Source: Sulfobacillus thermosulfidooxidans DSM 9293
Lineage (GTDB): Bacteria; Bacillota; Sulfobacillia; Sulfobacillales; Sulfobacillaceae
Reading direction: 5' to 3'
Assembly: GCF_900176145.1 (NCBI RefSeq)
Contig: NZ_FWWY01000001.1
Location: 1 to 64,000, forward strand
Length of the DNA stretch: 64,000 bases
This document shows, one piece after another, positions 1 through 64,000 of this stretch; position 1 is the first letter of the stretch, and each line of letters begins with the position of its first letter. The position numbers were made by a program, and so were the translations under genes. The notes under the pieces were generated by a model. The model saw nothing but the letters and a program-made list of their open reading frames with translations, had not been told where the DNA came from and ran no database searches.

Positions 1-551
1 GCGGCGATGTCCATCTCTTGACGCAGAGCAGCACGATCTTGTTCGACGGTGATAACCACAGGATTGGGGATCACAGCAAAAGAGGTGCCTGCCCGAAAAT
101 ATTTTTTGGCTTCTTCAAAAGGCACAATGACTCGCTTAGCCCTGGGGCCCAATGTCCTGTTGGTAAACCCGGGCCACACATTTTGTTCCTGCAGGACTAA
201 GGGCACCCCCATTAACACCGCAGCTAATCCCACCGGTCCTGAGACATAGCCTCCCGTACCGACCACGACATCGGGCTTAAACCGTCGAATATGACCCATC
301 GCCTCTAACAATCCTCGCAGCGCCGCCCATACTCCCTGCATTTTGCCGTTTAACCCTTTTACGAGCAGCCCTTTGGCATGAATGGTGGCAAAAGGAATAT
401 TATGGCGAGGAACGAGATCCCGTTCCAGTCCATGGTTGGTGCCAATGTAAAGCACATCCAAGGATCCCACCAAATCCCTGACAGACTTAACAATGGCTAT
501 CGCTGGATAAATATGCCCACCACTACCTCCTCCTGCAATTATCAAACGCAT
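1..551 (-). CDS. murG: MurG, undecaprenyl-PP-MurNAc-pentapeptide GlcNAc transferase (C-terminus off the left edge)
   Basis: MurG adds GlcNAc from UDP-GlcNAc to lipid I, giving lipid II, on the inner face of the membrane. The first 183 residues are present. They show the glycine loop GGGSGGH at residues 7-13, a second loop GTGGYVSGP near residue 98, and QEQNVWPG near 121, all typical of the GT-B N-terminal domain. The ATG at 551 follows a GGAG about 11 bases upstream. It is the last visible gene of the cell-wall cluster, 67 bp downstream of ftsW. The C-terminal UDP-GlcNAc-binding half lies outside the window. Confidence 0.95.
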   Translation of the reverse strand, partial: MRLIIAGGGSGGHIYPAIAIVKSVRDLVGSLDVLYIGTNHGLERDLVPRHNIPFATIHAKGLLVKGLNGKMQGVWAALRGLLEAMGHIRRFKPDVVVGTGGYVSGPVGLAAVLMGVPLVLQEQNVWPGFTNRTLGPRAKRVIVPFEEAKKYFRAGTSFAVIPNPVVITVEQDRAALRQEMDIA

Positions 552-618
552 GAACCCAATCGCTCCTTCACCGGTATCTCTGCCAAAAGATGAGACCACT
601 TTCAGATTATGCTTTCCC

Positions 619-1716
619 TTACATTGCGTGCTTACTAATATTTAGAAGAACTCCAACGCCAGCCATACTCAGAACAAGAGATGAGCCGCCATAACTAATA
701 AAGGGCAAGGTAATCCCGGTAACAGGAAGAGTTGCTGTTACGACCCCCATATTAATCGCGGCTTGGATAGCAATCATCGTCGTCAACCCGGTTGCCACCA
801 GACTTGAAAACATATCAGGAGCTCTCATGGCAATCCGGTAACCTCTCCAAGCCACCAAAAGGAATAACAAGACCACAGTAATCGTTCCCATGAGCCCCAA
901 TTCTTCCCCTAAAATGGCGAAAATAAAATCCGTAAAAGCTTCTGGCAAGTAACCTAGGGCCTGCCGGGAATAGCCTAATCCGACCCCTAGAACACCTCCC
1001 GAGCCAAGCGCCAACAGTGCTTGAATGGTGTGGAAGCCCTCGCCTAATGGATGCTTCCATGGGTCAAGAAATGCTAATAAACGCTGGCGCCGGTAGGGTT
1101 CAGCAATCATCGCCCAGGCCAGCACCGGAACAGCCGCCCCCGCTAATTCAAATAAGTGTCGTTTTTTAACCCCGCTGACGAATAACATCACGAAAAACGT
1201 ACCAGCAATAGCCACCGTGGTTCCTAGGTCTGGTTCCGCCAACACTAACACAAACACAATCGACGCCAATAAAATATGGGGCATGACGCCTCTCCAAAAA
1301 TCACCCAACTGCTCCCGGTGCAGACTAAATAACCGTGCGAACAAAAATACCATGGTTAACTTGGCTAATTCTGAAGGCTGAATCTGCAGTGATCCCACTC
1401 CCAGCCAACGCCGGGCCCCGTTTATGTCGATACCGACATGAGGAATGAGCACCGCGATTAATAACAGGACGGATAGAACAAAACCCGGAAAAATTAATTT
1501 GGTATAGCGCCAATAATCTATTCGGCTTGTGATGATCATAGCCAGGATACCAATAACTGCCCACATCAATTGGTGTTCCACATAGTAATAAGGATTTCCA
1601 AATTGCTTAAATGATGTCGAGGCGCTCGCAGAAAAGACGACTACCGTTCCCAAAGCCAACAGGGCTGAAACAGCGGCCAACAATAGATAATCGATGCGTC
1701 GTCTTTCTGTATTCAT
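619..1716 (-). CDS. ftsW: FtsW/SpoVE-type SEDS peptidoglycan polymerase
   Basis: This multi-pass membrane protein (365 residues with this start) belongs to the SEDS family, which polymerises lipid II together with a class B PBP. Family signatures seen are RRWLGVGSLQIQPSE, LAEPDLGTT and the C-terminal YGGSSL. I chose the ATG at 1716 because AGGAGGAA lies just upstream; an ATG six codons earlier (1734) would place that Shine-Dalgarno sequence inside the gene. It directly follows mraY with a 36 bp gap, where many Firmicutes have murD. FtsW and the sporulation paralogue SpoVE cannot be told apart from sequence alone; the position fits either. Confidence 0.93.
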   Translation of the reverse strand: MNTERRRIDYLLLAAVSALLALGTVVVFSASASTSFKQFGNPYYYVEHQLMWAVIGILAMIITSRIDYWRYTKLIFPGFVLSVLLLIAVLIPHVGIDINGARRWLGVGSLQIQPSELAKLTMVFLFARLFSLHREQLGDFWRGVMPHILLASIVFVLVLAEPDLGTTVAIAGTFFVMLFVSGVKKRHLFELAGAAVPVLAWAMIAEPYRRQRLLAFLDPWKHPLGEGFHTIQALLALGSGGVLGVGLGYSRQALGYLPEAFTDFIFAILGEELGLMGTITVVLLFLLVAWRGYRIAMRAPDMFSSLVATGLTTMIAIQAAINMGVVTATLPVTGITLPFISYGGSSLVLSMAGVGVLLNISKHAM

Positions 1717-1752
1717 CAATGATTCCTCCTTCATCCGCCTTCTCCCACGGTG

Positions 1753-2715
1753 TTACATCCACCACCATGCCACCGCAGCACCCATAGCGGCAATGAGCCA
1801 AAACACTGCCACAACGCGTTCTTCTGGCCATCCCCCTAATTCAAAATGATGGTGTAAGGGGCTCATCCGAAAAACGCGTCTGCCCGTTAAACGAAAGCTT
1901 AAGACTTGAATGATCACGGAAAGTGTTTCAAGGACAAATAATAAGCCAATGATCGGCAAAATCAGGGTTGTGCGCGATACAATAGCGGCTCCAGCCAATG
2001 CCGCACCCAGAGCTAACGATCCCGTGTCCCCCATGAATACCCGGGCCGGATGGATATTGTAGCGTAAAAAGCCAATAAGAGAACCAATAAGAGCGGTTGA
2101 GACCAGAGCTAGAGCCATTTGATGATGAACTACCCCCCAAAACGCAAAGAACGCCATCGTCAAGGTGACAGCCCCTGCTGCTAGTCCATCGAGACCGTCC
2201 GTAAGATTAACCGCGTTACCACTCCCTAAAATGGCTAGAACGGACAAGGGACCGAAAATCCAAGGCAGCGCCACTGTCCCCCAATGAAACGGTAGTACAT
2301 ATGGCCCGTCCGCATGAAATCGTCGTGCCGCCAACCACGTAAACGCCACGGCAAAAAGGATCTGAAAAAGTAATTTTTCGCGTGCTTTGAGTCCTAGTGG
2401 GCGCTTAAATACTACTTTTAACAAATCATCGGCTAAACCAATCATCCCGTAGGACCAAATTAACGTCACCAATGCCCATGCTTCCAGGTTATTGTCCGCA
2501 AATAATAAGACGGCCAATGGCAAAGGTAAGAGAAACAATAACCCGCCCATAGTTGGTGTCCCCTGTTTTTTTAAATGTGACTGGGGACCAACATCTCGAA
2601 CCATCTGCCCAAATTTGAGCCGGTGCAATACGGGAATGACAATGGGTCCGAGTCCAAAGGCCACAACAAAACCCAGGAGACCAGCGTAAACAACGTTCAA
2701 GATGGTCCCCCCCAA
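1753..2715 (-). CDS. mraY: MraY, phospho-MurNAc-pentapeptide translocase
   Basis: MraY transfers phospho-MurNAc-pentapeptide from UDP to undecaprenyl phosphate, making lipid I. The 320-residue protein is highly hydrophobic and carries the hallmark motifs NLTDGLDGLAAG, HPARVFMGDTGSLALG and PLHHHFE, which hold the catalytic Asp residues and the Mg/His motif. Its start overlaps the last 19 bp of murF, so translation is probably coupled. Length is normal for the family. It is the first membrane step after the cytoplasmic Mur ligases encoded just upstream. Confidence 0.97.
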   Translation of the reverse strand: MGGTILNVVYAGLLGFVVAFGLGPIVIPVLHRLKFGQMVRDVGPQSHLKKQGTPTMGGLLFLLPLPLAVLLFADNNLEAWALVTLIWSYGMIGLADDLLKVVFKRPLGLKAREKLLFQILFAVAFTWLAARRFHADGPYVLPFHWGTVALPWIFGPLSVLAILGSGNAVNLTDGLDGLAAGAVTLTMAFFAFWGVVHHQMALALVSTALIGSLIGFLRYNIHPARVFMGDTGSLALGAALAGAAIVSRTTLILPIIGLLFVLETLSVIIQVLSFRLTGRRVFRMSPLHHHFELGGWPEERVVAVFWLIAAMGAAVAWWWM

Positions 2716-4067
2716 TCTTTTAGCCTTTGATACAGTTCATCAAAATTCATCCCATGTGAAGCTTTCAATAAAATAACGTCGTCCGCTCGCACCTGAGTCT
2801 GAAGCCAGGCAAAAGCTTCATTCAAATTAGCGACCCATGTTGCCACTCCCGATTTCTCTAAGTTAGCAGCTTTCGCGATAATCCGCGCTCTAGAGCCAAC
2901 AGCAAGAACCATATCGGCGTTGCGGCTCGCTGCCGTTCCGACTTGCCAATGGCCAGGTTCTTCTTGGCTACCCAACTCTAACATATCGCCCAGGACCGCT
3001 ATGCGGCGCCCCATCGTCTTATGGGCTGCTAAGATTTGAAGACTCATCGTCGTAGATAGGGGACTGGCATTGTAATAATCGGCCAAAATCGTTAGGGATC
3101 CAACCGACCGCCGCTGCAACCGGCCCGTTCCCGGGTCGACCTGTTCAAGGCCCCTCCGAATTTCGTCAGGACAAAGTCCTAATGCGGTACCTACCAAAAA
3201 CGCTGCCGCAACATTGGCGCCATGTTGTTTCCCTAACCAGGGAATACGAATTGTCACGGCATCGCCCTGATATAATAATGTGACTTCCGTCGCCGTATCC
3301 AGCATGTGAACGCGGTCAATGATGACATCCCCCGATTTATGGCCAAACCACAAAATCGGATGATCGGATAGATGTTCTCCTAATTCACGTACCAAGGGAT
3401 CATCCGCATTAAGCACAGCCGTGCCTTGGGGTTTCAGACCCTGCAAAATTTCTCCTTTAGCCCGTTGAATGTTTTTGATGCTCCCTAAAGATTCCAAATG
3501 GTTTGGACCAATATTTGTAATCACTGCGACATCGGGTGGTGTGATAGTTGTCAACTGCGCGATTTCTCCTAAAGCCCTCATACCCATTTCGGCGACAAAA
3601 TGGGTCATCGAATCGGGACTGCGCAAAAAGGACAGAGGAATACCAATCGCCGTATTATAGTTTCCCTGGGATTTCCCTACCACAAACTTGGATTGTAAGG
3701 TCGCCGCAATAAGTTCCTTGGCACTAGTTTTTCCCACACTACCGGTTATTCCAACAACCGTAATATGCCGGGTATCCACTAGACTCCGGGTCAGTGTTCC
3801 CATGGCCATGAGAGGCGAATCTACCACAAGGCTAGGACCGGTGATGGGTGCATACGTCTTTTCCACCATGGCAATGCCGCCTTGGGCCCAAACGTCCGGA
3901 ACAAATTGATGTCCATGCGTTCGAGTTCCGGGGAGGGCCACGAATAATGATCCCGGTCGAACTTCTTGACTATGGATGGTAACATCTTTTAATACATCGT
4001 CTAATTCGACTCCCCAAGCTCTCGCGGAACAGAAATCGACGATATCCTTAACTTTCACAACCATCAT
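2697..4067 (-). CDS. murF: MurF, UDP-MurNAc-tripeptide--D-Ala-D-Ala ligase
   Basis: MurF adds D-Ala-D-Ala to UDP-MurNAc-tripeptide in the cytoplasm. The 456-residue protein has an N-terminal substrate domain, a central ATPase domain with the P-loop GITGSVGKTSAKE near residue 107, and a C-terminal ligase domain. The central motif (MGMRALGEI) and NADDP are typical of MurF. The start overlaps the murE stop in an ATGA arrangement, and a second ATG follows directly (MMVVK), so the exact start is ambiguous by one codon. It sits between murE and mraY. Confidence 0.96.
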   Translation of the reverse strand: MMVVKVKDIVDFCSARAWGVELDDVLKDVTIHSQEVRPGSLFVALPGTRTHGHQFVPDVWAQGGIAMVEKTYAPITGPSLVVDSPLMAMGTLTRSLVDTRHITVVGITGSVGKTSAKELIAATLQSKFVVGKSQGNYNTAIGIPLSFLRSPDSMTHFVAEMGMRALGEIAQLTTITPPDVAVITNIGPNHLESLGSIKNIQRAKGEILQGLKPQGTAVLNADDPLVRELGEHLSDHPILWFGHKSGDVIIDRVHMLDTATEVTLLYQGDAVTIRIPWLGKQHGANVAAAFLVGTALGLCPDEIRRGLEQVDPGTGRLQRRSVGSLTILADYYNASPLSTTMSLQILAAHKTMGRRIAVLGDMLELGSQEEPGHWQVGTAASRNADMVLAVGSRARIIAKAANLEKSGVATWVANLNEAFAWLQTQVRADDVILLKASHGMNFDELYQRLKDWGGPS

Positions 4068-5545
4068 GATTTTTTAAGCTCCCGTAAGGCCTGGCGTGCA
4101 ACTTCCCGGTCATCAAAATGAATCGTGCCGTCACGATAAATTTGATAGGTTTCATGACCCTTGCCTAAAATAAAAACCACATCGCCGGGTTGAGCTTTTT
4201 GTAATGCCAAGCGAATGGCCCGTTCCCGGTCAAGTTCAATTTCAAATGGTGTACCTGTTGGCGCCAATCCTTCCCGAATCTGCGCGATAATATCCATCGG
4301 ATCCTCGGACCGCGGATTGTCCGCCGTTAACATCACCCAATCCGCCAAACGGCCAGCTGCCTCACCCATGAGAGCTCGCTTGCCCCGGTCACGATCCCCT
4401 CCTGCTCCAAACACCACACGCACAGCCCCGACCGTAAATTCTCTGGCCGTCTTAAGAACATTTTCCACCCCGTCAGGAGTATGAGCGTAATCCACAATAA
4501 CCGTAAAGGGTTGCCCTTCGTCTATCCGTTCGAATCGTCCGGGAACCCCGGGATAGCGCGCCAAGGCCTCAGCCATTTGCCGGGGCGAAAGGCCATAAAT
4601 ATAACCGACACTCATTGCGGCCAAGGCATTTAACACATTAAAGGTGCCCGTCATATCAAATTCAACAGCCTGTTTCTCGCCTCCTGGGAACGTGGCCAAA
4701 AACTGTACCCCGCGACTTCCGACCGTCACCATGCTGCCGCGGACATCAGCTCCTTCACTGAGTCCATAGGTAATGACGGGAACAGAGCACATGTTAATCA
4801 AACGCCGTCCGTACTCATCATCAATGTTAATAATCGCCGCTTGCGGTCCCGTCTTTTTGGTCTGGCCTAGCCGTTTGAACAAGATAGCCTTGGCTTGAAA
4901 ATAGGATTCTAAATCCTTATGAAAATCCAAGTGGTCTTGGGTTAAATTGGTAAACACTCCAATATCATACTGAACTTCATCAACTCGCGATAACACCAGC
5001 GCATGCGACGAAACCTCCATGACTGCTGCTCGCATTCCGCGGTCAACCATATGCCGCAAAATACTTTGCAAATCTGGGGATTCTGGCGTTGTTCGCGTCA
5101 CTTTGTATGTGTCTTGACCCATTAAGGTATACAATGTCCCGGTCAACCCGGTGGGAATGTCATTTGCCTCGAGTAAGGCCCGGATAATATGCGTCGTTGT
5201 CGTTTTACCATTGGTACCCGTTACACCGATCATCGCCAAACGACTCGATGGGCTTCCGTAAAACTTGTCGGCGACCAAAGCCATTGCCTGACGTGCATTA
5301 GGCACGATGACGCCAGCCTTGCCACTCGGAATAGCATCTGCTCGCTCCACCAAAAATGCCACGGCCCCGCGGTTTGAAGCTTCTTGACAAAATAAATGAC
5401 CATCTGTCCGAAATCCTGGAATCGCACAAAACAAATTGCCCGCTTCTACATGCCGCGAATCATAGGCGATTCCTGTTAATTCAATATTGGTGTCGCCGAC
5501 ACTGGTTGCACCGGGAATCGCTGCGATAAGATCCTTAAAAGTCAT
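4064..5545 (-). CDS. murE: MurE, UDP-MurNAc-tripeptide synthetase (meso-DAP type)
   Basis: MurE adds the third amino acid of the stem peptide. The 493-residue protein has the P-loop VTGTNGKTTTTHI near residue 112, the YAHTPDGVENV motif, and TADNPRSEDP. The DNPR motif is the known signature of meso-diaminopimelate-adding enzymes, so the peptidoglycan probably contains DAP. It starts about 80 bp downstream of the PASTA-type PBP, and its stop overlaps murF. Confidence 0.97.
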   Translation of the reverse strand: MTFKDLIAAIPGATSVGDTNIELTGIAYDSRHVEAGNLFCAIPGFRTDGHLFCQEASNRGAVAFLVERADAIPSGKAGVIVPNARQAMALVADKFYGSPSSRLAMIGVTGTNGKTTTTHIIRALLEANDIPTGLTGTLYTLMGQDTYKVTRTTPESPDLQSILRHMVDRGMRAAVMEVSSHALVLSRVDEVQYDIGVFTNLTQDHLDFHKDLESYFQAKAILFKRLGQTKKTGPQAAIINIDDEYGRRLINMCSVPVITYGLSEGADVRGSMVTVGSRGVQFLATFPGGEKQAVEFDMTGTFNVLNALAAMSVGYIYGLSPRQMAEALARYPGVPGRFERIDEGQPFTVIVDYAHTPDGVENVLKTAREFTVGAVRVVFGAGGDRDRGKRALMGEAAGRLADWVMLTADNPRSEDPMDIIAQIREGLAPTGTPFEIELDRERAIRLALQKAQPGDVVFILGKGHETYQIYRDGTIHFDDREVARQALRELKKS

Positions 5546-5625
5546 CCTCGAGGCCTCCTACTTTCCTACCTTTAACCGTAACCGTCCTTGCTCTCCGATC
5601 CGCCTTATCTCCCCGTTAGCCGAAA

Positions 5626-7722
5626 TTACCCAGTCCAGACCTGAATGGTCGTTCCAGCTCGCACCTGGGTTCCTGGTTTGATCGATTGCCTGTGAACGTG
5701 GCCTTGCCCCTTGCCCTGGTGTGAGACATTCACGCCAAGTTCCCATGCCAATTGGGTTGCTTGGCTGATCGTCAGTCCCGTAAATCGAGGCACGGTTACC
5801 CATTCTAAATAGATACGGGGAGACCGACCCAATTTCAGTTGTAGAACCGTTCCTGCCGGTCGATACCCGCCATATTCAATGGATTGGTCAACCACGACAT
5901 CACCTTGCCCTACAAATTGTACCGGAAAACCAAACGCTGCGGCATCTTGTTGGGCCGTTTCCGGATCCAAATTTACCAAACTCGGCACCATGGCTGGTTC
6001 ACCTGGCTTTGGCGGTTTAATCGGTTCAGTCGCAGGAATTTTTAAATACCTAAAAATATTACGGACCAAATGTCCAAAAATTGGTGCAGCCACTTGCCCT
6101 CCATAAAAGGCTCCCACCGGTTCATCGACATTCACAATCACAGCCACTTCCGGATGGGGAACGGGACCAAAACCAATAAATGATGCAATATAAATGCCCT
6201 TTTCGGTGCGGCCGTTAACCACTTTTTGCGCCGTACCAGTTTTCCCTGCAATTCGGTAGCCGGGGACTTGGGCCAATTTGCCTGTGCCTTCCGATACCAC
6301 GCCAACCATCATTTGTTGCACCGTACGTGCCACGTCAACGGACACCACACGCCTAACCACTTCTTCATCAAAACTTTTGACAATATCGCCACGTTGGTTA
6401 ATAATGCGTTTTGCAACATGGGGTGTCAAGAGGACACCATCATTGGCTAACGCGGCAATCGCGGTTAGGAGGCCAATCGGTGTCACAGTAAGCGTTTGGC
6501 CGAAAGCCATGATGGCTAAATCTAAGGCTGTGACTCTTTTCATTGCCGGGAAAATGCCTAAGGCTTCTCCTGGTAAGTCAATATGAGTCCGTGAGCGTAA
6601 TCCAAATCGGTCAAGATACTCATAAAATTTTTGAACTCCTAGTCCTAAGCCCAAGTCCATAAAACCCACATTACACGAATTCTTCACAACATCAGCCAAC
6701 GTTTCACCGCCGTGTCCTTGGGGTCGCCAACAATTTACACGACGTCCCAAAACATTCTTAAAACCCGGACAGAAATAATGAGAGTTGACCGTAGCCGTTC
6801 CCTCTTGCAACGCTGCTGCTAGGGTTACGGGTTTAAAAATGGAACCGGGAGGAATCGCATCGGAAACCGATAATACACGGTATTGTTTAGGATTGTAATC
6901 CCGAAAGTGGTTCGGATCGATTGATGGTCGTTGCGCAATGGCTAGAATTCCTCCTGTTCTAGGGTGCATGACGACGATACTGACAGACTTCCCTTGGGTA
7001 TGAATCATCGCCTGTTCGCAAGCCCGCTCGGCCATCCATTGGATATTCTCATCCAAACTGAGCTCGACAGTATCTCCTTGCACGGAAGGAATTACCCGGG
7101 TTTGAGCAAACTTTACGGTTTGTCCGGTCACGTCAAATTCTTCTTGCAGGCTGCCAGGTTTTCCCGTCAGGTACTTGTCGTAAGTCAATTCAATACCGGA
7201 TAACCCTTGATTATCGATTCCCGTAAATCCTAACACAGGACCCGCCAATGCTCCTTGAGGATAGTATCGCGCCGTTTCCGTCAAAAGATAGATGCCCGGT
7301 AACGCACTCAGCTGGCTGCGTAAGGTCGCTAATTCCCCAGGCGATAAACGTCTTTTAATCCATACAAAACCTTGACGGCGTGACAAACGTTTTTGAACGG
7401 TCTTTTCTGGTATCGCCAATAATGTGGAAAGTAAGATAACCTCCTCCGTTCGGTGTTTTCGGGTCTGAATCGGGATCGCATAAACCGAATAAGCATGATG
7501 ACTTCCCGCTAAGAGACGGCCATGGCGGTCAACAATATTTCCGCGAAAAGGAGCCAAAGGAACACCCCGAAAATGGATCCCATCGGCCAATGCCTTTAAA
7601 TGAGCCGATTCGACGCCCTGAATATCCCCGAGCCTGCCCAGCAAAACGAAATCGTATAGTCCGACCAAGACCATGACAATAAAAGTACGGCGTTTAATCA
7701 CTAATGTCGGCCGATTAGTCAT
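5626..7722 (-). CDS. Class B penicillin-binding protein with PASTA domains (SpoVD/PbpB-like)
   Basis: This is a peptidoglycan D,D-transpeptidase of 698 residues. It has an N-terminal membrane anchor (about residues 11-30), a PBP dimerisation domain, and a transpeptidase domain with PPGSIFKP (active-site Ser), SCN (in KNSCNVGFMDLG) and AGKTGTAQ. The C-terminal 130 residues look like two PASTA repeats, each starting near VPSL or VPRF and ending in GT-type strands. The PASTA tail matches Bacillus SpoVD and PbpB, which occupy this place in the dcw cluster. Which role, vegetative septation or spore cortex, cannot be decided here. Confidence 0.93.
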   Translation of the reverse strand: MTNRPTLVIKRRTFIVMVLVGLYDFVLLGRLGDIQGVESAHLKALADGIHFRGVPLAPFRGNIVDRHGRLLAGSHHAYSVYAIPIQTRKHRTEEVILLSTLLAIPEKTVQKRLSRRQGFVWIKRRLSPGELATLRSQLSALPGIYLLTETARYYPQGALAGPVLGFTGIDNQGLSGIELTYDKYLTGKPGSLQEEFDVTGQTVKFAQTRVIPSVQGDTVELSLDENIQWMAERACEQAMIHTQGKSVSIVVMHPRTGGILAIAQRPSIDPNHFRDYNPKQYRVLSVSDAIPPGSIFKPVTLAAALQEGTATVNSHYFCPGFKNVLGRRVNCWRPQGHGGETLADVVKNSCNVGFMDLGLGLGVQKFYEYLDRFGLRSRTHIDLPGEALGIFPAMKRVTALDLAIMAFGQTLTVTPIGLLTAIAALANDGVLLTPHVAKRIINQRGDIVKSFDEEVVRRVVSVDVARTVQQMMVGVVSEGTGKLAQVPGYRIAGKTGTAQKVVNGRTEKGIYIASFIGFGPVPHPEVAVIVNVDEPVGAFYGGQVAAPIFGHLVRNIFRYLKIPATEPIKPPKPGEPAMVPSLVNLDPETAQQDAAAFGFPVQFVGQGDVVVDQSIEYGGYRPAGTVLQLKLGRSPRIYLEWVTVPRFTGLTISQATQLAWELGVNVSHQGKGQGHVHRQSIKPGTQVRAGTTIQVWTG

Positions 7723-7799
7723 ACTGTGAGCCTCCTCGCCTGAAATTCAGGCTTGGTTACTCACCATATGTATGTCCTCATCGACCTTGGCAGAACCCG

Positions 7800-9524
7800 T
7801 TACGGCTTGACGAACGGTTTGGACCCATTATCTGGGCCTGCATAAGGTTTAATCTTCCAATATTTAAATAGGTAAGACGCGATATGTTGCCAGACTGGAG
7901 CTGAAACCTGATCACCATAGAACAGCTTGCCAATCGGTCGATTGATCATCACAAGCATGATAAACCGCGGGTGGGGAACTGGCCCAAATCCCATATAAGA
8001 CGACACAAATAAGTTGCTCGATGTTTTCCCATCAACAATCTTCTGAGCTGTTCCCGTTTTCCCGCCGATTACATAACCAGGGACTTGAGCGGGAACCCCC
8101 GTTCCCTGAGTCGCTTCCAAAACCATCATGTGCTCTATCTCTTTAGCCACTTTGGGTGTATCAGGTCGTGATTCCACCTGCGGTTTGACCGTTTTAATGA
8201 CCTGGCCCGTGGGCGACAGGATAGCCTTGAGAATATGAGGCTGCATCATGATGCCGTGGTTGGGAATGGCAGAGTCGGCAGTGATCATCTGCATGGGCGT
8301 CACCGCCATGCCTTGGCCAAATCCAATCGTTGCTAAATCCACCGCATTGACTTGATTTTTGGGAATCCAAATTCCGCTAGAATCGCCCGGTAACCCCACA
8401 TTGCTGGGGTGGTCCAATCCAAATTCCTTAATGTAGTGGTACATTCCGTCCACGCCGACTTTCAAGGCGACATCCATAAACACTTGGTCCGAGGAGACTT
8501 CTAACCCGCGTGTTAAGGTAATCCATCCCCAGCCTACCGGATTCCAGTCGTTAATGCGCACGCCATCCACAATTTTATAACCGCGCGTATCGAACATACT
8601 ATTCGGCGTGAAGAGCCCTAATCCTAAGCCTGCCGAAGCCGTTACAGGTTTGAAAATGGATCCTGGTGGAACAGGGTCCTGCACGGCATAATCTGTCATC
8701 TCTAACGGAGTCGCTGAGTAATAGTTATTAGGATTAAAGTTCGGCCAGTTGGCTAAGGCAATGACGGAACCGGTATGGGGATTGAGTATAATGACCGTTC
8801 CATTCAAGGCATGGGCTCGTTTTACACCCCACTTCAGCCATTTTTGTGCCACAGCCTCAATGTTCGCATCAATTGTTAATTGCACGGTATCGCCAGGCTG
8901 GGGCGCCTTATATGCCTCTTGCCATTGGGGCAAGGGATTGCCGCTCGCATCCGTCCGCACAATCCAATACCCAGGTTTCCCTGATAAGATCTTATTATCT
9001 TCATACTCAATACCGGCTAGTCCCTGACCATTGGCTCCCACCATCCCGATAACTTGCGAAGCCAGCGTGCCATTAGGATATTCTTGGCCACTGGTGGGAA
9101 TGACACTAATGCCGGTTAAATTGAGCTGTTCAATTTTTGTGGCTAAACTTTGTGGTACAGAACGGTCCAACAGGGCATACCAAGAATTATTACTCAACAC
9201 TTTCTTCAACAAGGATTGAGAGAACGGTAAATATTTAGCCAAGACGGCCGCTTCTTGAGCTGGATGGGAGACATATTTGGGAGCGGCGACAATCTGATAG
9301 GTCGGCACATCCATCGCTAAAATTGTTCCGTTACGATCAATTATTTTGCCTCGCGGCGCTGGCAAAATGATCTTATGAACATGGATATTCCGCGCATAAG
9401 CCTTTAGACTTGAAGCGTCAGCAATTTGAATGATGACCAATCGAATGATCAGCACCAGCATGAACACGGCTGTGAAGATTAACGTCCATAAAGCGCGCCA
9501 CTGCACTGATCGTCGTGTTTTCAT
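7800..9524 (-). CDS. Class B penicillin-binding protein (FtsI/PBP2-like), no PASTA tail
   Basis: A second monofunctional transpeptidase of 574 residues lies immediately upstream of the PASTA-type one. It has an N-terminal anchor, a dimerisation domain, PPGSIFKP with the nucleophilic Ser, and GGKTGTAQ. The SxN motif reads SSD (in EVSSDQVFMDVA) instead of SxN, a variation known in some PBP2-type enzymes. The C-terminus stops soon after the transpeptidase domain. It overlaps the ftsL-like gene by 4 bp, so it is probably the divisome transpeptidase partnering FtsW and FtsL; that role is inferred from position. Confidence 0.9.
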   Translation of the reverse strand: MKTRRSVQWRALWTLIFTAVFMLVLIIRLVIIQIADASSLKAYARNIHVHKIILPAPRGKIIDRNGTILAMDVPTYQIVAAPKYVSHPAQEAAVLAKYLPFSQSLLKKVLSNNSWYALLDRSVPQSLATKIEQLNLTGISVIPTSGQEYPNGTLASQVIGMVGANGQGLAGIEYEDNKILSGKPGYWIVRTDASGNPLPQWQEAYKAPQPGDTVQLTIDANIEAVAQKWLKWGVKRAHALNGTVIILNPHTGSVIALANWPNFNPNNYYSATPLEMTDYAVQDPVPPGSIFKPVTASAGLGLGLFTPNSMFDTRGYKIVDGVRINDWNPVGWGWITLTRGLEVSSDQVFMDVALKVGVDGMYHYIKEFGLDHPSNVGLPGDSSGIWIPKNQVNAVDLATIGFGQGMAVTPMQMITADSAIPNHGIMMQPHILKAILSPTGQVIKTVKPQVESRPDTPKVAKEIEHMMVLEATQGTGVPAQVPGYVIGGKTGTAQKIVDGKTSSNLFVSSYMGFGPVPHPRFIMLVMINRPIGKLFYGDQVSAPVWQHIASYLFKYWKIKPYAGPDNGSKPFVKP

Positions 9525-9973
9525 GATTTAACGACGGCTCCTCGAAGCTGATTAATCCATTGATCGACCAACTGAATCCACGTAATATGACTTGAATGTC
9601 CTTTGAATGTAGACATCTGAACGATCGGTTGCTTGGGTTCAACCATAGTCACTTTCAGTTTTGATGCATCAGCGGCCAATGCTTTTGGAGAACTTAAGGT
9701 AGTGACATCAAGTGTCAGCATCTGTTGTTGACGTTTGAGTTGGGTATATTGATTCTGTAATTGGTCGACTTGATATCCCATAACCATGACATGAATCGCT
9801 AATACCGATGCCACCATAGCCGCCGCCCACAATGATCCAATCCACAAGATCGTGTGAAGCCATGGCTTCAGTTTACGCCGCGGTTTGACGACTTCCTTAT
9901 AGCGAAGCCTTTTTTCCCAAGTTCGTGCCAAATTGCCTTCGTTCAAGCCATTGTAGGGTTCGCGGTCGATCAT
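9521..9973 (-). CDS. ftsL: FtsL-like septum protein
   Basis: This is a small bitopic protein of 150 residues: a basic cytoplasmic N-terminus, one membrane segment (about residues 43-70, starting near LHTILWIGSLWAAAM), then a short coiled-coil stretch around DQLQNQYTQLKRQQQ. This architecture and the position between rsmH and the PBP genes are those of FtsL. FtsL sequences diverge strongly, so the call relies on architecture and context more than on motifs. An AGGAGG lies upstream of the ATG. Confidence 0.82.
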   Translation of the reverse strand: MIDREPYNGLNEGNLARTWEKRLRYKEVVKPRRKLKPWLHTILWIGSLWAAAMVASVLAIHVMVMGYQVDQLQNQYTQLKRQQQMLTLDVTTLSSPKALAADASKLKVTMVEPKQPIVQMSTFKGHSSHITWIQLVDQWINQLRGAVVKS

Positions 9974-10094
9974 TGAACATGTTCCTCCTTGATTTTTGTC
10001 GATTTATTAAGGTTAATAGCCAATTACCGCATTTGGTGTCGACACCAACGTCATAAATCACCCGTTTACCGTCTCGTGAATTGTTTCATCAAAA

Positions 10095-10982
10095 TCAAAG
10101 CCGTTCGAAAGCGCGTAATTTTGCTGAACGGGAACGTGGATTATCCTGAATTTCATCGTCTGTCGGAGTCAGAGGATGTTTGGTTAAAACTTGTCCCTTT
10201 TGCTCTTGTGCCCATCGCCGAAATGCATGCTTGACAATGCGATCTTCTAAAGAATGGAAGGAAATCACCACAATACGTCCATGAGGAGCCAATAAACGCT
10301 GCGCCCCTTCAAGTCCTTCACTCAAGGCCCCCAACTCGTCGTTTACCCATATTCTTAATGCCTGAAAGGTTCGTCGAGCGGGATGTCCTCCCGTTCTCCG
10401 CGCAGATGCAGGAATTGCCGCTTTAATTAATTCCACCAGCTGCCCGGTTGTGCGAATAGGTTCCTTTTCTCTAGCTTTCACAATAAAATCTGCGATACGC
10501 TGAGCCCATCGCTCTTCCCCCCAGTCACGAAGGGCCTGAGCAATTTCCTCTTTAGAACGCATATTGACTAAGCGAAAAGCTGTCACCGGGTTTGAGGGAT
10601 CCATTCGCATATCCAATGCGGTATCGTATTGATAGGTAAATCCTCTCTCGGGAACGTCAAATTGTGGTGACGATACACCCAGATCAAAAAGCATTCCCGC
10701 AATTCGTCCGTGGAACTCGGATTCGATCACAGAAGGTAAGTCGCGAAAATTGGCATGTACCCATCTAACCCGGTCTAGGAATGGTGTTAACCGTTCCTTC
10801 GCCGCTTCTAAGGCGACGGGATCTTGATCGACGGCAATGAGACGTACCATGGGAAACCGCGACAACAATTGAAAACTGTGGCCTCCAGCTCCCACTGTGG
10901 CATCAATATAAATGCCCTTGTCATCATGGGCCCAATATTCCAGGGCTTCCTTACTTAACACCGACACATGTGAAAACGTCAT
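10095..10982 (-). CDS. rsmH: RsmH, 16S rRNA m4C1402 methyltransferase
   Basis: RsmH (MraW) N4-methylates C1402 of 16S rRNA using SAM. The protein is 295 residues from the start chosen here. Motifs: HVSVLSKEAL at the N-terminus, the SAM loop DATVGAGGHS, the GMLFDLGVSSPQ block, and FHSLEDRIVKHAF near the C-terminus. The open frame extends upstream into mraZ, but homologues begin at this MTFSHVSVL, so I place the start at 10982. It is the second gene of the division cluster, 13 bp after the mraZ stop. Confidence 0.95.
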   Translation of the reverse strand: MTFSHVSVLSKEALEYWAHDDKGIYIDATVGAGGHSFQLLSRFPMVRLIAVDQDPVALEAAKERLTPFLDRVRWVHANFRDLPSVIESEFHGRIAGMLFDLGVSSPQFDVPERGFTYQYDTALDMRMDPSNPVTAFRLVNMRSKEEIAQALRDWGEERWAQRIADFIVKAREKEPIRTTGQLVELIKAAIPASARRTGGHPARRTFQALRIWVNDELGALSEGLEGAQRLLAPHGRIVVISFHSLEDRIVKHAFRRWAQEQKGQVLTKHPLTPTDDEIQDNPRSRSAKLRAFERL

Positions 10983-10995
10983 GCCAACACCCCGA

Positions 10996-11421
10996 TCAAA
11001 ATCCAAAATCCACCATCTTTTCCGCGACTTCCTCGTAACTTGTTTGGGCAGATTGTTGATAAGCCGTCCACCGTTCGGTTGCCCACATTTCAACTCGTGT
11101 ACTCACCCCGACCAACGTAACATCCCGGTCAATTCCAGCATGTTCCCGTAAGCGTGGGGGAATCGTTACCCGATACTGCTTATCCATTTCAACGTCTTGC
11201 GCCCCAGCAAGGAACAGTCGGGCAAATGCTCGTGCATTAGCATTTGTCATGGGTAACGCTTTCAAACGTTCCTCTAATTTGCGCCATTCATCCATCGGAT
11301 AAATGAACAAACACCCATCAAGACCTTTGGTAATCACGAAGTGGCCATTTAAATCGTCGCGGAGTTTTGCGGGAATCGTGATCCGACCCTTATCGTCTAA
11401 TGTGTGCTCATATTCACCCAT
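10996..11421 (-). CDS. mraZ: MraZ transcriptional regulator
   Basis: MraZ is a DNA-binding regulator that represses its own dcw operon; it folds as a double AbrB-like domain and assembles into rings. Both half-repeats are visible: DDKGRITIPAKLRDD early and DKQYRVTIPPRLREHAG in the second half. From the ATG at 11421 it has 141 residues, the usual family length. GTG at 11427 or TTG at 11424 are also possible starts, and a G-run sits about 8 bases before the GTG. Three GTGG boxes lie just upstream. Confidence 0.94.
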   Translation of the reverse strand: MGEYEHTLDDKGRITIPAKLRDDLNGHFVITKGLDGCLFIYPMDEWRKLEERLKALPMTNANARAFARLFLAGAQDVEMDKQYRVTIPPRLREHAGIDRDVTLVGVSTRVEMWATERWTAYQQSAQTSYEEVAEKMVDFGF

Positions 11422-11446
11422 CAACACGGTCAGATCCCCCCTTTTC

Positions 11447-11472
11447 CTCCACAACCCTCCACTTCATTCCAC
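11447..11472 (-). promoter_or_regulatory. Candidate MraZ operator: three GTGG boxes, 10 bp apart
   Basis: Read on the minus strand, GTGGAA, GTGGAG and GTGGAG recur exactly every 10 bp (the CCAC complements are at 11449, 11459 and 11469). MraZ proteins are known to bind arrays of TGG/GTGG-type boxes with a 10 bp period upstream of mraZ. The boxes lie only 26-50 bp before the start codon, probably within the transcribed leader. I found no convincing sigma-A promoter further upstream, up to about 11640. Confidence 0.75.
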
Positions 11473-11658
11473 TTTTCAATTCGCCATGGAATCCTTCATT
11501 CCTGCTTTTTCCTAAAAAGAATTTCATGCCAAAAACTGGTCTAGTCCGACCACGAAGAGCAAGATATTAAAGATGCCGTCAAAAATCTTCGAAACATTAG
11601 AAAGAACATTCACGGGTTAGACTCTTTGTGACGGAATTTGCAAAAGGAATTCTTTGCA

Positions 11659-11687
11659 TTGACAATCAGACCGTGGCTCGATATAAT
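11659..11687 (+). promoter_or_regulatory. Consensus sigma-A promoter of tRNA-Ala
   Basis: A perfect TTGACA (11659-11664) and a perfect TATAAT (11682-11687) are separated by 17 bp. The predicted transcription start is about 11694, six bases before the mature tRNA 5' end. This is the strongest promoter sequence in the window. Confidence 0.92.
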
Positions 11688-11699
11688 ATGGCATGCGTC

Positions 11700-11775
<76 letters not shown>

Positions 11776-12090
11776 AAAATACTTTATATATATTAATCAA
11801 GCCGTAACCGAAAAAGGTTTACGGATTTTTTATGTTGACTCGACGTGATGGCTTACTTTGGGAACGACATTTCCTGACTTTACGATGCCTCTTTTGCTTA
11901 ATTGGCACATTGCTCAATCCCCACTTACCGGAAAATTCCGGTAGTCGACAAAACTCCTAATAGCTTTGACATCGCGGTCCTTCACGCGGTCCCGTCTTCA
12001 ACACCTCCATCACAATATCCGGGTTATGCATGAAGCTTAGCCAAAAACTCATACTAAAACGAATCAATTAAAGAAAGAGGGGAATACCAC
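11776..12090. other. Intergenic stretch between tRNA-Ala and the CBS gene
   Basis: No gene is seen. It contains a rho-independent terminator for the tRNA (11802-11831), then an 18 bp palindrome with 8 bp arms (TACCGGAA/TTCCGGTA at 11926-11943). The last 40 bases are AT-rich and end with the ribosome-binding site of the CBS protein (AAAGAGGGG near 12071). No clear sigma-A promoter was found for the CBS gene. Confidence 0.6.
11802..11831 (+). terminator. Intrinsic terminator after tRNA-Ala
   Basis: A CCGTAACC arm (11802-11809) pairs with GGTTTACGG (11816-11824, one bulged T) and is followed by A and six T residues. It lies 26 bp after the tRNA CCA end. Confidence 0.75.
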
Positions 12091-12525
12091 TTGAAGGTAA
12101 GCGAAATTATGACGAAAAAGGTTTTCACCGTTTCGCCATCCGACTCCATTCAAAAGGCTGCTGAACTGATGAAGAAAGTAGATTGTGGCAGTCTACCGGT
12201 ATTAGACAATGACAAGGTCACTGCGGTGGTCACTGACCGCGATATTACCATTCGCGCTGTAGCGGAAGGAAAGGGCCCTGACACGCCCGTTAAATCCGTA
12301 ATGTTTTCCAAGGTCGTGACGATTTCACCTGATGCCGATGCCAAGGAAGCAGCGAATATGATGGCGGATCACCAAATTCGCCGATTGCCCGTTGTCGAAA
12401 ACGGCAAGTTAGTCGGTATTTTAGCTATTGCTGATTTAGCCCGGGTCAATATTTTTGTGACTGAATCGGGTCAAGCATTAAGTGAGATTTCAGAACCAAG
12501 CCACCAATCCAACGCCATTCACTAA
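12091..12525 (+). CDS. CBS-domain protein (tandem CBS pair)
   Basis: This 144-residue cytoplasmic protein consists almost entirely of two CBS motifs: VSEIMTKKVFTVSPSDS with LPVLDNDKVTAVVTDRDI, then VKSVMFSKVVTISPDAD with LPVVENGKLVGILAIADLA. Stand-alone CBS pairs usually bind adenine nucleotides and act as sensors or regulators; the ligand and partner are unknown here. The start is a TTG preceded by AAAGAGGGG. It is monocistronic, with a terminator right behind it. Confidence 0.9.
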   Translation: MKVSEIMTKKVFTVSPSDSIQKAAELMKKVDCGSLPVLDNDKVTAVVTDRDITIRAVAEGKGPDTPVKSVMFSKVVTISPDADAKEAANMMADHQIRRLPVVENGKLVGILAIADLARVNIFVTESGQALSEISEPSHQSNAIH

Positions 12526-12536
12526 ACATATCTTGC

Positions 12537-12569
12537 CGAGAGCCGCAAATGATGGCTCTCGTTCTTTTT
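12537..12569 (+). terminator. Intrinsic terminator after the CBS gene
   Basis: Perfect 8 bp arms CGAGAGCC (12537-12544) and GGCTCTCG (12554-12561) are followed by a T-rich run. The site is 12 bp after the CBS stop codon and separates it from the convergent PIG-L gene. Confidence 0.88.
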
Positions 12570-12577
12570 GCGATTCA

Positions 12578-13792
12578 TCATCTTAAAGACTGCCAGGGCC
12601 AGAATCCCGTCCGGGCAATCATTTTGTTTTCCTCGTCATAGATAACGATCCCCATCAGAGCCATGCCATGGATCGCGTTGTTTTGTGGGGACCACACCAG
12701 TTCCACTCCACGTTCCGTATCGATCCGCTGGATCTCTTCACGGGTTACGTCACCTTTAATTTCCGCACCGAAAAACTGGAGGTCTGAACCAAAGATAAAG
12801 CTCGCCAAACGAATGGTCCATTCTGGACGCCCATTAAGGTCCAACAAGGCATGCATTTGCATCCCATCAAACCACCATGTACTACCTATAAGCCCAAAAT
12901 CTTTGTGGATCAATTTCGGCAAGGCCACAGACTTAGGCCGTGGCAATACCACCCGCGGTCCCCATGGCAGTGGCAAAACTTTGCCGAGAATTTCATTACG
13001 GCGGGCAAAGGCCTGTAAAAAGGGTTTAATAAGTTCCACTTGGCTGTCGTAAGAGAGCAGAGCTTGGCGTTTGGTCTGAATTTCTTGTTCCGCATAATCG
13101 TCCTGGGGATACCATGTTATAAAAGGATGGGTTTTCAGTGCTTGGGGCATTTCCATACTCAATTCCGGATGATATCCCAAAGGCAATGGCCAACCTGTCC
13201 AGTGGATCAGGTATCCCCATTGCTGGGCCGATTGAGCCCAAGGTAAATGGGCTGCCTGGCATTGGAGTAATGCCAACGTGGCAAATGCGGACGTAGCCCA
13301 ATGATCGGGATGTTGATCAACAAGAATCGGACTGACAACCCACTCGGGTTGGAATGTCTTGAGTTCATGAATTAATAAATTCAAAAGATGATAACCCGTA
13401 TAGGGTGTATGATATGACGGCAGATGAATATAAGGCACCGAAGCCTGATGTGTTGTTTGGCTCTCAAACGGTAATGAATCGCCATAATGTAATAGTAAAT
13501 GATCGAGTCCCCCATCAGGAAACCCCAAACACGCAACGTGTTCAGGACTTAATCCGAGTTGAGCCATGGCCCGTTGACTTTCGAGTTGCCGTTCATAACC
13601 TAAATGAAGGTATTCTTCGGGCGTCACATGCAACGATAAGTAGTACCGTTCCGCATCTTGGACAAACCCATCCCCCGCTGACATCAAGATAACGCGAACC
13701 TCATTACCAGCTTGAATAGCGCGGTGAATGACGCCTCCCGCTCCTAATGCCTCGTCGTCCGGATGAGGAGCTACCACTAAAATCTTGGCCAT
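12578..13792 (-). CDS. PIG-L/LmbE family deacetylase with long C-terminal extension
   Basis: The N-terminal 220 residues form a PIG-L domain, a zinc-dependent family that removes acetyl groups from GlcNAc-type conjugates. Zinc motifs are seen: PHPDDE at residues 9-14 and DQHPDHWAT about residue 163. The protein has 404 residues, whereas single-domain members have about 230. The last 150 residues, with a lipocalin-like feel (STWWFDGMQMHALLDLNG), match nothing I recognise. It is the last gene of an apparent carboxylase operon, 2 bp after the biotin carrier. The substrate is unknown; bacillithiol synthesis (BshB) is possible but the length argues against it. Confidence 0.8.
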   Translation of the reverse strand: MAKILVVAPHPDDEALGAGGVIHRAIQAGNEVRVILMSAGDGFVQDAERYYLSLHVTPEEYLHLGYERQLESQRAMAQLGLSPEHVACLGFPDGGLDHLLLHYGDSLPFESQTTHQASVPYIHLPSYHTPYTGYHLLNLLIHELKTFQPEWVVSPILVDQHPDHWATSAFATLALLQCQAAHLPWAQSAQQWGYLIHWTGWPLPLGYHPELSMEMPQALKTHPFITWYPQDDYAEQEIQTKRQALLSYDSQVELIKPFLQAFARRNEILGKVLPLPWGPRVVLPRPKSVALPKLIHKDFGLIGSTWWFDGMQMHALLDLNGRPEWTIRLASFIFGSDLQFFGAEIKGDVTREEIQRIDTERGVELVWSPQNNAIHGMALMGIVIYDEENKMIARTGFWPWQSLR

Positions 13793-13794
13793 GA

Positions 13795-14205
13795 TTAAAC
13801 CCGTTCGATGATCACGAGTACCTCGTTGGCATCAACTGAGCTGCCTTTTTGCACTCGTAAACTTTTAATCCGTCCTGAGACGGGAGCCGTTACTTCATTC
13901 TCCATTTTCATCGCTTCCAAGATAATCAAAACCTGACCGACCTCAACAAGTTGACCTTCTTGGACTTTGACATCAAGGACCGCACCTGGGAGTGGCGCTT
14001 CAATGACCATTTCTCCATCTTGCATCACCACCGGCGCCGCGGCTTTGGGGGGCTCTGAGGGTACAGGCGGGGTCGCAACCGGGGCACTAGGTACTGAAGG
14101 CGCTGACGTTGATGTTGCGGATTGTTCAACGGATATTTCTTCTGCCTCGACGTCATAAACGACCCCATTAACGCGAATACGAAACTTGCGAACTGCCATG
14201 AACAC
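13795..14205 (-). CDS. Biotin carboxyl carrier (biotinyl domain) protein of an acyl-CoA carboxylase
   Basis: This 136-residue protein has a short N-terminal region, a Pro/Ala/Ser-rich linker (about residues 30-60) and a C-terminal biotinyl domain with ILEAMKMENEVTAPVSG, where the Lys of AMKM is biotinylated. This layout is typical of the gamma/carrier subunit of propionyl-CoA, methylmalonyl-CoA or oxaloacetate-type carboxylases and decarboxylases. The start is a GTG 5 bases after GGAGG; an ATG two codons later is also possible. It follows the carboxyltransferase gene and a tiny 52-residue gene. Confidence 0.9.
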   Translation of the reverse strand: MFMAVRKFRIRVNGVVYDVEAEEISVEQSATSTSAPSVPSAPVATPPVPSEPPKAAAPVVMQDGEMVIEAPLPGAVLDVKVQEGQLVEVGQVLIILEAMKMENEVTAPVSGRIKSLRVQKGSSVDANEVLVIIERV

Positions 14206-14260
14206 GAAAACCTCCTCAAATTATCAGAAAATGCACGTCATAAAAGGAATATCGAACGGC

Positions 14261-14419
14261 CTACCAACCGACCCAGCGCCATGCGCTCTCTTCTGGCCAG
14301 ACTTCACGAATTCGCATTCGCGTTGTATCCCAATCGATATTCTCCATACATAATAGCGCAGCGGTTATTGCCGCCAGTACTTCAGAGGATACTTCCTTAG
14401 TGATTTCTGTTTCGTTCAC
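14261..14419 (-). CDS. Small acyl-CoA carboxylase-associated subunit (52 residues)
   Basis: This is a 53-codon reading frame with a GTG start and GGAGGAAA directly upstream. It begins MNETEITKEV, has the segment EVLAAITAALLCM, and ends ESAWRWVGW. A short Ala-rich helix followed by a Trp-rich SxWRWxG-type end resembles the small epsilon or OadG-C-terminal-like polypeptides found between carboxyltransferase and biotin carrier genes. It fills that position exactly, 49 bp after the carboxyltransferase stop. The role is inferred from this; it probably helps assemble or stabilise the complex. Confidence 0.72.
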   Translation of the reverse strand: MNETEITKEVSSEVLAAITAALLCMENIDWDTTRMRIREVWPEESAWRWVGW

Positions 14420-14468
14420 GACTTTCCTCCGGTGTAAACTTCATTTCTTGCCACCTCATGTATCGTCC

Positions 14469-16016
14469 CTATAAGGGAATATTGCCATGCTTTTTGTGAG
14501 GTCTGTCATCCCGTTTATTGGTGAGCGTCATCAGAGCGCGAGCAATGCGAAATCTTGTCTCTTGGGGATCAATCACGGCATCGATATAGCCGCGGGATGC
14601 CGCCACATAGGGATTGGCAAATTCTTCACGGTATTCTTCGGCTTTTTGTTGGCGCATCGCTACGGGATCCTCGGCATGATTAATAATATCTCGAAAGATA
14701 ATATTGGCTGCTCCTTCTGGTCCCATCACCGCGATTTCAGCCGTCGGCCATGCCAGAACCCAATCAGCCCCTAATGAGCGGCTGCACATCGCCAGATACG
14801 CGCCACCATAGGCTTTGCGCAGAATGACCGTCACTTTGGGAACGGTGGCTTCGGCATAAGCAAAAAGAACTTTAGCGCCATGCCGAATAATGCCGCCATA
14901 TTCTTGCGCCGTGCCTGGTAAATATCCTGGGGTGTCGACAAAAGTTACCAAGGGAATATTAAAAGCATCACAAAAACGCACAAAACGGGCTAGCTTGTCC
15001 GAACCGTTAATATCCATCGTGCCAGCTAGAATTCGGGGTTGATTGGCCACGATGCCAATCGTATGCCCCCCGACACGCGCAAAGCCAATAACGACATTGT
15101 CGGCATATCCTTGCTGGACTTCTAAAAAAGACCCGGAATCGACAACATGCTCAATAATCCGTTTCACATCATATGGCTTATTGGCATCTTGCGGAACGAC
15201 TTGACCGAGGAAGGGAATCATGCGGTCTAACGGATCTTGGCTCGGTACCACCATGGGCAGTTCCCGATTATTGTTGGGCAAATACGAGAGTAAATGCCTC
15301 ACTAATTGTAAGGCTTCTTCGTCATTATTTGCGGCAAAATGGGCCACACCACTTTTACGGATTTGTGCATCGGCTCCCCCAATTTGCTCACCCGTCACTT
15401 CTTCTCCCGTCACGGTTTTAATGACTTGGGGTCCTGTAATAAACATTTGTCCGGTCCGTCGCACCATAATAATAAAATCGGTAAGGGCCGGCGAATAGAC
15501 CGCACCGCCCGCGCTGGGGCCCATAATAACAGTAATTTGTGGAATTACCCCGGATGACCACGTATTCCGTTTAAATATTTCCCCGTACCCGGATAACGCA
15601 TCAACGCCTTCTTGAATACGGGCTCCTCCTGAATCATTCAAACCAATAATAGGGCTGCCAGTTTTTAACGCTAGGTCTTGAAGATGTTGAATCTTTTGCG
15701 CATGCATTTCGCCGAGCGATCCACCAGCTACAGTAAAATCTTGGGAAAACACATAGACAACCCGGCCATTGATTCGTCCGGAACCCGTGACAACCGCATC
15801 TGCCGGAATGTCTTGTTTATCTAAGCCAAAAAATGTAGACCGGTGCCGAATATGCGCCCCAATTTCTTCAAAAGTCCCTTCATCCAGCAACAGAGCAATT
15901 CGCTCTCGTGCGGTCAACTTCCCCGCTTGATGTTGTTTGGCAATCCGAGCGGGACCGCCCATGGCTTCAATTTTTTGTTGTCGGACTTTCAGTTCACGTA
16001 ACGGATCATGATCCAC
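14469..16016 (-). CDS. Acyl-CoA carboxylase carboxyltransferase subunit (propionyl/methylmalonyl-CoA type)
   Basis: This 515-residue carboxyltransferase transfers CO2 from carboxybiotin to an acyl-CoA, probably propionyl-CoA, in the cytoplasm. It has two crotonase-like halves. Motifs include LTARERIALLLDEGTFEE, NDSGGARIQEGV, GPSAGGAVYSPA, and in the second half VDTPGYLPG and AYGGAYLAMCS. The biotin carrier and a small subunit follow on the same strand; no biotin carboxylase gene is in the window. AGGAGG lies 9 bases before the ATG, and a perfect 12 bp hairpin sits directly upstream of that site. Confidence 0.92.
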   Translation of the reverse strand: MDHDPLRELKVRQQKIEAMGGPARIAKQHQAGKLTARERIALLLDEGTFEEIGAHIRHRSTFFGLDKQDIPADAVVTGSGRINGRVVYVFSQDFTVAGGSLGEMHAQKIQHLQDLALKTGSPIIGLNDSGGARIQEGVDALSGYGEIFKRNTWSSGVIPQITVIMGPSAGGAVYSPALTDFIIMVRRTGQMFITGPQVIKTVTGEEVTGEQIGGADAQIRKSGVAHFAANNDEEALQLVRHLLSYLPNNNRELPMVVPSQDPLDRMIPFLGQVVPQDANKPYDVKRIIEHVVDSGSFLEVQQGYADNVVIGFARVGGHTIGIVANQPRILAGTMDINGSDKLARFVRFCDAFNIPLVTFVDTPGYLPGTAQEYGGIIRHGAKVLFAYAEATVPKVTVILRKAYGGAYLAMCSRSLGADWVLAWPTAEIAVMGPEGAANIIFRDIINHAEDPVAMRQQKAEEYREEFANPYVAASRGYIDAVIDPQETRFRIARALMTLTNKRDDRPHKKHGNIPL

Positions 16017-16029
16017 ACAAAATCCTCCT

Positions 16030-16057
16030 CAAAGGGTTCTCATACGAGAACCCTTTG
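16030..16057 (-). terminator. Perfect 12 bp hairpin between gdh and the carboxyltransferase, without U-tract
   Basis: CAAAGGGTTCTC (16030-16041) and GAGAACCCTTTG (16046-16057) are exact reverse complements around ATAC. It begins 8 bases after the gdh stop and ends directly against the AGGAGG of the next gene. No T-run follows on the minus strand, so it may be a non-canonical terminator, a 3'-end stabiliser, or a processing site. Confidence 0.7.
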
Positions 16058-16064
16058 CTTCATC

Positions 16065-17318
16065 CTATTTTAACCATCCTCGGTAGCGCATAGCCTGCGC
16101 TATCCGCTCAACCGCCACCAAATACGCGGCCTTGCGCAGCGTTACACCAAATCGTTCATGCATCGTATGCATTTGTGCCATAGCCCTTGACATATACTCT
16201 TCCAATCGCTGATTCACTTCATCTTCCGACCAATAGAATCGGGTTTGATTTTGGACCCATTCAAAATACGAAACCGTCACGCCGCCGGAATTTCCTAATA
16301 CATCTGGAATGACCATAATACCCTTATCGAACAAAATGCGGTCGGCTTCTGGTGTCGTTGGCCCGTTGGCTCCTTCTCCCACAATACGTGCCCGGATATT
16401 GGGAGCATTATCTGCCGTGATTTGATTCTCCAATGCCGCAGGGAATAAAATGTCCACAGGTAGCTCTAAGAGTTCACTGTTGGAAATCGGTTCCGCATGG
16501 GGGTATCCTTGGAGGCGCCGATTAATGCGCTTATATTCTAACAAGTCCGGAATGTTAATGCCAGCCGGATTATACAAACCTCCGTCCTTGTCAGAAACAG
16601 CAACAACACTTGCGCCCATGTCATAAGAAATTTCGGCCGCAACCGAACCCACATTGCCAAAGCCTTGAATAGCGATACGGCTTTTAGCAAAGTCAATCCC
16701 CAATTCCTTGGCTAATTGTTTGGTTGCAAATACCAGACCTCGTCCCGTTGCTTCGACACGTCCTGCCGATCCGCCAATCACAATCGGTTTTCCGGTAATC
16801 AACCCAAACGTATTTTCGCCGCGAATCCGGGAATATTCATCCACCATCCATGCCATGATTTGAGGATTCGTTGACACGTCTGGGGCAGGGATATCCTTGT
16901 CCGGACCAATCACCAAACTGACGGCACGAATATATTCCCGGCTTAGTCGCTCTATTTCGCTTTCGGACAACTGATCAACATCACAAGCGATTCCACCTTT
17001 ACCACCGCCATAAGGAAGTCCTAACAAGGCGCATTTGACGCTCATCCACATGGCCAGTGCTTTCACCTCATCCATCGTCACCGACGAATGAAAGCGTAGC
17101 CCACCTTTTGTTGGACCCAAAGCATCATTGTGTTGGACCCGGTAACCATTGAACACTTGTAACGTGCCATCATCCCGAATAAAAGGTACTGCCACTTCGA
17201 ATGATCGGAGTGGCTGCTTAAGAATCTCATATACGGCAGGCTCTAGACCCAGTGTCTCTACAGCTTCTTTGAATGCCTGCTGTGCTCGCAAAAATGGATT
17301 AAGTGACGAATCCGCCAC
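16065..17318 (-). CDS. Glutamate dehydrogenase (Glu/Leu/Phe/Val dehydrogenase family)
   Basis: This 417-residue enzyme interconverts glutamate and 2-oxoglutarate with NAD(P). It has the catalytic-Lys glycine motif LPYGGGKGGI (about residue 100), the PAPDVSTN segment, and the Rossmann domain with IQGFGNVGSVAAE (about residue 215). Length and motifs fit hexameric GDHs such as RocG/GudB; cofactor choice is not clear. It is monocistronic, with its own extended -10 promoter overlapping an inverted repeat. It stands before the acyl-CoA carboxylase genes but is separated from them by a hairpin. Confidence 0.93.
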   Translation of the reverse strand: MADSSLNPFLRAQQAFKEAVETLGLEPAVYEILKQPLRSFEVAVPFIRDDGTLQVFNGYRVQHNDALGPTKGGLRFHSSVTMDEVKALAMWMSVKCALLGLPYGGGKGGIACDVDQLSESEIERLSREYIRAVSLVIGPDKDIPAPDVSTNPQIMAWMVDEYSRIRGENTFGLITGKPIVIGGSAGRVEATGRGLVFATKQLAKELGIDFAKSRIAIQGFGNVGSVAAEISYDMGASVVAVSDKDGGLYNPAGINIPDLLEYKRINRRLQGYPHAEPISNSELLELPVDILFPAALENQITADNAPNIRARIVGEGANGPTTPEADRILFDKGIMVIPDVLGNSGGVTVSYFEWVQNQTRFYWSEDEVNQRLEEYMSRAMAQMHTMHERFGVTLRKAAYLVAVERIAQAMRYRGWLK

Positions 17319-17347
17319 TATTTCCGCCTCCCCAAGTGTGTCTCATG

Positions 17348-17370
17348 GAATTGCCGCAACTGCGGAATTC
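17348..17370. promoter_or_regulatory. Inverted repeat at the gdh transcription start (candidate operator)
   Basis: Arms GAATT-G-CCGCA (17348-17358) and TGCGGAATTC (17361-17370) match over 10 bp with a single inserted G. On the minus strand it covers about +1 to +23 of the predicted gdh transcript, a classical repressor position. The cognate regulator is unknown. Confidence 0.5.
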
Positions 17371-17376
17371 GCCCGT

Positions 17377-17382
17377 ATTATA
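17377..17382 (-). promoter_or_regulatory. Extended -10 promoter of gdh
   Basis: On the minus strand the sequence reads TGC-TATAAT, a perfect -10 with the TGn extension. No good -35 is seen at 16-18 bp, consistent with an extended -10 promoter. The predicted start is near 17370, about 50 bp before the gdh start codon. Confidence 0.65.
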
Positions 17383-17410
17383 GCACACCTCGGAACAAAA
17401 CTAGGAACGA

Positions 17411-17719
17411 TTACGATTCTTGATATTTTCCCCCGATAGCGGTCTTTAAAACATCGATGCGCACACCATCGGCAATTTGTAAGACAACACGGCGTTCATC
17501 GACTTGCATCACCGTGCCAATAACTCCCCCAACGGTCACCACCCGATCGCCTTTTTGCAAACTATTTTGCAATTGTTGACGATTTTTTTGTGTGCGAGAT
17601 TGCTGCATAAACATCCACACAGTCATCCCAATCAAAACCGCAAAAAATATCCAATATAAAGTACTCGTACCATGTGTGTGCGTAATAATCTCCCCATTTC
17701 CTGAGCCCGCCGCGCTCAA
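17411..17719 (-). CDS. yajC: YajC, Sec translocon accessory subunit
   Basis: This 102-residue protein has one membrane segment (TLYWIFFAVLIGMTVWMFM, about residues 20-38) and a small cytoplasmic beta domain with GDRVVTVGGVIGTV. YajC associates with SecDF. The motif after the TM (QQSRTQKNRQQLQNSLQKGD) is typical. It is often near ruvABC and queA-tgt in bacteria; here it follows the sigI-rsgI genes downstream of ruvCAB. Confidence 0.92.
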   Translation of the reverse strand: MSAAGSGNGEIITHTHGTSTLYWIFFAVLIGMTVWMFMQQSRTQKNRQQLQNSLQKGDRVVTVGGVIGTVMQVDERRVVLQIADGVRIDVLKTAIGGKYQES

Positions 17720-17806
17720 CGCGAAGGCCTGTATCTCACCATATTCTTACAGATTTTCCCCGCAGCGCGCAACCATATTGTGGTTGAAGATTTTTCACCT
17801 ATGCAC

Positions 17807-18847
17807 TCACCTGGGAGAATTGTGGCGATGAGGCAAGTGTATTAGCCATTTAATGGGGGGAACCACGGCCCTTTTTGGTAAACTGCGCACCCTGTTAGGT
17901 GTCACTATCGTTGTCACTTCTCTCACCAGCGGTACGGAGTTCCTTAGAGAGTGACCAGGCGATGAGGGCTGTGATAAATGAGGAGGCTTTATAGGATACA
18001 GAGGAGATGTTGCAGTGATATGAAGAGATGTAACCGACCTCGCGTTAAACCGAGGTCTTTGCGGAAAAGCAAGGGGTTCGGCGGGCATCTTCTGGCTTAA
18101 AGGAACAGAGCGCACGGATGGAGACAATTTGTCATTGATTAAGACACTTAACGGAGAACTTTGTAGTTGTTGGGACAGATTTACCGGCAAGCTTCGAAAC
18201 TCATGGTCTTTTTTCCACAAAAGATATCGACCAATGGAAAGATCACGGCGAGCATAATTTTTTAACGATTTATGCGTCACCATAGACAGTGCGATGAGAT
18301 GCCCATGCCACGAACTATTGTCTGCCAAGAAGGTCTTCTCTACCGTGCATAGCTTTGTGAACCAAGCCAAGTGAGATTGAGAAACTGCCCCCAACACAAT
18401 ATAGGACGGGTGAGTTTTAAGATATCCATCATGTTTGGCGAGCCTGGTCAACACACATAACGCGTTATTGATAGGCAGACCTTGCAAAGAAATTTGATGG
18501 AGAAGCTGACGTCCCGACCGATCGAGGCCCGAAGCTTGTAATACGACCGGATTATGGCCACCCACGACCAAATTAATACTCGGCTGAATATCTAAACTAA
18601 TCACGGCCGTCGCTCCCGGCAACGGATGAGCCAAATACCTATTGGCTCCCATCATGATAGCAGCTAAGGCAGCCGCAGCGCCGATAGCTCGTTTCACGGC
18701 GCGCAAATGGGGCCACGAAGATACCCGAAATTCTTGTCCCACAACTAGTGGCTCGCGCGTGACCCGTATGCGTTTAAACTGGCCTCCTGCTAACAAAACG
18801 GTAGCATAATGTTTATCAACAGCAATGACAACAGCTCGGGATCCCAT
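17807..18847 (-). CDS. rsgI: RsgI-like anti-sigma factor (membrane)
   Basis: This 346-residue protein has a cytoplasmic RsgI-type N-terminal domain (about residues 1-50, starting with AVVIAVDKHYATVLLAGGQF), one membrane segment about residues 55-72, and an extracellular part. The first extracellular 120 residues carry ISLDIQPSINLVVGG and a GYLKTHPSYIVLG segment, matching the periplasmic domain that binds and cleaves in RsgI proteins. The rest is Ser/Pro/Arg-rich and low in structure, with no carbohydrate-binding module visible. It is translated 4 bp after its sigma factor. It presumably holds SigI inactive until an envelope signal releases it. Confidence 0.82.
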   Translation of the reverse strand: MGSRAVVIAVDKHYATVLLAGGQFKRIRVTREPLVVGQEFRVSSWPHLRAVKRAIGAAAALAAIMMGANRYLAHPLPGATAVISLDIQPSINLVVGGHNPVVLQASGLDRSGRQLLHQISLQGLPINNALCVLTRLAKHDGYLKTHPSYIVLGAVSQSHLAWFTKLCTVEKTFLADNSSWHGHLIALSMVTHKSLKNYARRDLSIGRYLLWKKDHEFRSLPVNLSQQLQSSPLSVLINDKLSPSVRSVPLSQKMPAEPLAFPQRPRFNARSVTSLHITATSPLYPIKPPHLSQPSSPGHSLRNSVPLVREVTTIVTPNRVRSLPKRAVVPPIKWLIHLPHRHNSPR

Positions 18848-18850
18848 ACA

Positions 18851-19594
18851 CTATTCACCTCGTATTCGGTCCAGCACGAAGCTCCGTAAATAAGGCCAAT
18901 CGGACATCAGAATGATGGCTACCGCTATAATATACTTTCGATGGCGTTCCAATGTTTTACGGGTAATACCTGGGTGTTTGACCAATTCTTTTAAAGGCAA
19001 CTCCTTTTTGTGTTCAAGATAGGTGCGGTAAGCTGGGGTTCCTGCGATAAGTTGGCCAATCTGAATCGATCGATCACGGGCGTCTTGATGCTTGGGAGAA
19101 ATCCGAGATAGCTCGTCCAACGATATTCCATAAACCGCTAACTGTTCTTGAAATTCCATGATCTCAAATATACGATTTTCATCGTGCTGGCCCATGGTCC
19201 ATCGTTCTTTAGCCAATCCATCGACTTGCGCATACAAGACGTATCCTTCATCATCTTCGCGCTCTAACTCGCTCAGGGAAATCTCTTGTAAGCGCACTTT
19301 TTGACGCCGAAAATAATCAACCAGGCGTCTGGCAATTACCGTACGAGCAAAGGTCAAAAAGGTCCCTTTTTTTTCATTGTAGGCGCTAATCGCTTCATTG
19401 AAGGCAAGTAAAGCAACGGAGATTTCTTCATCTTGACCGAGATTTAAATATCGTCCCGCTGCCTGACTGGCCACTTTCAAAATAAAGGGCGTAAAATCAT
19501 CAATGAGCTGGTTGCGCGCTCCCTCATCACCCGCTTGAGCCAATGATAATAATGCTGGAGGTTCAACACGTCGCCGTGGCAACCCTAATCCCAA
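18851..19594 (-). CDS. sigI: SigI-family RNA polymerase sigma factor
   Basis: This 247-residue protein matches SigI: a sigma-70 region 2-like block (FTPFILKVASQAAGRYLNLG, then DEEISVALLAFNEAISAYNEKKGTF) and FARTVIARRLVDYFRRQ, with the SigI-specific C-terminal domain (PLKELVKHPGITRKTLERHRKYI) used to recognise its promoters. The start is a TTG after GGAGGTGAGG. It begins 25 bp downstream of ruvB and is followed by its RsgI partner. SigI responds to heat or envelope stress in Bacillus and to polysaccharides in Clostridium; the signal here is unknown. Confidence 0.88.
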   Translation of the reverse strand: MGLGLPRRRVEPPALLSLAQAGDEGARNQLIDDFTPFILKVASQAAGRYLNLGQDEEISVALLAFNEAISAYNEKKGTFLTFARTVIARRLVDYFRRQKVRLQEISLSELEREDDEGYVLYAQVDGLAKERWTMGQHDENRIFEIMEFQEQLAVYGISLDELSRISPKHQDARDRSIQIGQLIAGTPAYRTYLEHKKELPLKELVKHPGITRKTLERHRKYIIAVAIILMSDWPYLRSFVLDRIRGE

Positions 19595-19618
19595 GGGCCC
19601 TCACCTCCATAAAAGATC

Positions 19619-20644
19619 TCAACGATCAGAACTTGGACCATCGAAAAATCCGGGAGCTACGGGTATGCCCAGATGCTGGTACGCGCGAAGAGTTAAGACG
19701 CGACCACGCGGCGTCCGCTGCAAAAATCCTTGTTGAAGTAGATAAGGCTCTACAACATCCTCGATGGTCCCGCTTTCTTCTCCCACCACGGCAGCTAAAG
19801 TTTCAAGTCCCACGGGTCCTCCCTGGTATCGTTCGGCTATCGACAATAACAAACGGCGGTCAACTTGATCCAGCCCATAACGATCGACATCAAGTAAATC
19901 TAGAGCTTCCATGGCAATCATATATGTGACGTGTCCAGATGCGCGCACTTGAGCGTAATCCCGAATACGCTTTAGTAAGCGGTTCGCCACACGCGGGGTA
20001 CCGCGACTGCGCCGGGCAATTTCATTAGCTGCCTCGGATTCAATGGAAATTCCTAACACTTTCGCCGATCGGTGGATGATGAGGGACAATTCCTCAGCTT
20101 GATAAAAATCTAAATGTAATAATACTCCAAATCGGTCCCTTAGAGGGGATGCTAACAGACCAGGACGTGTGGTGGCCCCAATGAGGGTAAAATGTGGCAA
20201 ATCCAAACGGACTGATCTCGCTGCCGGTCCTTTTCCCAACACTAAATCGAGCGCAAAATCTTCCATCGCCGAATAAAGAACTTCTTCGACCGACCGAGAT
20301 AAGCGGTGAATTTCATCAATGAATAAGACTTCCCGTTCATCAATATTGGTTAAAATAGACGCCAAGTCGCCTGGGCGCTCAATCGCTGGACCTGACGTGT
20401 AACGGATGGATACGCCTAATTCATTGGCAATAATATGCGCCAATGTTGTCTTGCCAAGTCCTGGCGGTCCATAAAGGAGAACGTGATCTAATGCTTCGTG
20501 GCGGGCCAAGCTGGCTTGAATAAAAATCGAGAGTTTTTCTTTTAAATCATCTTGTCCAATGTATTCTTGTAATCGGCTCGGCCGCAATTTTAATTCGTAT
20601 TCCCCATCTTGGGTGCTGTGACCTGAAATCACACGATCATCCAC
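19619..20644 (-). CDS. ruvB: RuvB, Holliday junction branch-migration helicase
   Basis: This 341-residue AAA+ motor drives branch migration with RuvA. It has Walker [18 protein letters not shown], Walker [12 protein letters not shown], sensor [18 protein letters not shown], and a C-terminal winged helix ([16 protein letters not shown]). The order ruvC-ruvA-ruvB is preserved on the minus strand. Length is normal. Confidence 0.98.
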
Positions 20645-20661
20645 GGTCTTCTTTCCCTCCC

Positions 20662-21249
20662 TTAGCGTCGGTCCAAAGCTCGAAGCGCTTGGCGGATACG
20701 AGTGGCAACATCGCCTTGGGAATCGACTTGTTGGGCTGCATATTGAGCTTCTTCACGCGAATAGCCCAGTGCCATGAGTCCCTGTACGATCTCGTCTCCC
20801 GGTTCGTCAGCCGAAGGCTTGAGAGGTGTTGCAACTTTTACGGGACGATTTTGCCATTTTCCTGACAATTCAAGTTGAATGCGTTGGGCTAATTTCGCTC
20901 CCACTCCCGGTGCTTCTTTGATTCGCTGCCAATCGCCCTGGACAATAGCATTTTCCAATCCATCTATGCCAAGGACACTCAGTACAGACAGAGCTCCTTT
21001 AATACCTAATCCCCCAACACTCAGTAAGTCAAGAAACGTTTCTCGTTCTTCAGGACTGATAAATCCTACCAGACGCCAATTATCTTCCCGGACAACCAGA
21101 TGGGTATATAAATGCACTTCATGACCGCACGCGGGTAGCTGGGAACTCGTTATACGCGAGGTTTCGACCAAAAATCCAATCCCATGAACATTCACCACGC
21201 AGGTGTCTTGATCCTTGTGCACCACAATACCCGTAATTTCGCTAATCAC
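20662..21249 (-). CDS. ruvA: RuvA, Holliday junction recognition subunit
   Basis: This 195-residue protein has the N-terminal OB domain, the HhH motifs ([17 protein letters not shown] and [19 protein letters not shown]), and a C-terminal RuvB-binding domain ([16 protein letters not shown]). It recognises four-way junctions and loads RuvB. The start overlaps the ruvC stop by 8 bp. Confidence 0.97.
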
Positions 21250-21733
21250 GAAGAACCTCCCGATATTTCACCCATTCCAACCCCGTCATGGCAATAGCTA
21301 ACGCATCAGCCACATCATCAGGCTTAGGAACTTTCGGCAAATGCAATAAGCGTGTTACCATCAATTGCACCTGATGTTTGTCTGCCCTGCCATAGCCCGT
21401 CACCGTCTGCTTCACTTCTGTCGGAGCCATTTCGACCAAAGAAACCTGTCGCTGACTCAATGCAAGCAGGACGACGCCCCGTGCTTGTCCAACCGCTAAG
21501 GCCGTCTTGGTATTCTGACCAAAAAATAGCTTTTCGACCGCGCCATATTCCGGTCGATAACGATCAATGATAGCTAATAATTCATCATACACCCGTTCTA
21601 ATCGCTGGGCAGCAGGCAAATCCCCGGGCGTAAGAATGGCCCCATAATCCACGGCAAGGCTTTCATGACGTTCTTTATCGACAATCGCCCACCCACAAAT
21701 GGCCGTTCCTGGATCTATTCCTAATATTCTCAC
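21242..21733 (-). CDS. ruvC: RuvC, Holliday junction resolvase
   Basis: This 163-residue endonuclease starts with GIDPGTAICGWAIV, carrying the first catalytic Asp. It also has EKLFFGQNTKTALAVGQARG and the final KPDDVADALAIAMT, which supply further acidic residues. Translation starts at a GTG. The only strong Shine-Dalgarno sequence (GGGGAGG) is 27 bases away, with a hairpin between them that would bring it to about 6 bases. An in-frame TAG four codons before the GTG rules out a longer N-terminus. Confidence 0.96.
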   Translation of the reverse strand: MRILGIDPGTAICGWAIVDKERHESLAVDYGAILTPGDLPAAQRLERVYDELLAIIDRYRPEYGAVEKLFFGQNTKTALAVGQARGVVLLALSQRQVSLVEMAPTEVKQTVTGYGRADKHQVQLMVTRLLHLPKVPKPDDVADALAIAMTGLEWVKYREVLRD

Positions 21734-21738
21734 GTGTG

Positions 21739-21759
21739 TTTCTGCCTAAGATGCAGAAA
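21739..21759 (-). promoter_or_regulatory. Hairpin between the ruvC ribosome-binding site and start codon
   Basis: On the minus strand, TTTCTGC and GCAGAAA (7 bp, exact) flank the loop ATCTTAG. The hairpin is bordered by GGGGAGGA on its 5' side and CACAC-GTG on its 3' side. Folding would shorten the effective spacing from 27 to about 6 bases. Confidence 0.6.
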
Positions 21760-21856
21760 TCCTCCCCTTTTTGCTGATCACAACCTTATTTATTACAATA
21801 CGCTAAAAACACTTGTTTTCCTTCTTATTCCTGAGATGGGGTGCTATTATCTGAAC

Positions 21857-22516
21857 ATGAGACGAGATGATCATCAACGCCGACTTTCACAGGTCCATCA
21901 CCCATGGTTTTCACGAGCTTACATTCTCACCCAATCTCTGTTGGAATCCATTGTTCACCCTTGGCGGGCACAACAAGGACAACGCGCTTTGGGAAAAACG
22001 CTCATCATTGGTGCGGGCACAGGTCTTGATATTCCCACCCTGTCTCAAAATGCCCACGAGGTCACTCTATTGGAACCGGATCCCACGTTCTACACCTTTT
22101 TAAAAACCCATTATCCCGCATTCTCCTGTCTGAACTCGCCAGCCGAACAAATTCCTTTAGACGACGCAAGTATCGACACCGTGATCTCCACGCTTGTTCT
22201 GTGCTCGGTACAAGATTTATGCCAATCTCTTCAGGAAATCTGGCGCATATTACGTCAAGACGGGCAGTTCTTGTTTCTTGAACACGTTGCGCACGATGCA
22301 CCGTGGTGGCACAGAGTTCAAAATACCCTGACGCCCTTATGGGAAAAGGTCGGGGGCGGTTGTCAGTTAAACCGCCCCACTCTTTTAGCACTCAAACAGA
22401 CAGGTTTTGTGATAACCGATCTCAGCTGCCCTCATCAGGGGATTTTGTTTCCGGTGGTGCAAGGCAGGGCGATTAAGCCTCGTCCAGTTCAAAGTCATCA
22501 GGAAACTCACCATTGA
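21857..22516 (+). CDS. Class I SAM-dependent methyltransferase
   Basis: The 219 residues from this ATG form a Rossmann-type methyltransferase: SAM loop TLIIGAGTGLDIPTL near residue 50, acidic motif LLEPDPTF, then the post-motif stretch DTVISTLVLCSV and EIWRILRQDGQFLFLEH. It resembles UbiE/phosphatidylethanolamine methyltransferase-like enzymes; the substrate is unknown. The reading frame is open upstream to 21734, but the first 41 residues there look non-coding. A TGC-TATTAT promoter element ends 7 bases before the ATG, which could make the transcript leaderless. Its 3' end overlaps yebC by 44 bp, tail to tail. Confidence 0.82.
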   Translation: MRRDDHQRRLSQVHHPWFSRAYILTQSLLESIVHPWRAQQGQRALGKTLIIGAGTGLDIPTLSQNAHEVTLLEPDPTFYTFLKTHYPAFSCLNSPAEQIPLDDASIDTVISTLVLCSVQDLCQSLQEIWRILRQDGQFLFLEHVAHDAPWWHRVQNTLTPLWEKVGGGCQLNRPTLLALKQTGFVITDLSCPHQGILFPVVQGRAIKPRPVQSHQETHH

Positions 22517-23219
22517 AGAAAACTTTTTCCACATCGTCATGATCTTCTAGGAGTTCAATTAAGGTCGCGAGCTGTGTCGCATCACTTCCTGAGACTTCTG
22601 TTGTCGTCTTCGGCAATTGCACGAGTTCGGCTTCGCTAACTTTGACGTGCTGGCTTTCAAAGGCTTCACGTACTTGGTCTAACGCATCGGGTGCCGTTAG
22701 CACCACAAATTCATCGTCTTCGCGCCTGAGGTCGTCAGCTCCGGCTTCAATCGCTAAATCTAGCAATTCCTCTTCACTTTTATCCGTATCGGTAATGACC
22801 AATCGACCTTTAGGTTCAAACATCCAGGCCACGCAACCGCTTTCTCCTAAAGCCCCGCCGTGACGGGAAAAAATGTGCCGAATTTCACCAGCAGTGCGGT
22901 TACGATTATCGGTTAAAATTTGTAAATAAACCGCGACACCTCCGGGTCCATATCCTTCATAAACGGTCTCTTCATAGTGCACCCCTTCTTCTTGACCGGT
23001 TGCACGGCGAATCGCCCGATCAATGTTGGCCTGAGGCAAGTTGTTGGCCTTAGCTTTTTGAATAGCGAGCCGTAAGCGAAAATTGGTTTCCGGATTCCCA
23101 CCACCACGCTTGGCAGCTGCCATAATTTCCTTGGTCAATCGCGAAAATACCGTCCCCTTAACGGCATCTACTTTTGCTTTTTTCCGCTTAATATTGGCCC
23201 ATTTCGAATGTCCTGACAT
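22473..23219 (-). CDS. YebC/PmpR family protein (TACO1-like)
   Basis: This 248-residue protein starts SGHSKWANIKRKKAKVD, the family hallmark, and has YEGYGPGGVAVYLQILTDNRNRTAGE and a C-terminal acidic end. Family members were named as transcription regulators, and recent work on homologues links them to translation of proline-rich stretches. Neighbouring ruvCAB is a common arrangement for yebC. The 3' end overlaps the convergent methyltransferase gene. Confidence 0.95.
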   Translation of the reverse strand: MSGHSKWANIKRKKAKVDAVKGTVFSRLTKEIMAAAKRGGGNPETNFRLRLAIQKAKANNLPQANIDRAIRRATGQEEGVHYEETVYEGYGPGGVAVYLQILTDNRNRTAGEIRHIFSRHGGALGESGCVAWMFEPKGRLVITDTDKSEEELLDLAIEAGADDLRREDDEFVVLTAPDALDQVREAFESQHVKVSEAELVQLPKTTTEVSGSDATQLATLIELLEDHDDVEKVFFNGEFPDDFELDEA

Positions 23220-23286
23220 ACAATCGAGTCCTCCTTAATGCACCTTCTAACATCAACCTTACCATGTCATAATCCTCTTCCGCCAG

Positions 23287-24993
23287 TTATTCAAATCGGC
23301 GGGTAATGGGCATACGCCTGTCCCGTCCAAAAGCACGGGGAGTCACTTTTATCCCAACGGGTGCCTGTCGCCTTTTGTATTCGTTTTGGTTAACCAGTTT
23401 GATAGCCTGGGTAACAAACGCGGGATCCAATTGTTCGGCAACCAGTGCCTCCGCCGATAAATCATCTTCGATATACCCCTCAAGAATCCGATCTAATATA
23501 GCATATGGAGGTAATGTATCTTCATCTTTTTGATCCGGTCGCAATTCTGCACTCGGTGGCTTAATTAAAATGTTTGAGGGAATCCGTTCTTCTTTTTGAT
23601 TGACCCAACGCGCCAATTGGAACACTTGCGTCTTGAGAACATCTTTAAGAACCGCGAATCCCCCCGCCATATCCCCATATAACGTACTGTATCCCGTCGC
23701 CATTTCACTTTTATTGCCGGTTGTCAGCACTAACCACCCAAATTTATTCGACAACGCCATCAATAAGGTTCCACGAATGCGGGCTTGAAGATTTTCTTCG
23801 GTAATATCTCGGGAGAAACCCTGAAAGAGTGGCTGGAGCTGCTTCTCAAAAGCCGCCATGACTGGGCCAATAGCAATTTCCTTCGCATCAATGCCCAAGT
23901 TCCGTGCCAGCTCGCGGGCATCATCGAGGCTTTCTTGCGAAGTGATCTCCGAGGGCATCAGGACGCCATGAACCCGGTCAGGGCCCAACGCATCGACGGC
24001 AATCACTGCAGTCAGTGCTGAATCGATTCCTCCGGATAGTCCAATGACCACGTCATGAAATCGATTTTTTTCTACATAGTCTCTCACCCCAAGGACCAAA
24101 GCCCGGTACAATTCTTCTTCATCTCCTAAAAGAGGAGAAATCTTTGGGGTCCACGGGGTTTTAGGAGATTTTCCTAAGGGACTTATGGTAATGGATCCCA
24201 CGTTATCCTCCACGGGGCCAAGACGCCAGCGGGGATCAATAAACCGTCGGTGCAAACTGGGAATGGCCGTAAGCGACACGGTCACAGAGTCCTCTTGAAA
24301 GGCTAAAGCCCGTGCCAACACTTGACCATCAGGTCCATAAACTGCGCTCATACCATCAAAAATGAGTTCATCCTGGGCACCCACTAAGTTCGTCCACACT
24401 AAATACGCGGCAACATCATCGGCTCTGGTGCGCAACATATGTTCCCGCTCAGCTTGTTTCCCTCGTGAATAGGGTGAGGCACTAATATTAATTAATAAAT
24501 TGGCACCGTGTCGTGCCTGCTGTAAATAGGGACCATCCGGATACCAAATATCTTCACAAATTGAGACGCCAATCGACCATTCCCCCGCGGAAATGACTTG
24601 AGTTTCACGTCCCGGTGTAAAATAGCGTGCTTCATCAAAAACGCCATAATTGGGAAGTAACTGTTTATTGATCCGGGTCAAGAGATCGCCATTATATGCC
24701 ACAGCCGCGCTGTTAAAGAGTCCAAACTGCGCATAAGCATATCCAAAAATCACCATAATATTTTGGGACTGGGAAACAATCTCATCACAGGCTTGTTGCA
24801 ACGCATGCAAAAAATCGGGCCGAAATAATAAATCCTCGGGGGGATATCCGGCCAAAACCATTTCGGGAAACACAACAATATCAATATCGTCATGACGGGC
24901 TTGAGTCACAGCATGTAAAATTTTTTCCAAGTTGCCACTGACATCACCCACCGTACTATTCATTTGAACAAGCCGGATATTTAAGGGATTCAT
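23287..24993 (-). CDS. nadE: Glutamine-dependent NAD+ synthetase
   Basis: This 568-residue two-domain enzyme makes NAD from deamido-NAD, ATP and glutamine. The N-terminal nitrilase-like glutaminase domain (about 1-260) has VFPEMVLAGYPPEDL, then GVSICEDIWYPDGPY with the nucleophilic Cys. The C-terminal synthetase domain has the PP-loop LSGGIDSALTAVIAVDALG near residue 320, TGNKSEMATGYSTLYGDM, and PPSAELRPDQKDED. The start overlaps the upstream 115-residue gene in an ATGA arrangement, so it belongs to the same transcript as the E1-like pair. Confidence 0.96.
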   Translation of the reverse strand: MNPLNIRLVQMNSTVGDVSGNLEKILHAVTQARHDDIDIVVFPEMVLAGYPPEDLLFRPDFLHALQQACDEIVSQSQNIMVIFGYAYAQFGLFNSAAVAYNGDLLTRINKQLLPNYGVFDEARYFTPGRETQVISAGEWSIGVSICEDIWYPDGPYLQQARHGANLLINISASPYSRGKQAEREHMLRTRADDVAAYLVWTNLVGAQDELIFDGMSAVYGPDGQVLARALAFQEDSVTVSLTAIPSLHRRFIDPRWRLGPVEDNVGSITISPLGKSPKTPWTPKISPLLGDEEELYRALVLGVRDYVEKNRFHDVVIGLSGGIDSALTAVIAVDALGPDRVHGVLMPSEITSQESLDDARELARNLGIDAKEIAIGPVMAAFEKQLQPLFQGFSRDITEENLQARIRGTLLMALSNKFGWLVLTTGNKSEMATGYSTLYGDMAGGFAVLKDVLKTQVFQLARWVNQKEERIPSNILIKPPSAELRPDQKDEDTLPPYAILDRILEGYIEDDLSAEALVAEQLDPAFVTQAIKLVNQNEYKRRQAPVGIKVTPRAFGRDRRMPITRRFE

Positions 24994-25337
24994 CGTCGCA
25001 CCTCCGTGTGCACAAGCATTAACAGCAACTGGCTCAAGGCAAGACCCATCGTCGTCACAATTTGAGCGGAATCCCCTGACTCATCAAGGGGAATATAAAA
25101 GTCATCCATCTCGCCGGTTTCAAGATGGATTCCAATACGGTCGGCAGACGGCTCCCCACTGTGGTAGGATACGCCCACACCAGCTGCTTGCAAATAACGC
25201 CCAGCAAGATGCATCCATTGAGGCGGCCCTTGAATCGTAACACGGTGATTCAAGAGTCGAAGCTGTCCATCATATCCGATATCATCGACTAATATTTGCC
25301 GTGAGTAACGCTCCAATAAGGTATTATCCAACTCCAT
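24990..25337 (-). CDS. Pseudo-E1 half: ThiF/MoeB-type N-terminal segment without nucleotide-binding loop
   Basis: This 115-residue protein begins with LERYSRQILVDDIGYDGQ and LLNHRV, which aligns well with the first 35 residues of MoeB/ThiF proteins, the arm whose Arg reaches into the partner subunit. Where those proteins continue with a GxGxxG loop, it has GPPQWMHLAGRYLQAAGVG: the glycine loop is lost but a later AGVG remains. The rest is unlike known E1s. The gene overlaps both its neighbours, the catalytic ThiF-like gene (14 bp) and nadE (4 bp). I infer that it pairs with the catalytic half; a decayed paralogue is the alternative. Confidence 0.65.
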   Translation of the reverse strand: MELDNTLLERYSRQILVDDIGYDGQLRLLNHRVTIQGPPQWMHLAGRYLQAAGVGVSYHSGEPSADRIGIHLETGEMDDFYIPLDESGDSAQIVTTMGLALSQLLLMLVHTEVRR

Positions 25338-25971
25338 GACCGCACCTCACTGCGCTCAAACCAATTTTTCTCACACGCGTTGCATGTCCATCAATCAAAA
25401 ACAGACCGTTAGGCCATTTTTGCGGATCATTTTGATGATGGTAATATTGATGGAATAGGAGCATCGCCTGACCCGCAACCGCTAGCGTTACGGTTCCCAA
25501 CACGCCAGCTTCAAAACATCGTGGACCTTGTTGTAAGGAACCAAAGAGACAGTATAAACACGTAAACTCGGGAGCTAAAAAGGCTGTCATCCCTTCTAAA
25601 CGCAATGCCGAGGAAAAAATCCACGGTCGGCCCGACACAAATGACCAGTTTTGGATGGCCTGCCGAGCCATCCAGTTATCCGAACCATCAAATACAATGT
25701 CCATACCATTCAAAAGAACGTGGGCGTTCTCCTCGGTTAAAGCTTCCGGGACGCTATGAATCCGGTCAGATCCATAATCACCAATCACTTCGGCTTTGTA
25801 TTTACCCACGTCTCCAAGCGTAAACCACGGCTGCCGGGGCAAATTCGATAACTCGATACGGTCGGGATCAATGACCCGGATTTCGGAGACGGCTGATTCA
25901 GCCAATAACTGAATGACAAGAGGTGAGCCAACGGCTCCACATCCCACCACTGCAACTCGCACATACCTCAT
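25324..25971 (-). CDS. ThiF/MoeB/HesA-family adenylyltransferase lacking the N-terminal arm
   Basis: E1-like enzymes adenylate the C-terminal Gly of a ubiquitin-like sulfur carrier. This 215-residue protein begins directly at the Rossmann fold (VAVVGCGAVGS, Gly 10, 12, 15). It keeps the active residues seen in MoeB: Asp37, Asn43-Leu-Pro-Arg46, Lys59, Asp98 in GSDN, a CxxC at 138-141 and Cys152 in RCFEAGVLG. The second zinc CxxC is reduced to RCGHG. It lacks the RYxRQ arm of about 30 residues, which is instead encoded by the overlapping next gene. No sulfur-carrier gene is nearby, so the pathway is unknown. Confidence 0.8.
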   Translation of the reverse strand: MRYVRVAVVGCGAVGSPLVIQLLAESAVSEIRVIDPDRIELSNLPRQPWFTLGDVGKYKAEVIGDYGSDRIHSVPEALTEENAHVLLNGMDIVFDGSDNWMARQAIQNWSFVSGRPWIFSSALRLEGMTAFLAPEFTCLYCLFGSLQQGPRCFEAGVLGTVTLAVAGQAMLLFHQYYHHQNDPQKWPNGLFLIDGHATRVRKIGLSAVRCGHGVG

Positions 25972-26061
25972 TCCTTTCTTATGGAATTCTTGATCCCACC
26001 ACCTTAGCCATTCAAAACCTTGGCTGAAATGACAACACGTCTTGAAGCCTCAACGACAGTT

Positions 26062-27267
26062 TTATTGTATTTCTCTCTTCTGAAACCGGTAATACCGTCG
26101 CCGGCCAACCCGAATCCATGAACCTGACTTTACTTCTACAGTGTCTGTCATGCCAATCTTATTGCCATCCACAGCCACGGCACCCTGTTGCAGCATGCGC
26201 CGGGCTTCCTGCTTGCTCGGTATATCAGGCAATGATGCCACTAATTCAATGGCTGAAACTTGCCACGGCTCTGTGGGTAAATTCAGGACAGGCATGTCCT
26301 CAGGCACTTGATGTTCCCGAAAAGTTCGGTCGAATTGTTCCTGAGCCTCATTCGCCTTCTCTTGTCCCCAAAAACGCGCGACAAGCCGGTTAGCTAAGTC
26401 AGCTTTAACATTCCGCGGATTTTCTGTTTGGACGCGTTGATTCCAGATATGCGCATCCTCCCCTAATAGTAATACCGCCCATCTGGTAATCAACGTGTCG
26501 GGAATCGACATAATCTTGCCGAACATTTCTTGCGGCGGTTCGCTAATGCCCACATAATTGCCTAAACTTTTCCCCATCCGCCGAACCCCGTCCGTTCCTT
26601 CCAAAATGGGTAAAAACACGCCGACTTCGGGTTCCAAACCATAAGCCTCTTGAATCTGGCGGGCCGTCATAATATTAAAGCGTTGGTCCGTTCCTCCCAA
26701 TTCCACATCAGCTTTCAACACCACAGAATCATATGCCTGCATCAAGGGATACAGCAATTCATGGAGATGGATAGGAACATGCTCTGTGAAGCGATTATGA
26801 AAATCATCACGCTCCAATATTCTCGCCACAGTTGTCTGTGCCATTAAGCGGATAATATCTGCCAATTGCATGGGTTCGAGCCATTCGCTATTGTAATGAA
26901 GAATTAATCGATCGGGATCGAGAATTTTTTTGGCTTGGTCCACATAGGTTTTAGCAAATTGGCGGACATCGTCAGCGGATAGTTGTTTTCGCGTTGCGGC
27001 TCGGTCCGTAGGATCCCCAATCCGTCCTGTCATGTCGCCGATCAAGAACACGACACGATGGCCCAATTCTTGAAATTGGCGCAGTTTCTCAAGAACCACT
27101 GTATGTCCTAGGTGGATATCGGGCGCCGTGGGATCTACACCTAACTTCACCGTCAAAGGAATTCCAGTATGTGAAGACTTTTCCAATTTCTCTTTTAATT
27201 GGGCTGGGCTGACAACATCATCGGTTCCTTGTAATAACCATTGTACCTGCTGGTCAATATTTAGCAC
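26062..27267 (-). CDS. tyrS: Tyrosyl-tRNA synthetase
   Basis: This class I synthetase (about 401 residues) charges tRNA-Tyr. It has the HIGH-type motif DIHLGHTVVLEKL, the KMSKS variant RRMGKSLGN, and a C-terminal S4 RNA-binding domain (SKQEARRMLQQGAVAVDG). I place the start at a GTG (27267), 6-7 bases after GGGGAGG. The frame is open 17 codons further upstream, but homologues begin near LNIDQQ. No T-box leader is visible, unlike pheST and thrS. Confidence 0.95.
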   Translation of the reverse strand: MLNIDQQVQWLLQGTDDVVSPAQLKEKLEKSSHTGIPLTVKLGVDPTAPDIHLGHTVVLEKLRQFQELGHRVVFLIGDMTGRIGDPTDRAATRKQLSADDVRQFAKTYVDQAKKILDPDRLILHYNSEWLEPMQLADIIRLMAQTTVARILERDDFHNRFTEHVPIHLHELLYPLMQAYDSVVLKADVELGGTDQRFNIMTARQIQEAYGLEPEVGVFLPILEGTDGVRRMGKSLGNYVGISEPPQEMFGKIMSIPDTLITRWAVLLLGEDAHIWNQRVQTENPRNVKADLANRLVARFWGQEKANEAQEQFDRTFREHQVPEDMPVLNLPTEPWQVSAIELVASLPDIPSKQEARRMLQQGAVAVDGNKIGMTDTVEVKSGSWIRVGRRRYYRFQKREIQ

Positions 27268-27331
27268 GAGAATCCTCCCCGAATATACTGGCGCGAGTAT
27301 ATCATATCCTGCAAACATCCGAAAAGCGTCG

Positions 27332-29692
27332 TTATTCCCCGCTTCCGAGCGTCACCACTGTTACTCCATCTCCTCCCTCACCGCGTTCACCGAGACGAAA
27401 TTGGCTAACACGGGGATCGTCCTTCAACATTTGTGTCACCGCTTTCCTTAGCGTTCCCGTGCCTTTTCCGTGAATAATCCGTACTTGAAACGCCCCTGCC
27501 AAGACGGCATCGTCTAAGTATTTATCAACCACATCTAGCATTTCATCGACGGTCATTCCCCGCACGTCACATTCAATGCGAAGATTTTGCGCCTTCAAGG
27601 CCATGGCCGTGCGAGCATGTCCACCCTGAGACCGCTTAGGTGCTTCTGCGCGTTCCAGATCTTCTATAGGCAGCTTCACCCGCAAGGTGCCCACCTCCAC
27701 CAGAGCCATTTTGCCATTAACTTCGAGAACCCGGGCTAAGCCCTCAAAATCACGCACATGCACATAATCCCCGGGTGAAATCATCTGCGAGGGCCGGCGT
27801 TTGGGCGGTTGTAATGACTGAGGCAGAATGCCACGCTGGCGCCATATTTCCCGTAAAGCCTCCACAGCCCGCGCTTGATCGGGACCTTGGGATTGTCGAA
27901 CGGTTTCAATAGCTGCCATCATTTCATCATGGAGTTGTTGCAACTCTTTTTGCCATTGATCGCGCATATGTAATTTTTCGCGTTCATTACGCTCCAGCCA
28001 TACTCGGCGCTCTTTTTCCATTTCTTGAATTTTTTGACGGAGAACACGTTGTTGGTCTGCGACCTGTTGTTTAGCTTCACGCAACTCCATTTGAAGATGG
28101 TTGGCCTGTTCAATCACGTCGGCCAACGTTGTCCCTTCTTCATCCATCAATGTGCGGGCCTGTTGAATGATTTCTTCCGGCATGCCAAGCCGGCGAGCAA
28201 TATATAATGCATGCGAACTTCCCGGTTGTCCCATGATTAAATGATAGGTTGGGGTAAGAGTTTCCCGATCAAATGCCACTTGCGCGTTTTCTACATCGGG
28301 TAAGCGAAATCCCAACAGTTTCAAGCGACTATAATGGGTGGTGACAATCGCATAAACTTTGCGCTCCCGTAAATGATGAATCATGGCTTCCGCTAGTGCT
28401 GAACCTTCATCGGGATCCGTCCCGGCGCCCAGTTCATCGATAAGACATAACGTTTTGTCATCGGCAAATTCCATCATCGGAATTAAGCGGGCCATATGAC
28501 TGGAAAACGTGGATAAGTTTTGTTCAATACTTTGTTCATCACCAATATCCACCCAAATCCGATCAAAAAGTGGAATCGATGTACCTTCTCGGCAAGGAAC
28601 CATCATACCGCTTAAAGCCATACTTACAATCAAGCCAGTGGTTTTTAGGGTTACGGTCTTACCTCCGGTGTTAGGTCCCGTCACAATTAAAATGTGTCGC
28701 GTACGCTCTAAAGACAAATCCAGAGGCACCGGATTGTCAATTAATGGATGCCTGGCCTCGACCAACCGCAATTCATCGCCCCCCACAGTGGGCAATATCG
28801 ATTGCGTTTTAAGTCCATAACGAGCAATCCCGAGTAACTCATCCAGTGTTCCTAAGGCGTCTTCCACCTGTGCACATTCTTGATGATAAACGCCGACCGT
28901 CCGGGATAACTCGGTTAAAAGGCGCCGAATTTCTTCATCTTCTTGTTGATGCAATTCGGTGAGCTGATTTTGCTTTTGCACCACGGGCATTGGCTCAACA
29001 AAGACCGTTTGACCGCTTGAGGATCGATCATGAACGATGCCTGGTACTTGATGGCGAAACATGGCTTTAACGGGAATAACACGGCGCCCGGCACGAATTG
29101 TTACAATAGCATCTTGAATGTATTCCGCCCAGTGACTGGAATGAAGAATGCCTTCAAGGATGCGGTCGATTTCTAGTTCTGCTTGCTGAATATTTCTGCG
29201 GATTTGCCTTAATTGAGGGCTTGCCGAATCGCGAATTTGACCCTCTTCGTCAATAATCCGAAAGATGGCTTGACTTACAGGGGTTAACGACGGGATGGCA
29301 TCCAGCATGTGAAATAAAATGGGATAATCTTCCGCCGTTACCCAACTTTTGGCTTCTTGTGCCGCTTTTAAGGTCAATCCAATCCCTAATAACTGTTCTT
29401 GAGATAATATGCCGCCTTTGGCAGCACGTTTGACATCTCGTGTAATTTCGGTAGCACCTTGCAACGAAATGTGATGATTGTCACCAGCATTTAATAAGCG
29501 AACGATTTCGTCAAGATAGCGGTGACGCTCGAGTAATTGTTGATAATCTCTGATGTATTGGGCGGATTTGATACGTTTTTTCCCCATTACCGTGTCGGAC
29601 AACCCGGCAATGCGTTCTAAGACTTCGGGAAATTGGACGAGATCCAGACTCACCCTCAGACGACTCTCTGCAATGGTATCTCCGTTATTCAA
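27332..29692 (-). CDS. mutS2: MutS2, MutS-family ATPase with Smr domain
   Basis: This 786-residue protein has the MutS core and clamp (the coiled coil is visible at about 510-610), Walker A TGPNTGGKTVTLKTTGL, LIDELGAGTDPDEGSAL and THYSRLK, then a KOW-like segment and a C-terminal Smr nuclease domain (DVRGMTVDEMLDVVDKYLD and IIHGKGTGTLRKAV). MutS2 suppresses recombination and can split collided ribosomes in Bacillus. The start is TTG after GGAG, 8 bases upstream. It lies just before tyrS. Confidence 0.96.
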   Translation of the reverse strand: MNNGDTIAESRLRVSLDLVQFPEVLERIAGLSDTVMGKKRIKSAQYIRDYQQLLERHRYLDEIVRLLNAGDNHHISLQGATEITRDVKRAAKGGILSQEQLLGIGLTLKAAQEAKSWVTAEDYPILFHMLDAIPSLTPVSQAIFRIIDEEGQIRDSASPQLRQIRRNIQQAELEIDRILEGILHSSHWAEYIQDAIVTIRAGRRVIPVKAMFRHQVPGIVHDRSSSGQTVFVEPMPVVQKQNQLTELHQQEDEEIRRLLTELSRTVGVYHQECAQVEDALGTLDELLGIARYGLKTQSILPTVGGDELRLVEARHPLIDNPVPLDLSLERTRHILIVTGPNTGGKTVTLKTTGLIVSMALSGMMVPCREGTSIPLFDRIWVDIGDEQSIEQNLSTFSSHMARLIPMMEFADDKTLCLIDELGAGTDPDEGSALAEAMIHHLRERKVYAIVTTHYSRLKLLGFRLPDVENAQVAFDRETLTPTYHLIMGQPGSSHALYIARRLGMPEEIIQQARTLMDEEGTTLADVIEQANHLQMELREAKQQVADQQRVLRQKIQEMEKERRVWLERNEREKLHMRDQWQKELQQLHDEMMAAIETVRQSQGPDQARAVEALREIWRQRGILPQSLQPPKRRPSQMISPGDYVHVRDFEGLARVLEVNGKMALVEVGTLRVKLPIEDLERAEAPKRSQGGHARTAMALKAQNLRIECDVRGMTVDEMLDVVDKYLDDAVLAGAFQVRIIHGKGTGTLRKAVTQMLKDDPRVSQFRLGERGEGGDGVTVVTLGSGE

Positions 29693-30194
29693 TGTACACT
29701 CCTATCCAGGGCACTCTTTAATGTGCCACACGCATTCGTTGACATATCGTTTCACGACTTAGCAAAACCAAAAGGACGATACTCTCGGTTTGTCCACGAC
29801 CAATATGGTCAGGGACCTATGTCCCTGTTTAAAATTTATTTATAACGCTGCGATCTGCATTGTGTTTCACAACATCCATTTTCAGCCCCACAGAAGGGCC
29901 CATCCGTGCCGTTTTCACGCGCCTATAACCATCTGCCGAGCGCATTATTTCCCGCCAAAATTCCCTCAAACCCAGTGTATAAAAAGAATACTCCCGGCAC
30001 TCAAGAAAATAGACGCAGCCCACATCGTCACACGGTCGTGATGAGCTGTCTCTCAGGCAATCTTTTATCCTGTTATTGTATTGATATATCCTCTATAACC
30101 TGTCGGATCAAAATACCGGACCAATATCTTATTGTATTATAGCACCAGAACTCAGGCCACTATGCTTTTATGCATAGTGGCCTGAATCTAAGAA
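29693..30194. other. 500 bp gap between zapA and mutS2 with no clear gene
   Basis: Many Firmicutes carry cvpA and polX here; neither is recognisable. Short frames on both strands look unlike proteins and are broken by stops. A 23-residue hydrophobic stretch (TMWAASIFLSAGSILFIHWV, minus strand, near 29955-30020) could be a remnant or chance. A 7 bp hairpin, CAGGGAC/GTCCCTG, is at 29810-29827. The zapA 3' hairpin is at 30152-30185. Confidence 0.5.
30152..30185 (-). terminator. Perfect 14 bp hairpin after zapA, without U-tract
   Basis: TCAGGCCACTATGC (30152-30165) and GCATAGTGGCCTGA (30172-30185) are exact reverse complements with a 6-base loop, starting 10 bp after the zapA stop. Neither flank has a T-run. 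It probably ends or protects the pheST-zapA transcript. Confidence 0.7.
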
Positions 30195-30485
30195 TCATGG
30201 ACTTCCGCTTTTACCGTTTTTGACTGCGCGCGTTCGCCAATCTTCTTGCATGCTGCGAACTAATTCCTCATTTTGTTCCTGAAGATGATACAAATCCTCG
30301 GCCATGTTCAATAGTGCTAACATCGCTAATCGTGTCATACCCAAATGAGGATGACGCGATTTAAGGATTCGAAGACGGCTGTCGACATGTTGAGCTATCG
30401 CTTTAATGACATCCTCGGGCATATCTCCCTTAATTAGATACTCTTCCCCATTAATCGTCACCGTCGTACGAACCGGTTCCGTCAT
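30195..30485 (-). CDS. zapA: ZapA, FtsZ-ring associated protein
   Basis: This 96-residue protein has the ZapA head (VTINGEEYLIKGDMPEDVIK) and a coiled-coil tail (NMAEDLYHLQEQNEELVRSMQ). ZapA bundles FtsZ filaments at the division site. The start at 30485 is chosen because GAGGGGGA lies just upstream; an alternative start is six codons earlier. As in Bacillus, it follows pheST. Confidence 0.9.
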   Translation of the reverse strand: MTEPVRTTVTINGEEYLIKGDMPEDVIKAIAQHVDSRLRILKSRHPHLGMTRLAMLALLNMAEDLYHLQEQNEELVRSMQEDWRTRAVKNGKSGSP

Positions 30486-30570
30486 CGTGCCGCTCCCCCT
30501 CAAAAGGTGTTTGTCCTATATTTCTCGACAGCGGCAAACATTTCCTGCCAATCTGGGAAAATTTCTTCAA

Positions 30571-32910
30571 TTATTGTCGCATCGTGATACCCAAGGGCCG
30601 GAGACGTTGAAGAAATTCCGCTATCACTCCATCGACTTCTTCATCGGTTAATGTTCTCTCTGCCGACTGAAACACTAATCGTAATGTCCACGATTCACCA
30701 AAGTCGCCGCGATAATGATCGATCGGTGCCACAGAGCGCAACACGTCCGTGTCGAGTTGACGCGATAGCTGCCAGATGTCGTTATAGGATACCGTAGTGG
30801 GAACAATCAATGACAAATCTCGCACGACTTCGGGATACCGCAGGGGTTTGGTGATGTGAGATTCCCTATGATAACGCGCCGTGGCGGGCACCCGCATAAT
30901 CCAGGCTCCAATGCGTTTGGCGTGATATTGTTGGGCTATTCGCGGACGAATTTCACCCAAATATCCCACCAACGTGCCATCCGCCGTGTACAGTGCCAAT
31001 AGACGTCCTGGATGCATATATTCAGGACCACTTGTCACTTGTTTCCACGTTAAACCAAGAGCACATCGCTCATTGAGCCATTCCATGACCCCTTTAAGAT
31101 CTAAAAGATGTGGCGCATAATTCTTGGGATAGTGTGGGGTTTCCTCTAAGGTTTGTACCACGGCTAATTCCTCGTACTGCCACTGTGTTTGGTCGCCTTT
31201 AACATAAACTGGGGCAAGTTCAAACAGCGATAAGGGAACATCACGCCGTGCGCGGTTGGTCTCGATGGTTTCTAACAATCCCGGCAGTAACGAGAAGCGC
31301 AGGAGACTTTCCTCTTCCCGGAGCGGATTGGCAACCTCCACAACGTTTGCTGGCACGTCTAATCCGGCTCGAAGAATACGGGCTTTTGAGGTAAAGGACC
31401 GGGTAATAACTTCCCAATAGCCAGCGGCCACTAAAGAATTCTTGATCAGCTCATGATAGGCCACTTCCTCAGAACGCTGACCTGGACGCGCTGGCGAGGA
31501 GAAAATCGTCGTGGGGATTTCATCCAAGCCGTAGAGGCGCGCCACTTCTTCAGCTAAATCGTGACTCCCTTCCACATCATGTCGGTCTAAGGGCACGATG
31601 ATGTCATGGCCCTCTTGGACAAACCCTAGTCGTCTAAGGCCGCCCGCAATCTCTTCATCACTCCACTGCACGCCCAGTAAACGCCTGATGGCTTCAGGAT
31701 GAAAGGGAATATGACGGGGATTTGGACGTGTCCCCACCACCTGGCTCGGACCAATATTCTGCAATATGCCCATATCTTGTAACAAATGCTGATACAACCA
31801 CGGAGCCGTAAACACGGCTTCAGGATTTGTCCCTTTGCCAAAATGCAAGGCTGCGTCCGAGAATATCTGATGACGTCTCATGGTTTGAAAAATTAAAGAT
31901 GGGTTAAAATGGGCCGATTCCAAGAGAATATGCGTTGTTTCTCGAGACACGGCAGTAGCACTACCACCCATCACTCCAGCTAGCGCCAAGGCTTGTCGCT
32001 CATCGGCAATCACTAAGTCCATTGGCGTTAATTGGCGATCAACGCCATCCAAAGTCAATAGCCTTTCCCCTTCGAAAGCCCGTCGAACGTGAATACGTCC
32101 GGAAACCTTGTCCGCATCAAAAGCATGCAGCGGTTGCCCGATATCCCATAATAGGAAATTGGTAATGTCCACAGCCGGGTAAATGACCCGTTGGCCAATG
32201 CTACGGAGCAGGACCTGTAACCATAAAGGGGTCATTTTTCCGGGCTCAATTTGAAAATCCACCAACCCATAGAGGGGACAATCCTCACGGTTATCTACCG
32301 ATGCCAAAGTCGCGTCATCATAAACAAAATCGCCCAGCTCCAAATGCCACGGTATATCAAAAGCAGCTGCCAAATCCCGCGCCACGGCTCGCATGCTTTG
32401 ACCAAACACGGCAAGATTGGGGGTTAATTCCACTTCAAACACGGTATCTAATCCACCGATCACGTCGATGAAATGGGTTCCAAGAGGTTCATTCCCGTCC
32501 CAAATCCAGAGATCTTGCTCACCAGCTTGAAATCCTAGTTCTTCAGCAGACAGTAACATGCCAGGCGAATTAATTCCGCGCATATTCACATTTTCTAATA
32601 CGCGTCCATCAATCAAATGCGTTCCCACTGGCGCATACCAAACACGATCTCCGACCATACCATTTCGTGCCCCGGTAACAACCTCTATCGGGGAATGATT
32701 CTGACGTTGTACGGTAACAACCGATAAATGATCGGCATTAGGGTGCTTTATGCGACCAATAATTTCAACCAATTCGACGGGCTGATACCACGTTCCCCAC
32801 GTTTCTTGTGAAACAATCTCCCATCCCAGTTGGGTTAATTTGTCTGCCACTAACTGCGGAGACGGTAGTGCGGGCACATAACGTTTAAGCCAACGATAAC
32901 TCACAATCAT
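30571..32910 (-). CDS. pheT: Phenylalanyl-tRNA synthetase beta subunit
   Basis: This 779-residue subunit has an N-terminal EMAP-type tRNA-binding domain (IIGRIKHPNADHLSVV), B3/B4 editing region, B5 domain, catalytic-like core (EVARLYGLDEIPTT) and the C-terminal anticodon-binding FDX-ACB domain (KPLRYPEVVRDLSLIVP). With PheS it forms the alpha2-beta2 enzyme. Its start overlaps the pheS stop by 4 bp. Expression is expected to follow the T-box in front of pheS. Confidence 0.97.
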   Translation of the reverse strand: MIVSYRWLKRYVPALPSPQLVADKLTQLGWEIVSQETWGTWYQPVELVEIIGRIKHPNADHLSVVTVQRQNHSPIEVVTGARNGMVGDRVWYAPVGTHLIDGRVLENVNMRGINSPGMLLSAEELGFQAGEQDLWIWDGNEPLGTHFIDVIGGLDTVFEVELTPNLAVFGQSMRAVARDLAAAFDIPWHLELGDFVYDDATLASVDNREDCPLYGLVDFQIEPGKMTPLWLQVLLRSIGQRVIYPAVDITNFLLWDIGQPLHAFDADKVSGRIHVRRAFEGERLLTLDGVDRQLTPMDLVIADERQALALAGVMGGSATAVSRETTHILLESAHFNPSLIFQTMRRHQIFSDAALHFGKGTNPEAVFTAPWLYQHLLQDMGILQNIGPSQVVGTRPNPRHIPFHPEAIRRLLGVQWSDEEIAGGLRRLGFVQEGHDIIVPLDRHDVEGSHDLAEEVARLYGLDEIPTTIFSSPARPGQRSEEVAYHELIKNSLVAAGYWEVITRSFTSKARILRAGLDVPANVVEVANPLREEESLLRFSLLPGLLETIETNRARRDVPLSLFELAPVYVKGDQTQWQYEELAVVQTLEETPHYPKNYAPHLLDLKGVMEWLNERCALGLTWKQVTSGPEYMHPGRLLALYTADGTLVGYLGEIRPRIAQQYHAKRIGAWIMRVPATARYHRESHITKPLRYPEVVRDLSLIVPTTVSYNDIWQLSRQLDTDVLRSVAPIDHYRGDFGESWTLRLVFQSAERTLTDEEVDGVIAEFLQRLRPLGITMRQ

Positions 32911-33959
32911 AAAATCGGCCTCCCAATGTAAGATTGAAACTGAGAGAGAAATTGCATATCGTTTTGATACAGCAATCGCAAATCGTCAATTCCAAAAATT
33001 CTCATGGCTAATCGTTCAATGCCTAGTCCAAACGCAAAACCGCTAACCTGGCTCGGATCATACCCCCCGTTGGTCAAAACGACCGGATGCACCATGCCTG
33101 AGCCAAGAATCTCGACCCATCCCGTTCCTTTGCATACCCGGCAACCCGTTCCTCCACAGGATGCACACGTCACGTCCATTTCTACAGAAGGCTCTGTAAA
33201 TGGAAAATAAGAAGGACGAAACCGGGTACGGATATCCGTACCGAGAAGTTCTTGAGCCATCGTCGTAAGTGTCCCTTTGAGATCGGCCAAAGTAATTCCG
33301 TGATCAATGACTAAACCCTCGACTTGAAAAAACATGGGAACATGGGTGGCATCATCATCACGACGAAATGCCCTTCCCGGAGCAATAATGCGGACGGGAA
33401 GTCTACCCTGGTACTTTTTCATCGCCCGTATTTGCACGGGTGAGGTATGGGTCCGCAAGACCATGCCCGGAACATTAATAAAAAAGGAATCTTGCATATC
33501 TCGTGCGGGATGATTAGCCGGCATGTTGAGCGCTTCAAAGTTATACCATTCGTGTTCGATTTCTGGTCCATATTCTAAAGAAAAGCCCATTCGCAAAAAG
33601 ACATCTTCGATAAAGCGCCGGGTTCGTGTAATAGGGTGCAACAAACCCGTCTGTGGCCAGGATCCCGGCAAGGTCATATCGAATTGCTCGCGCTGTAGCT
33701 GCGTTGTTTCTTCAGCCATTTCCATCTCTTGTTGCCGACTGGTGAGTAAGTCCAAAACGGTTTCTCGTAAGGCATTAAGCTGTTGCCCTTGGCTCCGCCG
33801 CTCTTCAATGGATAAGCTCGATAATCCCTTCATGGCCAAGGTAATGATGCCTCGGCGTCCAAGCCAATGACTCCGAAGACTTTGCAGTTCACTTAAGGTT
33901 TGCGCGGCATGAATTTGTTGCATAATCTCGGTGTGCCACTCTTCAAATTGCTTGTCCAT
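32907..33959 (-). CDS. pheS: Phenylalanyl-tRNA synthetase alpha subunit
   Basis: This 350-residue class II catalytic subunit has an N-terminal coiled coil, motif 2-like RAFRRDDDATHVPMF, and motif 3 GFAFGLGIERLAMR. Between them is a Cys-rich insertion, CASCGGTGCRVCKGTGW, which is known from many PheS sequences. The ATG is preceded by AGGAGAC. A T-box leader with a terminator stands directly upstream. Confidence 0.97.
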   Translation of the reverse strand: MDKQFEEWHTEIMQQIHAAQTLSELQSLRSHWLGRRGIITLAMKGLSSLSIEERRSQGQQLNALRETVLDLLTSRQQEMEMAEETTQLQREQFDMTLPGSWPQTGLLHPITRTRRFIEDVFLRMGFSLEYGPEIEHEWYNFEALNMPANHPARDMQDSFFINVPGMVLRTHTSPVQIRAMKKYQGRLPVRIIAPGRAFRRDDDATHVPMFFQVEGLVIDHGITLADLKGTLTTMAQELLGTDIRTRFRPSYFPFTEPSVEMDVTCASCGGTGCRVCKGTGWVEILGSGMVHPVVLTNGGYDPSQVSGFAFGLGIERLAMRIFGIDDLRLLYQNDMQFLSQFQSYIGRPIL

Positions 33960-33973
33960 TCTAGTCTCCTTTT

Positions 33974-34214
33974 AAAAAAAATATCGTTCACCTCAAGGGC
34001 GAACGATTCGCGGTACCACCTTTATTAACCCGGGAACTTGTCCTGGATCATCTCATTGTGGATAACGACACAACCCGTTGGCTCCTACTCTATTCAGAGC
34101 CCACTCCCCAGCGAATGTTGAATGGCTAACAGCTCCGGCTCACACCTACCCCGGATTCTCTGGTCTGTCGCGGAATTCACACGTTCTGGATCATCGCTTT
34201 ACCGTAATGATTTG
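33974..34214 (-). promoter_or_regulatory. T-box riboswitch (tRNA-Phe) controlling pheST
   Basis: The minus strand holds the T-box core GGTGGTACCGCG (complement 34009-34020), then a terminator: CGTTCGCC pairs with GGTGAACG (34005-33998 and 33992-33985) followed by eight T. Upstream are the AGAGAA K-turn motif and a Stem I terminal loop (CCGGGGTAGGTGTGAGCCGG). UUC in CATTCAAC (34120-34122) is a plausible Phe specifier. Uncharged tRNA-Phe should stabilise the antiterminator and turn pheST on. Confidence 0.93.
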
Positions 34215-34218
34215 CGTG

Positions 34219-35061
34219 TTATTGTATCATAACTGGTGGTGCTAAGGGAATATGATGCTCTTCTCGCACCCGCATCGCATGAAATGCCAAAATAGATCCC
34301 GCCACCGCGACATTTAACGATTCAGCGGTCGGGACCATGGGAATGGTAAGTGTTTGCGCCTTCGTCACCAATTCCTGTGGCAGGCCATTTCCTTCATTGC
34401 CCATTACCATGGCAAAGGGTTGACACCAATCAAATTGCGTATACTTTTGTCCTCCCGCAACAACTGTGGATACCACCGTGACGTGTTTCTCAGCCAACTC
34501 CTCTACCCAGTCGTCTGACAAGGATACAATCGGCAATTTAAAGACACTCCCGGCGGCAGCACGGATGGTTTTAGGATTATAGACATCAACCGTTCCTTTG
34601 GTCACACCAACGACATGTGCACCTGCTGCCTGAACACTACGAATTAATGTTCCTAAATTACCCGGATCTTGAATTTGATAAGCAATGACGATAAAAGGAG
34701 GAACACCCTCCGGCAACGGCCAGCCCGACACGGGCTTTGGGAGGTTAACAACCGCCAATACTCCTTGGTGGGTTTCCACAGCCGATAACGCATCCAAGAC
34801 CTTGTCTGTGACATAAATCAGTCGAACCCGGCTCATCTGTAAGCGAGCTAGCAGGCTGCGACCTGACTCATTTTGCGTCATCCGCTTCCCATAGAGAACG
34901 AGGTGGATGGGCATTCCAACATCCACCACGTCTTTCAGCATATGAAATCCTTCAATAACTGCCTGTTGCTGCCGTTCACGAAAATTACGGTTTGTTAATA
35001 GTCGGCGAACAACACGCACCGCCTTATTATCCAATGAGTCTAAAGGCTGAATGACCGACAT
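34219..35061 (-). CDS. TrmH/SpoU-family RNA 2'-O-methyltransferase
   Basis: This 280-residue SPOUT enzyme has an N-terminal substrate-binding domain (about 1-105) and a C-terminal knotted domain with IAYQIQDPGNLGTLIRS, VMGNEGNGLPQEL and IPMVPTAESLNVAVAGSILAF, the SAM-binding knot. It resembles the 23S rRNA methylases and YsgA of Bacillus, which also stands between rplT and pheS. The modified nucleotide is not known. The gene begins 3 bp after rplT, so it is probably part of the infC operon. Confidence 0.9.
   Translation of the reverse strand: MSVIQPLDSLDNKAVRVVRRLLTNRNFRERQQQAVIEGFHMLKDVVDVGMPIHLVLYGKRMTQNESGRSLLARLQMSRVRLIYVTDKVLDALSAVETHQGVLAVVNLPKPVSGWPLPEGVPPFIVIAYQIQDPGNLGTLIRSVQAAGAHVVGVTKGTVDVYNPKTIRAAAGSVFKLPIVSLSDDWVEELAEKHVTVVSTVVAGGQKYTQFDWCQPFAMVMGNEGNGLPQELVTKAQTLTIPMVPTAESLNVAVAGSILAFHAMRVREEHHIPLAPPVMIQ
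34221..34226 (-). promoter_or_regulatory. -10 element of the pheST leader promoter
   Basis: TACAAT on the minus strand lies over the end of the TrmH-type gene, about 7 bp before the inferred start of the T-box leader. The -35 at 17-18 bp (TTCCCT) is weak. Confidence 0.45.
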
Positions 35062-35063
35062 CT

Positions 35064-35417
35064 TTAGAGTTGCTCTTTGGCTTTAGCGACTAAGACTTTA
35101 AAACTGTCCATATCGCGCACAGCCATATCTGCCAAAATCTTGCGGTCTAATCCAATTCCCGCTCGGTGCAGCCCATTCATAAAGCGGCTATATGACAATC
35201 CGTGCATTCTGGCTGCCGCATTAATGCGGGTTATCCACAAGCGGCGAAAATCTCCCTTACGTTTACGCCGGTGCTGGTAGGCATACCATAAGGAGTGCAT
35301 GACTGCTTCATTAGCAGGGCGAAAATGACGTGATCGCGCACCCCGGTATCCGCGAGCCATTTTTAAAATCTTTTTGTGACGACGGTGACGAACCATTCCG
35401 CGTTTGACACGTGCCAT
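35064..35417 (-). CDS. rplT: 50S ribosomal protein L20
   Basis: This 117-residue basic protein matches L20 throughout ([38 protein letters not shown]). L20 is needed early in 50S assembly and represses the infC-rpmI-rplT operon by binding its leader or attenuator in Firmicutes. The order infC-rpmI-rplT is conserved here. Confidence 0.98.
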
Positions 35418-35454
35418 GATGAAACCCCTCCACGATTAATGATGTTCTAACCCA

Positions 35455-35655
35455 TTAGCGTCCGTTGGGCAAAAGACGTTTGGCCCGGTGATAGTCGGCA
35501 TGCGACAACAAAACATCTTGACGGAGTCGACGACGGCGGGTCGGCGACTTGTGTTCTAATAAGTGACTCTTACCCGCATGGTAACGCGCAACTTTTCCGT
35601 TACCAGTCACCTTGAGACGCTTTGCCGCCCCTCGATGTGTTTTCATTTTTGGCAT
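35455..35655 (-). CDS. rpmI: 50S ribosomal protein L35
   Basis: This 66-residue basic protein starts PKMKTHRGAAKRLKVTGNGK, the L35 signature, and ends with HADYHRAKRLLPNG. It is the middle gene of the infC-rpmI-rplT operon, 4 bp after infC. Confidence 0.98.
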   Translation of the reverse strand: MPKMKTHRGAAKRLKVTGNGKVARYHAGKSHLLEHKSPTRRRRLRQDVLLSHADYHRAKRLLPNGR

Positions 35656-35659
35656 AACA

Positions 35660-36172
35660 CTACACTCCTTTTTTAGGCGCTAATATCATGATCATGCTTC
35701 GGCCTTCAACCCGAGGCGGTCTTTCGATAACCCCAACATCCTTGACGAGATCAGCTAACTTAGCCAATGTTTCTTGTCCTAATCCGGCATGAACAATTTC
35801 CCGGCCTCGAAACATCATCGTGCACTTAACTTTATCTCCGTCCTCCAAAAATCGATGAGCACTTCTGACTTTGACTTCAAAGTCATGTTCTTCAATGTTA
35901 GGACGAATTTTCAGTTCCTTGACACTGACGACTTTTTGTTTCTTTCGCGATTCGCGTTCTTTTTTGGCCTGCTCATATTTATATTTCCCATAATCCATGA
36001 GCCGGCAAACGGGAGGACGAGCCGTGGGAGATACTTCAACGAGATCGAGATGACGCTCCTGGGCTAAGGCAAGCGCTTCTCGAAGGGAAACAACTCCAAG
36101 TTGTTCTCCTTCTTCACCAACAAGGCGCACATCACGCGCCCGGATCTCATTGTTAATCCTGAGATCTTTGAT
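35660..36172 (-). CDS. infC: Translation initiation factor IF-3, with a non-canonical AUC start
   Basis: IF-3 binds 30S, prevents premature joining of 50S and checks the start codon. The N-domain (RINNEIRARDVRLVGEEGEQ) and C-domain (VKELKIRPNIEEHDFEVKV; FRGREIVHAG) are complete only if translation begins upstream of the first ATG/GTG/TTG, because RINNEIRARD lies upstream of the GTG at 36130. An ATC at 36172 gives IKDLRINNEIR and 170 residues, the normal size, with AAGGAGGG about 10 bases before it. AUU/AUC starts of infC are known from other bacteria, where IF-3 represses its own translation. Confidence 0.93.
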   Translation of the reverse strand: MKDLRINNEIRARDVRLVGEEGEQLGVVSLREALALAQERHLDLVEVSPTARPPVCRLMDYGKYKYEQAKKERESRKKQKVVSVKELKIRPNIEEHDFEVKVRSAHRFLEDGDKVKCTMMFRGREIVHAGLGQETLAKLADLVKDVGVIERPPRVEGRSMIMILAPKKGV

Positions 36173-36322
36173 AGCCTTGATCCCTCCTTTATTTTCCTGC
36201 CAATATTATCCAAACAAAAAGGGCGGGGAAACCCGCCCAAGAACAGAAACCCCTTGCATCAACCCTTTTGGTTCGTACCGGAGGGTGAGAAGCCTTTGCT
36301 TCTGCTTTGTTCGGTATACAAC
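36173..36322 (-). promoter_or_regulatory. infC-operon leader with attenuator (L20-type leader candidate)
   Basis: This is a 150-base transcribed leader between the predicted start (about 36322) and infC. It ends in a strong terminator, GGGCGGG/CCCGCCC with loop TTTC (36221-36238), followed by T-rich sequence, all within 50 bases before the infC start codon. Upstream, GTACCG and CGGTAC-type segments could form an alternative structure. Position and layout match the L20-controlled leaders of Firmicutes; the detailed fold was not computed. Confidence 0.72.
36211..36238 (-). terminator. Attenuator terminator in front of infC
   Basis: There is a 7 bp all-GC stem with the T-run TTTTTG on the minus strand. 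It is placed to stop transcription before infC unless an antiterminator forms. Confidence 0.85.
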
Positions 36323-36328
36323 ATCTTT

Positions 36329-36357
36329 ATTGTAACGTCCCGCAAATATGACGTCAA
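36329..36357 (-). promoter_or_regulatory. Sigma-A promoter of infC-rpmI-rplT
   Basis: On the minus strand TTGACG (36357-36352) and TACAAT (36334-36329) are 17 bp apart. The -35 touches the thrS stop codon region at 36359. Confidence 0.85.
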
Positions 36358-36358
36358 C

Positions 36359-38257
36359 TTATCCTAAAGGCATTTGCGCTTGTTCGACTAACTCATCGAT
36401 ATATTCTGGCCACGGTTTAGCACCGATGTCGCCTTCTTCCCGGGTTCGTACCGAAACCGTGTGATTCTCTAAATCTCTTCCTCCGACAATTAACATGCGA
36501 GGAATCTTCCGTAACTGAGCTTCGCGAATCTTATAATTCATTTTTTGGTTACGGGCATCCACTTCCACTCTGAGACCTTGTCTCTTAAGCTTTTGCGCAA
36601 TTTCCTGCGCGTAGTTCAACTGTTGGTCAGTTATGGGAATCACTACGACTTGCACCGGAGCTAACCACAACGGAAATGCACCGCCATAATGTTCCACCAA
36701 AATCCCCACAAAACGTTCAACAGAACCCATGATTGCACGATGAATCATTACTGGACGCTTTTCGCTACCATCTTGATCCACATAGGTTAAATCAAACTTT
36801 TCGGGAAGTTGAAAGTCAAGCTGCACCGTAGCCAATTGCCAGTGACGACCCAAGGAATCAATGGCCGAAATGTCCAGTTTGGGTCCATAAAATGCCCCAT
36901 CACCCGGATTGATTTGATATTTAATTCCGCGCTCATGTAAGACGGCTTCTAAATCCTTCTCGGCTTTGTTCCATAATTCCAACGATCCCATGTAATCATC
37001 AGGACGAGTAGAAAAGACGACTTCATACGGTAATCCAAACGCCCGAAAGACAATGTCGACCAAATCCAGGACGCCAAACATTTCTTGATTAATTTGATCC
37101 TCACGAACAAATAAGTGGGCATCATCTTGGTGAAATCCCCGAACCCGAAGAAGCCCATGTAACGTCCCAGACCGTTCAAATCGCGATAACGGACCATATT
37201 CCGCATAACGAATGGGTAAATCCCGGTAAGAACGTATACTCTCTTTGAACAACAAGGCATGTCCTGGGCAATTCATCGGCTTAGCACCCAAAAGCTCGTC
37301 CTCGCGCTCCATTAAAAACATATTGTCCCGGTAGTGGTCCCAGTGACCCGACCGTTGCCAGAGCCCTACCCGGTAAATCCAGGGGGTTGACACTTCTTCA
37401 TAGCCACGCTCCGATTGCAGACGCCGGGAAAATTCTTCAAGGGTCCGGTACAATTGAAATCCTTTGGGATGCCAAAAGGCGAAGCCAGGTGCCTCTTCTC
37501 GAAAGCTGAACAAATCGAGTTGGGGACCTAGTCTTCGGTGATCGCGTTGCTTTACTTCCTCTAGCCGCTCCATGTACTGTTGCAGAGCAGCTTGGCTAGG
37601 AAACGACGTCCCATATATCCTGGTCATCATAGGATTATTTTCGTTACCTCGCCAATAGGCACCGGATACATTGGTTAACTTGATGGCTTGAATCAATCCC
37701 GTACTGGGCAAATGGGGACCAGAACACAAGTCAATAAACTCTCCTTGGCGGTACGCCGAAATCGTCGTCCCCTCCGGGATTCGCTGGATAATCTCGAGTT
37801 TGAAATCCTCGTGCCGATCCTTGAATAAGGCCAAAGCTTCCTCACGAGATAGTTCGACACGCTCAATATCTAAGTTTTCCTGCACAATGGTGCGCATCAT
37901 TTCTTCAATGCGCTGCAAGTCGTCCTCTTTTAATGGGTTTGGCAGCCAAATGTCATAATAGAAACCGTCGTCCAGTGCCGGGCCAGTTCCTAGTTTCGCC
38001 TCTGGCCATAATCTCTTGACGGCCTGCGCTAATAGATGCGCACTGGAATGGCGAAACACCCGTTGACCACTGCTATCCTCAAATGTTAGCCATTGCAATT
38101 GTCCACCATGTGGCAAGGGCCGTTTGAGATCGACCACATCTCCATCGATCCACGCTGCTAATGCATTCTCAGGTATTTCTTCGCGAAAATCCAAAGGTCT
38201 TACGCCCGGCTCTTTGACGAGCACTTCACCATGGATTTCGACCGTTAAATCATTCAT
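36359..38257 (-). CDS. thrS: Threonyl-tRNA synthetase
   Basis: This class II synthetase of about 632 residues has a TGS domain (VEIHGEVLVKEPG), the editing domain with HSSAHLLAQAVKRLWPEA, catalytic core motif NCPGHALLFKESIRSYRDLP, motif 2 SGTLHGLLRVRGFHQDDAH, and a C-terminal anticodon domain. I choose MNDLTVEIHG at 38257; the open frame extends 50 codons upstream, but that segment is the T-box leader. A T-box precedes it, and ytxC is upstream as in Bacillus. Confidence 0.97.
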   Translation of the reverse strand: MNDLTVEIHGEVLVKEPGVRPLDFREEIPENALAAWIDGDVVDLKRPLPHGGQLQWLTFEDSSGQRVFRHSSAHLLAQAVKRLWPEAKLGTGPALDDGFYYDIWLPNPLKEDDLQRIEEMMRTIVQENLDIERVELSREEALALFKDRHEDFKLEIIQRIPEGTTISAYRQGEFIDLCSGPHLPSTGLIQAIKLTNVSGAYWRGNENNPMMTRIYGTSFPSQAALQQYMERLEEVKQRDHRRLGPQLDLFSFREEAPGFAFWHPKGFQLYRTLEEFSRRLQSERGYEEVSTPWIYRVGLWQRSGHWDHYRDNMFLMEREDELLGAKPMNCPGHALLFKESIRSYRDLPIRYAEYGPLSRFERSGTLHGLLRVRGFHQDDAHLFVREDQINQEMFGVLDLVDIVFRAFGLPYEVVFSTRPDDYMGSLELWNKAEKDLEAVLHERGIKYQINPGDGAFYGPKLDISAIDSLGRHWQLATVQLDFQLPEKFDLTYVDQDGSEKRPVMIHRAIMGSVERFVGILVEHYGGAFPLWLAPVQVVVIPITDQQLNYAQEIAQKLKRQGLRVEVDARNQKMNYKIREAQLRKIPRMLIVGGRDLENHTVSVRTREEGDIGAKPWPEYIDELVEQAQMPLG

Positions 38258-38276
38258 GGGTTCACGCATCCTTTCT

Positions 38277-38519
38277 AAAAAAAATACCGTCTCCCAAATT
38301 GGGGACGGAAAATATCTTCCGCGGTTCCACCGCCATTGGCAATTCACATTGCCCAACTTTATGCGAGATATCGGTCGCACCGCTAACTTTTTGCTTTCGT
38401 TAGTCACTCCGAGTTGGTTAAATCTCCGCGTTACTCTGAGGTCTTTCAGCCCATGAACCTCATTCTCTGTAGAGAATACGGAAATTATCGTCTCTTCATC
38501 GCGATTGCTTATAGAGTAC
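38277..38519 (-). promoter_or_regulatory. T-box riboswitch (tRNA-Thr) controlling thrS
   Basis: The minus strand has the T-box core GGTGGAACCGCG (complement 38320-38331) and a terminator, TTCCGTCCCC paired with GGGAGACGG (38308-38287), followed by eight T. Further upstream, AGAGAATGAGG and a GACCTC arm form the Stem I head. ACC in TTTAACCAAC is a possible Thr specifier; ACG in GTAACGCGG is the alternative. Confidence 0.92.
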
Positions 38520-39317
38520 TTTTACCTTATAAGAATCTGCAGGACCTGTCAATTCTACCCTGTGGGATTCGCCAGGAAGTTCCGAAATACACCGCACACG
38601 GCCAGGAAACACGTCGCGAATGGTATGGTCTAAATCGTGGGGAAAATTCCCATGCAACACAATTTGACCCGGGGCCAAAAGCACAAGAGCACTCAGCAAA
38701 AGTTCGTCGGCTAAGTCCTGGTCTAAAGGTAGCCCGTCTTGTAACTGTTCGATGAGACCTGTTGCAACGCTCCGACCGCGTTCATCGGTAATTCGCAGGT
38801 CAGGGTATGTTACATGGACCACTGCGCGAATAGACATTTGACGTTCACTAAACTGACGCAAAAACCGAATGTACTCCCGATGTTCGCGTTCTAAAAAATA
38901 GTCATCCACTGCTTCACCCAGCACGGCCAGCATCTCATCGCGAATTGCCGGCAACAAAAAGTCCTGAATCCCTTCGATAATCACGGTTTGATGTTCGGCC
39001 ACAAAGAGCATGATGGAAATGGCCATAAGATCGACCCGGCGGCGTTGACTTGTATTTTCTCGGTTATCCAAAATTTGCAAAGCGCGTCCTAATACCCATA
39101 ATCTTTCTTCAGATGACAAGTAATCAAACTGTTGACGCAGCAGACGGCGCATCCACAGTTCCCGATTCGCTTCGATAAACTCTGCAATAGCCCGAGCCAA
39201 CGGATACAGCCATTCCGTAATCTGGTTTTCCGGCACGTCATACAAAACCCAGTACATCCCCTGTTCATGCCAAGACTGCCATGAGACCGAAAAATCATGG
39301 AGAGGAAGTTTAGGCAT
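38496..39317 (-). CDS. ytxC: YtxC-like sporulation protein
   Basis: This soluble protein of 273 residues has the YtxC-type core: IEGIQDFLLPAIRDEML, VDDYFLEREHREYIRFLRQF and QMSIRAVVHVTY. In Bacillus ytxC is beside thrS, as here, and its product is linked to sporulation, with unclear biochemical function. The start at 39317 (MPKLPLHDF) has a GGGAG 10 bases upstream; a start at 39356 would have none. Its 3' end contains the thrS promoter. Confidence 0.72.
   Translation of the reverse strand: MPKLPLHDFSVSWQSWHEQGMYWVLYDVPENQITEWLYPLARAIAEFIEANRELWMRRLLRQQFDYLSSEERLWVLGRALQILDNRENTSQRRRVDLMAISIMLFVAEHQTVIIEGIQDFLLPAIRDEMLAVLGEAVDDYFLEREHREYIRFLRQFSERQMSIRAVVHVTYPDLRITDERGRSVATGLIEQLQDGLPLDQDLADELLLSALVLLAPGQIVLHGNFPHDLDHTIRDVFPGRVRCISELPGESHRVELTGPADSYKVKVLYKQSR
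38526..38552 (-). promoter_or_regulatory. Promoter of the thrS leader
   Basis: A perfect TTGACA (38552-38547) and TATAAG (38531-38526) are found on the minus strand. The spacing is 15 bp, slightly short. The promoter lies inside the 3' end of ytxC. Confidence 0.6.
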
Positions 39318-39931
39318 GCAGATGAAACTCCCGACAACCCACCGCATATATCCCATCCAATCTGATTGTGCAATATTTGCTGTTAGTATATTCCAGTTTT
39401 CACGAGCCTATTCATTATTAGAACCTTATGTGAAAATCATTGCCGGGTTTCAATATCCCACGTTACAGACACTATTCATTGGCCTTCAGTCATTATGTAC
39501 TGCTTCTTGATTACCGAACCCACCGTAATCATCCTCAAAACTCGCAATGGCAAGCGATACTTTTCTGTTATTGGTTAGAAATTTGGAAATCTACATTTCC
39601 TAATCGATTCGGCGATTATCGCGTGATGTCTTTTCCATAAGTAAGAAGTAGAGCACTGGAAGAATGTTAAGACCTCATCGCCGCAAAATGGCACAATTCG
39701 TGCGTAGTCTTCAAAATGTCCGGGAAAAGCGAAACGCGTTTTCAGCAGAATTTGAACGTCCGATGAGATCATCTGGAATCAAAATCATGATGTTGCAGTG
39801 CATAACGGTTTTTGAGCACATAGAGTCAAAGGAAGTGGCATCGTTTTAATTCAAGGTTTTCTGGTTGGAAACGCAATTCTCCGCGAAAGCATTTGACAGC
39901 GCAAAATAAAAAAAGCCTTACAATATAGAAA
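39318..39931. other. AT-rich 600 bp gap, no gene supported
   Basis: No frame on either strand looks like a conserved protein. The two longest (plus-strand frames near 39440-39640 and 39664-39849) have poor composition and no ribosome-binding site. A poly-A run near 39907-39915 reads as a T-run on the minus strand, 20 bp after tRNA-Val, and may help end that transcript, but I see no clear hairpin. The ytxC promoter should lie in the left part. Confidence 0.5.
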
Positions 39932-40009
39932 TGGTGGGCGGTACAGGACTCGAACCTGTGAACCTCTCGCATGTCAAGCGAGCGCTCTAACCAACTGAGC
40001 TAACCACCC
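39932..40009 (-). tRNA. tRNA-Val (anticodon GAC)
   Basis: This is a complete cloverleaf with encoded CCA. The acceptor GGGTGGT pairs with ACCGCCC and the anticodon loop TTGACAT reads GAC. It is the last tRNA of the Gly-Cys-Val group. Confidence 0.95.
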
Positions 40010-40017
40010 ACTACAAC

Positions 40018-40092
<75 letters not shown>

Positions 40093-40111
40093 TTATTTCT
40101 AAGGCGGCAGA

Positions 40112-40186
40112 TGGAGCGGAAGACGGGATTCGAACCCGCGACCCTTGCCTTGGCAAGGCAATGCTCTACCACTGAGCTACTTCCGC
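40112..40186 (-). tRNA. tRNA-Gly (anticodon GCC)
   Basis: The acceptor GCGGAAG/CTTCCGC and anticodon loop TTGCCAA (GCC) are present, with CCA encoded. It is the first tRNA of the group, just downstream of the promoter. Confidence 0.95.
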
Positions 40187-40199
40187 ATCACGCTCTGCT

Positions 40200-40228
40200 A
40201 TTGTAACAAGACTTTCGTCAGTTTGCAA
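40200..40228 (-). promoter_or_regulatory. Promoter of the Gly-Cys-Val tRNA operon
   Basis: TTGCAA and TACAAT on the minus strand are separated by 17 bp and lie right behind the hydroxyacyl-CoA dehydrogenase stop codon. The transcription start should be about 5-8 bases before tRNA-Gly. Confidence 0.82.
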
Positions 40229-40230
40229 GC

Positions 40231-41091
40231 CTATTTCCGGGAATAATGATAAAAACCTCGTCCGCTTTTTTTGCCCAAATGTCCGGCACGCACCAATCGC
40301 CGCAAAACTTGTGGGGCGGCAAATCGGTCGTCATGAAACTCGTTATACAGGTAATCCATGACCTCCAGATCGACATCCAATCCGGTAAAGTCCGCCAATG
40401 TTAACGGTCCCATCGGATGATTTAGGCCCAACTTGACGGCTTTATCAATGTCTTCCTTACTGGCCACGCCTTCTTCCAATATTCTCATAGCTTCAATGAA
40501 CAATGGCATCAAAATACGGTTGACCACAAATCCTGGTGTGTCTTTTTGCACAACGATGGTTTCTTTGCCCATTTGTTGCGCCAAAAGCTGTGCCTGTTCA
40601 ATCGTCGTCTCGAGAGTATCTTCTCCCCGCACAATTTCCACCAATTTCATAATCGGAGCTGGATTAAAGAAATGCATTCCCACGACGGTTTCAGGCCGTG
40701 TACAGACACTGGCTAATTCCGTGATCGAAAACGAAGATGTGTTACTGGCCAATACCGTGCTGGGTCGAACAATACGACTCAAATGCTCAAATACCGTCTT
40801 TTTGACGGCCATAACTTCGACCACCGCTTCAATGACGAAATCAGCCTGCACAAAATCATCCAGAGAACTTTCGATGATATGGCTCATCATCTCATCAATA
40901 TGCGCTGTTTCCACTTGTCCGCGCTCCGCGGCACGCATCAAGCGTTCCCGGATTTTCGACAGCGCCCTGTTTATCGCACCTTCTTGACTGTCATATAACA
41001 GCACACGGATACCATGCATGGCGGCCAATTGCGCGATTCCCGAGCCCATCGTGCCAGCGCCAACCACTCCCAGTGTTTTGATTGGTTCCAT
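40231..41091 (-). CDS. 3-hydroxyacyl-CoA (3-hydroxybutyryl-CoA) dehydrogenase
   Basis: This 286-residue enzyme oxidises or reduces 3-hydroxyacyl-CoA with NAD(P). It has the Rossmann motif GVVGAGTMGSGIAQLA at residues 8-23, SNTSSFSITELA, and GMHFFNPAPIMKLVEIV with the catalytic His, plus the C-terminal helical domain (NHPMGPLTLADFTGLD). It fits Hbd/PaaH-type enzymes of short-chain acyl metabolism. FabI lies 11 bp upstream on the same strand, and EtfAB is 5 kb away. Confidence 0.94.
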   Translation of the reverse strand: MEPIKTLGVVGAGTMGSGIAQLAAMHGIRVLLYDSQEGAINRALSKIRERLMRAAERGQVETAHIDEMMSHIIESSLDDFVQADFVIEAVVEVMAVKKTVFEHLSRIVRPSTVLASNTSSFSITELASVCTRPETVVGMHFFNPAPIMKLVEIVRGEDTLETTIEQAQLLAQQMGKETIVVQKDTPGFVVNRILMPLFIEAMRILEEGVASKEDIDKAVKLGLNHPMGPLTLADFTGLDVDLEVMDYLYNEFHDDRFAAPQVLRRLVRAGHLGKKSGRGFYHYSRK

Positions 41092-41102
41092 AGGTTATCC
41101 CC

Positions 41103-41882
41103 CTAAAAACCCATAATATGAAATCCGCTATCAACAAAAAGAATGTGACCGGTAATGTGCTTGGCCCAATCAGAAGCAAGAAATACGGCCGCATTCCCGA
41201 CATCATCCGTAGAAATATTTTCGGGAATAGGAGCTCGTTCTTCCGTGTTGTGTAAAGCCTGAGAAATGCCTTTAACGCCCGATGCTGCCAAGGTTTTAAC
41301 CGGTCCCGCAGAAATCGCATTAACGCGAATATGTTCTTTACCCAGATCAAATGCTAAGTAGCGAACGGATGACTCTAAGGCCGCTTTGGCCACCCCCATC
41401 ACATTGTAATTGGGCATAACCCGGATCGAACCCTGATAGGTCATGGCAATAATGCTGCCTCCCTGTGCTTTTTGCATAGATGGATAGACCGCACGTGTTA
41501 ACTCAGTTAAAGAATAGGCACTCACCATTTGAGCTAACATATATCCTTCACGCTTCGTATCTAAAAATCGACCTTCTAAATCTTGACGGTCAGCATAGGC
41601 AATGGAGTGAACCAAAATATGAACCCCCTGCGGAGCCAAGTGTTGCAATTGCTTTCCAAATTCCGTCATGAGTTCATCATTGGTCACATCTAATAATAAT
41701 GATTGGACGGGGGCATCAATTTCGGGTAGCAATTTATCTAAATTTTCTTTTAATCGTTCGTTTTGATAGGTGACAATTAGTTGTGCCCCTTCGCGTACAA
41801 AGGCCCGGGCAATCCCCCACGCAATACTTCGTTTATTCGCAATTCCGGTTACGACGGCAACCTTTCCATCCAGTAAACCCAC
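41103..41882 (-). CDS. fabI: Enoyl-[acyl-carrier-protein] reductase, FabI type
   Basis: This 259-residue short-chain dehydrogenase reduces enoyl-ACP in fatty-acid elongation. It has GIANKRSIAWGIARAF, the glycine-rich NADH site of FabI, and the Tyr-x6-Lys pair in NYNVMGVAK with a further Tyr ten residues upstream. The GTG at 41882 follows AGGAG; the frame opens 11 codons earlier, but homologues begin at LLDGKVAVVTG. Triclosan and isoniazid-type drugs act on this family. Confidence 0.95.
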   Translation of the reverse strand: MGLLDGKVAVVTGIANKRSIAWGIARAFVREGAQLIVTYQNERLKENLDKLLPEIDAPVQSLLLDVTNDELMTEFGKQLQHLAPQGVHILVHSIAYADRQDLEGRFLDTKREGYMLAQMVSAYSLTELTRAVYPSMQKAQGGSIIAMTYQGSIRVMPNYNVMGVAKAALESSVRYLAFDLGKEHIRVNAISAGPVKTLAASGVKGISQALHNTEERAPIPENISTDDVGNAAVFLASDWAKHITGHILFVDSGFHIMGF

Positions 41883-41961
41883 TGTCTCTCCTACCTTTCG
41901 CGTTATCCCAATCACTGTCCGTATATTAGGATATGCCGAATTTTTCCACCATCATATCGTA

Positions 41962-42942
41962 TCAGGTCTTGTCCGACCAGAGCTTAGGCAGCAACAAGTC
42001 CGGTGGCTTTTGTCCATTCAGATACGCCAAAATATTATGCCATGCCCGCTGCGCCATCGCTAGACGAGTTTCTACCGTTGCCGAGCCGACATGAGGCAAA
42101 AGAGTCACATTGGGCAATGCACGCAGGGGCGAATCACGCGGTAAAGGTTCGGTTTCAAATACATCCAGTCCAGCTCCTGCCAATTTCCCTGTGCGTAATG
42201 CCTCGACTAACGCCTGTTCATCGATGACCGCCCCGCGTGACGTATTGATCAAAATCGCTGTAGGCTTGATGCGTGATAATGATTCACGATTAATCAGATG
42301 GAAAGTTTGAGGAGTTAAGGGGACATGTAGAGACAGAATATCAGAGGACTCCAATAATTGTTCCCACGATACTTGCTGCACATTTTCGGGCAAATCTTTT
42401 AAAGCTCGCCGAGTGAAGATAATCACGCGCATGCCAAAAGCCAGTGCCCGCCTAACGACTGATCGGGCAATACGCCCGAAACCCGCAATTCCTAATGTTT
42501 TCCCATACAATTCCAATCCCAAAAACCCGTCGGGTTCCCACCCGGTCCAGTGATGTTGACGTAAGGCGTCTTCTGCACTCCTAAGGCGTCTTAATACCAA
42601 AAGCATGAGCGCCATGGTTAATTCGGCGGTGGATTCCGTCAACACATCTGGGGTATTAGTTGCCAAAACCTGTGATTTTTCTAATGCATCCAGATCAAAG
42701 TTATCAAATCCTACGGCCATATTGCTAACGATTTTAAGATGCGGCGCATGCTCCAACAATTCAGTGTCCACACGTTCGGTTAACATGGTAATCATCAGAT
42801 CAGCGTCTTCGGCCCATGCCAGAAATTGCTCCCGGGAAATAATCCCTGATTCATTCCAAACCTTCAATGTTAAATCGGGGCGTCGCGCAATAATCTCTTG
42901 AATAACACGCGGATCCACCCGCCCTGTAATGACTAATTGCAC
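41962..42942 (-). CDS. D-2-hydroxyacid dehydrogenase (glyoxylate/hydroxypyruvate reductase-like)
   Basis: This 326-residue NAD(P) enzyme has the Rossmann motif GIAGFGRIARSV (about residue 152), and the catalytic Arg (NTSRGAVIDEQAL), Glu (GLDVFETEP) and His (LPHVGSAT). This pattern is typical of glyoxylate, hydroxypyruvate or lactate dehydrogenases; substrate choice cannot be read from sequence. It sits between FabI and the 3D-domain gene, with no evident functional link. Confidence 0.92.
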   Translation of the reverse strand: MQLVITGRVDPRVIQEIIARRPDLTLKVWNESGIISREQFLAWAEDADLMITMLTERVDTELLEHAPHLKIVSNMAVGFDNFDLDALEKSQVLATNTPDVLTESTAELTMALMLLVLRRLRSAEDALRQHHWTGWEPDGFLGLELYGKTLGIAGFGRIARSVVRRALAFGMRVIIFTRRALKDLPENVQQVSWEQLLESSDILSLHVPLTPQTFHLINRESLSRIKPTAILINTSRGAVIDEQALVEALRTGKLAGAGLDVFETEPLPRDSPLRALPNVTLLPHVGSATVETRLAMAQRAWHNILAYLNGQKPPDLLLPKLWSDKT

Positions 42943-42959
42943 GGCAAATACCTCCCTTA

Positions 42960-43649
42960 TTATCCATGATAATTGGGAGGGCGACTTGTTAACACATAAA
43001 CTTTATGAAATTGAATGCCATACTCTGCAATTTTTTGAGCTGACTCGGGAAAGAAAATATCAATGTGATCCCCAAAAATGGCGGAACCGGTGTCCACTGC
43101 ACGGGCAGGCCCAAAGCCGTCAATATAGAGATACGTTCCCAAAGGAATCACCTGGGGATCAACTGCAACGTCTCCTTGATGAAGAGGCAACCCATCCCAC
43201 GCAGCAACTGCACCCCAAGGGCCATTCATCGAAAACTGACCGTTATATGCGGTAGTCAGCGCTGTAAACACGCGGTCATAAGAATATTTGACACCATTAA
43301 TCGTAATAACATGAACAGGCGCCGTTCCTAGGGCAACAATTTGCGGAATGGGAGGAAAAATTACTTTATTAGTCCCATTGACCCAAAAATCTGTTCCCAT
43401 CCGACCCGGTTGTATAACTAATCTTTGGCCTTGTGGTAAATTGCTATCGGCAATTGTTTTCGTCGGAAAAGGCACAGAACCGAAATGCGGTTTCTCCTGA
43501 GCAAAACCTCCGCTCACCCATGGCCACTGGGGTAATACATTGGCAGGAGGGGATTCATGACTCTTGGCATGCCCATGCCAACTATGCCCCCACAACGCGA
43601 ATGCCAATACCACGCCCATAAGAGCCATGGTCCACCGCACCTTATTCAT
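42960..43649 (-). CDS. Exported 3D-domain protein (possible cell-wall lytic enzyme)
   Basis: This 229-residue protein has a signal anchor (WTMALMGVVLAFALW near residue 6) and a C-terminal 3D domain: VAVDPQVIPLGTYLYIDG, ARAVDTGSAIFGDHIDIFF, with the three Asp residues that name the family (MltA/YuiC-type fold). The middle is a short YabE/LysM-poor linker. Such proteins act on peptidoglycan, often in spore germination or resuscitation. GGGGGA lies before the ATG at 43649; an earlier in-frame start at 43715 is less likely. Confidence 0.85.
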   Translation of the reverse strand: MNKVRWTMALMGVVLAFALWGHSWHGHAKSHESPPANVLPQWPWVSGGFAQEKPHFGSVPFPTKTIADSNLPQGQRLVIQPGRMGTDFWVNGTNKVIFPPIPQIVALGTAPVHVITINGVKYSYDRVFTALTTAYNGQFSMNGPWGAVAAWDGLPLHQGDVAVDPQVIPLGTYLYIDGFGPARAVDTGSAIFGDHIDIFFPESAQKIAEYGIQFHKVYVLTSRPPNYHG

Positions 43650-43762
43650 TCGCGTTCCCCCGCTTTCTAGACGGATCACTGTTGACTCTAGTGTTTCCGG
43701 GAACAACGTGGTCATACAATCAACGCCCCGGCAATATTTCGTTAGTATTCACACGGGAGACA

Positions 43763-43786
43763 TAAAAAAATCCCGCACAATGCGGG
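43763..43786 (-). terminator. Terminator of the Val-Asp-Phe-Asp-Phe tRNA operon
   Basis: On the minus strand CCCGCA and TGCGGG (6 bp) enclose TTG and are followed by A and seven T. It lies 13 bp after the last tRNA-Phe. Confidence 0.85.
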
Positions 43787-43799
43787 TGTTCAAAAGATC

Positions 43800-43875
<76 letters not shown>

Positions 43876-43881
43876 GAATTA

Positions 43882-43959
43882 TGGCGGAGGCGACGGGATT
43901 CGAACCCGCGATCTCATGCGTGACAGGCATGCGTGTTGGGCCAGCTACACCACGCCTCC
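43882..43959 (-). tRNA. tRNA-Asp (anticodon GTC), copy 1
   Basis: The acceptor GGAGGCG/CGCCTCC, anticodon loop CTGTCAC and discriminator G73 are present, with CCA encoded. It is identical to the copy at 44120. Confidence 0.95.
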
Positions 43960-44037
43960 GTTTAGTCCTAACCAACGGCGTAATTATCCTCGAATTCCCC
44001 AGACTTGTCAACGGGGAAAACCTTTCAGACAAAAAAA

Positions 44038-44113
<76 letters not shown>

Positions 44114-44119
44114 GAATCA

Positions 44120-44197
44120 TGGCGGAGGCGACGGGATTCGAACCCGCGATCTCATGCGTGACAGGCATGCGTGTTGGGCCAGCTACACCACGCCTCC
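44120..44197 (-). tRNA. tRNA-Asp (anticodon GTC), copy 2
   Basis: It has the same sequence as copy 1. The six-base spacer to tRNA-Phe differs from the other pair by one base. Confidence 0.95.
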
Positions 44198-44206
44198 GCG
44201 TGCAAA

Positions 44207-44281
44207 TGGTGGGCGGAACAGGTTTCGAACCTGTGACCCCCTGCGTGTAAGGCAGGTGCTCTACCGCTGAGCTATCCGCCC
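44207..44281 (-). tRNA. tRNA-Val (anticodon TAC)
   Basis: The acceptor GGGCGGA/TTCCGCC-type stem and anticodon loop CTTACAC (TAC) are present, with encoded CCA. It is the first tRNA of the operon. Confidence 0.94.
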
Positions 44282-44302
44282 GCTCCACAAGATGCGTTGT
44301 TT

Positions 44303-44331
44303 ATTATACTCGCTTTCTCCATCTTCCGCAA
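44303..44331 (-). promoter_or_regulatory. Promoter of the Val-Asp-Phe-Asp-Phe tRNA operon
   Basis: TTGCGG (44331-44326) and a perfect TATAAT (44308-44303) on the minus strand are 17 bp apart. The start should lie about 15 bp before tRNA-Val. Confidence 0.85.
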
Positions 44332-44373
44332 CGGATTACACGCAAATTCCCCATATTTATTGCCTCCGCCTGT

Positions 44374-45402
44374 TCAATGATTGATCCACCAGGCATAAGT
44401 GCCACGATGAGGACCTTCAGGGACCGTAATGAGAATCCAATGGTCGCCCATAAATCCCAGTAGATGATATTCACTCACATCGGTAAACGGCATGTGTACG
44501 TCAAGAGTGTAGTGGTGACCATATAGTAACAAATGCCATGTGCCCTGCAAATTTTGGGCCAAGGTCGCCGCCATCGTTCCATTTTTTGAAAATCTAGGCA
44601 CCCCCACCCACTTGAGTTGCTTGGGTAATGTATACGCATTCCATTTCCCATTGCTCCAAAAAATTGCCTGAGTGGCCGTATGACCCAATGCTGAGGCATA
44701 TTGCCGGGAAACCCGGACTTGTTCCATTGGCGGAATGGACACGAGTCCATGTCCTTGTTGAAGAATGTGTCCATTTTTTAATGCGGCGATAACTGTTTGA
44801 TTGCGAAGAATTCCGTAATTAGCAATTTGCTGCTGTCCTCCACGAAGAATGAGCGCCGGATAGGTTTGATTCGCGTGGGTCCACACATAAATCCCCCATC
44901 CTTCTGGACCTTGAGCTAAGACGGCAGCGCTTTGCGCATCCTGGGCCCACACAACTTTTTTCACGTAACTGAGCGTCGTCCCCACGGATTGCATACCGGA
45001 AAGAGGAGGTTGGGAATAATAGAGTCGATGATCACCTGAATCAATCCACAGGGTACCAGTGGCATTAGGAGCCGGATAGATGGCCCCACCAATTCCGACT
45101 AACGGGACGCCCTGTGCCGTTAATGCCATACGCCAAATTCCGGCCCCCGACGGTTCTGGAACTTCAACCCAATTGAGTCCACTTGCACGGCTTGTAATAC
45201 TAATTCCATTAGACTGCAACTGAAACGATGAAGAGGGTGTAACCAAATAATAATCACCATTGCGGGAGACCAATCCACCCGGTTCGGAACTGACTGCAAG
45301 CCAACTTGTTGTTTGAACCTGATGCGCCTCGGGAATTTTAGCGACATAAAGTTGAATCACCAAAAAGGCGAACAGCAAAAAGAGAGAAACGGGACGTTTC
45401 AT
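44374..45402 (-). CDS. Exported protein of unknown function, beta-propeller-like
   Basis: This protein has 342 residues from the ATG at 45402, which follows GGAGG; an open frame extends 18 codons upstream. It has an N-terminal signal peptide or anchor (FLLFAFLVIQLYVA, residues 7-20). The remainder is rich in short strand-like segments with Trp and Gly, such as WRMALTAQGVPLVG and KVVWAQDAQSAAVLAQ, suggesting a propeller fold. I recognise no family motif. The ribosome-binding site lies in the loop, and the start codon in the stem, of a perfect 12 bp inverted repeat. No operon partner is evident. Confidence 0.7.
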   Translation of the reverse strand: MKRPVSLFLLFAFLVIQLYVAKIPEAHQVQTTSWLAVSSEPGGLVSRNGDYYLVTPSSSFQLQSNGISITSRASGLNWVEVPEPSGAGIWRMALTAQGVPLVGIGGAIYPAPNATGTLWIDSGDHRLYYSQPPLSGMQSVGTTLSYVKKVVWAQDAQSAAVLAQGPEGWGIYVWTHANQTYPALILRGGQQQIANYGILRNQTVIAALKNGHILQQGHGLVSIPPMEQVRVSRQYASALGHTATQAIFWSNGKWNAYTLPKQLKWVGVPRFSKNGTMAATLAQNLQGTWHLLLYGHHYTLDVHMPFTDVSEYHLLGFMGDHWILITVPEGPHRGTYAWWINH

Positions 45403-45442
45403 AGGGATATGCCTCCTTACCACACTTATCCATATCCCTATG
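45400..45442 (-). promoter_or_regulatory. 12 bp inverted repeat enclosing the ribosome-binding site and start codon
   Basis: CATAGGGATATG (45400-45411) and CATATCCCTATG (45431-45442) are exact reverse complements. On the minus-strand RNA, the 5' arm precedes a 19-base loop holding AAGGAGG, and the 3' arm ends with the AUG. It could act as an RNA switch or as a protein operator. Confidence 0.7.
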
Positions 45443-45530
45443 CTCGTCCCGAACAATTATGATGGTGATGATTCACGACCTACAAAAACTTCCGCCCCTG
45501 TAAAATTCCCATGATGCGCGGAAATCTACA

Positions 45531-46508
45531 TTAATTTTTGGCCTTTAATGATCGAATTTCTTCGGTTAAACGCGGCACGACCTGAAATAAGTCGCCGACA
45601 ATGCCATAATTAGCGACTTTGAAAATAGGAGCTTCCGGATCATTATTTATGGCCACAATATATTTCGACCCCGATATCCCCGCTAAGTGCTGGATCGCTC
45701 CTGAAATACCAATAGCAAAATAAACGGTAGGGCTCACCACTTTACCGGTTTGACCAATATGGTAAGAGTGAGGGACCCATCCATCGTCAGCGACGGGTCT
45801 AGACGACCCCACTGCCGCTCCCAATACCTCGGCTAATTGATCCAATAATTTGAAGTTTTCTGCCGCCTTAATTCCTCGTCCTCCTGAGACAATAATGTCG
45901 GCCTCGGTGAGTTCTTGGACGCCGCTTTGGACCTCCCTACGTTCCGTAACGACAGCTTTAAAAGAATCCTCAGAAATTACAGGCGCAATGTCGAGAACGA
46001 CCGGTGTCGTAGGGGAAGGCACTGCCGCATTGATATTGGGACGAATGGAGAACATCTGAATCGGAGTGTCAATCTGTACCTCGGCCAAAACCTTGCCTGC
46101 ATACATGGGACGCGTTGCAATGACCCGATTTTCCTCATTTGTGCGAAGAGACAAGCAATCCGTAGCCAACCCGGCATTGAGCAATTCAGCCAGTCGTGGG
46201 GATAAATCTTTTCCCCAGGCCGATGCCGGAAACAAGATAACCGCCGGATCAAGTTCGGGAACAACCGAAGCAATCGCGTCGGCAAAGCCGTCTGAACTAT
46301 ACCGCGTAAAGGGGTCTTGTTCCCAGAACAAGACCTGGTCCGCTCCATATTCGCCCAACATGTTCAAGGTTTTAGAGGCGTCGGTCCCAAAAGTTAAAGC
46401 CGTTACAGAACCTAAAGCGAGATTACGAGCCACAGTCAAGATTTCTAACACGACATGACGGACTTGTCCTTGGTTTTGATCAAAAATTACGAGTACACCC
46501 GAAGACAT
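45531..46508 (-). CDS. etfA: Electron transfer flavoprotein alpha subunit
   Basis: This FAD-binding subunit has 325 residues. The C-terminal domain shows [33 protein letters not shown] (in part), then [21 protein letters not shown], and [21 protein letters not shown]. EtfAB passes electrons from acyl-CoA dehydrogenases to the quinone pool via EtfQO or other partners, or bifurcates; the type is not resolved here. The start at 46508 is preceded by AAAGGAGG; an alternative ATG lies six codons earlier. It follows etfB in the same operon. Confidence 0.95.
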
Positions 46509-46522
46509 TGTGCCCCCTCCTT

Positions 46523-47290
46523 TCAAATAACCTTAGCCTGGTCATGTAATAGTTGAACCAATTTTTTGGCAGTTTCCTCAGGATCGCCGGTTAAAATCGT
46601 AGGAGCCGGCCTTTCAGGCGGTGGGATCAGGTTCATGACGCGGATCCGTGGGGTGTCATCAACTCCTAAAGACCCGAGCGGAATGCGTTTAACCTCTTTC
46701 TTCTTAGCCTTCATAATGTTGGGTAAGGTTGGATAACGCGGTTCATTTAATCCGCGCTGAGCCGTCACTATCGCAGGGAAAGGCAGTTCCACAATTTCCG
46801 TGGCTCCTTCTAATTCGCGTTCGGCCCGTAATCGTTTTTGCGACTCGTCAACATCCAAGTGAATCACGACCGTCACCTGGGGTAATCCCAAGCGCGCCGC
46901 TAACATGGGGCCGACTTGGGCCGCATCATCATCGACAGCTTGTTTACCCATCAGAATCAAATCAAACCCTTCATCGTGGGCAACTTTGGCTAATGCGTGA
47001 GCCACTTGCGATGGATCTAAGGTTTCTTCACTTTCGACAACCACGGCCCGATCCGCTCCCATGGCCAGAGCCTGGCGAACAGCCTCGTCCACCCGCTTCG
47101 GTCCGAGTGTGACAATAACCGTTTCGCCACCCATCTTTTCCCGAATTCGCAAGGCTTCTTCAATGGCAAATTCATCGTAAGGATTGATGACCCACTTAAT
47201 TCCGTCTTCAACAATGCCGTGACCATCTCCGCGTATCTGAATTTTAGTCGCGGTATCAGGGACCTGTTTTACCATTACTAAGACTTTCAT
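46523..47290 (-). CDS. etfB: Electron transfer flavoprotein beta subunit
   Basis: This 255-residue subunit begins MKVLVMVKQVPDTATKIQI and has NPYDEFAIEEALRIRE, the VDDDAAQVGPMLAARLGLP motif and a C-terminal AMP-binding-type region. It partners EtfA, encoded 14 bp downstream. The first residues, KVLVMVKQVPD, are diagnostic. Confidence 0.96.
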   Translation of the reverse strand: MKVLVMVKQVPDTATKIQIRGDGHGIVEDGIKWVINPYDEFAIEEALRIREKMGGETVIVTLGPKRVDEAVRQALAMGADRAVVVESEETLDPSQVAHALAKVAHDEGFDLILMGKQAVDDDAAQVGPMLAARLGLPQVTVVIHLDVDESQKRLRAERELEGATEIVELPFPAIVTAQRGLNEPRYPTLPNIMKAKKKEVKRIPLGSLGVDDTPRIRVMNLIPPPERPAPTILTGDPEETAKKLVQLLHDQAKVI

Positions 47291-47333
47291 CCCTATTCCC
47301 TCCCTTTTGTCTATCCATGCGCGAAAGTCTTAA

Positions 47334-48722
47334 TCATTCTTGAACTCTATTCAGGGCCATCACTATAGTAGCAAGCAACTGAGATTCTTGACTAGGGAAA
47401 ATTGTGCGCAAATCAAAAATTAGCGATCCGTGACTAATCCGAGCAATAACAGGAGGATCGGCTTCGCGTAGGTATCGTTCTAAAAGCGCTGTATCCTTAG
47501 AATGGGATGGAGTGAGGCTCACCACATAGGTAGGAATGCGAGTTCCCGGCATCGATCCTCCTCCTATTTGGGAGAAGTCTTGTTGAATATCAATAGACAT
47601 TGGCCCAACAACCTGTTGTCTTAAAGATTCACTAAATAATCGTGCCCGCTGATAAATATCCTCCGCTGTTTGATTCATCATTTGCCACAAAGGTAACAAA
47701 TGAGCGCGGCCTTCTAAATACCACCGGATAGTATGTTCTAGAGCGGTTAATGTCATTTTATCTACGCGAATAGCCCGGGCCAAAGGATATTTTTTGAGCT
47801 GATCAATAATCTCTGTCTTCCCAACAATGATTCCGGCTTGTGGGCCACCCAATAATTTATCCCCACTAAAGGTGACAATGTCGACCCCAGCCTGAACAAT
47901 CTCTTTGACGCTAGGCTCGGAAACATTATCGATTTGTAATGGGTTAATTACACCACTTCCCAAATCCTCCATCACAGGGATGCCGTATCGTCGCCCCAAA
48001 TCCACTAATTCGCGCGTACTGAGCCCCTTAGTGAAGCCAATGACCCGGAAATTTGATTGATGGACTTTGAGTAACAGACCGGTATTTTCATTAATCGCAG
48101 CCACATAATCACGGGCATGGGTTTTGTTTGTCGCGCCAACCTCATGTAATAGCGCGCCAGAGAGAGCCATGACCTCAGGAATCCGGAAAGATCCCCCGAT
48201 CTCGACCAGCTCTCCCCGCGACACGACGACTTCTTTCCCGCGAGCTATTGCTGACAAGGCGATCAATACGGCGGCCGCATTATTGTTAACCACCATCGCG
48301 GCTTCAGACCCTACTAATTCCGCTAGAGCTTGCGCGACATGATCGTGGCGTGATCCTCTTCGGCCGTGACTCAAATCATATTCGAGTGTCGAATAGCCCA
48401 TTGCCACCGTTTTTACCGCTTCCATAATTTCGTCAGGCAACGGCGAGCGTCCTAAATTGGTATGAATCATAACGCCCGTGGCATTTAACACGGGGCGAAG
48501 ACTTGGTCTAGATAATTTTCGCGCTTCTTGAATTATCTCGTCGCAAATCACCGTTAGAGGCGGGGGAGTTTGTCCGTGACGGGCCTTGTCCCGCCAACGG
48601 TTGAGGACATCATCAATCGCCCTGTCAACCCAATAAGAAGGAACTGGTAAGGGTTCAGGAAGAGCACGCCAGATCTTCTGGACCGCCGGTAACTTTCGTC
48701 GGAGATCAGACTCTTCTTTCAC
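47334..48722 (-). CDS. selA: SelA, L-seryl-tRNA(Sec) selenium transferase
   Basis: This PLP enzyme converts Ser-tRNA(Sec) to Sec-tRNA(Sec). It has about 462 residues. Seen are the N-terminal tRNA-binding segment (LRRKLPAVQKIWRALPE), NATGVMIHTNLGRSPLP, and the PLP lysine in TFSGDKLLGGPQAG. The GTG at 48722 is preceded by GGAG; the frame extends upstream over a hairpin. No selB, selD or tRNA-Sec is in the window, so selenocysteine use is unproven; some SelA-like proteins serve other pathways. Confidence 0.9.
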   Translation of the reverse strand: MKEESDLRRKLPAVQKIWRALPEPLPVPSYWVDRAIDDVLNRWRDKARHGQTPPPLTVICDEIIQEARKLSRPSLRPVLNATGVMIHTNLGRSPLPDEIMEAVKTVAMGYSTLEYDLSHGRRGSRHDHVAQALAELVGSEAAMVVNNNAAAVLIALSAIARGKEVVVSRGELVEIGGSFRIPEVMALSGALLHEVGATNKTHARDYVAAINENTGLLLKVHQSNFRVIGFTKGLSTRELVDLGRRYGIPVMEDLGSGVINPLQIDNVSEPSVKEIVQAGVDIVTFSGDKLLGGPQAGIIVGKTEIIDQLKKYPLARAIRVDKMTLTALEHTIRWYLEGRAHLLPLWQMMNQTAEDIYQRARLFSESLRQQVVGPMSIDIQQDFSQIGGGSMPGTRIPTYVVSLTPSHSKDTALLERYLREADPPVIARISHGSLIFDLRTIFPSQESQLLATIVMALNRVQE

Positions 48723-48739
48723 GACACACGCTCCTAAAT

Positions 48740-48770
48740 AATAGCCACGCGAATAATACGCGTGGCTATT
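48740..48770 (-). terminator. Perfect 12 bp hairpin between the 67-residue gene and selA, no U-tract
   Basis: AATAGCCACGCG (48740-48751) and CGCGTGGCTATT (48759-48770) are exact reverse complements around AATAATA. It begins 8 bp after the stop of the upstream small gene and ends just before the selA ribosome-binding site. Confidence 0.7.
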
Positions 48771-48778
48771 AAACATCA

Positions 48779-48982
48779 TTAATGTAATGATTGTAAAGGG
48801 GGTGAAGGAGGATTGTCCTTCTCCGCTTTACGATTGTTTACACGTGGAGTAACGAGCCCGAGAGATGAATCAATGACGACATACCCGTTTTCTTGGAAAA
48901 TATCATCAGCGTTCATGTCATAAAGAAACACGGCTTCATTGCGTATCCGTTGCGGTTTTGCATCTGATATCACCGTTTTCAA
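48779..48982 (-). CDS. Small protein of unknown function (67 residues)
   Basis: A TTG start follows AGGAGGG at 8 bases, a strong ribosome-binding site. The product begins MKTVISDAKPQRIRNEAVFLY and is hydrophilic, with no membrane segment and a Pro/Ser-rich end (NPPSPPLQS). I recognise no family. It stands between hemB and selA and is closed by a 12 bp hairpin. Coding status is supported mainly by the ribosome-binding site. Confidence 0.6.
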   Translation of the reverse strand: MKTVISDAKPQRIRNEAVFLYDMNADDIFQENGYVVIDSSLGLVTPRVNNRKAEKDNPPSPPLQSLH

Positions 48983-49062
48983 TACGAATCCCTCCTTTTA
49001 CGCTCTTTCCACCTGGGAAATCTCTTCCCAAAAATATTGTACCCTGCTCGATATGTTTTCGC

Positions 49063-50037
49063 CTATTTCTGCTGCATCCAGTGAGCAAACAGCGGAGCAA
49101 AGTAGGTAATAATCATGTCGGCGCCAGCTCGCTTAATACTTAATAACGATTCTTCCACAACCCGTCGTTCATCTAGCCATCCCAGCTGAGATGCCGCTTT
49201 AATCATGGCATACTCGCCCGAGACCTGGTATGCCGCAACAGGAATTTGCACCGAGTTTTTCACATCGGATAATACATCTAGATACGGCATTGCCGGTTTC
49301 ACAATCACCATATCAGCGCCTTCTTGAATGTCCAGTAACACTTCTTTCAAGGCTTCCAGGCGATTGGCGGGATCCATTTGGTAAGCCCGGCGATCGCCAA
49401 ACGATGGGGTATTTTCTGCTGCCTCGCGAAACGGTCCATAAAATCCTGAGGCGTACTTGGCCGCGTAAGACATAATCGGAATATCTTGGAATCCTGCTTG
49501 ATCAAGTGCGTGACGAATGGCGGCTACCCTACCATCCATCATATCGGATGGTGCAACAATACTCGCACCCGCTCGGGCCTGAACCACAGCTGTCTTGGCT
49601 AAAATGTCAATGGTCATATCATTATCAACATCATTGCCCCGTAAAATTCCACAATGGCCGTGATCGGTATATTCACACAAGCATAAATCTGCTATTAATA
49701 CCGCTTCGGGAAGGCGTTTTTTCACCGTTTGTAAAGCCACTTGGACAATACCTTCCGGACTATAGGCTTCAGAACCTTCTGCATCTTTGTGAGCAGGAAT
49801 ACCAAAGAAAAGAAAGGACCGGATGCCTTGTTCATAGATCTCTTCTAAATGATCCGTCAACAAGTCCACCGACCACTGGTAAATACCGGGCATCGAAGAC
49901 ACCGGTAGTTTCATACCGGTGCCTGGGCGTACGAACACCGGATATATTAATTGATCCAGCCGAATATGTGTCTCCCTTACCAAAGCACGTAATGTTTCAT
50001 TTTTTCTTAATCGACGAGGACGTTCTATGGGAAACAT
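49063..50037 (-). CDS. hemB: HemB, porphobilinogen synthase
   Basis: HemB condenses two 5-aminolevulinate molecules. The 324-residue enzyme has the zinc-site segment [15 protein letters not shown], the Schiff-base lysines in [18 protein letters not shown] and [11 protein letters not shown], and the N-terminal arm [14 protein letters not shown]. Cys residues in the metal site point to the zinc-dependent type. It is the last gene of the haem operon. Confidence 0.97.
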
Positions 50038-50044
50038 CTCTCAA

Positions 50045-51376
50045 TCACTCCTTCATAAAATAATCAATCACTTCGTCAATCATCGCATCCAGTGATGACC
50101 GAATAGGTTCCCGTGTCACGGGAATCCCGTAATGCGTGAGCGTGCGGCTCGTCAGGCGACCAATACTAATGGCGGGAATCTTACGCAAAATATCTTGTAA
50201 GTGAGGATGTTGATTCACTAAATGATCGACCGAGGATGATGCAGTATAAAAGATCGCATCAATCTTATGGCGTTCTAATAACTCGACAACGCTCGGCGAA
50301 AGCGGTACCGCAACATTTTGATAACATTGTAGCGGGCTCACAAGGGCTCCTTGTTGGGCTAAATAGTCCTGGAGATAAGTGCGATTGAGATTCCCTTGCG
50401 GCAATAAGATATTCGCTCCCAACAGCGAATAGGGCGAAAATGCTCTGGCCAAGCCTTCTTGGCTATACTCGTTTTCTGGCATCAAAACAGGGTACAATCC
50501 ATAATCTTTCACCAGGGCTTCAGTTTGGGGACCAACTACCGCGATATGCGCGCGGAGCCGACGAATATCCATATTGAGCCGCTTCAATGACTGAAAAAAT
50601 CGGGTCACAGCCTCTTGACTGGTAAATATGACCCAATCGTAGCGTTCAATATGGCTCAAAGTCTGATCGACAATGGTCCACGAAGGAGGATCGACAATTT
50701 GACTGACAGGAGCCACATAGACATTCGCTCCGAGTTCTTGAAGGCGGCTGCTAGCCTTTCTAGCCGTGGCTCCACCGTGTAGAAGCAGGAAAGTTCGCCC
50801 GTAAAGCGGCTGATTCGATAGCCATAGGTGCGGTTGAGGCAAATCCGTGGAAATTTTCAAAACCGGCGAGGACTCTTCCATCATGTCGCCGCCATGAGTC
50901 CAGTGTCCCCTCGGCCCAAACGTCCACGTCTCTCGAGGAACGAAAGGATGTTCACCTCCCCTAAGCCGTAGCCGGACCGCGTCATGATATTCCGCCTCAA
51001 AAGGGGAGGCCACACAAAAACCATTCATATCCAGCATCACTGTCATATTCCATAGGCCCGGCACAATCGTACCCATGACCCGCCGTTCTTGAGCCCACTG
51101 CACCCATGTCGCCATCTGGACATGATGGGCCGGGGATTGTGCCACCAAAACCGCTATCTGATCCTCTTGCGCTGCCCAAAACTTCATCCGCGCTAACACA
51201 TCGGATGCCGCGACATATTCTTTTTCCACTGCCCACGGCCACAACAAGTAAGGAGGCCATGCATTTTCAACAATTAATGCGTGCTGCACCCGTTCAAGAA
51301 TATCCCAAGCTTCCTTGGTCAGCCACTCAACCCGTGTGGAAGGTCCCGTCCCAATAAAGTAAATGCGTGACGCCAT
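50045..51376 (-). CDS. hemD: Uroporphyrinogen-III synthase fused to a degenerate methyltransferase-like N-terminal domain
   Basis: This 443-residue protein is about 190 longer than typical HemD. The C-terminal half (about residues 185-443) is HemD: DWVIFTSQEAVTRFFQSLK, VVGPQTEALVKDYG and AIFYTASSSVDHLVNQ. The N-terminal half starts IYFIGTGPSTRVEWLTKEAWDIL, which resembles the first strand and P-loop-like start of uroporphyrinogen III methyltransferases (CobA), but the expected GxGPGD and later SAM motifs are absent or altered. Active SUMT-HemD fusions are known; this looks like one whose methylase half is inactive or repurposed. It lies between hemC and hemB. Confidence 0.85.
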   Translation of the reverse strand: MASRIYFIGTGPSTRVEWLTKEAWDILERVQHALIVENAWPPYLLWPWAVEKEYVAASDVLARMKFWAAQEDQIAVLVAQSPAHHVQMATWVQWAQERRVMGTIVPGLWNMTVMLDMNGFCVASPFEAEYHDAVRLRLRGGEHPFVPRETWTFGPRGHWTHGGDMMEESSPVLKISTDLPQPHLWLSNQPLYGRTFLLLHGGATARKASSRLQELGANVYVAPVSQIVDPPSWTIVDQTLSHIERYDWVIFTSQEAVTRFFQSLKRLNMDIRRLRAHIAVVGPQTEALVKDYGLYPVLMPENEYSQEGLARAFSPYSLLGANILLPQGNLNRTYLQDYLAQQGALVSPLQCYQNVAVPLSPSVVELLERHKIDAIFYTASSSVDHLVNQHPHLQDILRKIPAISIGRLTSRTLTHYGIPVTREPIRSSLDAMIDEVIDYFMKE

Positions 51377-51391
51377 GACGCAATTCTCACC

Positions 51392-52288
51392 TCACAAAAG
51401 CTGTAATGCCCCGGCACTGATCAGTTCTTGAGCCAATCGCTTCCCCAGTTCTTCCGCATGGGCTCCAGGACCAGCGACATCCCGCACAATAACCCGGCTC
51501 CCGGTTAAATCAGCCACTTTGCCACGGATAGTGATGGTTTTTTCATCGGTCCATGTTGCATAGGCTCCAAAAGGAACCTGACAACCTCCCCCTAATTCCG
51601 CTAACACGGCCCGGGTGGCCTTTGATGTGATTTCGGCCTGAGAATCATTAAACCGGGCTAAAATTGCACGGAGGTCCTTATTGTCATCACGTACCTGAAC
51701 CGCCAACACCCCTTGTCCAGGACTTGGCACACAAATCCATGGGTCCAAATAACTGGAGATTAACTCCTGCCAGTGCAAGCGGTGAACACCGGCTGCTGCG
51801 AGAACTAATCCATCCCATCCCTGTTCCTTCCACTTTCGGACCCGAGTTTGCAAATTTCCCCGGACAGGAACAATGTCCAAGTCGGGGCGAAGTGCCTTCA
51901 AAAAGGCGGTCCGGCGAAGACTCGACGTGCCGATCCGCGCTCCCTGCGGCAATGAATTCCAAGAAACTCCGGGCTTAGCAATGAGAACATCTCGGGGATC
52001 TTCAGGCAGGACATAAGCACCAATCATGAGATGGGAAGACAGGGTTGTAGGCAGGTCTTTGAGAGAGTGAACAGCGACATCAATCAAACCATCCAGAAGC
52101 GCTTTTTCCAGTTCCGTGGTAAATAAACCTTTGTCGCCAATGGCATCCAGGGCACGGTCGAGAATTTTGTCTCCTTTGGTTTCAAACAATACCAGTTCAT
52201 TGTCTATTCCGGCGCTTGTTAAAAGATTACTCACCGCTTGGGCCTGAGCCTGAGCAAGTTGACTAGACCGTGTTCCAATTTTTAGCAC
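51392..52288 (-). CDS. hemC: HemC, hydroxymethylbilane synthase
   Basis: HemC polymerises four porphobilinogens. The 298-residue enzyme starts LKIGTRSSQLAQAQA and has VHSLKDLPT, RIGTSSLRRTAFLKALRPD and GGGCQVPFGAYA, with the Cys that holds the dipyrromethane cofactor. It stands between hemX and hemD, in the standard order. Confidence 0.97.
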   Translation of the reverse strand: MLKIGTRSSQLAQAQAQAVSNLLTSAGIDNELVLFETKGDKILDRALDAIGDKGLFTTELEKALLDGLIDVAVHSLKDLPTTLSSHLMIGAYVLPEDPRDVLIAKPGVSWNSLPQGARIGTSSLRRTAFLKALRPDLDIVPVRGNLQTRVRKWKEQGWDGLVLAAAGVHRLHWQELISSYLDPWICVPSPGQGVLAVQVRDDNKDLRAILARFNDSQAEITSKATRAVLAELGGGCQVPFGAYATWTDEKTITIRGKVADLTGSRVIVRDVAGPGAHAEELGKRLAQELISAGALQLL

Positions 52289-52332
52289 TTTTTGCCTTCT
52301 TTCCTGTACCCGTTCTTAATAATACGCTTCTG

Positions 52333-53139
52333 TCAAACATCATAAAAATGGAAGCCATGAAAGAAGACTCCCACCACAAACAAATTGACAAAAACAAATA
52401 AAAACGCTGACATCGCATAAACTGCCGCTTTATGGCCTCTTGAGCCCGTCATCCGCAAGACAGCGTATCCAAGATACACAAGCCACGTGATGATGCTCCA
52501 AACTTCCTTGGCTGACCACGACCAATAGAAATGAAAAACTTGTTTGGCCCATAAAGTGCCCGCAATCAATGTCACGGTGAAGAAAATGAGACCAGCAAAA
52601 ATTAAACGCCCACTGATTACGTCCATAACTTCTAGCGAAGGTAGTTGATAATAAAAAAGTCTCACTTTCTTCCGTTTCAACTCTCGCTCTTTTTCTGTAT
52701 ACATAATACTAAAGACGGCTGCCAACAAAAAAGCGACATAAGCAAAAATAGCTGTGGTCACATGGATCGCCAACAATGTACTGTCGAGATGTGGCGGCAC
52801 AATGATATGGCGTGACAACGCCTGACTGCCAAGCCACATCAACGTGATCACTGGCATTAAAAATCCACCAAGCGGTAATGTGGGACGAAACAATTGAAAT
52901 AACGCAAAAACAATGACAGATACCCAAGTAAAGGTCGCTATCCAGTCGTACAAGGTTTCATCAGGCCATGTTCCTAGACCGATCGCCTCTTGTATGAACC
53001 AACTGGTTTGCGCGGCCAGCCCAATAAGAGTACCCGCAAATCCCCACTTGCGCCACGTATCGTTATATAACGTCGCCACGTAAAACACGGAAGATGACAA
53101 ATATCCCAAAAAAACTAACGCAATGAATACGGCTCCCAC
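52333..53139 (-). CDS. hemX: HemX/CcsA-family cytochrome c assembly membrane protein
   Basis: This 268-residue polytopic membrane protein has about eight hydrophobic segments. It contains HVTTAIFAYVAFLLAAVFSIMY and the Trp-rich segment FHFYWSWSAKEVWSI typical of CcsA/CcmC-type haem-handling proteins. In Bacillus hemX follows hemA, as here, and regulates glutamyl-tRNA reductase levels. Cytochrome c assembly is an alternative role. Confidence 0.9.
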   Translation of the reverse strand: MGAVFIALVFLGYLSSSVFYVATLYNDTWRKWGFAGTLIGLAAQTSWFIQEAIGLGTWPDETLYDWIATFTWVSVIVFALFQLFRPTLPLGGFLMPVITLMWLGSQALSRHIIVPPHLDSTLLAIHVTTAIFAYVAFLLAAVFSIMYTEKERELKRKKVRLFYYQLPSLEVMDVISGRLIFAGLIFFTVTLIAGTLWAKQVFHFYWSWSAKEVWSIITWLVYLGYAVLRMTGSRGHKAAVYAMSAFLFVFVNLFVVGVFFHGFHFYDV

Positions 53140-53153
53140 ACCATCGCCTCAGT

Positions 53154-54464
53154 TCACCGCTCAGGTTGCAATACGTGTTCTGTATTGGGCGTTCTGGTGT
53201 TCTCGGTGGTGCCATCAAGATGAAACAGTTCGCGCACGGCTTCGATATATTCTTCCTTATCTTTGTCTGTTGCCCAAGCGCGCATTCCGACCATAGCATC
53301 ATTAAGAAACTTATTTAAAATTAATCGAGTTGTCTCGGCAACCACTTGTTTATCGGCATCCGACAAATGCGATAACCGGTTGAGGGCTTTATTCAACTCG
53401 TTAATGCGGATAGATTCAGCTTTCTCGCGAAGTTGCCGGATAACTGGTCCAACTTCCGAGGCCGCAATATCACTCGCCAATGTCTCAATTTCTTCTTGAA
53501 TAATTTTTTCGACTTTCACAGCCTCTTTTTGCCGCTGATGCAAATTGGCCTCAACGACGGCATTTACGTCATCAATATCGTACAAAAAGATTCCACTCCC
53601 CAGACGAACAATATCCGGATCTAAGTTTCGTGGCACCGACAAATCAAACAAAAACCGTAAACGTTCACCCTTACCTTTTATAGCCTCTTTCATCATCTGT
53701 TTCGTGACCAAAAAGTTTGAGGCGTGCGTGGACGAGACAATAATGTCAGCACTCGGCAACACCGTCATCAATTGATTTAGCGGCACATAAGAGCCATGAA
53801 TTTCCTCTGCCAGGAGTTGACCCCGGTCAGGCGTTCGATTGACAATGGTTATATTGCCCACTTTTGCCGAAGACAAATGGCGCGCCACAAGTGTTCCCAT
53901 TTCTCCAGCACCAATTACCACCGCGTGGGTTCTCGACAAGTCTCCAAACACTTTACGGCCTAATTCGACCACCGCATGCCCCATTGATAACGCATTGTGA
54001 CTGATAGCGGTTTCCGCATGCGCTCTTTTCCCGACGGTTAATGCAGCACGGAACAAACGATGCAGAGAACCGGTCACCCCATATTTCTGAGATAATTCAT
54101 ATGCCTCTTTGACTTGGCCGAGGATTTGCGTTTCCCCCAGCACCATGGAATCTAAGCCGGCTGCAACGCGAAACAAATGATCGAATACTTTGGTGTCTGC
54201 ATACCAAAACAGCGCATCAGAAAACTCTCTACGTTCAACCCCAGCGATATGTCCCCACCAGTCAACAATAGCCGAGTAAGAAACATTACCTGCAACATAC
54301 ATTTCCGTGCGGTTACACGTAGACAGAATTACAATGCCCTGTTGTCCAACCAATTCATGAACTCGGTTATATGCTTCAACAATTTGGTCGGGCGTCAATC
54401 CGACTTGCGCGCGAATTTTTAACGGCGCCGTTTTATGATTTATTCCGACAACCTGAATCAGCAC
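53154..54464 (-). CDS. hemA: HemA, glutamyl-tRNA reductase
   Basis: HemA reduces glutamyl-tRNA to glutamate-1-semialdehyde, the first step of C5 haem synthesis. The 436-residue enzyme has VGINHKTAPLKIR, STCNRTEMYV with the catalytic Cys, the NADPH-binding GAGEMGTLVARHL, and the C-terminal dimerisation helix (AESIRINELNKALNRLSHL). It is the first gene of hemAXCDB; hemL is not in the window. Confidence 0.97.
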   Translation of the reverse strand: MLIQVVGINHKTAPLKIRAQVGLTPDQIVEAYNRVHELVGQQGIVILSTCNRTEMYVAGNVSYSAIVDWWGHIAGVERREFSDALFWYADTKVFDHLFRVAAGLDSMVLGETQILGQVKEAYELSQKYGVTGSLHRLFRAALTVGKRAHAETAISHNALSMGHAVVELGRKVFGDLSRTHAVVIGAGEMGTLVARHLSSAKVGNITIVNRTPDRGQLLAEEIHGSYVPLNQLMTVLPSADIIVSSTHASNFLVTKQMMKEAIKGKGERLRFLFDLSVPRNLDPDIVRLGSGIFLYDIDDVNAVVEANLHQRQKEAVKVEKIIQEEIETLASDIAASEVGPVIRQLREKAESIRINELNKALNRLSHLSDADKQVVAETTRLILNKFLNDAMVGMRAWATDKDKEEYIEAVRELFHLDGTTENTRTPNTEHVLQPER

Positions 54465-54663
54465 AATAAGCCACCTCTTATCTAGGGTGACCGCTTCACG
54501 TCCTCGTTATGTGTCAGTCACTCTACGCCTATAATAACATGGGAATGCAAAAAAGATCTCTCCTTGTTTTGGATTTTTTATAAAAGTTTAATCTATCAGC
54601 ACTCGCTAGAAGTATAAAATTTAACTTTTTATCACCTTTGTTAAATCCCGTGGAGTTGATGAC
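54465..54663. other. Leader region of the hem operon
   Basis: No gene is seen. The 200 bp are AT-rich in the half near the XRE gene, with TATACT, TTATAA and TTATTAT-like boxes on the minus strand but no clear -35/-10 pair. The hemA promoter should be here. Confidence 0.4.
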
Positions 54664-54873
54664 CTATTTTTCTATAGTGAAAACTTCTTCCATGCTTAAA
54701 CCTAACAACAATGTTCCTGCAATAAATTTTGCCCCCGGTCTTCTCTTACCGCCCAAAACACGATTGACGTACGAATAGGCGAGATCCATGTGCTCTGCCA
54801 AATCTCGTTCAGACCAACCGCGTTGTTCCATAAAACGCCGCAACGCTGCAACGTTAACTACCAGAGTGGCCAA
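54664..54873 (-). CDS. Small XRE-type helix-turn-helix protein
   Basis: This 69-residue protein is essentially one HTH domain: LRRFMEQRGWSERDLAEHM, SYVNRVLGGKRRPG, and a final LLLGLSMEEVFTIE, a Cro/C1-type fold with no extra domain. It is divergent from a second XRE gene; the 158 bp between them carry a palindrome and a direct repeat. It may regulate its neighbour, itself, or the hem operon 200 bp away. Confidence 0.85.
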   Translation of the reverse strand: MATLVVNVAALRRFMEQRGWSERDLAEHMDLAYSYVNRVLGGKRRPGAKFIAGTLLLGLSMEEVFTIEK

Positions 54874-54893
54874 AAAAATCCCTCATTATCTTT

Positions 54894-54932
54894 TTGGCAA
54901 AATCATAGCGTAATTTTTCCATTTTGGCAATT
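54894..54932. promoter_or_regulatory. Direct repeat TTTTGGCAA, 30 bp apart, upstream of the small XRE gene
   Basis: TTTTGGCAA occurs at 54894-54902 and again at 54924-54932. The 30 bp offset is close to three helical turns. It shares the GGCAA core with the nearby palindrome, so it may be bound by one of the two XRE proteins. Confidence 0.45.
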
Positions 54933-54963
54933 TGTATCCTCCTGGGATTCTCTCGAAACGAAT

Positions 54964-54979
54964 GTTGCCTATAGGCAAC
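54964..54979. promoter_or_regulatory. 16 bp perfect palindrome between the two XRE genes
   Basis: GTTGCCTATAGGCAAC is self-complementary. Outer CGAAT and ATTCG segments extend the symmetry with one inserted base. It lies 53 bp before the right-hand XRE gene, a typical operator position. Confidence 0.7.
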
Positions 54980-55031
54980 AGATTCGATAGGATTAGACAA
55001 AGGGTCACATCATCATAGGAGGCGGACAGCA

Positions 55032-55394
55032 TTGCAATTCGGTAAATTTCTCCGTGAACAACGGCAAGCGAAACATCTGTCTTTAGTCGCTTTAGCCGAA
55101 CGGACCGCAACCAGTTCTTCCTACTTATCTCGTATTGAGCGTGGACTACGCAATCCGCCCAGTCCCGCTGTTTTGCGACGTTTAGCGCAAGCACTCGATA
55201 TTCCCTATGAACAACTTATGGAACGAGCTGGCTATCTCAATACGGCTTTACATGAAGAACCGGTCTTTTATGGTGGCATTAATCATCAGCAATGGCAAGA
55301 AGCCGTTTCGACGTTATCTGATGAAGATTGGACCGACGTCTGGGCGCTCATTCAAAATAAAGTGGCCCGTCGTAAACAGGGCCACTCCTCATAA
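55032..55394 (+). CDS. XRE-family transcriptional regulator
   Basis: This 120-residue protein has an N-terminal HTH (LREQRQAKHLSLVALAERTATSSSYLSRIERGLRNP, in part) followed by LAQALDIPYEQLMERAGYL and a short acidic C-terminal tail that might sense or dimerise. This layout resembles Bacillus SinR/SlrR-type proteins. The start is TTG, 9 bases after AGGAGG. It is convergent to sucD. The target is unknown; the palindrome just upstream is the obvious candidate. Confidence 0.9.
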   Translation: MQFGKFLREQRQAKHLSLVALAERTATSSSYLSRIERGLRNPPSPAVLRRLAQALDIPYEQLMERAGYLNTALHEEPVFYGGINHQQWQEAVSTLSDEDWTDVWALIQNKVARRKQGHSS

Positions 55395-55422
55395 CAGACA
55401 ATCCCCAATAATTTGGTCGCAA

Positions 55423-56292
55423 TCATCCTAAGACAGAGCGAACCGCTTCTGCCACCTGCCAGGGCATCGTAACCACTTCAGCCCCATGGGCTTTCAAAGC
55501 CTTTTCCTTACTTGCTAGAGTACCTTTGCCGCGTTCAATAATCGCACCGGCATGCCCCATTCGTTTGCCCGCCGGAGCTGCTCGTCCTGCCAAATACACC
55601 ACAACGGGCTTCCCTAATGTGCTCAAATATTCTGCTGCCTCTTCTTCTGCACTACCTCCAATTTCGCCAACCATCACGACGCAACGGGTATCGGGATCTT
55701 GCCGAAATTGTTCCAATACGGTAATAAACGTTTGTCCGACCACCGGATCTCCACCCATTCCGACCACAGTGGTTTGCCCAAGATTATGTTGAGACAAACT
55801 AAAAGCAATTTCATAACTTAATGTGCCAGACCGGGCAACGACCCCAACAGGACCAGGGGTATAAATATGATTTGGCATAATACCCATTTTGGTATGTTCA
55901 CTCGGCGAAATAATGCCAAAAGTATTCGGGCCAATAATGGTCGCCCCCACAGTCTTAGCCCGGTTGACAATATCAATAGAATCTTGAACTGGAATGTGTT
56001 CCGGGATCATAACGATTAAGCGGATCCCGTTTTCCATAGCCTCAAAAGCCGCATCCTTGGCAAATGGGGCCGGAACAAAAACAATCGAAGCTGTTGCCCT
56101 CGTGTTTTCAACTGCTTCTCTCACCGTATCATATACCGGTACTCCTTCGACATCTTGTCCGCCTTTTGTCGGTGAGACACCACCGACAACGGGGGTTCCA
56201 TACGCCAACATTTGCCGGGTGTGAAACCGTCCTTGATTACCTGTAATCCCCTGAACAATCACCCGGTCATTATGGGTTAATAAAATAGCCAT
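55423..56292 (-). CDS. sucD: Succinyl-CoA ligase alpha subunit
   Basis: This 289-residue subunit binds CoA and carries the phospho-His (GKRMGHAGAII). It also has VQGITGNQGRFHTRQM, GVSPTKGGQ and the ATP-grasp partner segment MVGEIGGSAEEEAAEYL. With SucC it interconverts succinyl-CoA and succinate with GTP or ATP formation. It directly follows sucC with no gap. Confidence 0.97.
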   Translation of the reverse strand: MAILLTHNDRVIVQGITGNQGRFHTRQMLAYGTPVVGGVSPTKGGQDVEGVPVYDTVREAVENTRATASIVFVPAPFAKDAAFEAMENGIRLIVMIPEHIPVQDSIDIVNRAKTVGATIIGPNTFGIISPSEHTKMGIMPNHIYTPGPVGVVARSGTLSYEIAFSLSQHNLGQTTVVGMGGDPVVGQTFITVLEQFRQDPDTRCVVMVGEIGGSAEEEAAEYLSTLGKPVVVYLAGRAAPAGKRMGHAGAIIERGKGTLASKEKALKAHGAEVVTMPWQVAEAVRSVLG

Positions 56293-57405
56293 TTAAACGG
56301 CCTCCTTTGCCAGGCGAACGGCTTGTTCCGCTGCTTCTGCCATGTCAGAATAGGCCTGGATTCCTGCTTCATTTAGCAAAGCCACACCTTCTTTTTCGTT
56401 GGTTCCCACCAACCTGACGACCAATGGTACAGGAATGCCTACTGTACTTTTGACTTGTAAAATTGCCTTCGCCACATCATCGCAGCGTGTAATTCCACCA
56501 AATATGTTGACCAGAATAGCTTTAGGCTTCATAGATACGAGAACACCTAGGGCTTTAGCTGTCGGTTCTACCGAAGCTCCGCCGCCGGCATCCAGAAAGT
56601 TAGCTGGTCGTCCGCCAAAATATTGAATGGCATCCAACGTCGCCATAGCCATCCCAGCACCATTAGCCATAACTGCAATATCCCCATCCAGCTCGACATA
56701 TGCCAACCCGATTTCATGTACTTGTTTTTCGAGAGGCGACCCTTCATCGACACGTGTCAGGTCAGGATGACGATACAGCGCGCTATCGTCAATATTTAAC
56801 CGCGCGTCGGCGGCAATTAAATGCCCATGGACCACAGCCAAGGGATTGATCTCGACCAATTCGGCATCTTCTTCTCGATAAATTTGGTATAATTTCACAA
56901 CCAAATCCGCAAATTCTTTAAATAACACATCTTTCAATCCTAAAGCTTCAGCCATTTCCCGTCCAAAATATGGAAGCACTCCGACAGCCGGATCCACATA
57001 TCGCTTAACGATTTGGTCGTCCGGCACCTCTTCAATTTCTACGCCCCCCGCAGCAGAGGCCATAACCAGGGGGCATTTAGCATTACGGTCTGTGGTCACG
57101 GAGATATATAATTCTTTTTCAATCGGCAATTTTTGTTCGGCATATAATTTTTCTACGCGATACCCTTTTAATACCATTCCCAGCATATTCTTGGCGATTT
57201 CAGCGCCTTGTTCCGGAGTTTCGGCAAAGCGAATTCCGCCTGCTTTGCCGCGTCCTCCGACCAAAACTTGAGCTTTGAGTGCTACTGGGCCCAAATCCCT
57301 AACCGCACTGGCCGCACCTTCGGGAGAATCGACCAACCGCCCCGGTGCAATGGGAATGCCGTGTTCAGCTAAAATCCCCTTGGCCATATATTCGTATTGC
57401 TTCAT
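56293..57405 (-). CDS. sucC: Succinyl-CoA ligase beta subunit
   Basis: This 370-residue ATP-grasp subunit starts MKQYEYMAKGIL and has KAQVLVGGRGKAGGI, AELVEINPLAVV and NIFGGITRCDDVAKAIL. The ATG at 57405 overlaps the malic enzyme stop (ATGA); a longer frame begins upstream but is not supported by homologues. It is the fourth gene of icd-mdh-malic enzyme-sucCD. Confidence 0.97.
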   Translation of the reverse strand: MKQYEYMAKGILAEHGIPIAPGRLVDSPEGAASAVRDLGPVALKAQVLVGGRGKAGGIRFAETPEQGAEIAKNMLGMVLKGYRVEKLYAEQKLPIEKELYISVTTDRNAKCPLVMASAAGGVEIEEVPDDQIVKRYVDPAVGVLPYFGREMAEALGLKDVLFKEFADLVVKLYQIYREEDAELVEINPLAVVHGHLIAADARLNIDDSALYRHPDLTRVDEGSPLEKQVHEIGLAYVELDGDIAVMANGAGMAMATLDAIQYFGGRPANFLDAGGGASVEPTAKALGVLVSMKPKAILVNIFGGITRCDDVAKAILQVKSTVGIPVPLVVRLVGTNEKEGVALLNEAGIQAYSDMAEAAEQAVRLAKEAV

Positions 57406-58676
57406 CGTCGTTCGTCTCCTTCCAGGATTTTGTCCTCTTGTCCTAGAACCTGACTCACCAACTCCCGACAGTGCTTTTCCACCCAATTGGGGTCAACATC
57501 TGTGGATTGCGCCACACCCGTATTAAGAGCTGCCTGTGCAACAGCTTTGGCAACGGCAGGAGCGACGCGTCGGTCCATTGCCTGCGGAATAATGTAATCA
57601 TCGCGCAATTCATCATCCCTGACTAAATTGGCTAAGGCCACGGAAGCAGCGACGCGCATGGCTTCATTAATATCCCGTGCCCTGACATCAAGAGCCCCAC
57701 GGAATATTCCTGGAAAGCCTAAAACATTATTAATCTGATTAGGAAAATCGCTACGACCGGTTCCCACAACCCGGGCTCCTGCCTCAAGCGCCAAGACCGG
57801 CCAGATTTCGGGAACGGGATTGGCCAGGGCAAACACAATGGCATCGGACTTCATCTTCCGAACCATGTCTAATGTTAGCGCCCCAGCAACGGATACGCCG
57901 ATAAATACATCCGCGTCTTCTAAAGCTTCTGCAAGCCCTCCCATTCTCCGTTCGAGATTGGTGATTTGCGCTATCTCTTCCTTATATGGATTACTGTTTC
58001 CCGGTCTGCCGTCGTAAATTAAGCCTTGACGATCAACTAATGACACATCACGAGCGCCTAGAGCTAGAAGGTGCTTGGCCGTAGCAATCGCCGCCGCTCC
58101 TGCACCATTAAACACGATGCGTACGTCGCTCAAAGCTTTACCCACATATTTCAGGGCATTGATTACCGCGGCCCCTACTACGACCGCGGTCCCGTGCTGA
58201 TCATCGTTGAAAACGGGGATGGATAAGACATCCTTCAGTTTTTGTTCAATTTCAAATGCTCGGGGAGCCGAAACATCCTCCAAATTCACGCCGCCAAAAC
58301 TGGGTTGTAATAATCGAACGGTCTCAACAATTTTGTCCGGATCTTTGGTGTCTAAACAAATGGGAACGGCATCCACGCCGCCAAACATTTTGAACAAAAT
58401 CGATTTACCTTCCATTACCGGAAGACCCGCCATGGGTCCGATGTCGCCGAGTCCCAGCACAGCCGTGCCATCGGTAACGATTGCTACCATATTGGCACGA
58501 TTTGTATAGACATCTACCAATCCCGGATTTTGCTGAATGGCTCGACAGGGCTCTGCCACCCCGGGGGTATAGGCCAGTGACAAATCTTCTTGAGTTTTCA
58601 CTGGAACCTTACTCATCACTTGAATCTTGCCCTGATGTTCTTGATGATACTGTAATGCCCGATCTCGGCTATGCAT
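57402..58676 (-). CDS. NAD(P)-dependent malic enzyme
   Basis: This 424-residue enzyme decarboxylates malate to pyruvate. It has the SLAYTPGVAEPCRAI start, metal-binding residues in FNDDQHGTAVVVGAAV, the Rossmann motif FNGAGAAAIATAKHLL (about residue 190), and ALANPVPEI. It fits the shorter bacterial MaeB/YtsJ class without a phosphotransacetylase tail. Cofactor preference is not clear. It sits between mdh and sucC, linking the TCA cycle to pyruvate. Confidence 0.95.
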   Translation of the reverse strand: MHSRDRALQYHQEHQGKIQVMSKVPVKTQEDLSLAYTPGVAEPCRAIQQNPGLVDVYTNRANMVAIVTDGTAVLGLGDIGPMAGLPVMEGKSILFKMFGGVDAVPICLDTKDPDKIVETVRLLQPSFGGVNLEDVSAPRAFEIEQKLKDVLSIPVFNDDQHGTAVVVGAAVINALKYVGKALSDVRIVFNGAGAAAIATAKHLLALGARDVSLVDRQGLIYDGRPGNSNPYKEEIAQITNLERRMGGLAEALEDADVFIGVSVAGALTLDMVRKMKSDAIVFALANPVPEIWPVLALEAGARVVGTGRSDFPNQINNVLGFPGIFRGALDVRARDINEAMRVAASVALANLVRDDELRDDYIIPQAMDRRVAPAVAKAVAQAALNTGVAQSTDVDPNWVEKHCRELVSQVLGQEDKILEGDERR

Positions 58677-58695
58677 GGGGTCCTCCTCGTATCCG

Positions 58696-59631
58696 TTAGT
58701 AATTTAACATCGATAACGGTTTTCTTACGGCCGCCACCGATTTGGCAAACGCTGCCCGTTCTTCGTCAGTAAATTCCACCTCTAACACTTTCTCAATGCC
58801 ATTGCCTCCGACAATGGCGGGAACTCCCACGAAAATATCATGTTCGCCATATTCTCCATCAAGATAACTGATGACTGGTATCACCCGGCGTTCATCTTTC
58901 AAAATCGCTTCAACCATTTCTGCCAAGGATGAAGCGGGTGCATAAAACGCGGATATCTTCATCAGATTAAGAACCTCGCCCCCTCCAGTGCGGGTGCGTT
59001 GGACAATTTGGTTGAGAGTCTCTTGCGGCAATAATTTTTCGACGGGGATTCCGCCGACTGAAGAATAGCGCACTAAAGGCACCATGTCATCGCCGTGACC
59101 TCCCATCACAAAGGCGGTCACATCTTTTGGCGAGACCTGTAGGGCGTCCGCTAAAAAGGCTCTAAACCGTGCTGAATCAAGCACACCGGCCTGCCCAATC
59201 ACACGGTGATAAGGAAAGCCGCTAGCTTTTTGGGCCACATACGCCATAACATCGGCCGGATTGCTCAAGATAACCAAAATCGCATTCGGAGAAAGTTGCG
59301 AGGCTTGTGCCACCACTTGGTGTACAATCTCGGCATTAACTTTCAGTAAATCGTCCCGACTCATTCCTGGTTTGCGTGGCATTCCCGCGGTGACCACAAT
59401 AATGTCGGAGTCCCGAGTCAACTCATAATCCGTGGTCCCCACAACCTTCAAACTAAAACGTTCAATAGGACCCGCTTCCCAAATATCTAGCGCCTTACCC
59501 TCAGGAATTCCTGGGGCGACATCCACTAACACAATGTCTCCAAGTTCTTTAAGGGCCATCACGTGAGCCGTCGTGGCTCCTGTGGCTCCTGCCCCAATAA
59601 TGGTGATCTTATTCCGTTTAAACATCATCAT
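58696..59631 (-). CDS. mdh: Malate dehydrogenase (LDH-like type)
   Basis: This 311-residue enzyme has the NAD-binding GAGATGATTAHVMAL loop (residues 13-27), the substrate motif VVTAGMPRKPGMSRDDLL, ILSNPADVMAY, and the active-site His in VMGGHGDDMVPL. The MPRKPGMSR pattern identifies malate rather than lactate specificity. It follows icd by 20 bp. Confidence 0.97.
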   Translation of the reverse strand: MMMFKRNKITIIGAGATGATTAHVMALKELGDIVLVDVAPGIPEGKALDIWEAGPIERFSLKVVGTTDYELTRDSDIIVVTAGMPRKPGMSRDDLLKVNAEIVHQVVAQASQLSPNAILVILSNPADVMAYVAQKASGFPYHRVIGQAGVLDSARFRAFLADALQVSPKDVTAFVMGGHGDDMVPLVRYSSVGGIPVEKLLPQETLNQIVQRTRTGGGEVLNLMKISAFYAPASSLAEMVEAILKDERRVIPVISYLDGEYGEHDIFVGVPAIVGGNGIEKVLEVEFTDEERAAFAKSVAAVRKPLSMLNY

Positions 59632-59651
59632 TCACCCCTTAATCAAATGGA

Positions 59652-60869
59652 TTACCGTAAGCGACTGATAATGGCGTCAGCAAATTCAGACGTCTTAACT
59701 TCTTTAGCGCCTGGGAGTTGGCGTGCCAAGTCATAAGTAACGGTTTTGGCCTGAATTGTATCTTCCAAAGCCTTGATAATATTATCCGCGGCTTCATTCC
59801 ATCCCAAATGCTCCAGCATCATCACTGCGGATAGAATCAAGGAACTGGGATTGACTTTGTCGAGATTAGCGTATTTGGGCGCTGTACCATGCGTGGCTTC
59901 AAAGATGGCAATCTCATTGGACATGTTATTGCCCGGAGCCATGCCCACGCCTCCGACTTGTGCGGCTAATGCATCGGACAAATAGTCTCCATTCAAATTT
60001 GGCGTGGCAATCACGTCAAATTCCTTGGGCCGCAACAGCACTTGTTGGAAGGTGATATCGGCAATGCGGTCCTTTAATACAATGACCCCCTCAGGTTGAT
60101 GTCCCTCATATTTCTCATATAAGACGCTTTCCGTTATCACCTGCTCGGGAAATTCGCGTTCGGCTAACTGATAACCATAATCCCGAAATGCACCTTCCGT
60201 AAACTTCATGATATTCCCTTTATGCATCATGGTGACAGATCGCCGGTGGTGGCTAATGGCATATTGAATGGCGCTGCGAATCAACCGTTCACTCCCCACC
60301 CGGGTGATGGGTTTGATGCCAATTCCTGCTGTCAAGTCGATATGTTTACCAGTTTCTTGATTGATAAATTCAATAATTTTCTTTGCTTCAGGAGAATTTG
60401 CAGGCCATTCAATACCGGCATAAACATCTTCGGTATTTTCCCGGAAAATAACCATATCAACAAATTCCGGATGGATCATCGGGGAGGGAACGCCAGGAAT
60501 GTAGCGTACCGGTCGCACACATGCAAATAAGTCTAATTCTTGACGTAATGTGACATTGAGGCTTCGAATTCCGCCGCCGACGGGTGTCGTCAGGGGCCCT
60601 TTGATTCCCACTTTATATTCGCGAAACATGTCCAGCGTTCGTTGAGGTAGCCATTCCCCAACTGTGTCATGAGCTTTTTCGCCAGCTAATACCTCTACCC
60701 AATGAATCTGTCGCTGTCCTTGATAACTGGCCTTTACCGCTGCGTCCACCACGCGCTTGGTCGCCCGCCAAATATCAGGACCAATGCCGTCGCCTTCAAT
60801 AAAAGGGATGATGGGATCGGAAGGCACTACAATCGTTCCGTTATGATAAACAATTTTATGACCATCCAT
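59652..60869 (-). CDS. icd: Isocitrate dehydrogenase (NADP type)
   Basis: This 405-residue enzyme decarboxylates isocitrate. It has [41 protein letters not shown] (in part), [13 protein letters not shown], and the C-terminal [17 protein letters not shown]. Length and sequence resemble Bacillus Icd. GGAGAGG precedes the ATG. It heads the five-gene operon; its promoter must lie in 60870-60990, where I could not assign boxes with confidence. Confidence 0.96.
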
Positions 60870-60987
60870 TATCGCTAGCCTCTCCTTCCTCCTTCAAATG
60901 CATCTCCATGATGGCACAGTTTTTATCGCCCGCTCAAGGATCGTTGATAAATTTCACAAATTAAACTTTTTTGAAATCACACAAGAC

Positions 60988-61018
60988 AAGCGCCTCTGAC
61001 CTAAAGGCGGAGGCGCTT
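60988..61018 (-). terminator. 9 bp hairpin at the end of the zinc-ribbon gene
   Basis: AAGCGCCTC (60988-60996) and GAGGCGCTT (61010-61018) are exact reverse complements with a 13-base loop that itself pairs partly. It overlaps the last codons of the small gene and separates it from icd. The T-content downstream is low. Confidence 0.65.
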
Positions 61019-61204
61019 ATGAGTATTTTTAGGTAAATGGGCCTTTGACTCCAAAGATACTGAGGGACTGCACGATTTTTGTAACGCGCACTGCCTGCAT
61101 GAACTCATCCACAATTCGGAGATAATGCTTCCACATCTCGGACAGCGTCCCACAAATCCTCGTAAAGGTAAGCCACATGCCGGGCAAGATTTGACCGTCT
61201 CCAT
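61001..61204 (-). CDS. Small Cys-rich zinc-ribbon protein downstream of feoB
   Basis: This 67-residue protein holds two CxxC pairs (CPACGLPLRG, CPRCGSII) that form a zinc or iron ribbon, and a third Cys cluster, CRQCALQKSC. It starts at ATG 61204, 9 bases after GGGGG; a TTG three codons earlier is possible. It lies 36 bp after feoB on the same strand, a place where FeoC-like or Cys-rich partners occur. I infer a role with FeoB but recognise no family. The basic tail runs into the terminator hairpin. Confidence 0.62.
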   Translation of the reverse strand: METVKSCPACGLPLRGFVGRCPRCGSIISELWMSSCRQCALQKSCSPSVSLESKAHLPKNTHKRLRL

Positions 61205-61240
61205 ATTTTTCAACCCCCGCCATAGTCTATGCCAAGAACT

Positions 61241-63040
61241 TCAGACGGGTCCAAAACGGGCCATCAATCCCCCAACAAATAGAGCCAAGACAATGGAACC
61301 AATCCAAATTAACATCCCATCCCGCCATCCGCGTTCTTTCAAAATGACGAGCGTCGATGCCATACAAGGAACAAATAGCGTCAAGGTCACGGCACCGGTG
61401 ACAATTTGGTGAGGCGTCAGTCCTAATTCATAAAATCCGGCAGCACCAAAGTCACGCCGGATAAACCCTAAGAGAAATGACTGGGTTGCTTCTTGGGGTA
61501 ATCCTAACCAATACTGTAAAAATGGTCCCACAAGACGATCAAAAGCGGGCAAGAGACCCGTCATATCTCCGAGCTCAATGAGCCCAGATCCCACCACAAA
61601 TAAAGGCCAAGCTTCTCGCAGAAATTCGAGCACTTTGGTTTGTGTCTTCCATAGAACATTATTCCAGTCAGGAAGACGGAGCCGTGGCAAATCCAATAAG
61701 AGTGGCGTGGGACGACCGGGTAAGCTCTTATCCAAAATGGTTCCAATGACAATAAACAGTCCAATAATGGTCCCAGCATAAGTCAAGGCATAGATAGCCC
61801 CGACACCACTTAACAATCCGATAATAATTCCCATTTGGGCCGAACACGGGATGGTCCACGCAAGTAAAATGGTTGAAATCGTGCGTTCTCGTTGGGTTTC
61901 CAAAGCTCTCGTAGTCAGTGTCGCCATCGTCACACAACCAAAGCCCAACACTAAAGGAATAACTGCACGCCCATTAAGTCCTAAACGCAAAAACCACCGG
62001 TCCAGCCACGTAGCTAAACGTGGTAAATAACCCGTGTCCTCTAAAATTGCTAAGAGCAAATAAAAGGCCGTTACGAGCGGTAACAACAATGCCACGATAT
62101 AAATTAATCCGGCGGAAATCATGCCATATTGCCCCACGAGTAATCTGAAGGGCCATGACTGAGGAGGCACTACTAGCGCTATCACATGTTTCACGATAGG
62201 GATCAGCAAAAGCGATGTAAACTGCTCTAAAGTATCCACAACGGTCCCAGCGACAACGATGCCGACGAAATAATAAATCGCGCCCACTACCACACTGGCC
62301 GCAACAAATCCTCCCCAAGGACTCAGAAGCAACCGATCCAACCATAAATCGTTTTGACGACGCGACGATGCGGGCGTTAGGACACGAGAAGCAATGTCAT
62401 CTGCACGCATCCGGCGGGCTATATAAAGCTCTTCACGCATGCCGGTTTCGGATTTCTGTCCCACTTGGCGTGCTAATTCCTCGTCTTCTTCATGCCATAA
62501 TAACGATTGCAGCCCTGTTAGGTGCCATGACGGGGGCGTTTGCCAAGATTTTTCCAGGGCTTTAGGTTGCACTTTCGATTCGATGAGCGAGCGCAACACG
62601 CCAAAGTTGGAACCTTTGGTTGCAGAAATCCCTACTACTGGAACGCCCAGAATCTCTTCCAATAGTGCGGTGTTAATGGTGGCTCCCTCTTTTTCAAGCT
62701 CGTCCATCATGTTTATGGCTACAATAACGGGTAAACTGGCTTCAACCAGTTGCAGGGTCAAAAACAGATCGCGGGATAAACGGGTCCCGTCAACAACATT
62801 CAGGACGATATCGGCCTGTTCTAATGCGGACACTGTCATTTTTTCTTCATCGGATAACCGGCTTAATCCATATACGCCCGGTGTATCGATAATTCGGTCG
62901 CTCCCATAAGCCCCTTCAAGAATCTGGACCGTACTGCCTGGAAAATTTGAAACCTCAACATAACGTCCGGTAAGTTTCTGAAATACCAACGACTTCCCGA
63001 CATTGGGATTTCCTACTAATACAATGGTCCGTCCGGGCAT
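61241..63040 (-). CDS. feoB: FeoB-type ferrous iron transporter
   Basis: This 599-residue protein has an N-terminal GTPase domain: G1 GNPNVGKS at 10-17, G2 around FPGST, G3 DTPG, G4 NMMD, and SATKGSN. A spacer helix domain and about eight or more membrane segments follow, including the Gate-type repeats. It imports Fe2+ under low oxygen or acid conditions. FeoA is not seen. Length is on the short side for FeoB but within Firmicute values. A small Cys-rich gene follows. Confidence 0.94.
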   Translation of the reverse strand: MPGRTIVLVGNPNVGKSLVFQKLTGRYVEVSNFPGSTVQILEGAYGSDRIIDTPGVYGLSRLSDEEKMTVSALEQADIVLNVVDGTRLSRDLFLTLQLVEASLPVIVAINMMDELEKEGATINTALLEEILGVPVVGISATKGSNFGVLRSLIESKVQPKALEKSWQTPPSWHLTGLQSLLWHEEDEELARQVGQKSETGMREELYIARRMRADDIASRVLTPASSRRQNDLWLDRLLLSPWGGFVAASVVVGAIYYFVGIVVAGTVVDTLEQFTSLLLIPIVKHVIALVVPPQSWPFRLLVGQYGMISAGLIYIVALLLPLVTAFYLLLAILEDTGYLPRLATWLDRWFLRLGLNGRAVIPLVLGFGCVTMATLTTRALETQRERTISTILLAWTIPCSAQMGIIIGLLSGVGAIYALTYAGTIIGLFIVIGTILDKSLPGRPTPLLLDLPRLRLPDWNNVLWKTQTKVLEFLREAWPLFVVGSGLIELGDMTGLLPAFDRLVGPFLQYWLGLPQEATQSFLLGFIRRDFGAAGFYELGLTPHQIVTGAVTLTLFVPCMASTLVILKERGWRDGMLIWIGSIVLALFVGGLMARFGPV

Positions 63041-63142
63041 ATTCCGATCCCTCCTGGGACAAGCTATGCACTTAAAGACAGAAAAAGACCACCGTCAGAA
63101 TAAAGGGGTTCATAATTGGGCAGTCCGAGGAATATCATCCAC

Positions 63143-63484
63143 ATGCGCCATGACCGCAATGTGCCATTGGAATATCTCAAGCAGTTATGGGACCGGGTTC
63201 CCTCAACAGCTGGACGGGATCTCGAGACGATTGACCTGATTTGGCAACGCTCCAGTTATGTGATTCATGCCTGGTCCAACAAACAGCTGGTTGGCACGGC
63301 CCGGGTGATTAGTGATGGCGCATATTTTGCATTCATTTGTGATGTGGTGACAGCACCCCGCTTTGAATTTTTGCGAATCAAACTTATACAGCGAGCGTCC
63401 CGCCCCTTCTTGTATCGCCATTTGACACTATATTGCCAGAGTGATCATGTCGCACGATCTCCGCAAATATTTTTCCGAGTCTAA
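63143..63484 (+). pseudogene. GNAT acetyltransferase-like gene, apparently decayed
   Basis: The first 70 residues read like a GNAT fold: LWDRVPSTAGRDLETIDL, IHAWSNKQLVGTARVISD and FAFICDVVTAP, up to the end of strand 4. The acetyl-CoA loop that should follow (R/Q-x-x-G-x-G/A) is replaced by RFEFLRIKLIQRAS, and the C-terminus (ARSPQIFFRV) lacks the usual final strand-helix. It has no good ribosome-binding site. It is divergent from feoB. A rapidly diverged but working gene is possible. Confidence 0.5.
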
Positions 63485-63505
63485 GCTCTCCCTGAGGGCT
63501 TGTAC

Positions 63506-63511
63506 TATAAT
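63506..63511 (+). promoter_or_regulatory. -10 element before the MFS gene
   Basis: A perfect TATAAT lies 38 bp before the MFS start codon. No clear -35 is found at 16-18 bp, so promoter strength is uncertain. Confidence 0.45.
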
Positions 63512-63549
63512 GGGACAGAGCACGCTGGAGAACAGGATGGGCATCAAAC

Positions 63550-64000
63550 ATGCGAGCCACGACATTGCGGGATAATTTGCGGCGATCACTATGGCATGGC
63601 GCGTTTTTTACCGCGTCAACCACAATCATTTCGACATTCTTTCCCTTGTATTTTATTGACAGTCTCCATGCGAGTGCCAAACAAGTCGGCTTGTTAAATG
63701 CTTTGCCCGCACTCGGCGCACTGTTGGCCAGCATCCTTTTAACCTTTCGTCTCCCCCAGCTGCCAAGGCTAGTACGCGGCACCACCCGGTCTTTTTTCGT
63801 AACACGTTTATCTTATGTTTTGCTAGCATTGGCACCATGGCTCAGCCCTCATCACGCCGCCGAATTTGCCCTCATCGTATTCACGTTGGCCAACATCCCC
63901 CAAACATGGGGATTAATGGGTTGGCAAACCCTCATCGGTCATCTGATTCCTGCCTCCTTACGGGAGGGATTTTTTAGTCAGCGCAATGTGGTCACAACGT
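63550..64000 (+). CDS. MFS-type transporter (N-terminal 150 residues; runs off the right edge)
   Basis: The open frame from ATG 63550 continues through the window end. It starts RATTLRDNLRRSLWHGAFF and has four or so hydrophobic segments, then the loop LIPASLREGFFSQRN, a cytoplasmic basic-loop feature common in MFS proteins. The substrate is unknown. An ATG with a better-placed GGAG lies at 63537 but in another frame and stops after 12 codons. Confidence 0.72.
   Translation, partial: MRATTLRDNLRRSLWHGAFFTASTTIISTFFPLYFIDSLHASAKQVGLLNALPALGALLASILLTFRLPQLPRLVRGTTRSFFVTRLSYVLLALAPWLSPHHAAEFALIVFTLANIPQTWGLMGWQTLIGHLIPASLREGFFSQRNVVTT

Follow-up and report, generated by a model that had tools for sequence, protein, structure and literature searches.

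An E1-type enzyme in which an active half is paired with an inactive one is treated as a eukaryotic feature. The ancestors of E1 in bacteria are reported to be homodimeric, and MoeB and ThiF each form a homodimer that has two active sites (PMC12355090). In both enzymes an arginine of the N-terminal arm (MoeB Arg14, ThiF Arg11) reaches the ATP site of the neighbouring protomer, where it is reported to be non-essential (PMC13139853). MoeB can also be functionally replaced: mycobacterial MoeZR sulfurates MoaD and, together with mycobacterial MoaD, complements E. coli moeB (PMC3227635).

Here, we focus on a locus of Sulfobacillus thermosulfidooxidans DSM 9293 in which these elements are divided between two small genes. 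It lies in a 64,000-nucleotide stretch of DNA, referred to below as the window (contig NZ_FWWY01000001.1, positions 1 to 64,000). We propose that the encoded proteins of 215 and 115 amino acids, termed the pair, are probably a single heterodimeric enzyme, a split form of MoeB (molybdopterin-synthase adenylyltransferase).

Organization of the locus

The genes on the minus strand are ordered tyrS, thiF-like (215 aa), arm gene (115 aa), nadE and yebC (table 1). Both open reading frames called by the initial annotation were recovered at their positions, and all three genes from thiF-like to nadE overlap as it had described, the arm gene and nadE by 4 nt. The longer overlap between the thiF-like and arm genes, which points to probable translational coupling of the two, recurs in all family-f1 relatives compared; locus L021 instead has a 14-nt gap. 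Most relatives carry a gene of about 245 aa between tyrS and thiF (L072-L089, e.g. L075:4210-4989) that is absent from the window. The possibility that a carrier is encoded between tyrS and thiF was rejected, as the open reading frame there resembles by eye a TPR-repeat protein rather than a carrier.

Table 1. Features of the split E1 locus in the window (positions count from the first nucleotide of the window).
Feature	Position	Strand	Evidence or remarks
Catalytic half (215 aa), lacking the N-terminal arm; predicted to act as catalytic subunit in a split MoeB	25324..25971	-	PF00899, hhalign, AF2
Nucleotide loop G10-x-G12-x-x-G15 of the 215-aa protein	25927..25944	-	Invariant in 24 aligned sequences
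Cys152 of the 215-aa protein, position of ThiF Cys184 / MoeB Cys187	25516..25518	-	Invariant; alignment to ThiF
C-terminal C210-x-H212 of the 215-aa protein; with CxxC 138-141 likely a Cys3-His zinc site	25336..25344	-	C138, C141, C210 and H212 invariant
Pseudo-E1 half, 115 aa: RYSRQ arm and shrunken Rossmann remnant; predicted non-catalytic partner	24990..25337	-	Profile matches, hhalign, AF2
R10-Y-S-R13-Q14 arm motif of the 115-aa protein	25296..25310	-	No variation at R13 or Q14 among 24 aligned sequences
14-nt overlap, end of thiF-like gene / start of arm gene	25324..25337	-	8-26 nt in relatives
nadE, glutamine-dependent NAD+ synthetase; adjacent in the operon, not counted as part of the enzyme	23287..24993	-	NCBIfam PRK13981, E 2e-218

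The catalytic half

The 215-aa protein belongs to the ThiF family (PF00899, E 8.9e-39), yet enters the Pfam profile only at position 20. Aligned by hhalign to a profile of 19 full-length MoeB/MoeZ sequences, it covers MoeB residues 30-247 (E 6.5e-40), so the missing part is almost exactly the N-terminal arm. Its adenylation domain has the ThiF fold, with GxGxxG and the Asp, Asn, Arg, Lys, Asp set found in MoeB. The initial annotation had noted that the protein keeps the E1 nucleotide loop and Asp37, Asn43, Arg46, Lys59, Asp98 and Cys152 and begins at the Rossmann fold; all of these residues are invariant among 24 aligned sequences. The AF2 model of the chain alone has a pLDDT of 89.6, and its best PDB matches are ThiF (1zud/1zfn) and MoeB (1jw9), with TM scores of 0.77-0.83. 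The protein falls below the curated MoeB/ThiF equivalog cut-offs (64 bits against 376 for TIGR02355, 80 against 266 for PRK05690). Its gene is neither in nor linked to the thiS-thiG operon, and the separate ThiF of the genome sits between thiG and thiO.

The pattern of conserved residues suggests that C138, C141, C210 and H212 likely form a Cys3-His zinc site in place of the usual Cys4, with metal bound there. The cysteines of MoeB and ThiF equivalent to Cys152 are reported to form no thioester with the adenylated substrate (PMC13139853), and we therefore claim none for Cys152 despite its invariance.

The arm half

Profile and PDB searches match the 115-aa protein to the N-terminal 54-56 residues of MoeB, UbaA and Uba4 (NCBIfam E 1.4e-8; PDB Uba4 E 1.2e-6). 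With the same set of 19 MoeB/MoeZ sequences, it aligns by hhalign to MoeB residues 1-56 (E 2.7e-17). This stretch comprises RYSRQ and the strand-helix with which the Rossmann fold opens; GPPQWM stands where MoeB has GxGxxG, and the middle is deleted. In the AF2 model the remainder is short and rich in strands and ends in a helix (pLDDT 84; overall order helix-strand-helix-three strands-helix). Taken in isolation the fold has weak, non-significant structural matches (Foldseek; MoeB 1jw9 at E 0.08, prob 0.82, TM 0.37).

Arg13, Gln14, Leu16, Gly24, Gln25, Tyr48 and Gly53 are invariant in the 24 aligned arm proteins, and Arg13 occupies the position of MoeB Arg14, judging by the alignment to MoeB/MoeZ and by PMC13139853. 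None of the 24 has GxGxxG, in agreement with the initial reading of a RYSRQ arm on a protein whose own nucleotide loop is destroyed. The most distant arm protein (G008) stands outside this alignment and has EGTERL where the others have GQ. The arm gene has pairwise dN/dS values of 0.07-0.28 and evolves somewhat faster than its thiF-like partner in most comparisons. Matches, invariant residues and dN/dS together put the two halves well beyond a chance resemblance.

Distribution in Sulfobacillales

The arm gene occurs in 8/8 genomes of the genus. In a profile search of 42 Sulfobacillales genomes, genuine orthologues of the catalytic half stood apart at E 1e-66 or better, against about 1e-38 for the remaining E1s. 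Intact, adjacent catalytic and short arm genes are found together in 26 genomes of three families, all of which have the arm and the catalytic fold split over two genes; in the remaining 16 both are missing or disrupted. None of the 42 genomes has a single intact half. This distribution supports the conclusion that the two E1 genes are kept and lost as one unit. Two genomes, each carrying MoeZ, show the loss in place between the upstream gene and nadE: one has a broken thiF and a truncated arm (G022, L167:3221-3893), the other has thiF fragments and an arm remnant with an in-frame stop (G036, L168:977-1422). In an arm-profile search of 299 genomes of the phylum, no split was recognized outside the order among the matches listed and inspected; almost all of those listed lie in longer open frames and resemble full-length MoeB-type proteins.

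Carriers and the probable MoeB role

Three E1-family genes of the window genome exceed the cut-off: the split gene, a ThiF on the second replicon, probably PRTRC-type judging by its sequence and neighbourhood, and the ThiF of the thi operon, enclosed in thiE-thiS-thiG-thiF-thiO. The PF02597 search, which would miss carriers with no match to that family, returned two carriers, namely ThiS in the thi operon and a MoaD (ending PPVSGG) that adjoins MoaE. ThiF is dedicated to its operon, and MoaD is thus left without an evident E1 besides the pair. The same two carriers occur in S. thermotolerans (G007) and in a near relative (G006), where the pair and a thi-operon ThiF are the only E1s. Three MAGs that are 93-95% complete (G021, G037, G039) encode MoaD and MoaE and have exactly one E1, the pair.

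Across the order, 37/37 genomes with MoaE carry either the pair or MoeZ, a fused MoeB-rhodanese. Two near-complete genomes that have no MoaE (G018, G019) contain no pair, MoeZ or other E1, nor any ThiS/MoaD carrier. The pair alone is present in 24 genomes, MoeZ alone in 14 and both in 2; most of these genomes are MAGs, in which a MoeB may have been missed. The mutual exclusion is strong when kinship is ignored (Fisher p = 2.4e-7). On the MoaE tree the pair changes five times and MoeZ four times, giving three well-supported independent contrasts, 3/3 of them in the expected opposite directions and too few for significance. The pair is not adjacent to moa genes. Read most simply, the data would make the pair the Sulfobacillales MoeB, which MoeZ has displaced on several occasions. 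MoaD is a well-supported candidate for the substrate, as judged from the co-occurrence of MoaD and MoaE with no other E1; the initial annotation had left the substrate open.

Some MoeZ genomes have a third carrier of the ThiS/MoaD type directly upstream of MoeZ (L130:3270-4778 in G034, G009:C249:8607-9614 and G010:C87:2034-3070), an arrangement that suggests a CysO-like role too. In G015 a split E1 is accompanied by a carrier that adjoins two further E1-family genes (L132, G015:C1:460155-462487).

Proposed mechanism and alternatives

The case for a split MoeB rests on the complementary coverage of MoeB by the two halves, together with their gene overlap, the purifying selection on them, their co-retention and co-loss and the lack of another candidate E1 for MoaD. 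The 215-aa subunit would bind MgATP and adenylate MoaD at its C-terminal Gly-Gly. The 115-aa subunit, its nucleotide site lost, would pack on the catalytic subunit in place of a second MoeB protomer, with the RYSRQ arm presumably laid over the ATP site of the catalytic chain. A sulfurtransferase, the presumed sulfur donor, could then turn MoaD-AMP into the thiocarboxylate used by MoaD-MoaE. A two-site homodimer would in this way have become a one-site heterodimer: because the catalytic chain is armless and its partner siteless, the arm acts in trans if it acts at all, and each heterodimer would have one active site. Given that the arm arginine is reported to be non-essential in MoeB and ThiF, the 115-aa partner may matter more for stability or for MoaD docking than for its arginine.

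The initial annotation allowed that relatives with one uninterrupted ThiF gene would make the split a frameshift or recent decay, and suggested looking for adjacent halves in other genomes. Two short overlapping reading frames of one family would fit such an origin, or an assembly error. The gene order, however, is catalytic-then-arm and not the reverse, and Rossmann strand 1 is present in both proteins, which together exclude a simple frameshift; the same adjacent split in 26 genomes of three families leaves an artefact with practically no probability. The idea that the 215-aa protein is a homodimer that needs no partner, the 115-aa protein being a dispensable or regulatory relic, draws on the non-essential arginine finger of MoeB and ThiF, on TcdA, which lacks one (PMC13139853), and on the faster evolution of the arm gene. 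It is hard to reconcile with the absence of any genome in the order that has one intact half only, with a dN/dS well below 1 and with invariant arm residues, and we judge it improbable.

Somewhat more credible, though still unlikely, is a heterodimeric E1 that acts on an acceptor other than MoaD (a different ubiquitin-like carrier, a tRNA base or a peptide), with MoaD served by ThiF or an unrecognized enzyme. The position of the pair outside the moa cluster, the carriers that PF02597 would miss and a C-terminal zinc site (Cys-x-His) unlike that of MoeB are all compatible with this. Against it, three genomes have no other E1 and MoaD as their sole carrier, ThiF is locked in the thi operon, and the presence of the pair tracks MoaE, with replacement by MoeZ. 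Functional coupling to NAD synthesis, in which the pair would modify or regulate NadE or use NAD, was part of the initial annotation and is suggested by the overlap with nadE in the genus and by their neighbourhood in most relatives. Each nevertheless occurs without the other. Sulfobacillus harzensis keeps thiF and arm intact beside a nadE reduced to residues 481-567 (L086:5614-6294; same locus in G030/L174) and has a separate NH3-type NadE elsewhere (a 278-aa open frame), and nadE is retained with no intact pair in G009, G014, G018, G019, G022 and G036. The link is positional and a functional one very improbable; of the initial proposal, the catalytic half and arm-bearing pseudo-half stand at the level of sequence and the coupling to NAD synthetase falls.

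A second split E1 in Myxococcales

A genome-wide pattern scan found one locus outside Sulfobacillales, in a Myxococcaceae MAG (L090; 4971-6960 and 7101-7796). It encodes an armless E1, TusA and a 353-aa protein, followed by APS kinase. Residues 1-56 of the 353-aa protein resemble the arm and a degenerate Rossmann start, and its C-terminus is a JAB/JAMM domain (Pfam 1.3e-19). Matches to this query occur in 131/145 genomes of the same order, many through the JAMM part only; in dozens of these genomes the first 200 or so residues form a separate gene (frames mostly 205-245 aa) that adjoins the JAMM match. The set of armless E1, TusA, pseudo-E1 and JAMM recurs in about a dozen of 24 loci fetched, and three inspected loci have a carrier of about 90 aa ending AMAGG between TusA and the pseudo-E1. 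R10, Y11 and R13 do not vary among 11 aligned pseudo-E1s, which have lost GxGxxG.

Like the Sulfobacillales pair, the myxobacterial cassette (L090, L183-L186, L203, L204) combines an armless catalytic E1 with a separate RYSRQ pseudo-E1 that has lost GxGxxG. Unlike it, the cassette has a pseudo-E1 of about 205 aa that keeps a zinc ribbon and is sometimes fused to JAMM (as one protein in L090 and L186), and its operon includes its own carrier, TusA and JAMM. The cassette might conjugate this carrier to proteins. A quick tree joins the two splits with a support of 41 and does not reject the alternatives. Obligate heterodimeric E1s in which a dead subunit donates the arm may have evolved in bacteria, perhaps on more than one occasion (in Sulfobacillales and Myxococcales), a tentative proposal to which we give slightly less than an even chance.

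Bacterial E1s with a dead subunit, if real, would be a step from MoeB-like homodimers parallel to that which led to the SUMO and NEDD8 E1s. With only 115 aa, the pseudo-E1 would offer a naturally very small arm donor with which the role of an inactive E1 half could be tested. A split MoeB would also fill an apparent gap in molybdenum-cofactor synthesis across a whole order in which many members lack a full-length MoeB. It draws attention, too, to a ubiquitin-like cassette in myxobacteria, of which no description was found in the searchable literature.

Comparison with known systems

MoeB (E. coli, 1jw9) resembles the pair in its catalytic residues, fold, CxxC, arm sequence and presumed substrate, MoaD. 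It is, however, one protein that forms a symmetric homodimer with two sites (PMC12355090), whereas in the pair the arm and the fold lie in different proteins and the partner is siteless. MoeZ/MoeZR of Mycobacterium, a proposed functional equivalent that replaces the pair in several Sulfobacillales lineages, differs as a single chain with its own arm and a rhodanese domain.

The searchable literature, outside which subscription papers lie, contains no description of a bacterial heterodimeric E1 or two-chain MoeB and no paper that combines Sulfobacillus and MoeB; the initial annotation likewise knew of no bacterial counterpart. The likeness is with eukaryotes. SAE1-UBA2 and NAE1-UBA3 place an active adenylation domain on one chain and an inactive one on the other, with the arm given by the inactive one, and the sequences of the pair present the same division into active and inactive domains. 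These are the eukaryotic E1s of SUMO and NEDD8; the pair is bacterial, belongs to a sulfur-transfer context and has a partner of only 115 aa. Neither the 215-aa nor the 115-aa protein contains catalytic-cysteine half domains or a UFD (the ubiquitin-fold domain for E2 transfer), and the pair and these enzymes are presumed to be of separate origin. Yeast Tcd1-Tcd2 (ct6A dehydratase) is another E1-like heterodimer, in which inactive Tcd1 stabilizes Tcd2 and supplies an arginine finger; unlike the pair it is eukaryotic, has a full-length partner with a spoiled loop and acts on tRNA (PMC13139853). The sequence families, and the principle as seen in these three eukaryotic enzymes, were already known; what appears to be new is the two-chain arrangement in bacteria.
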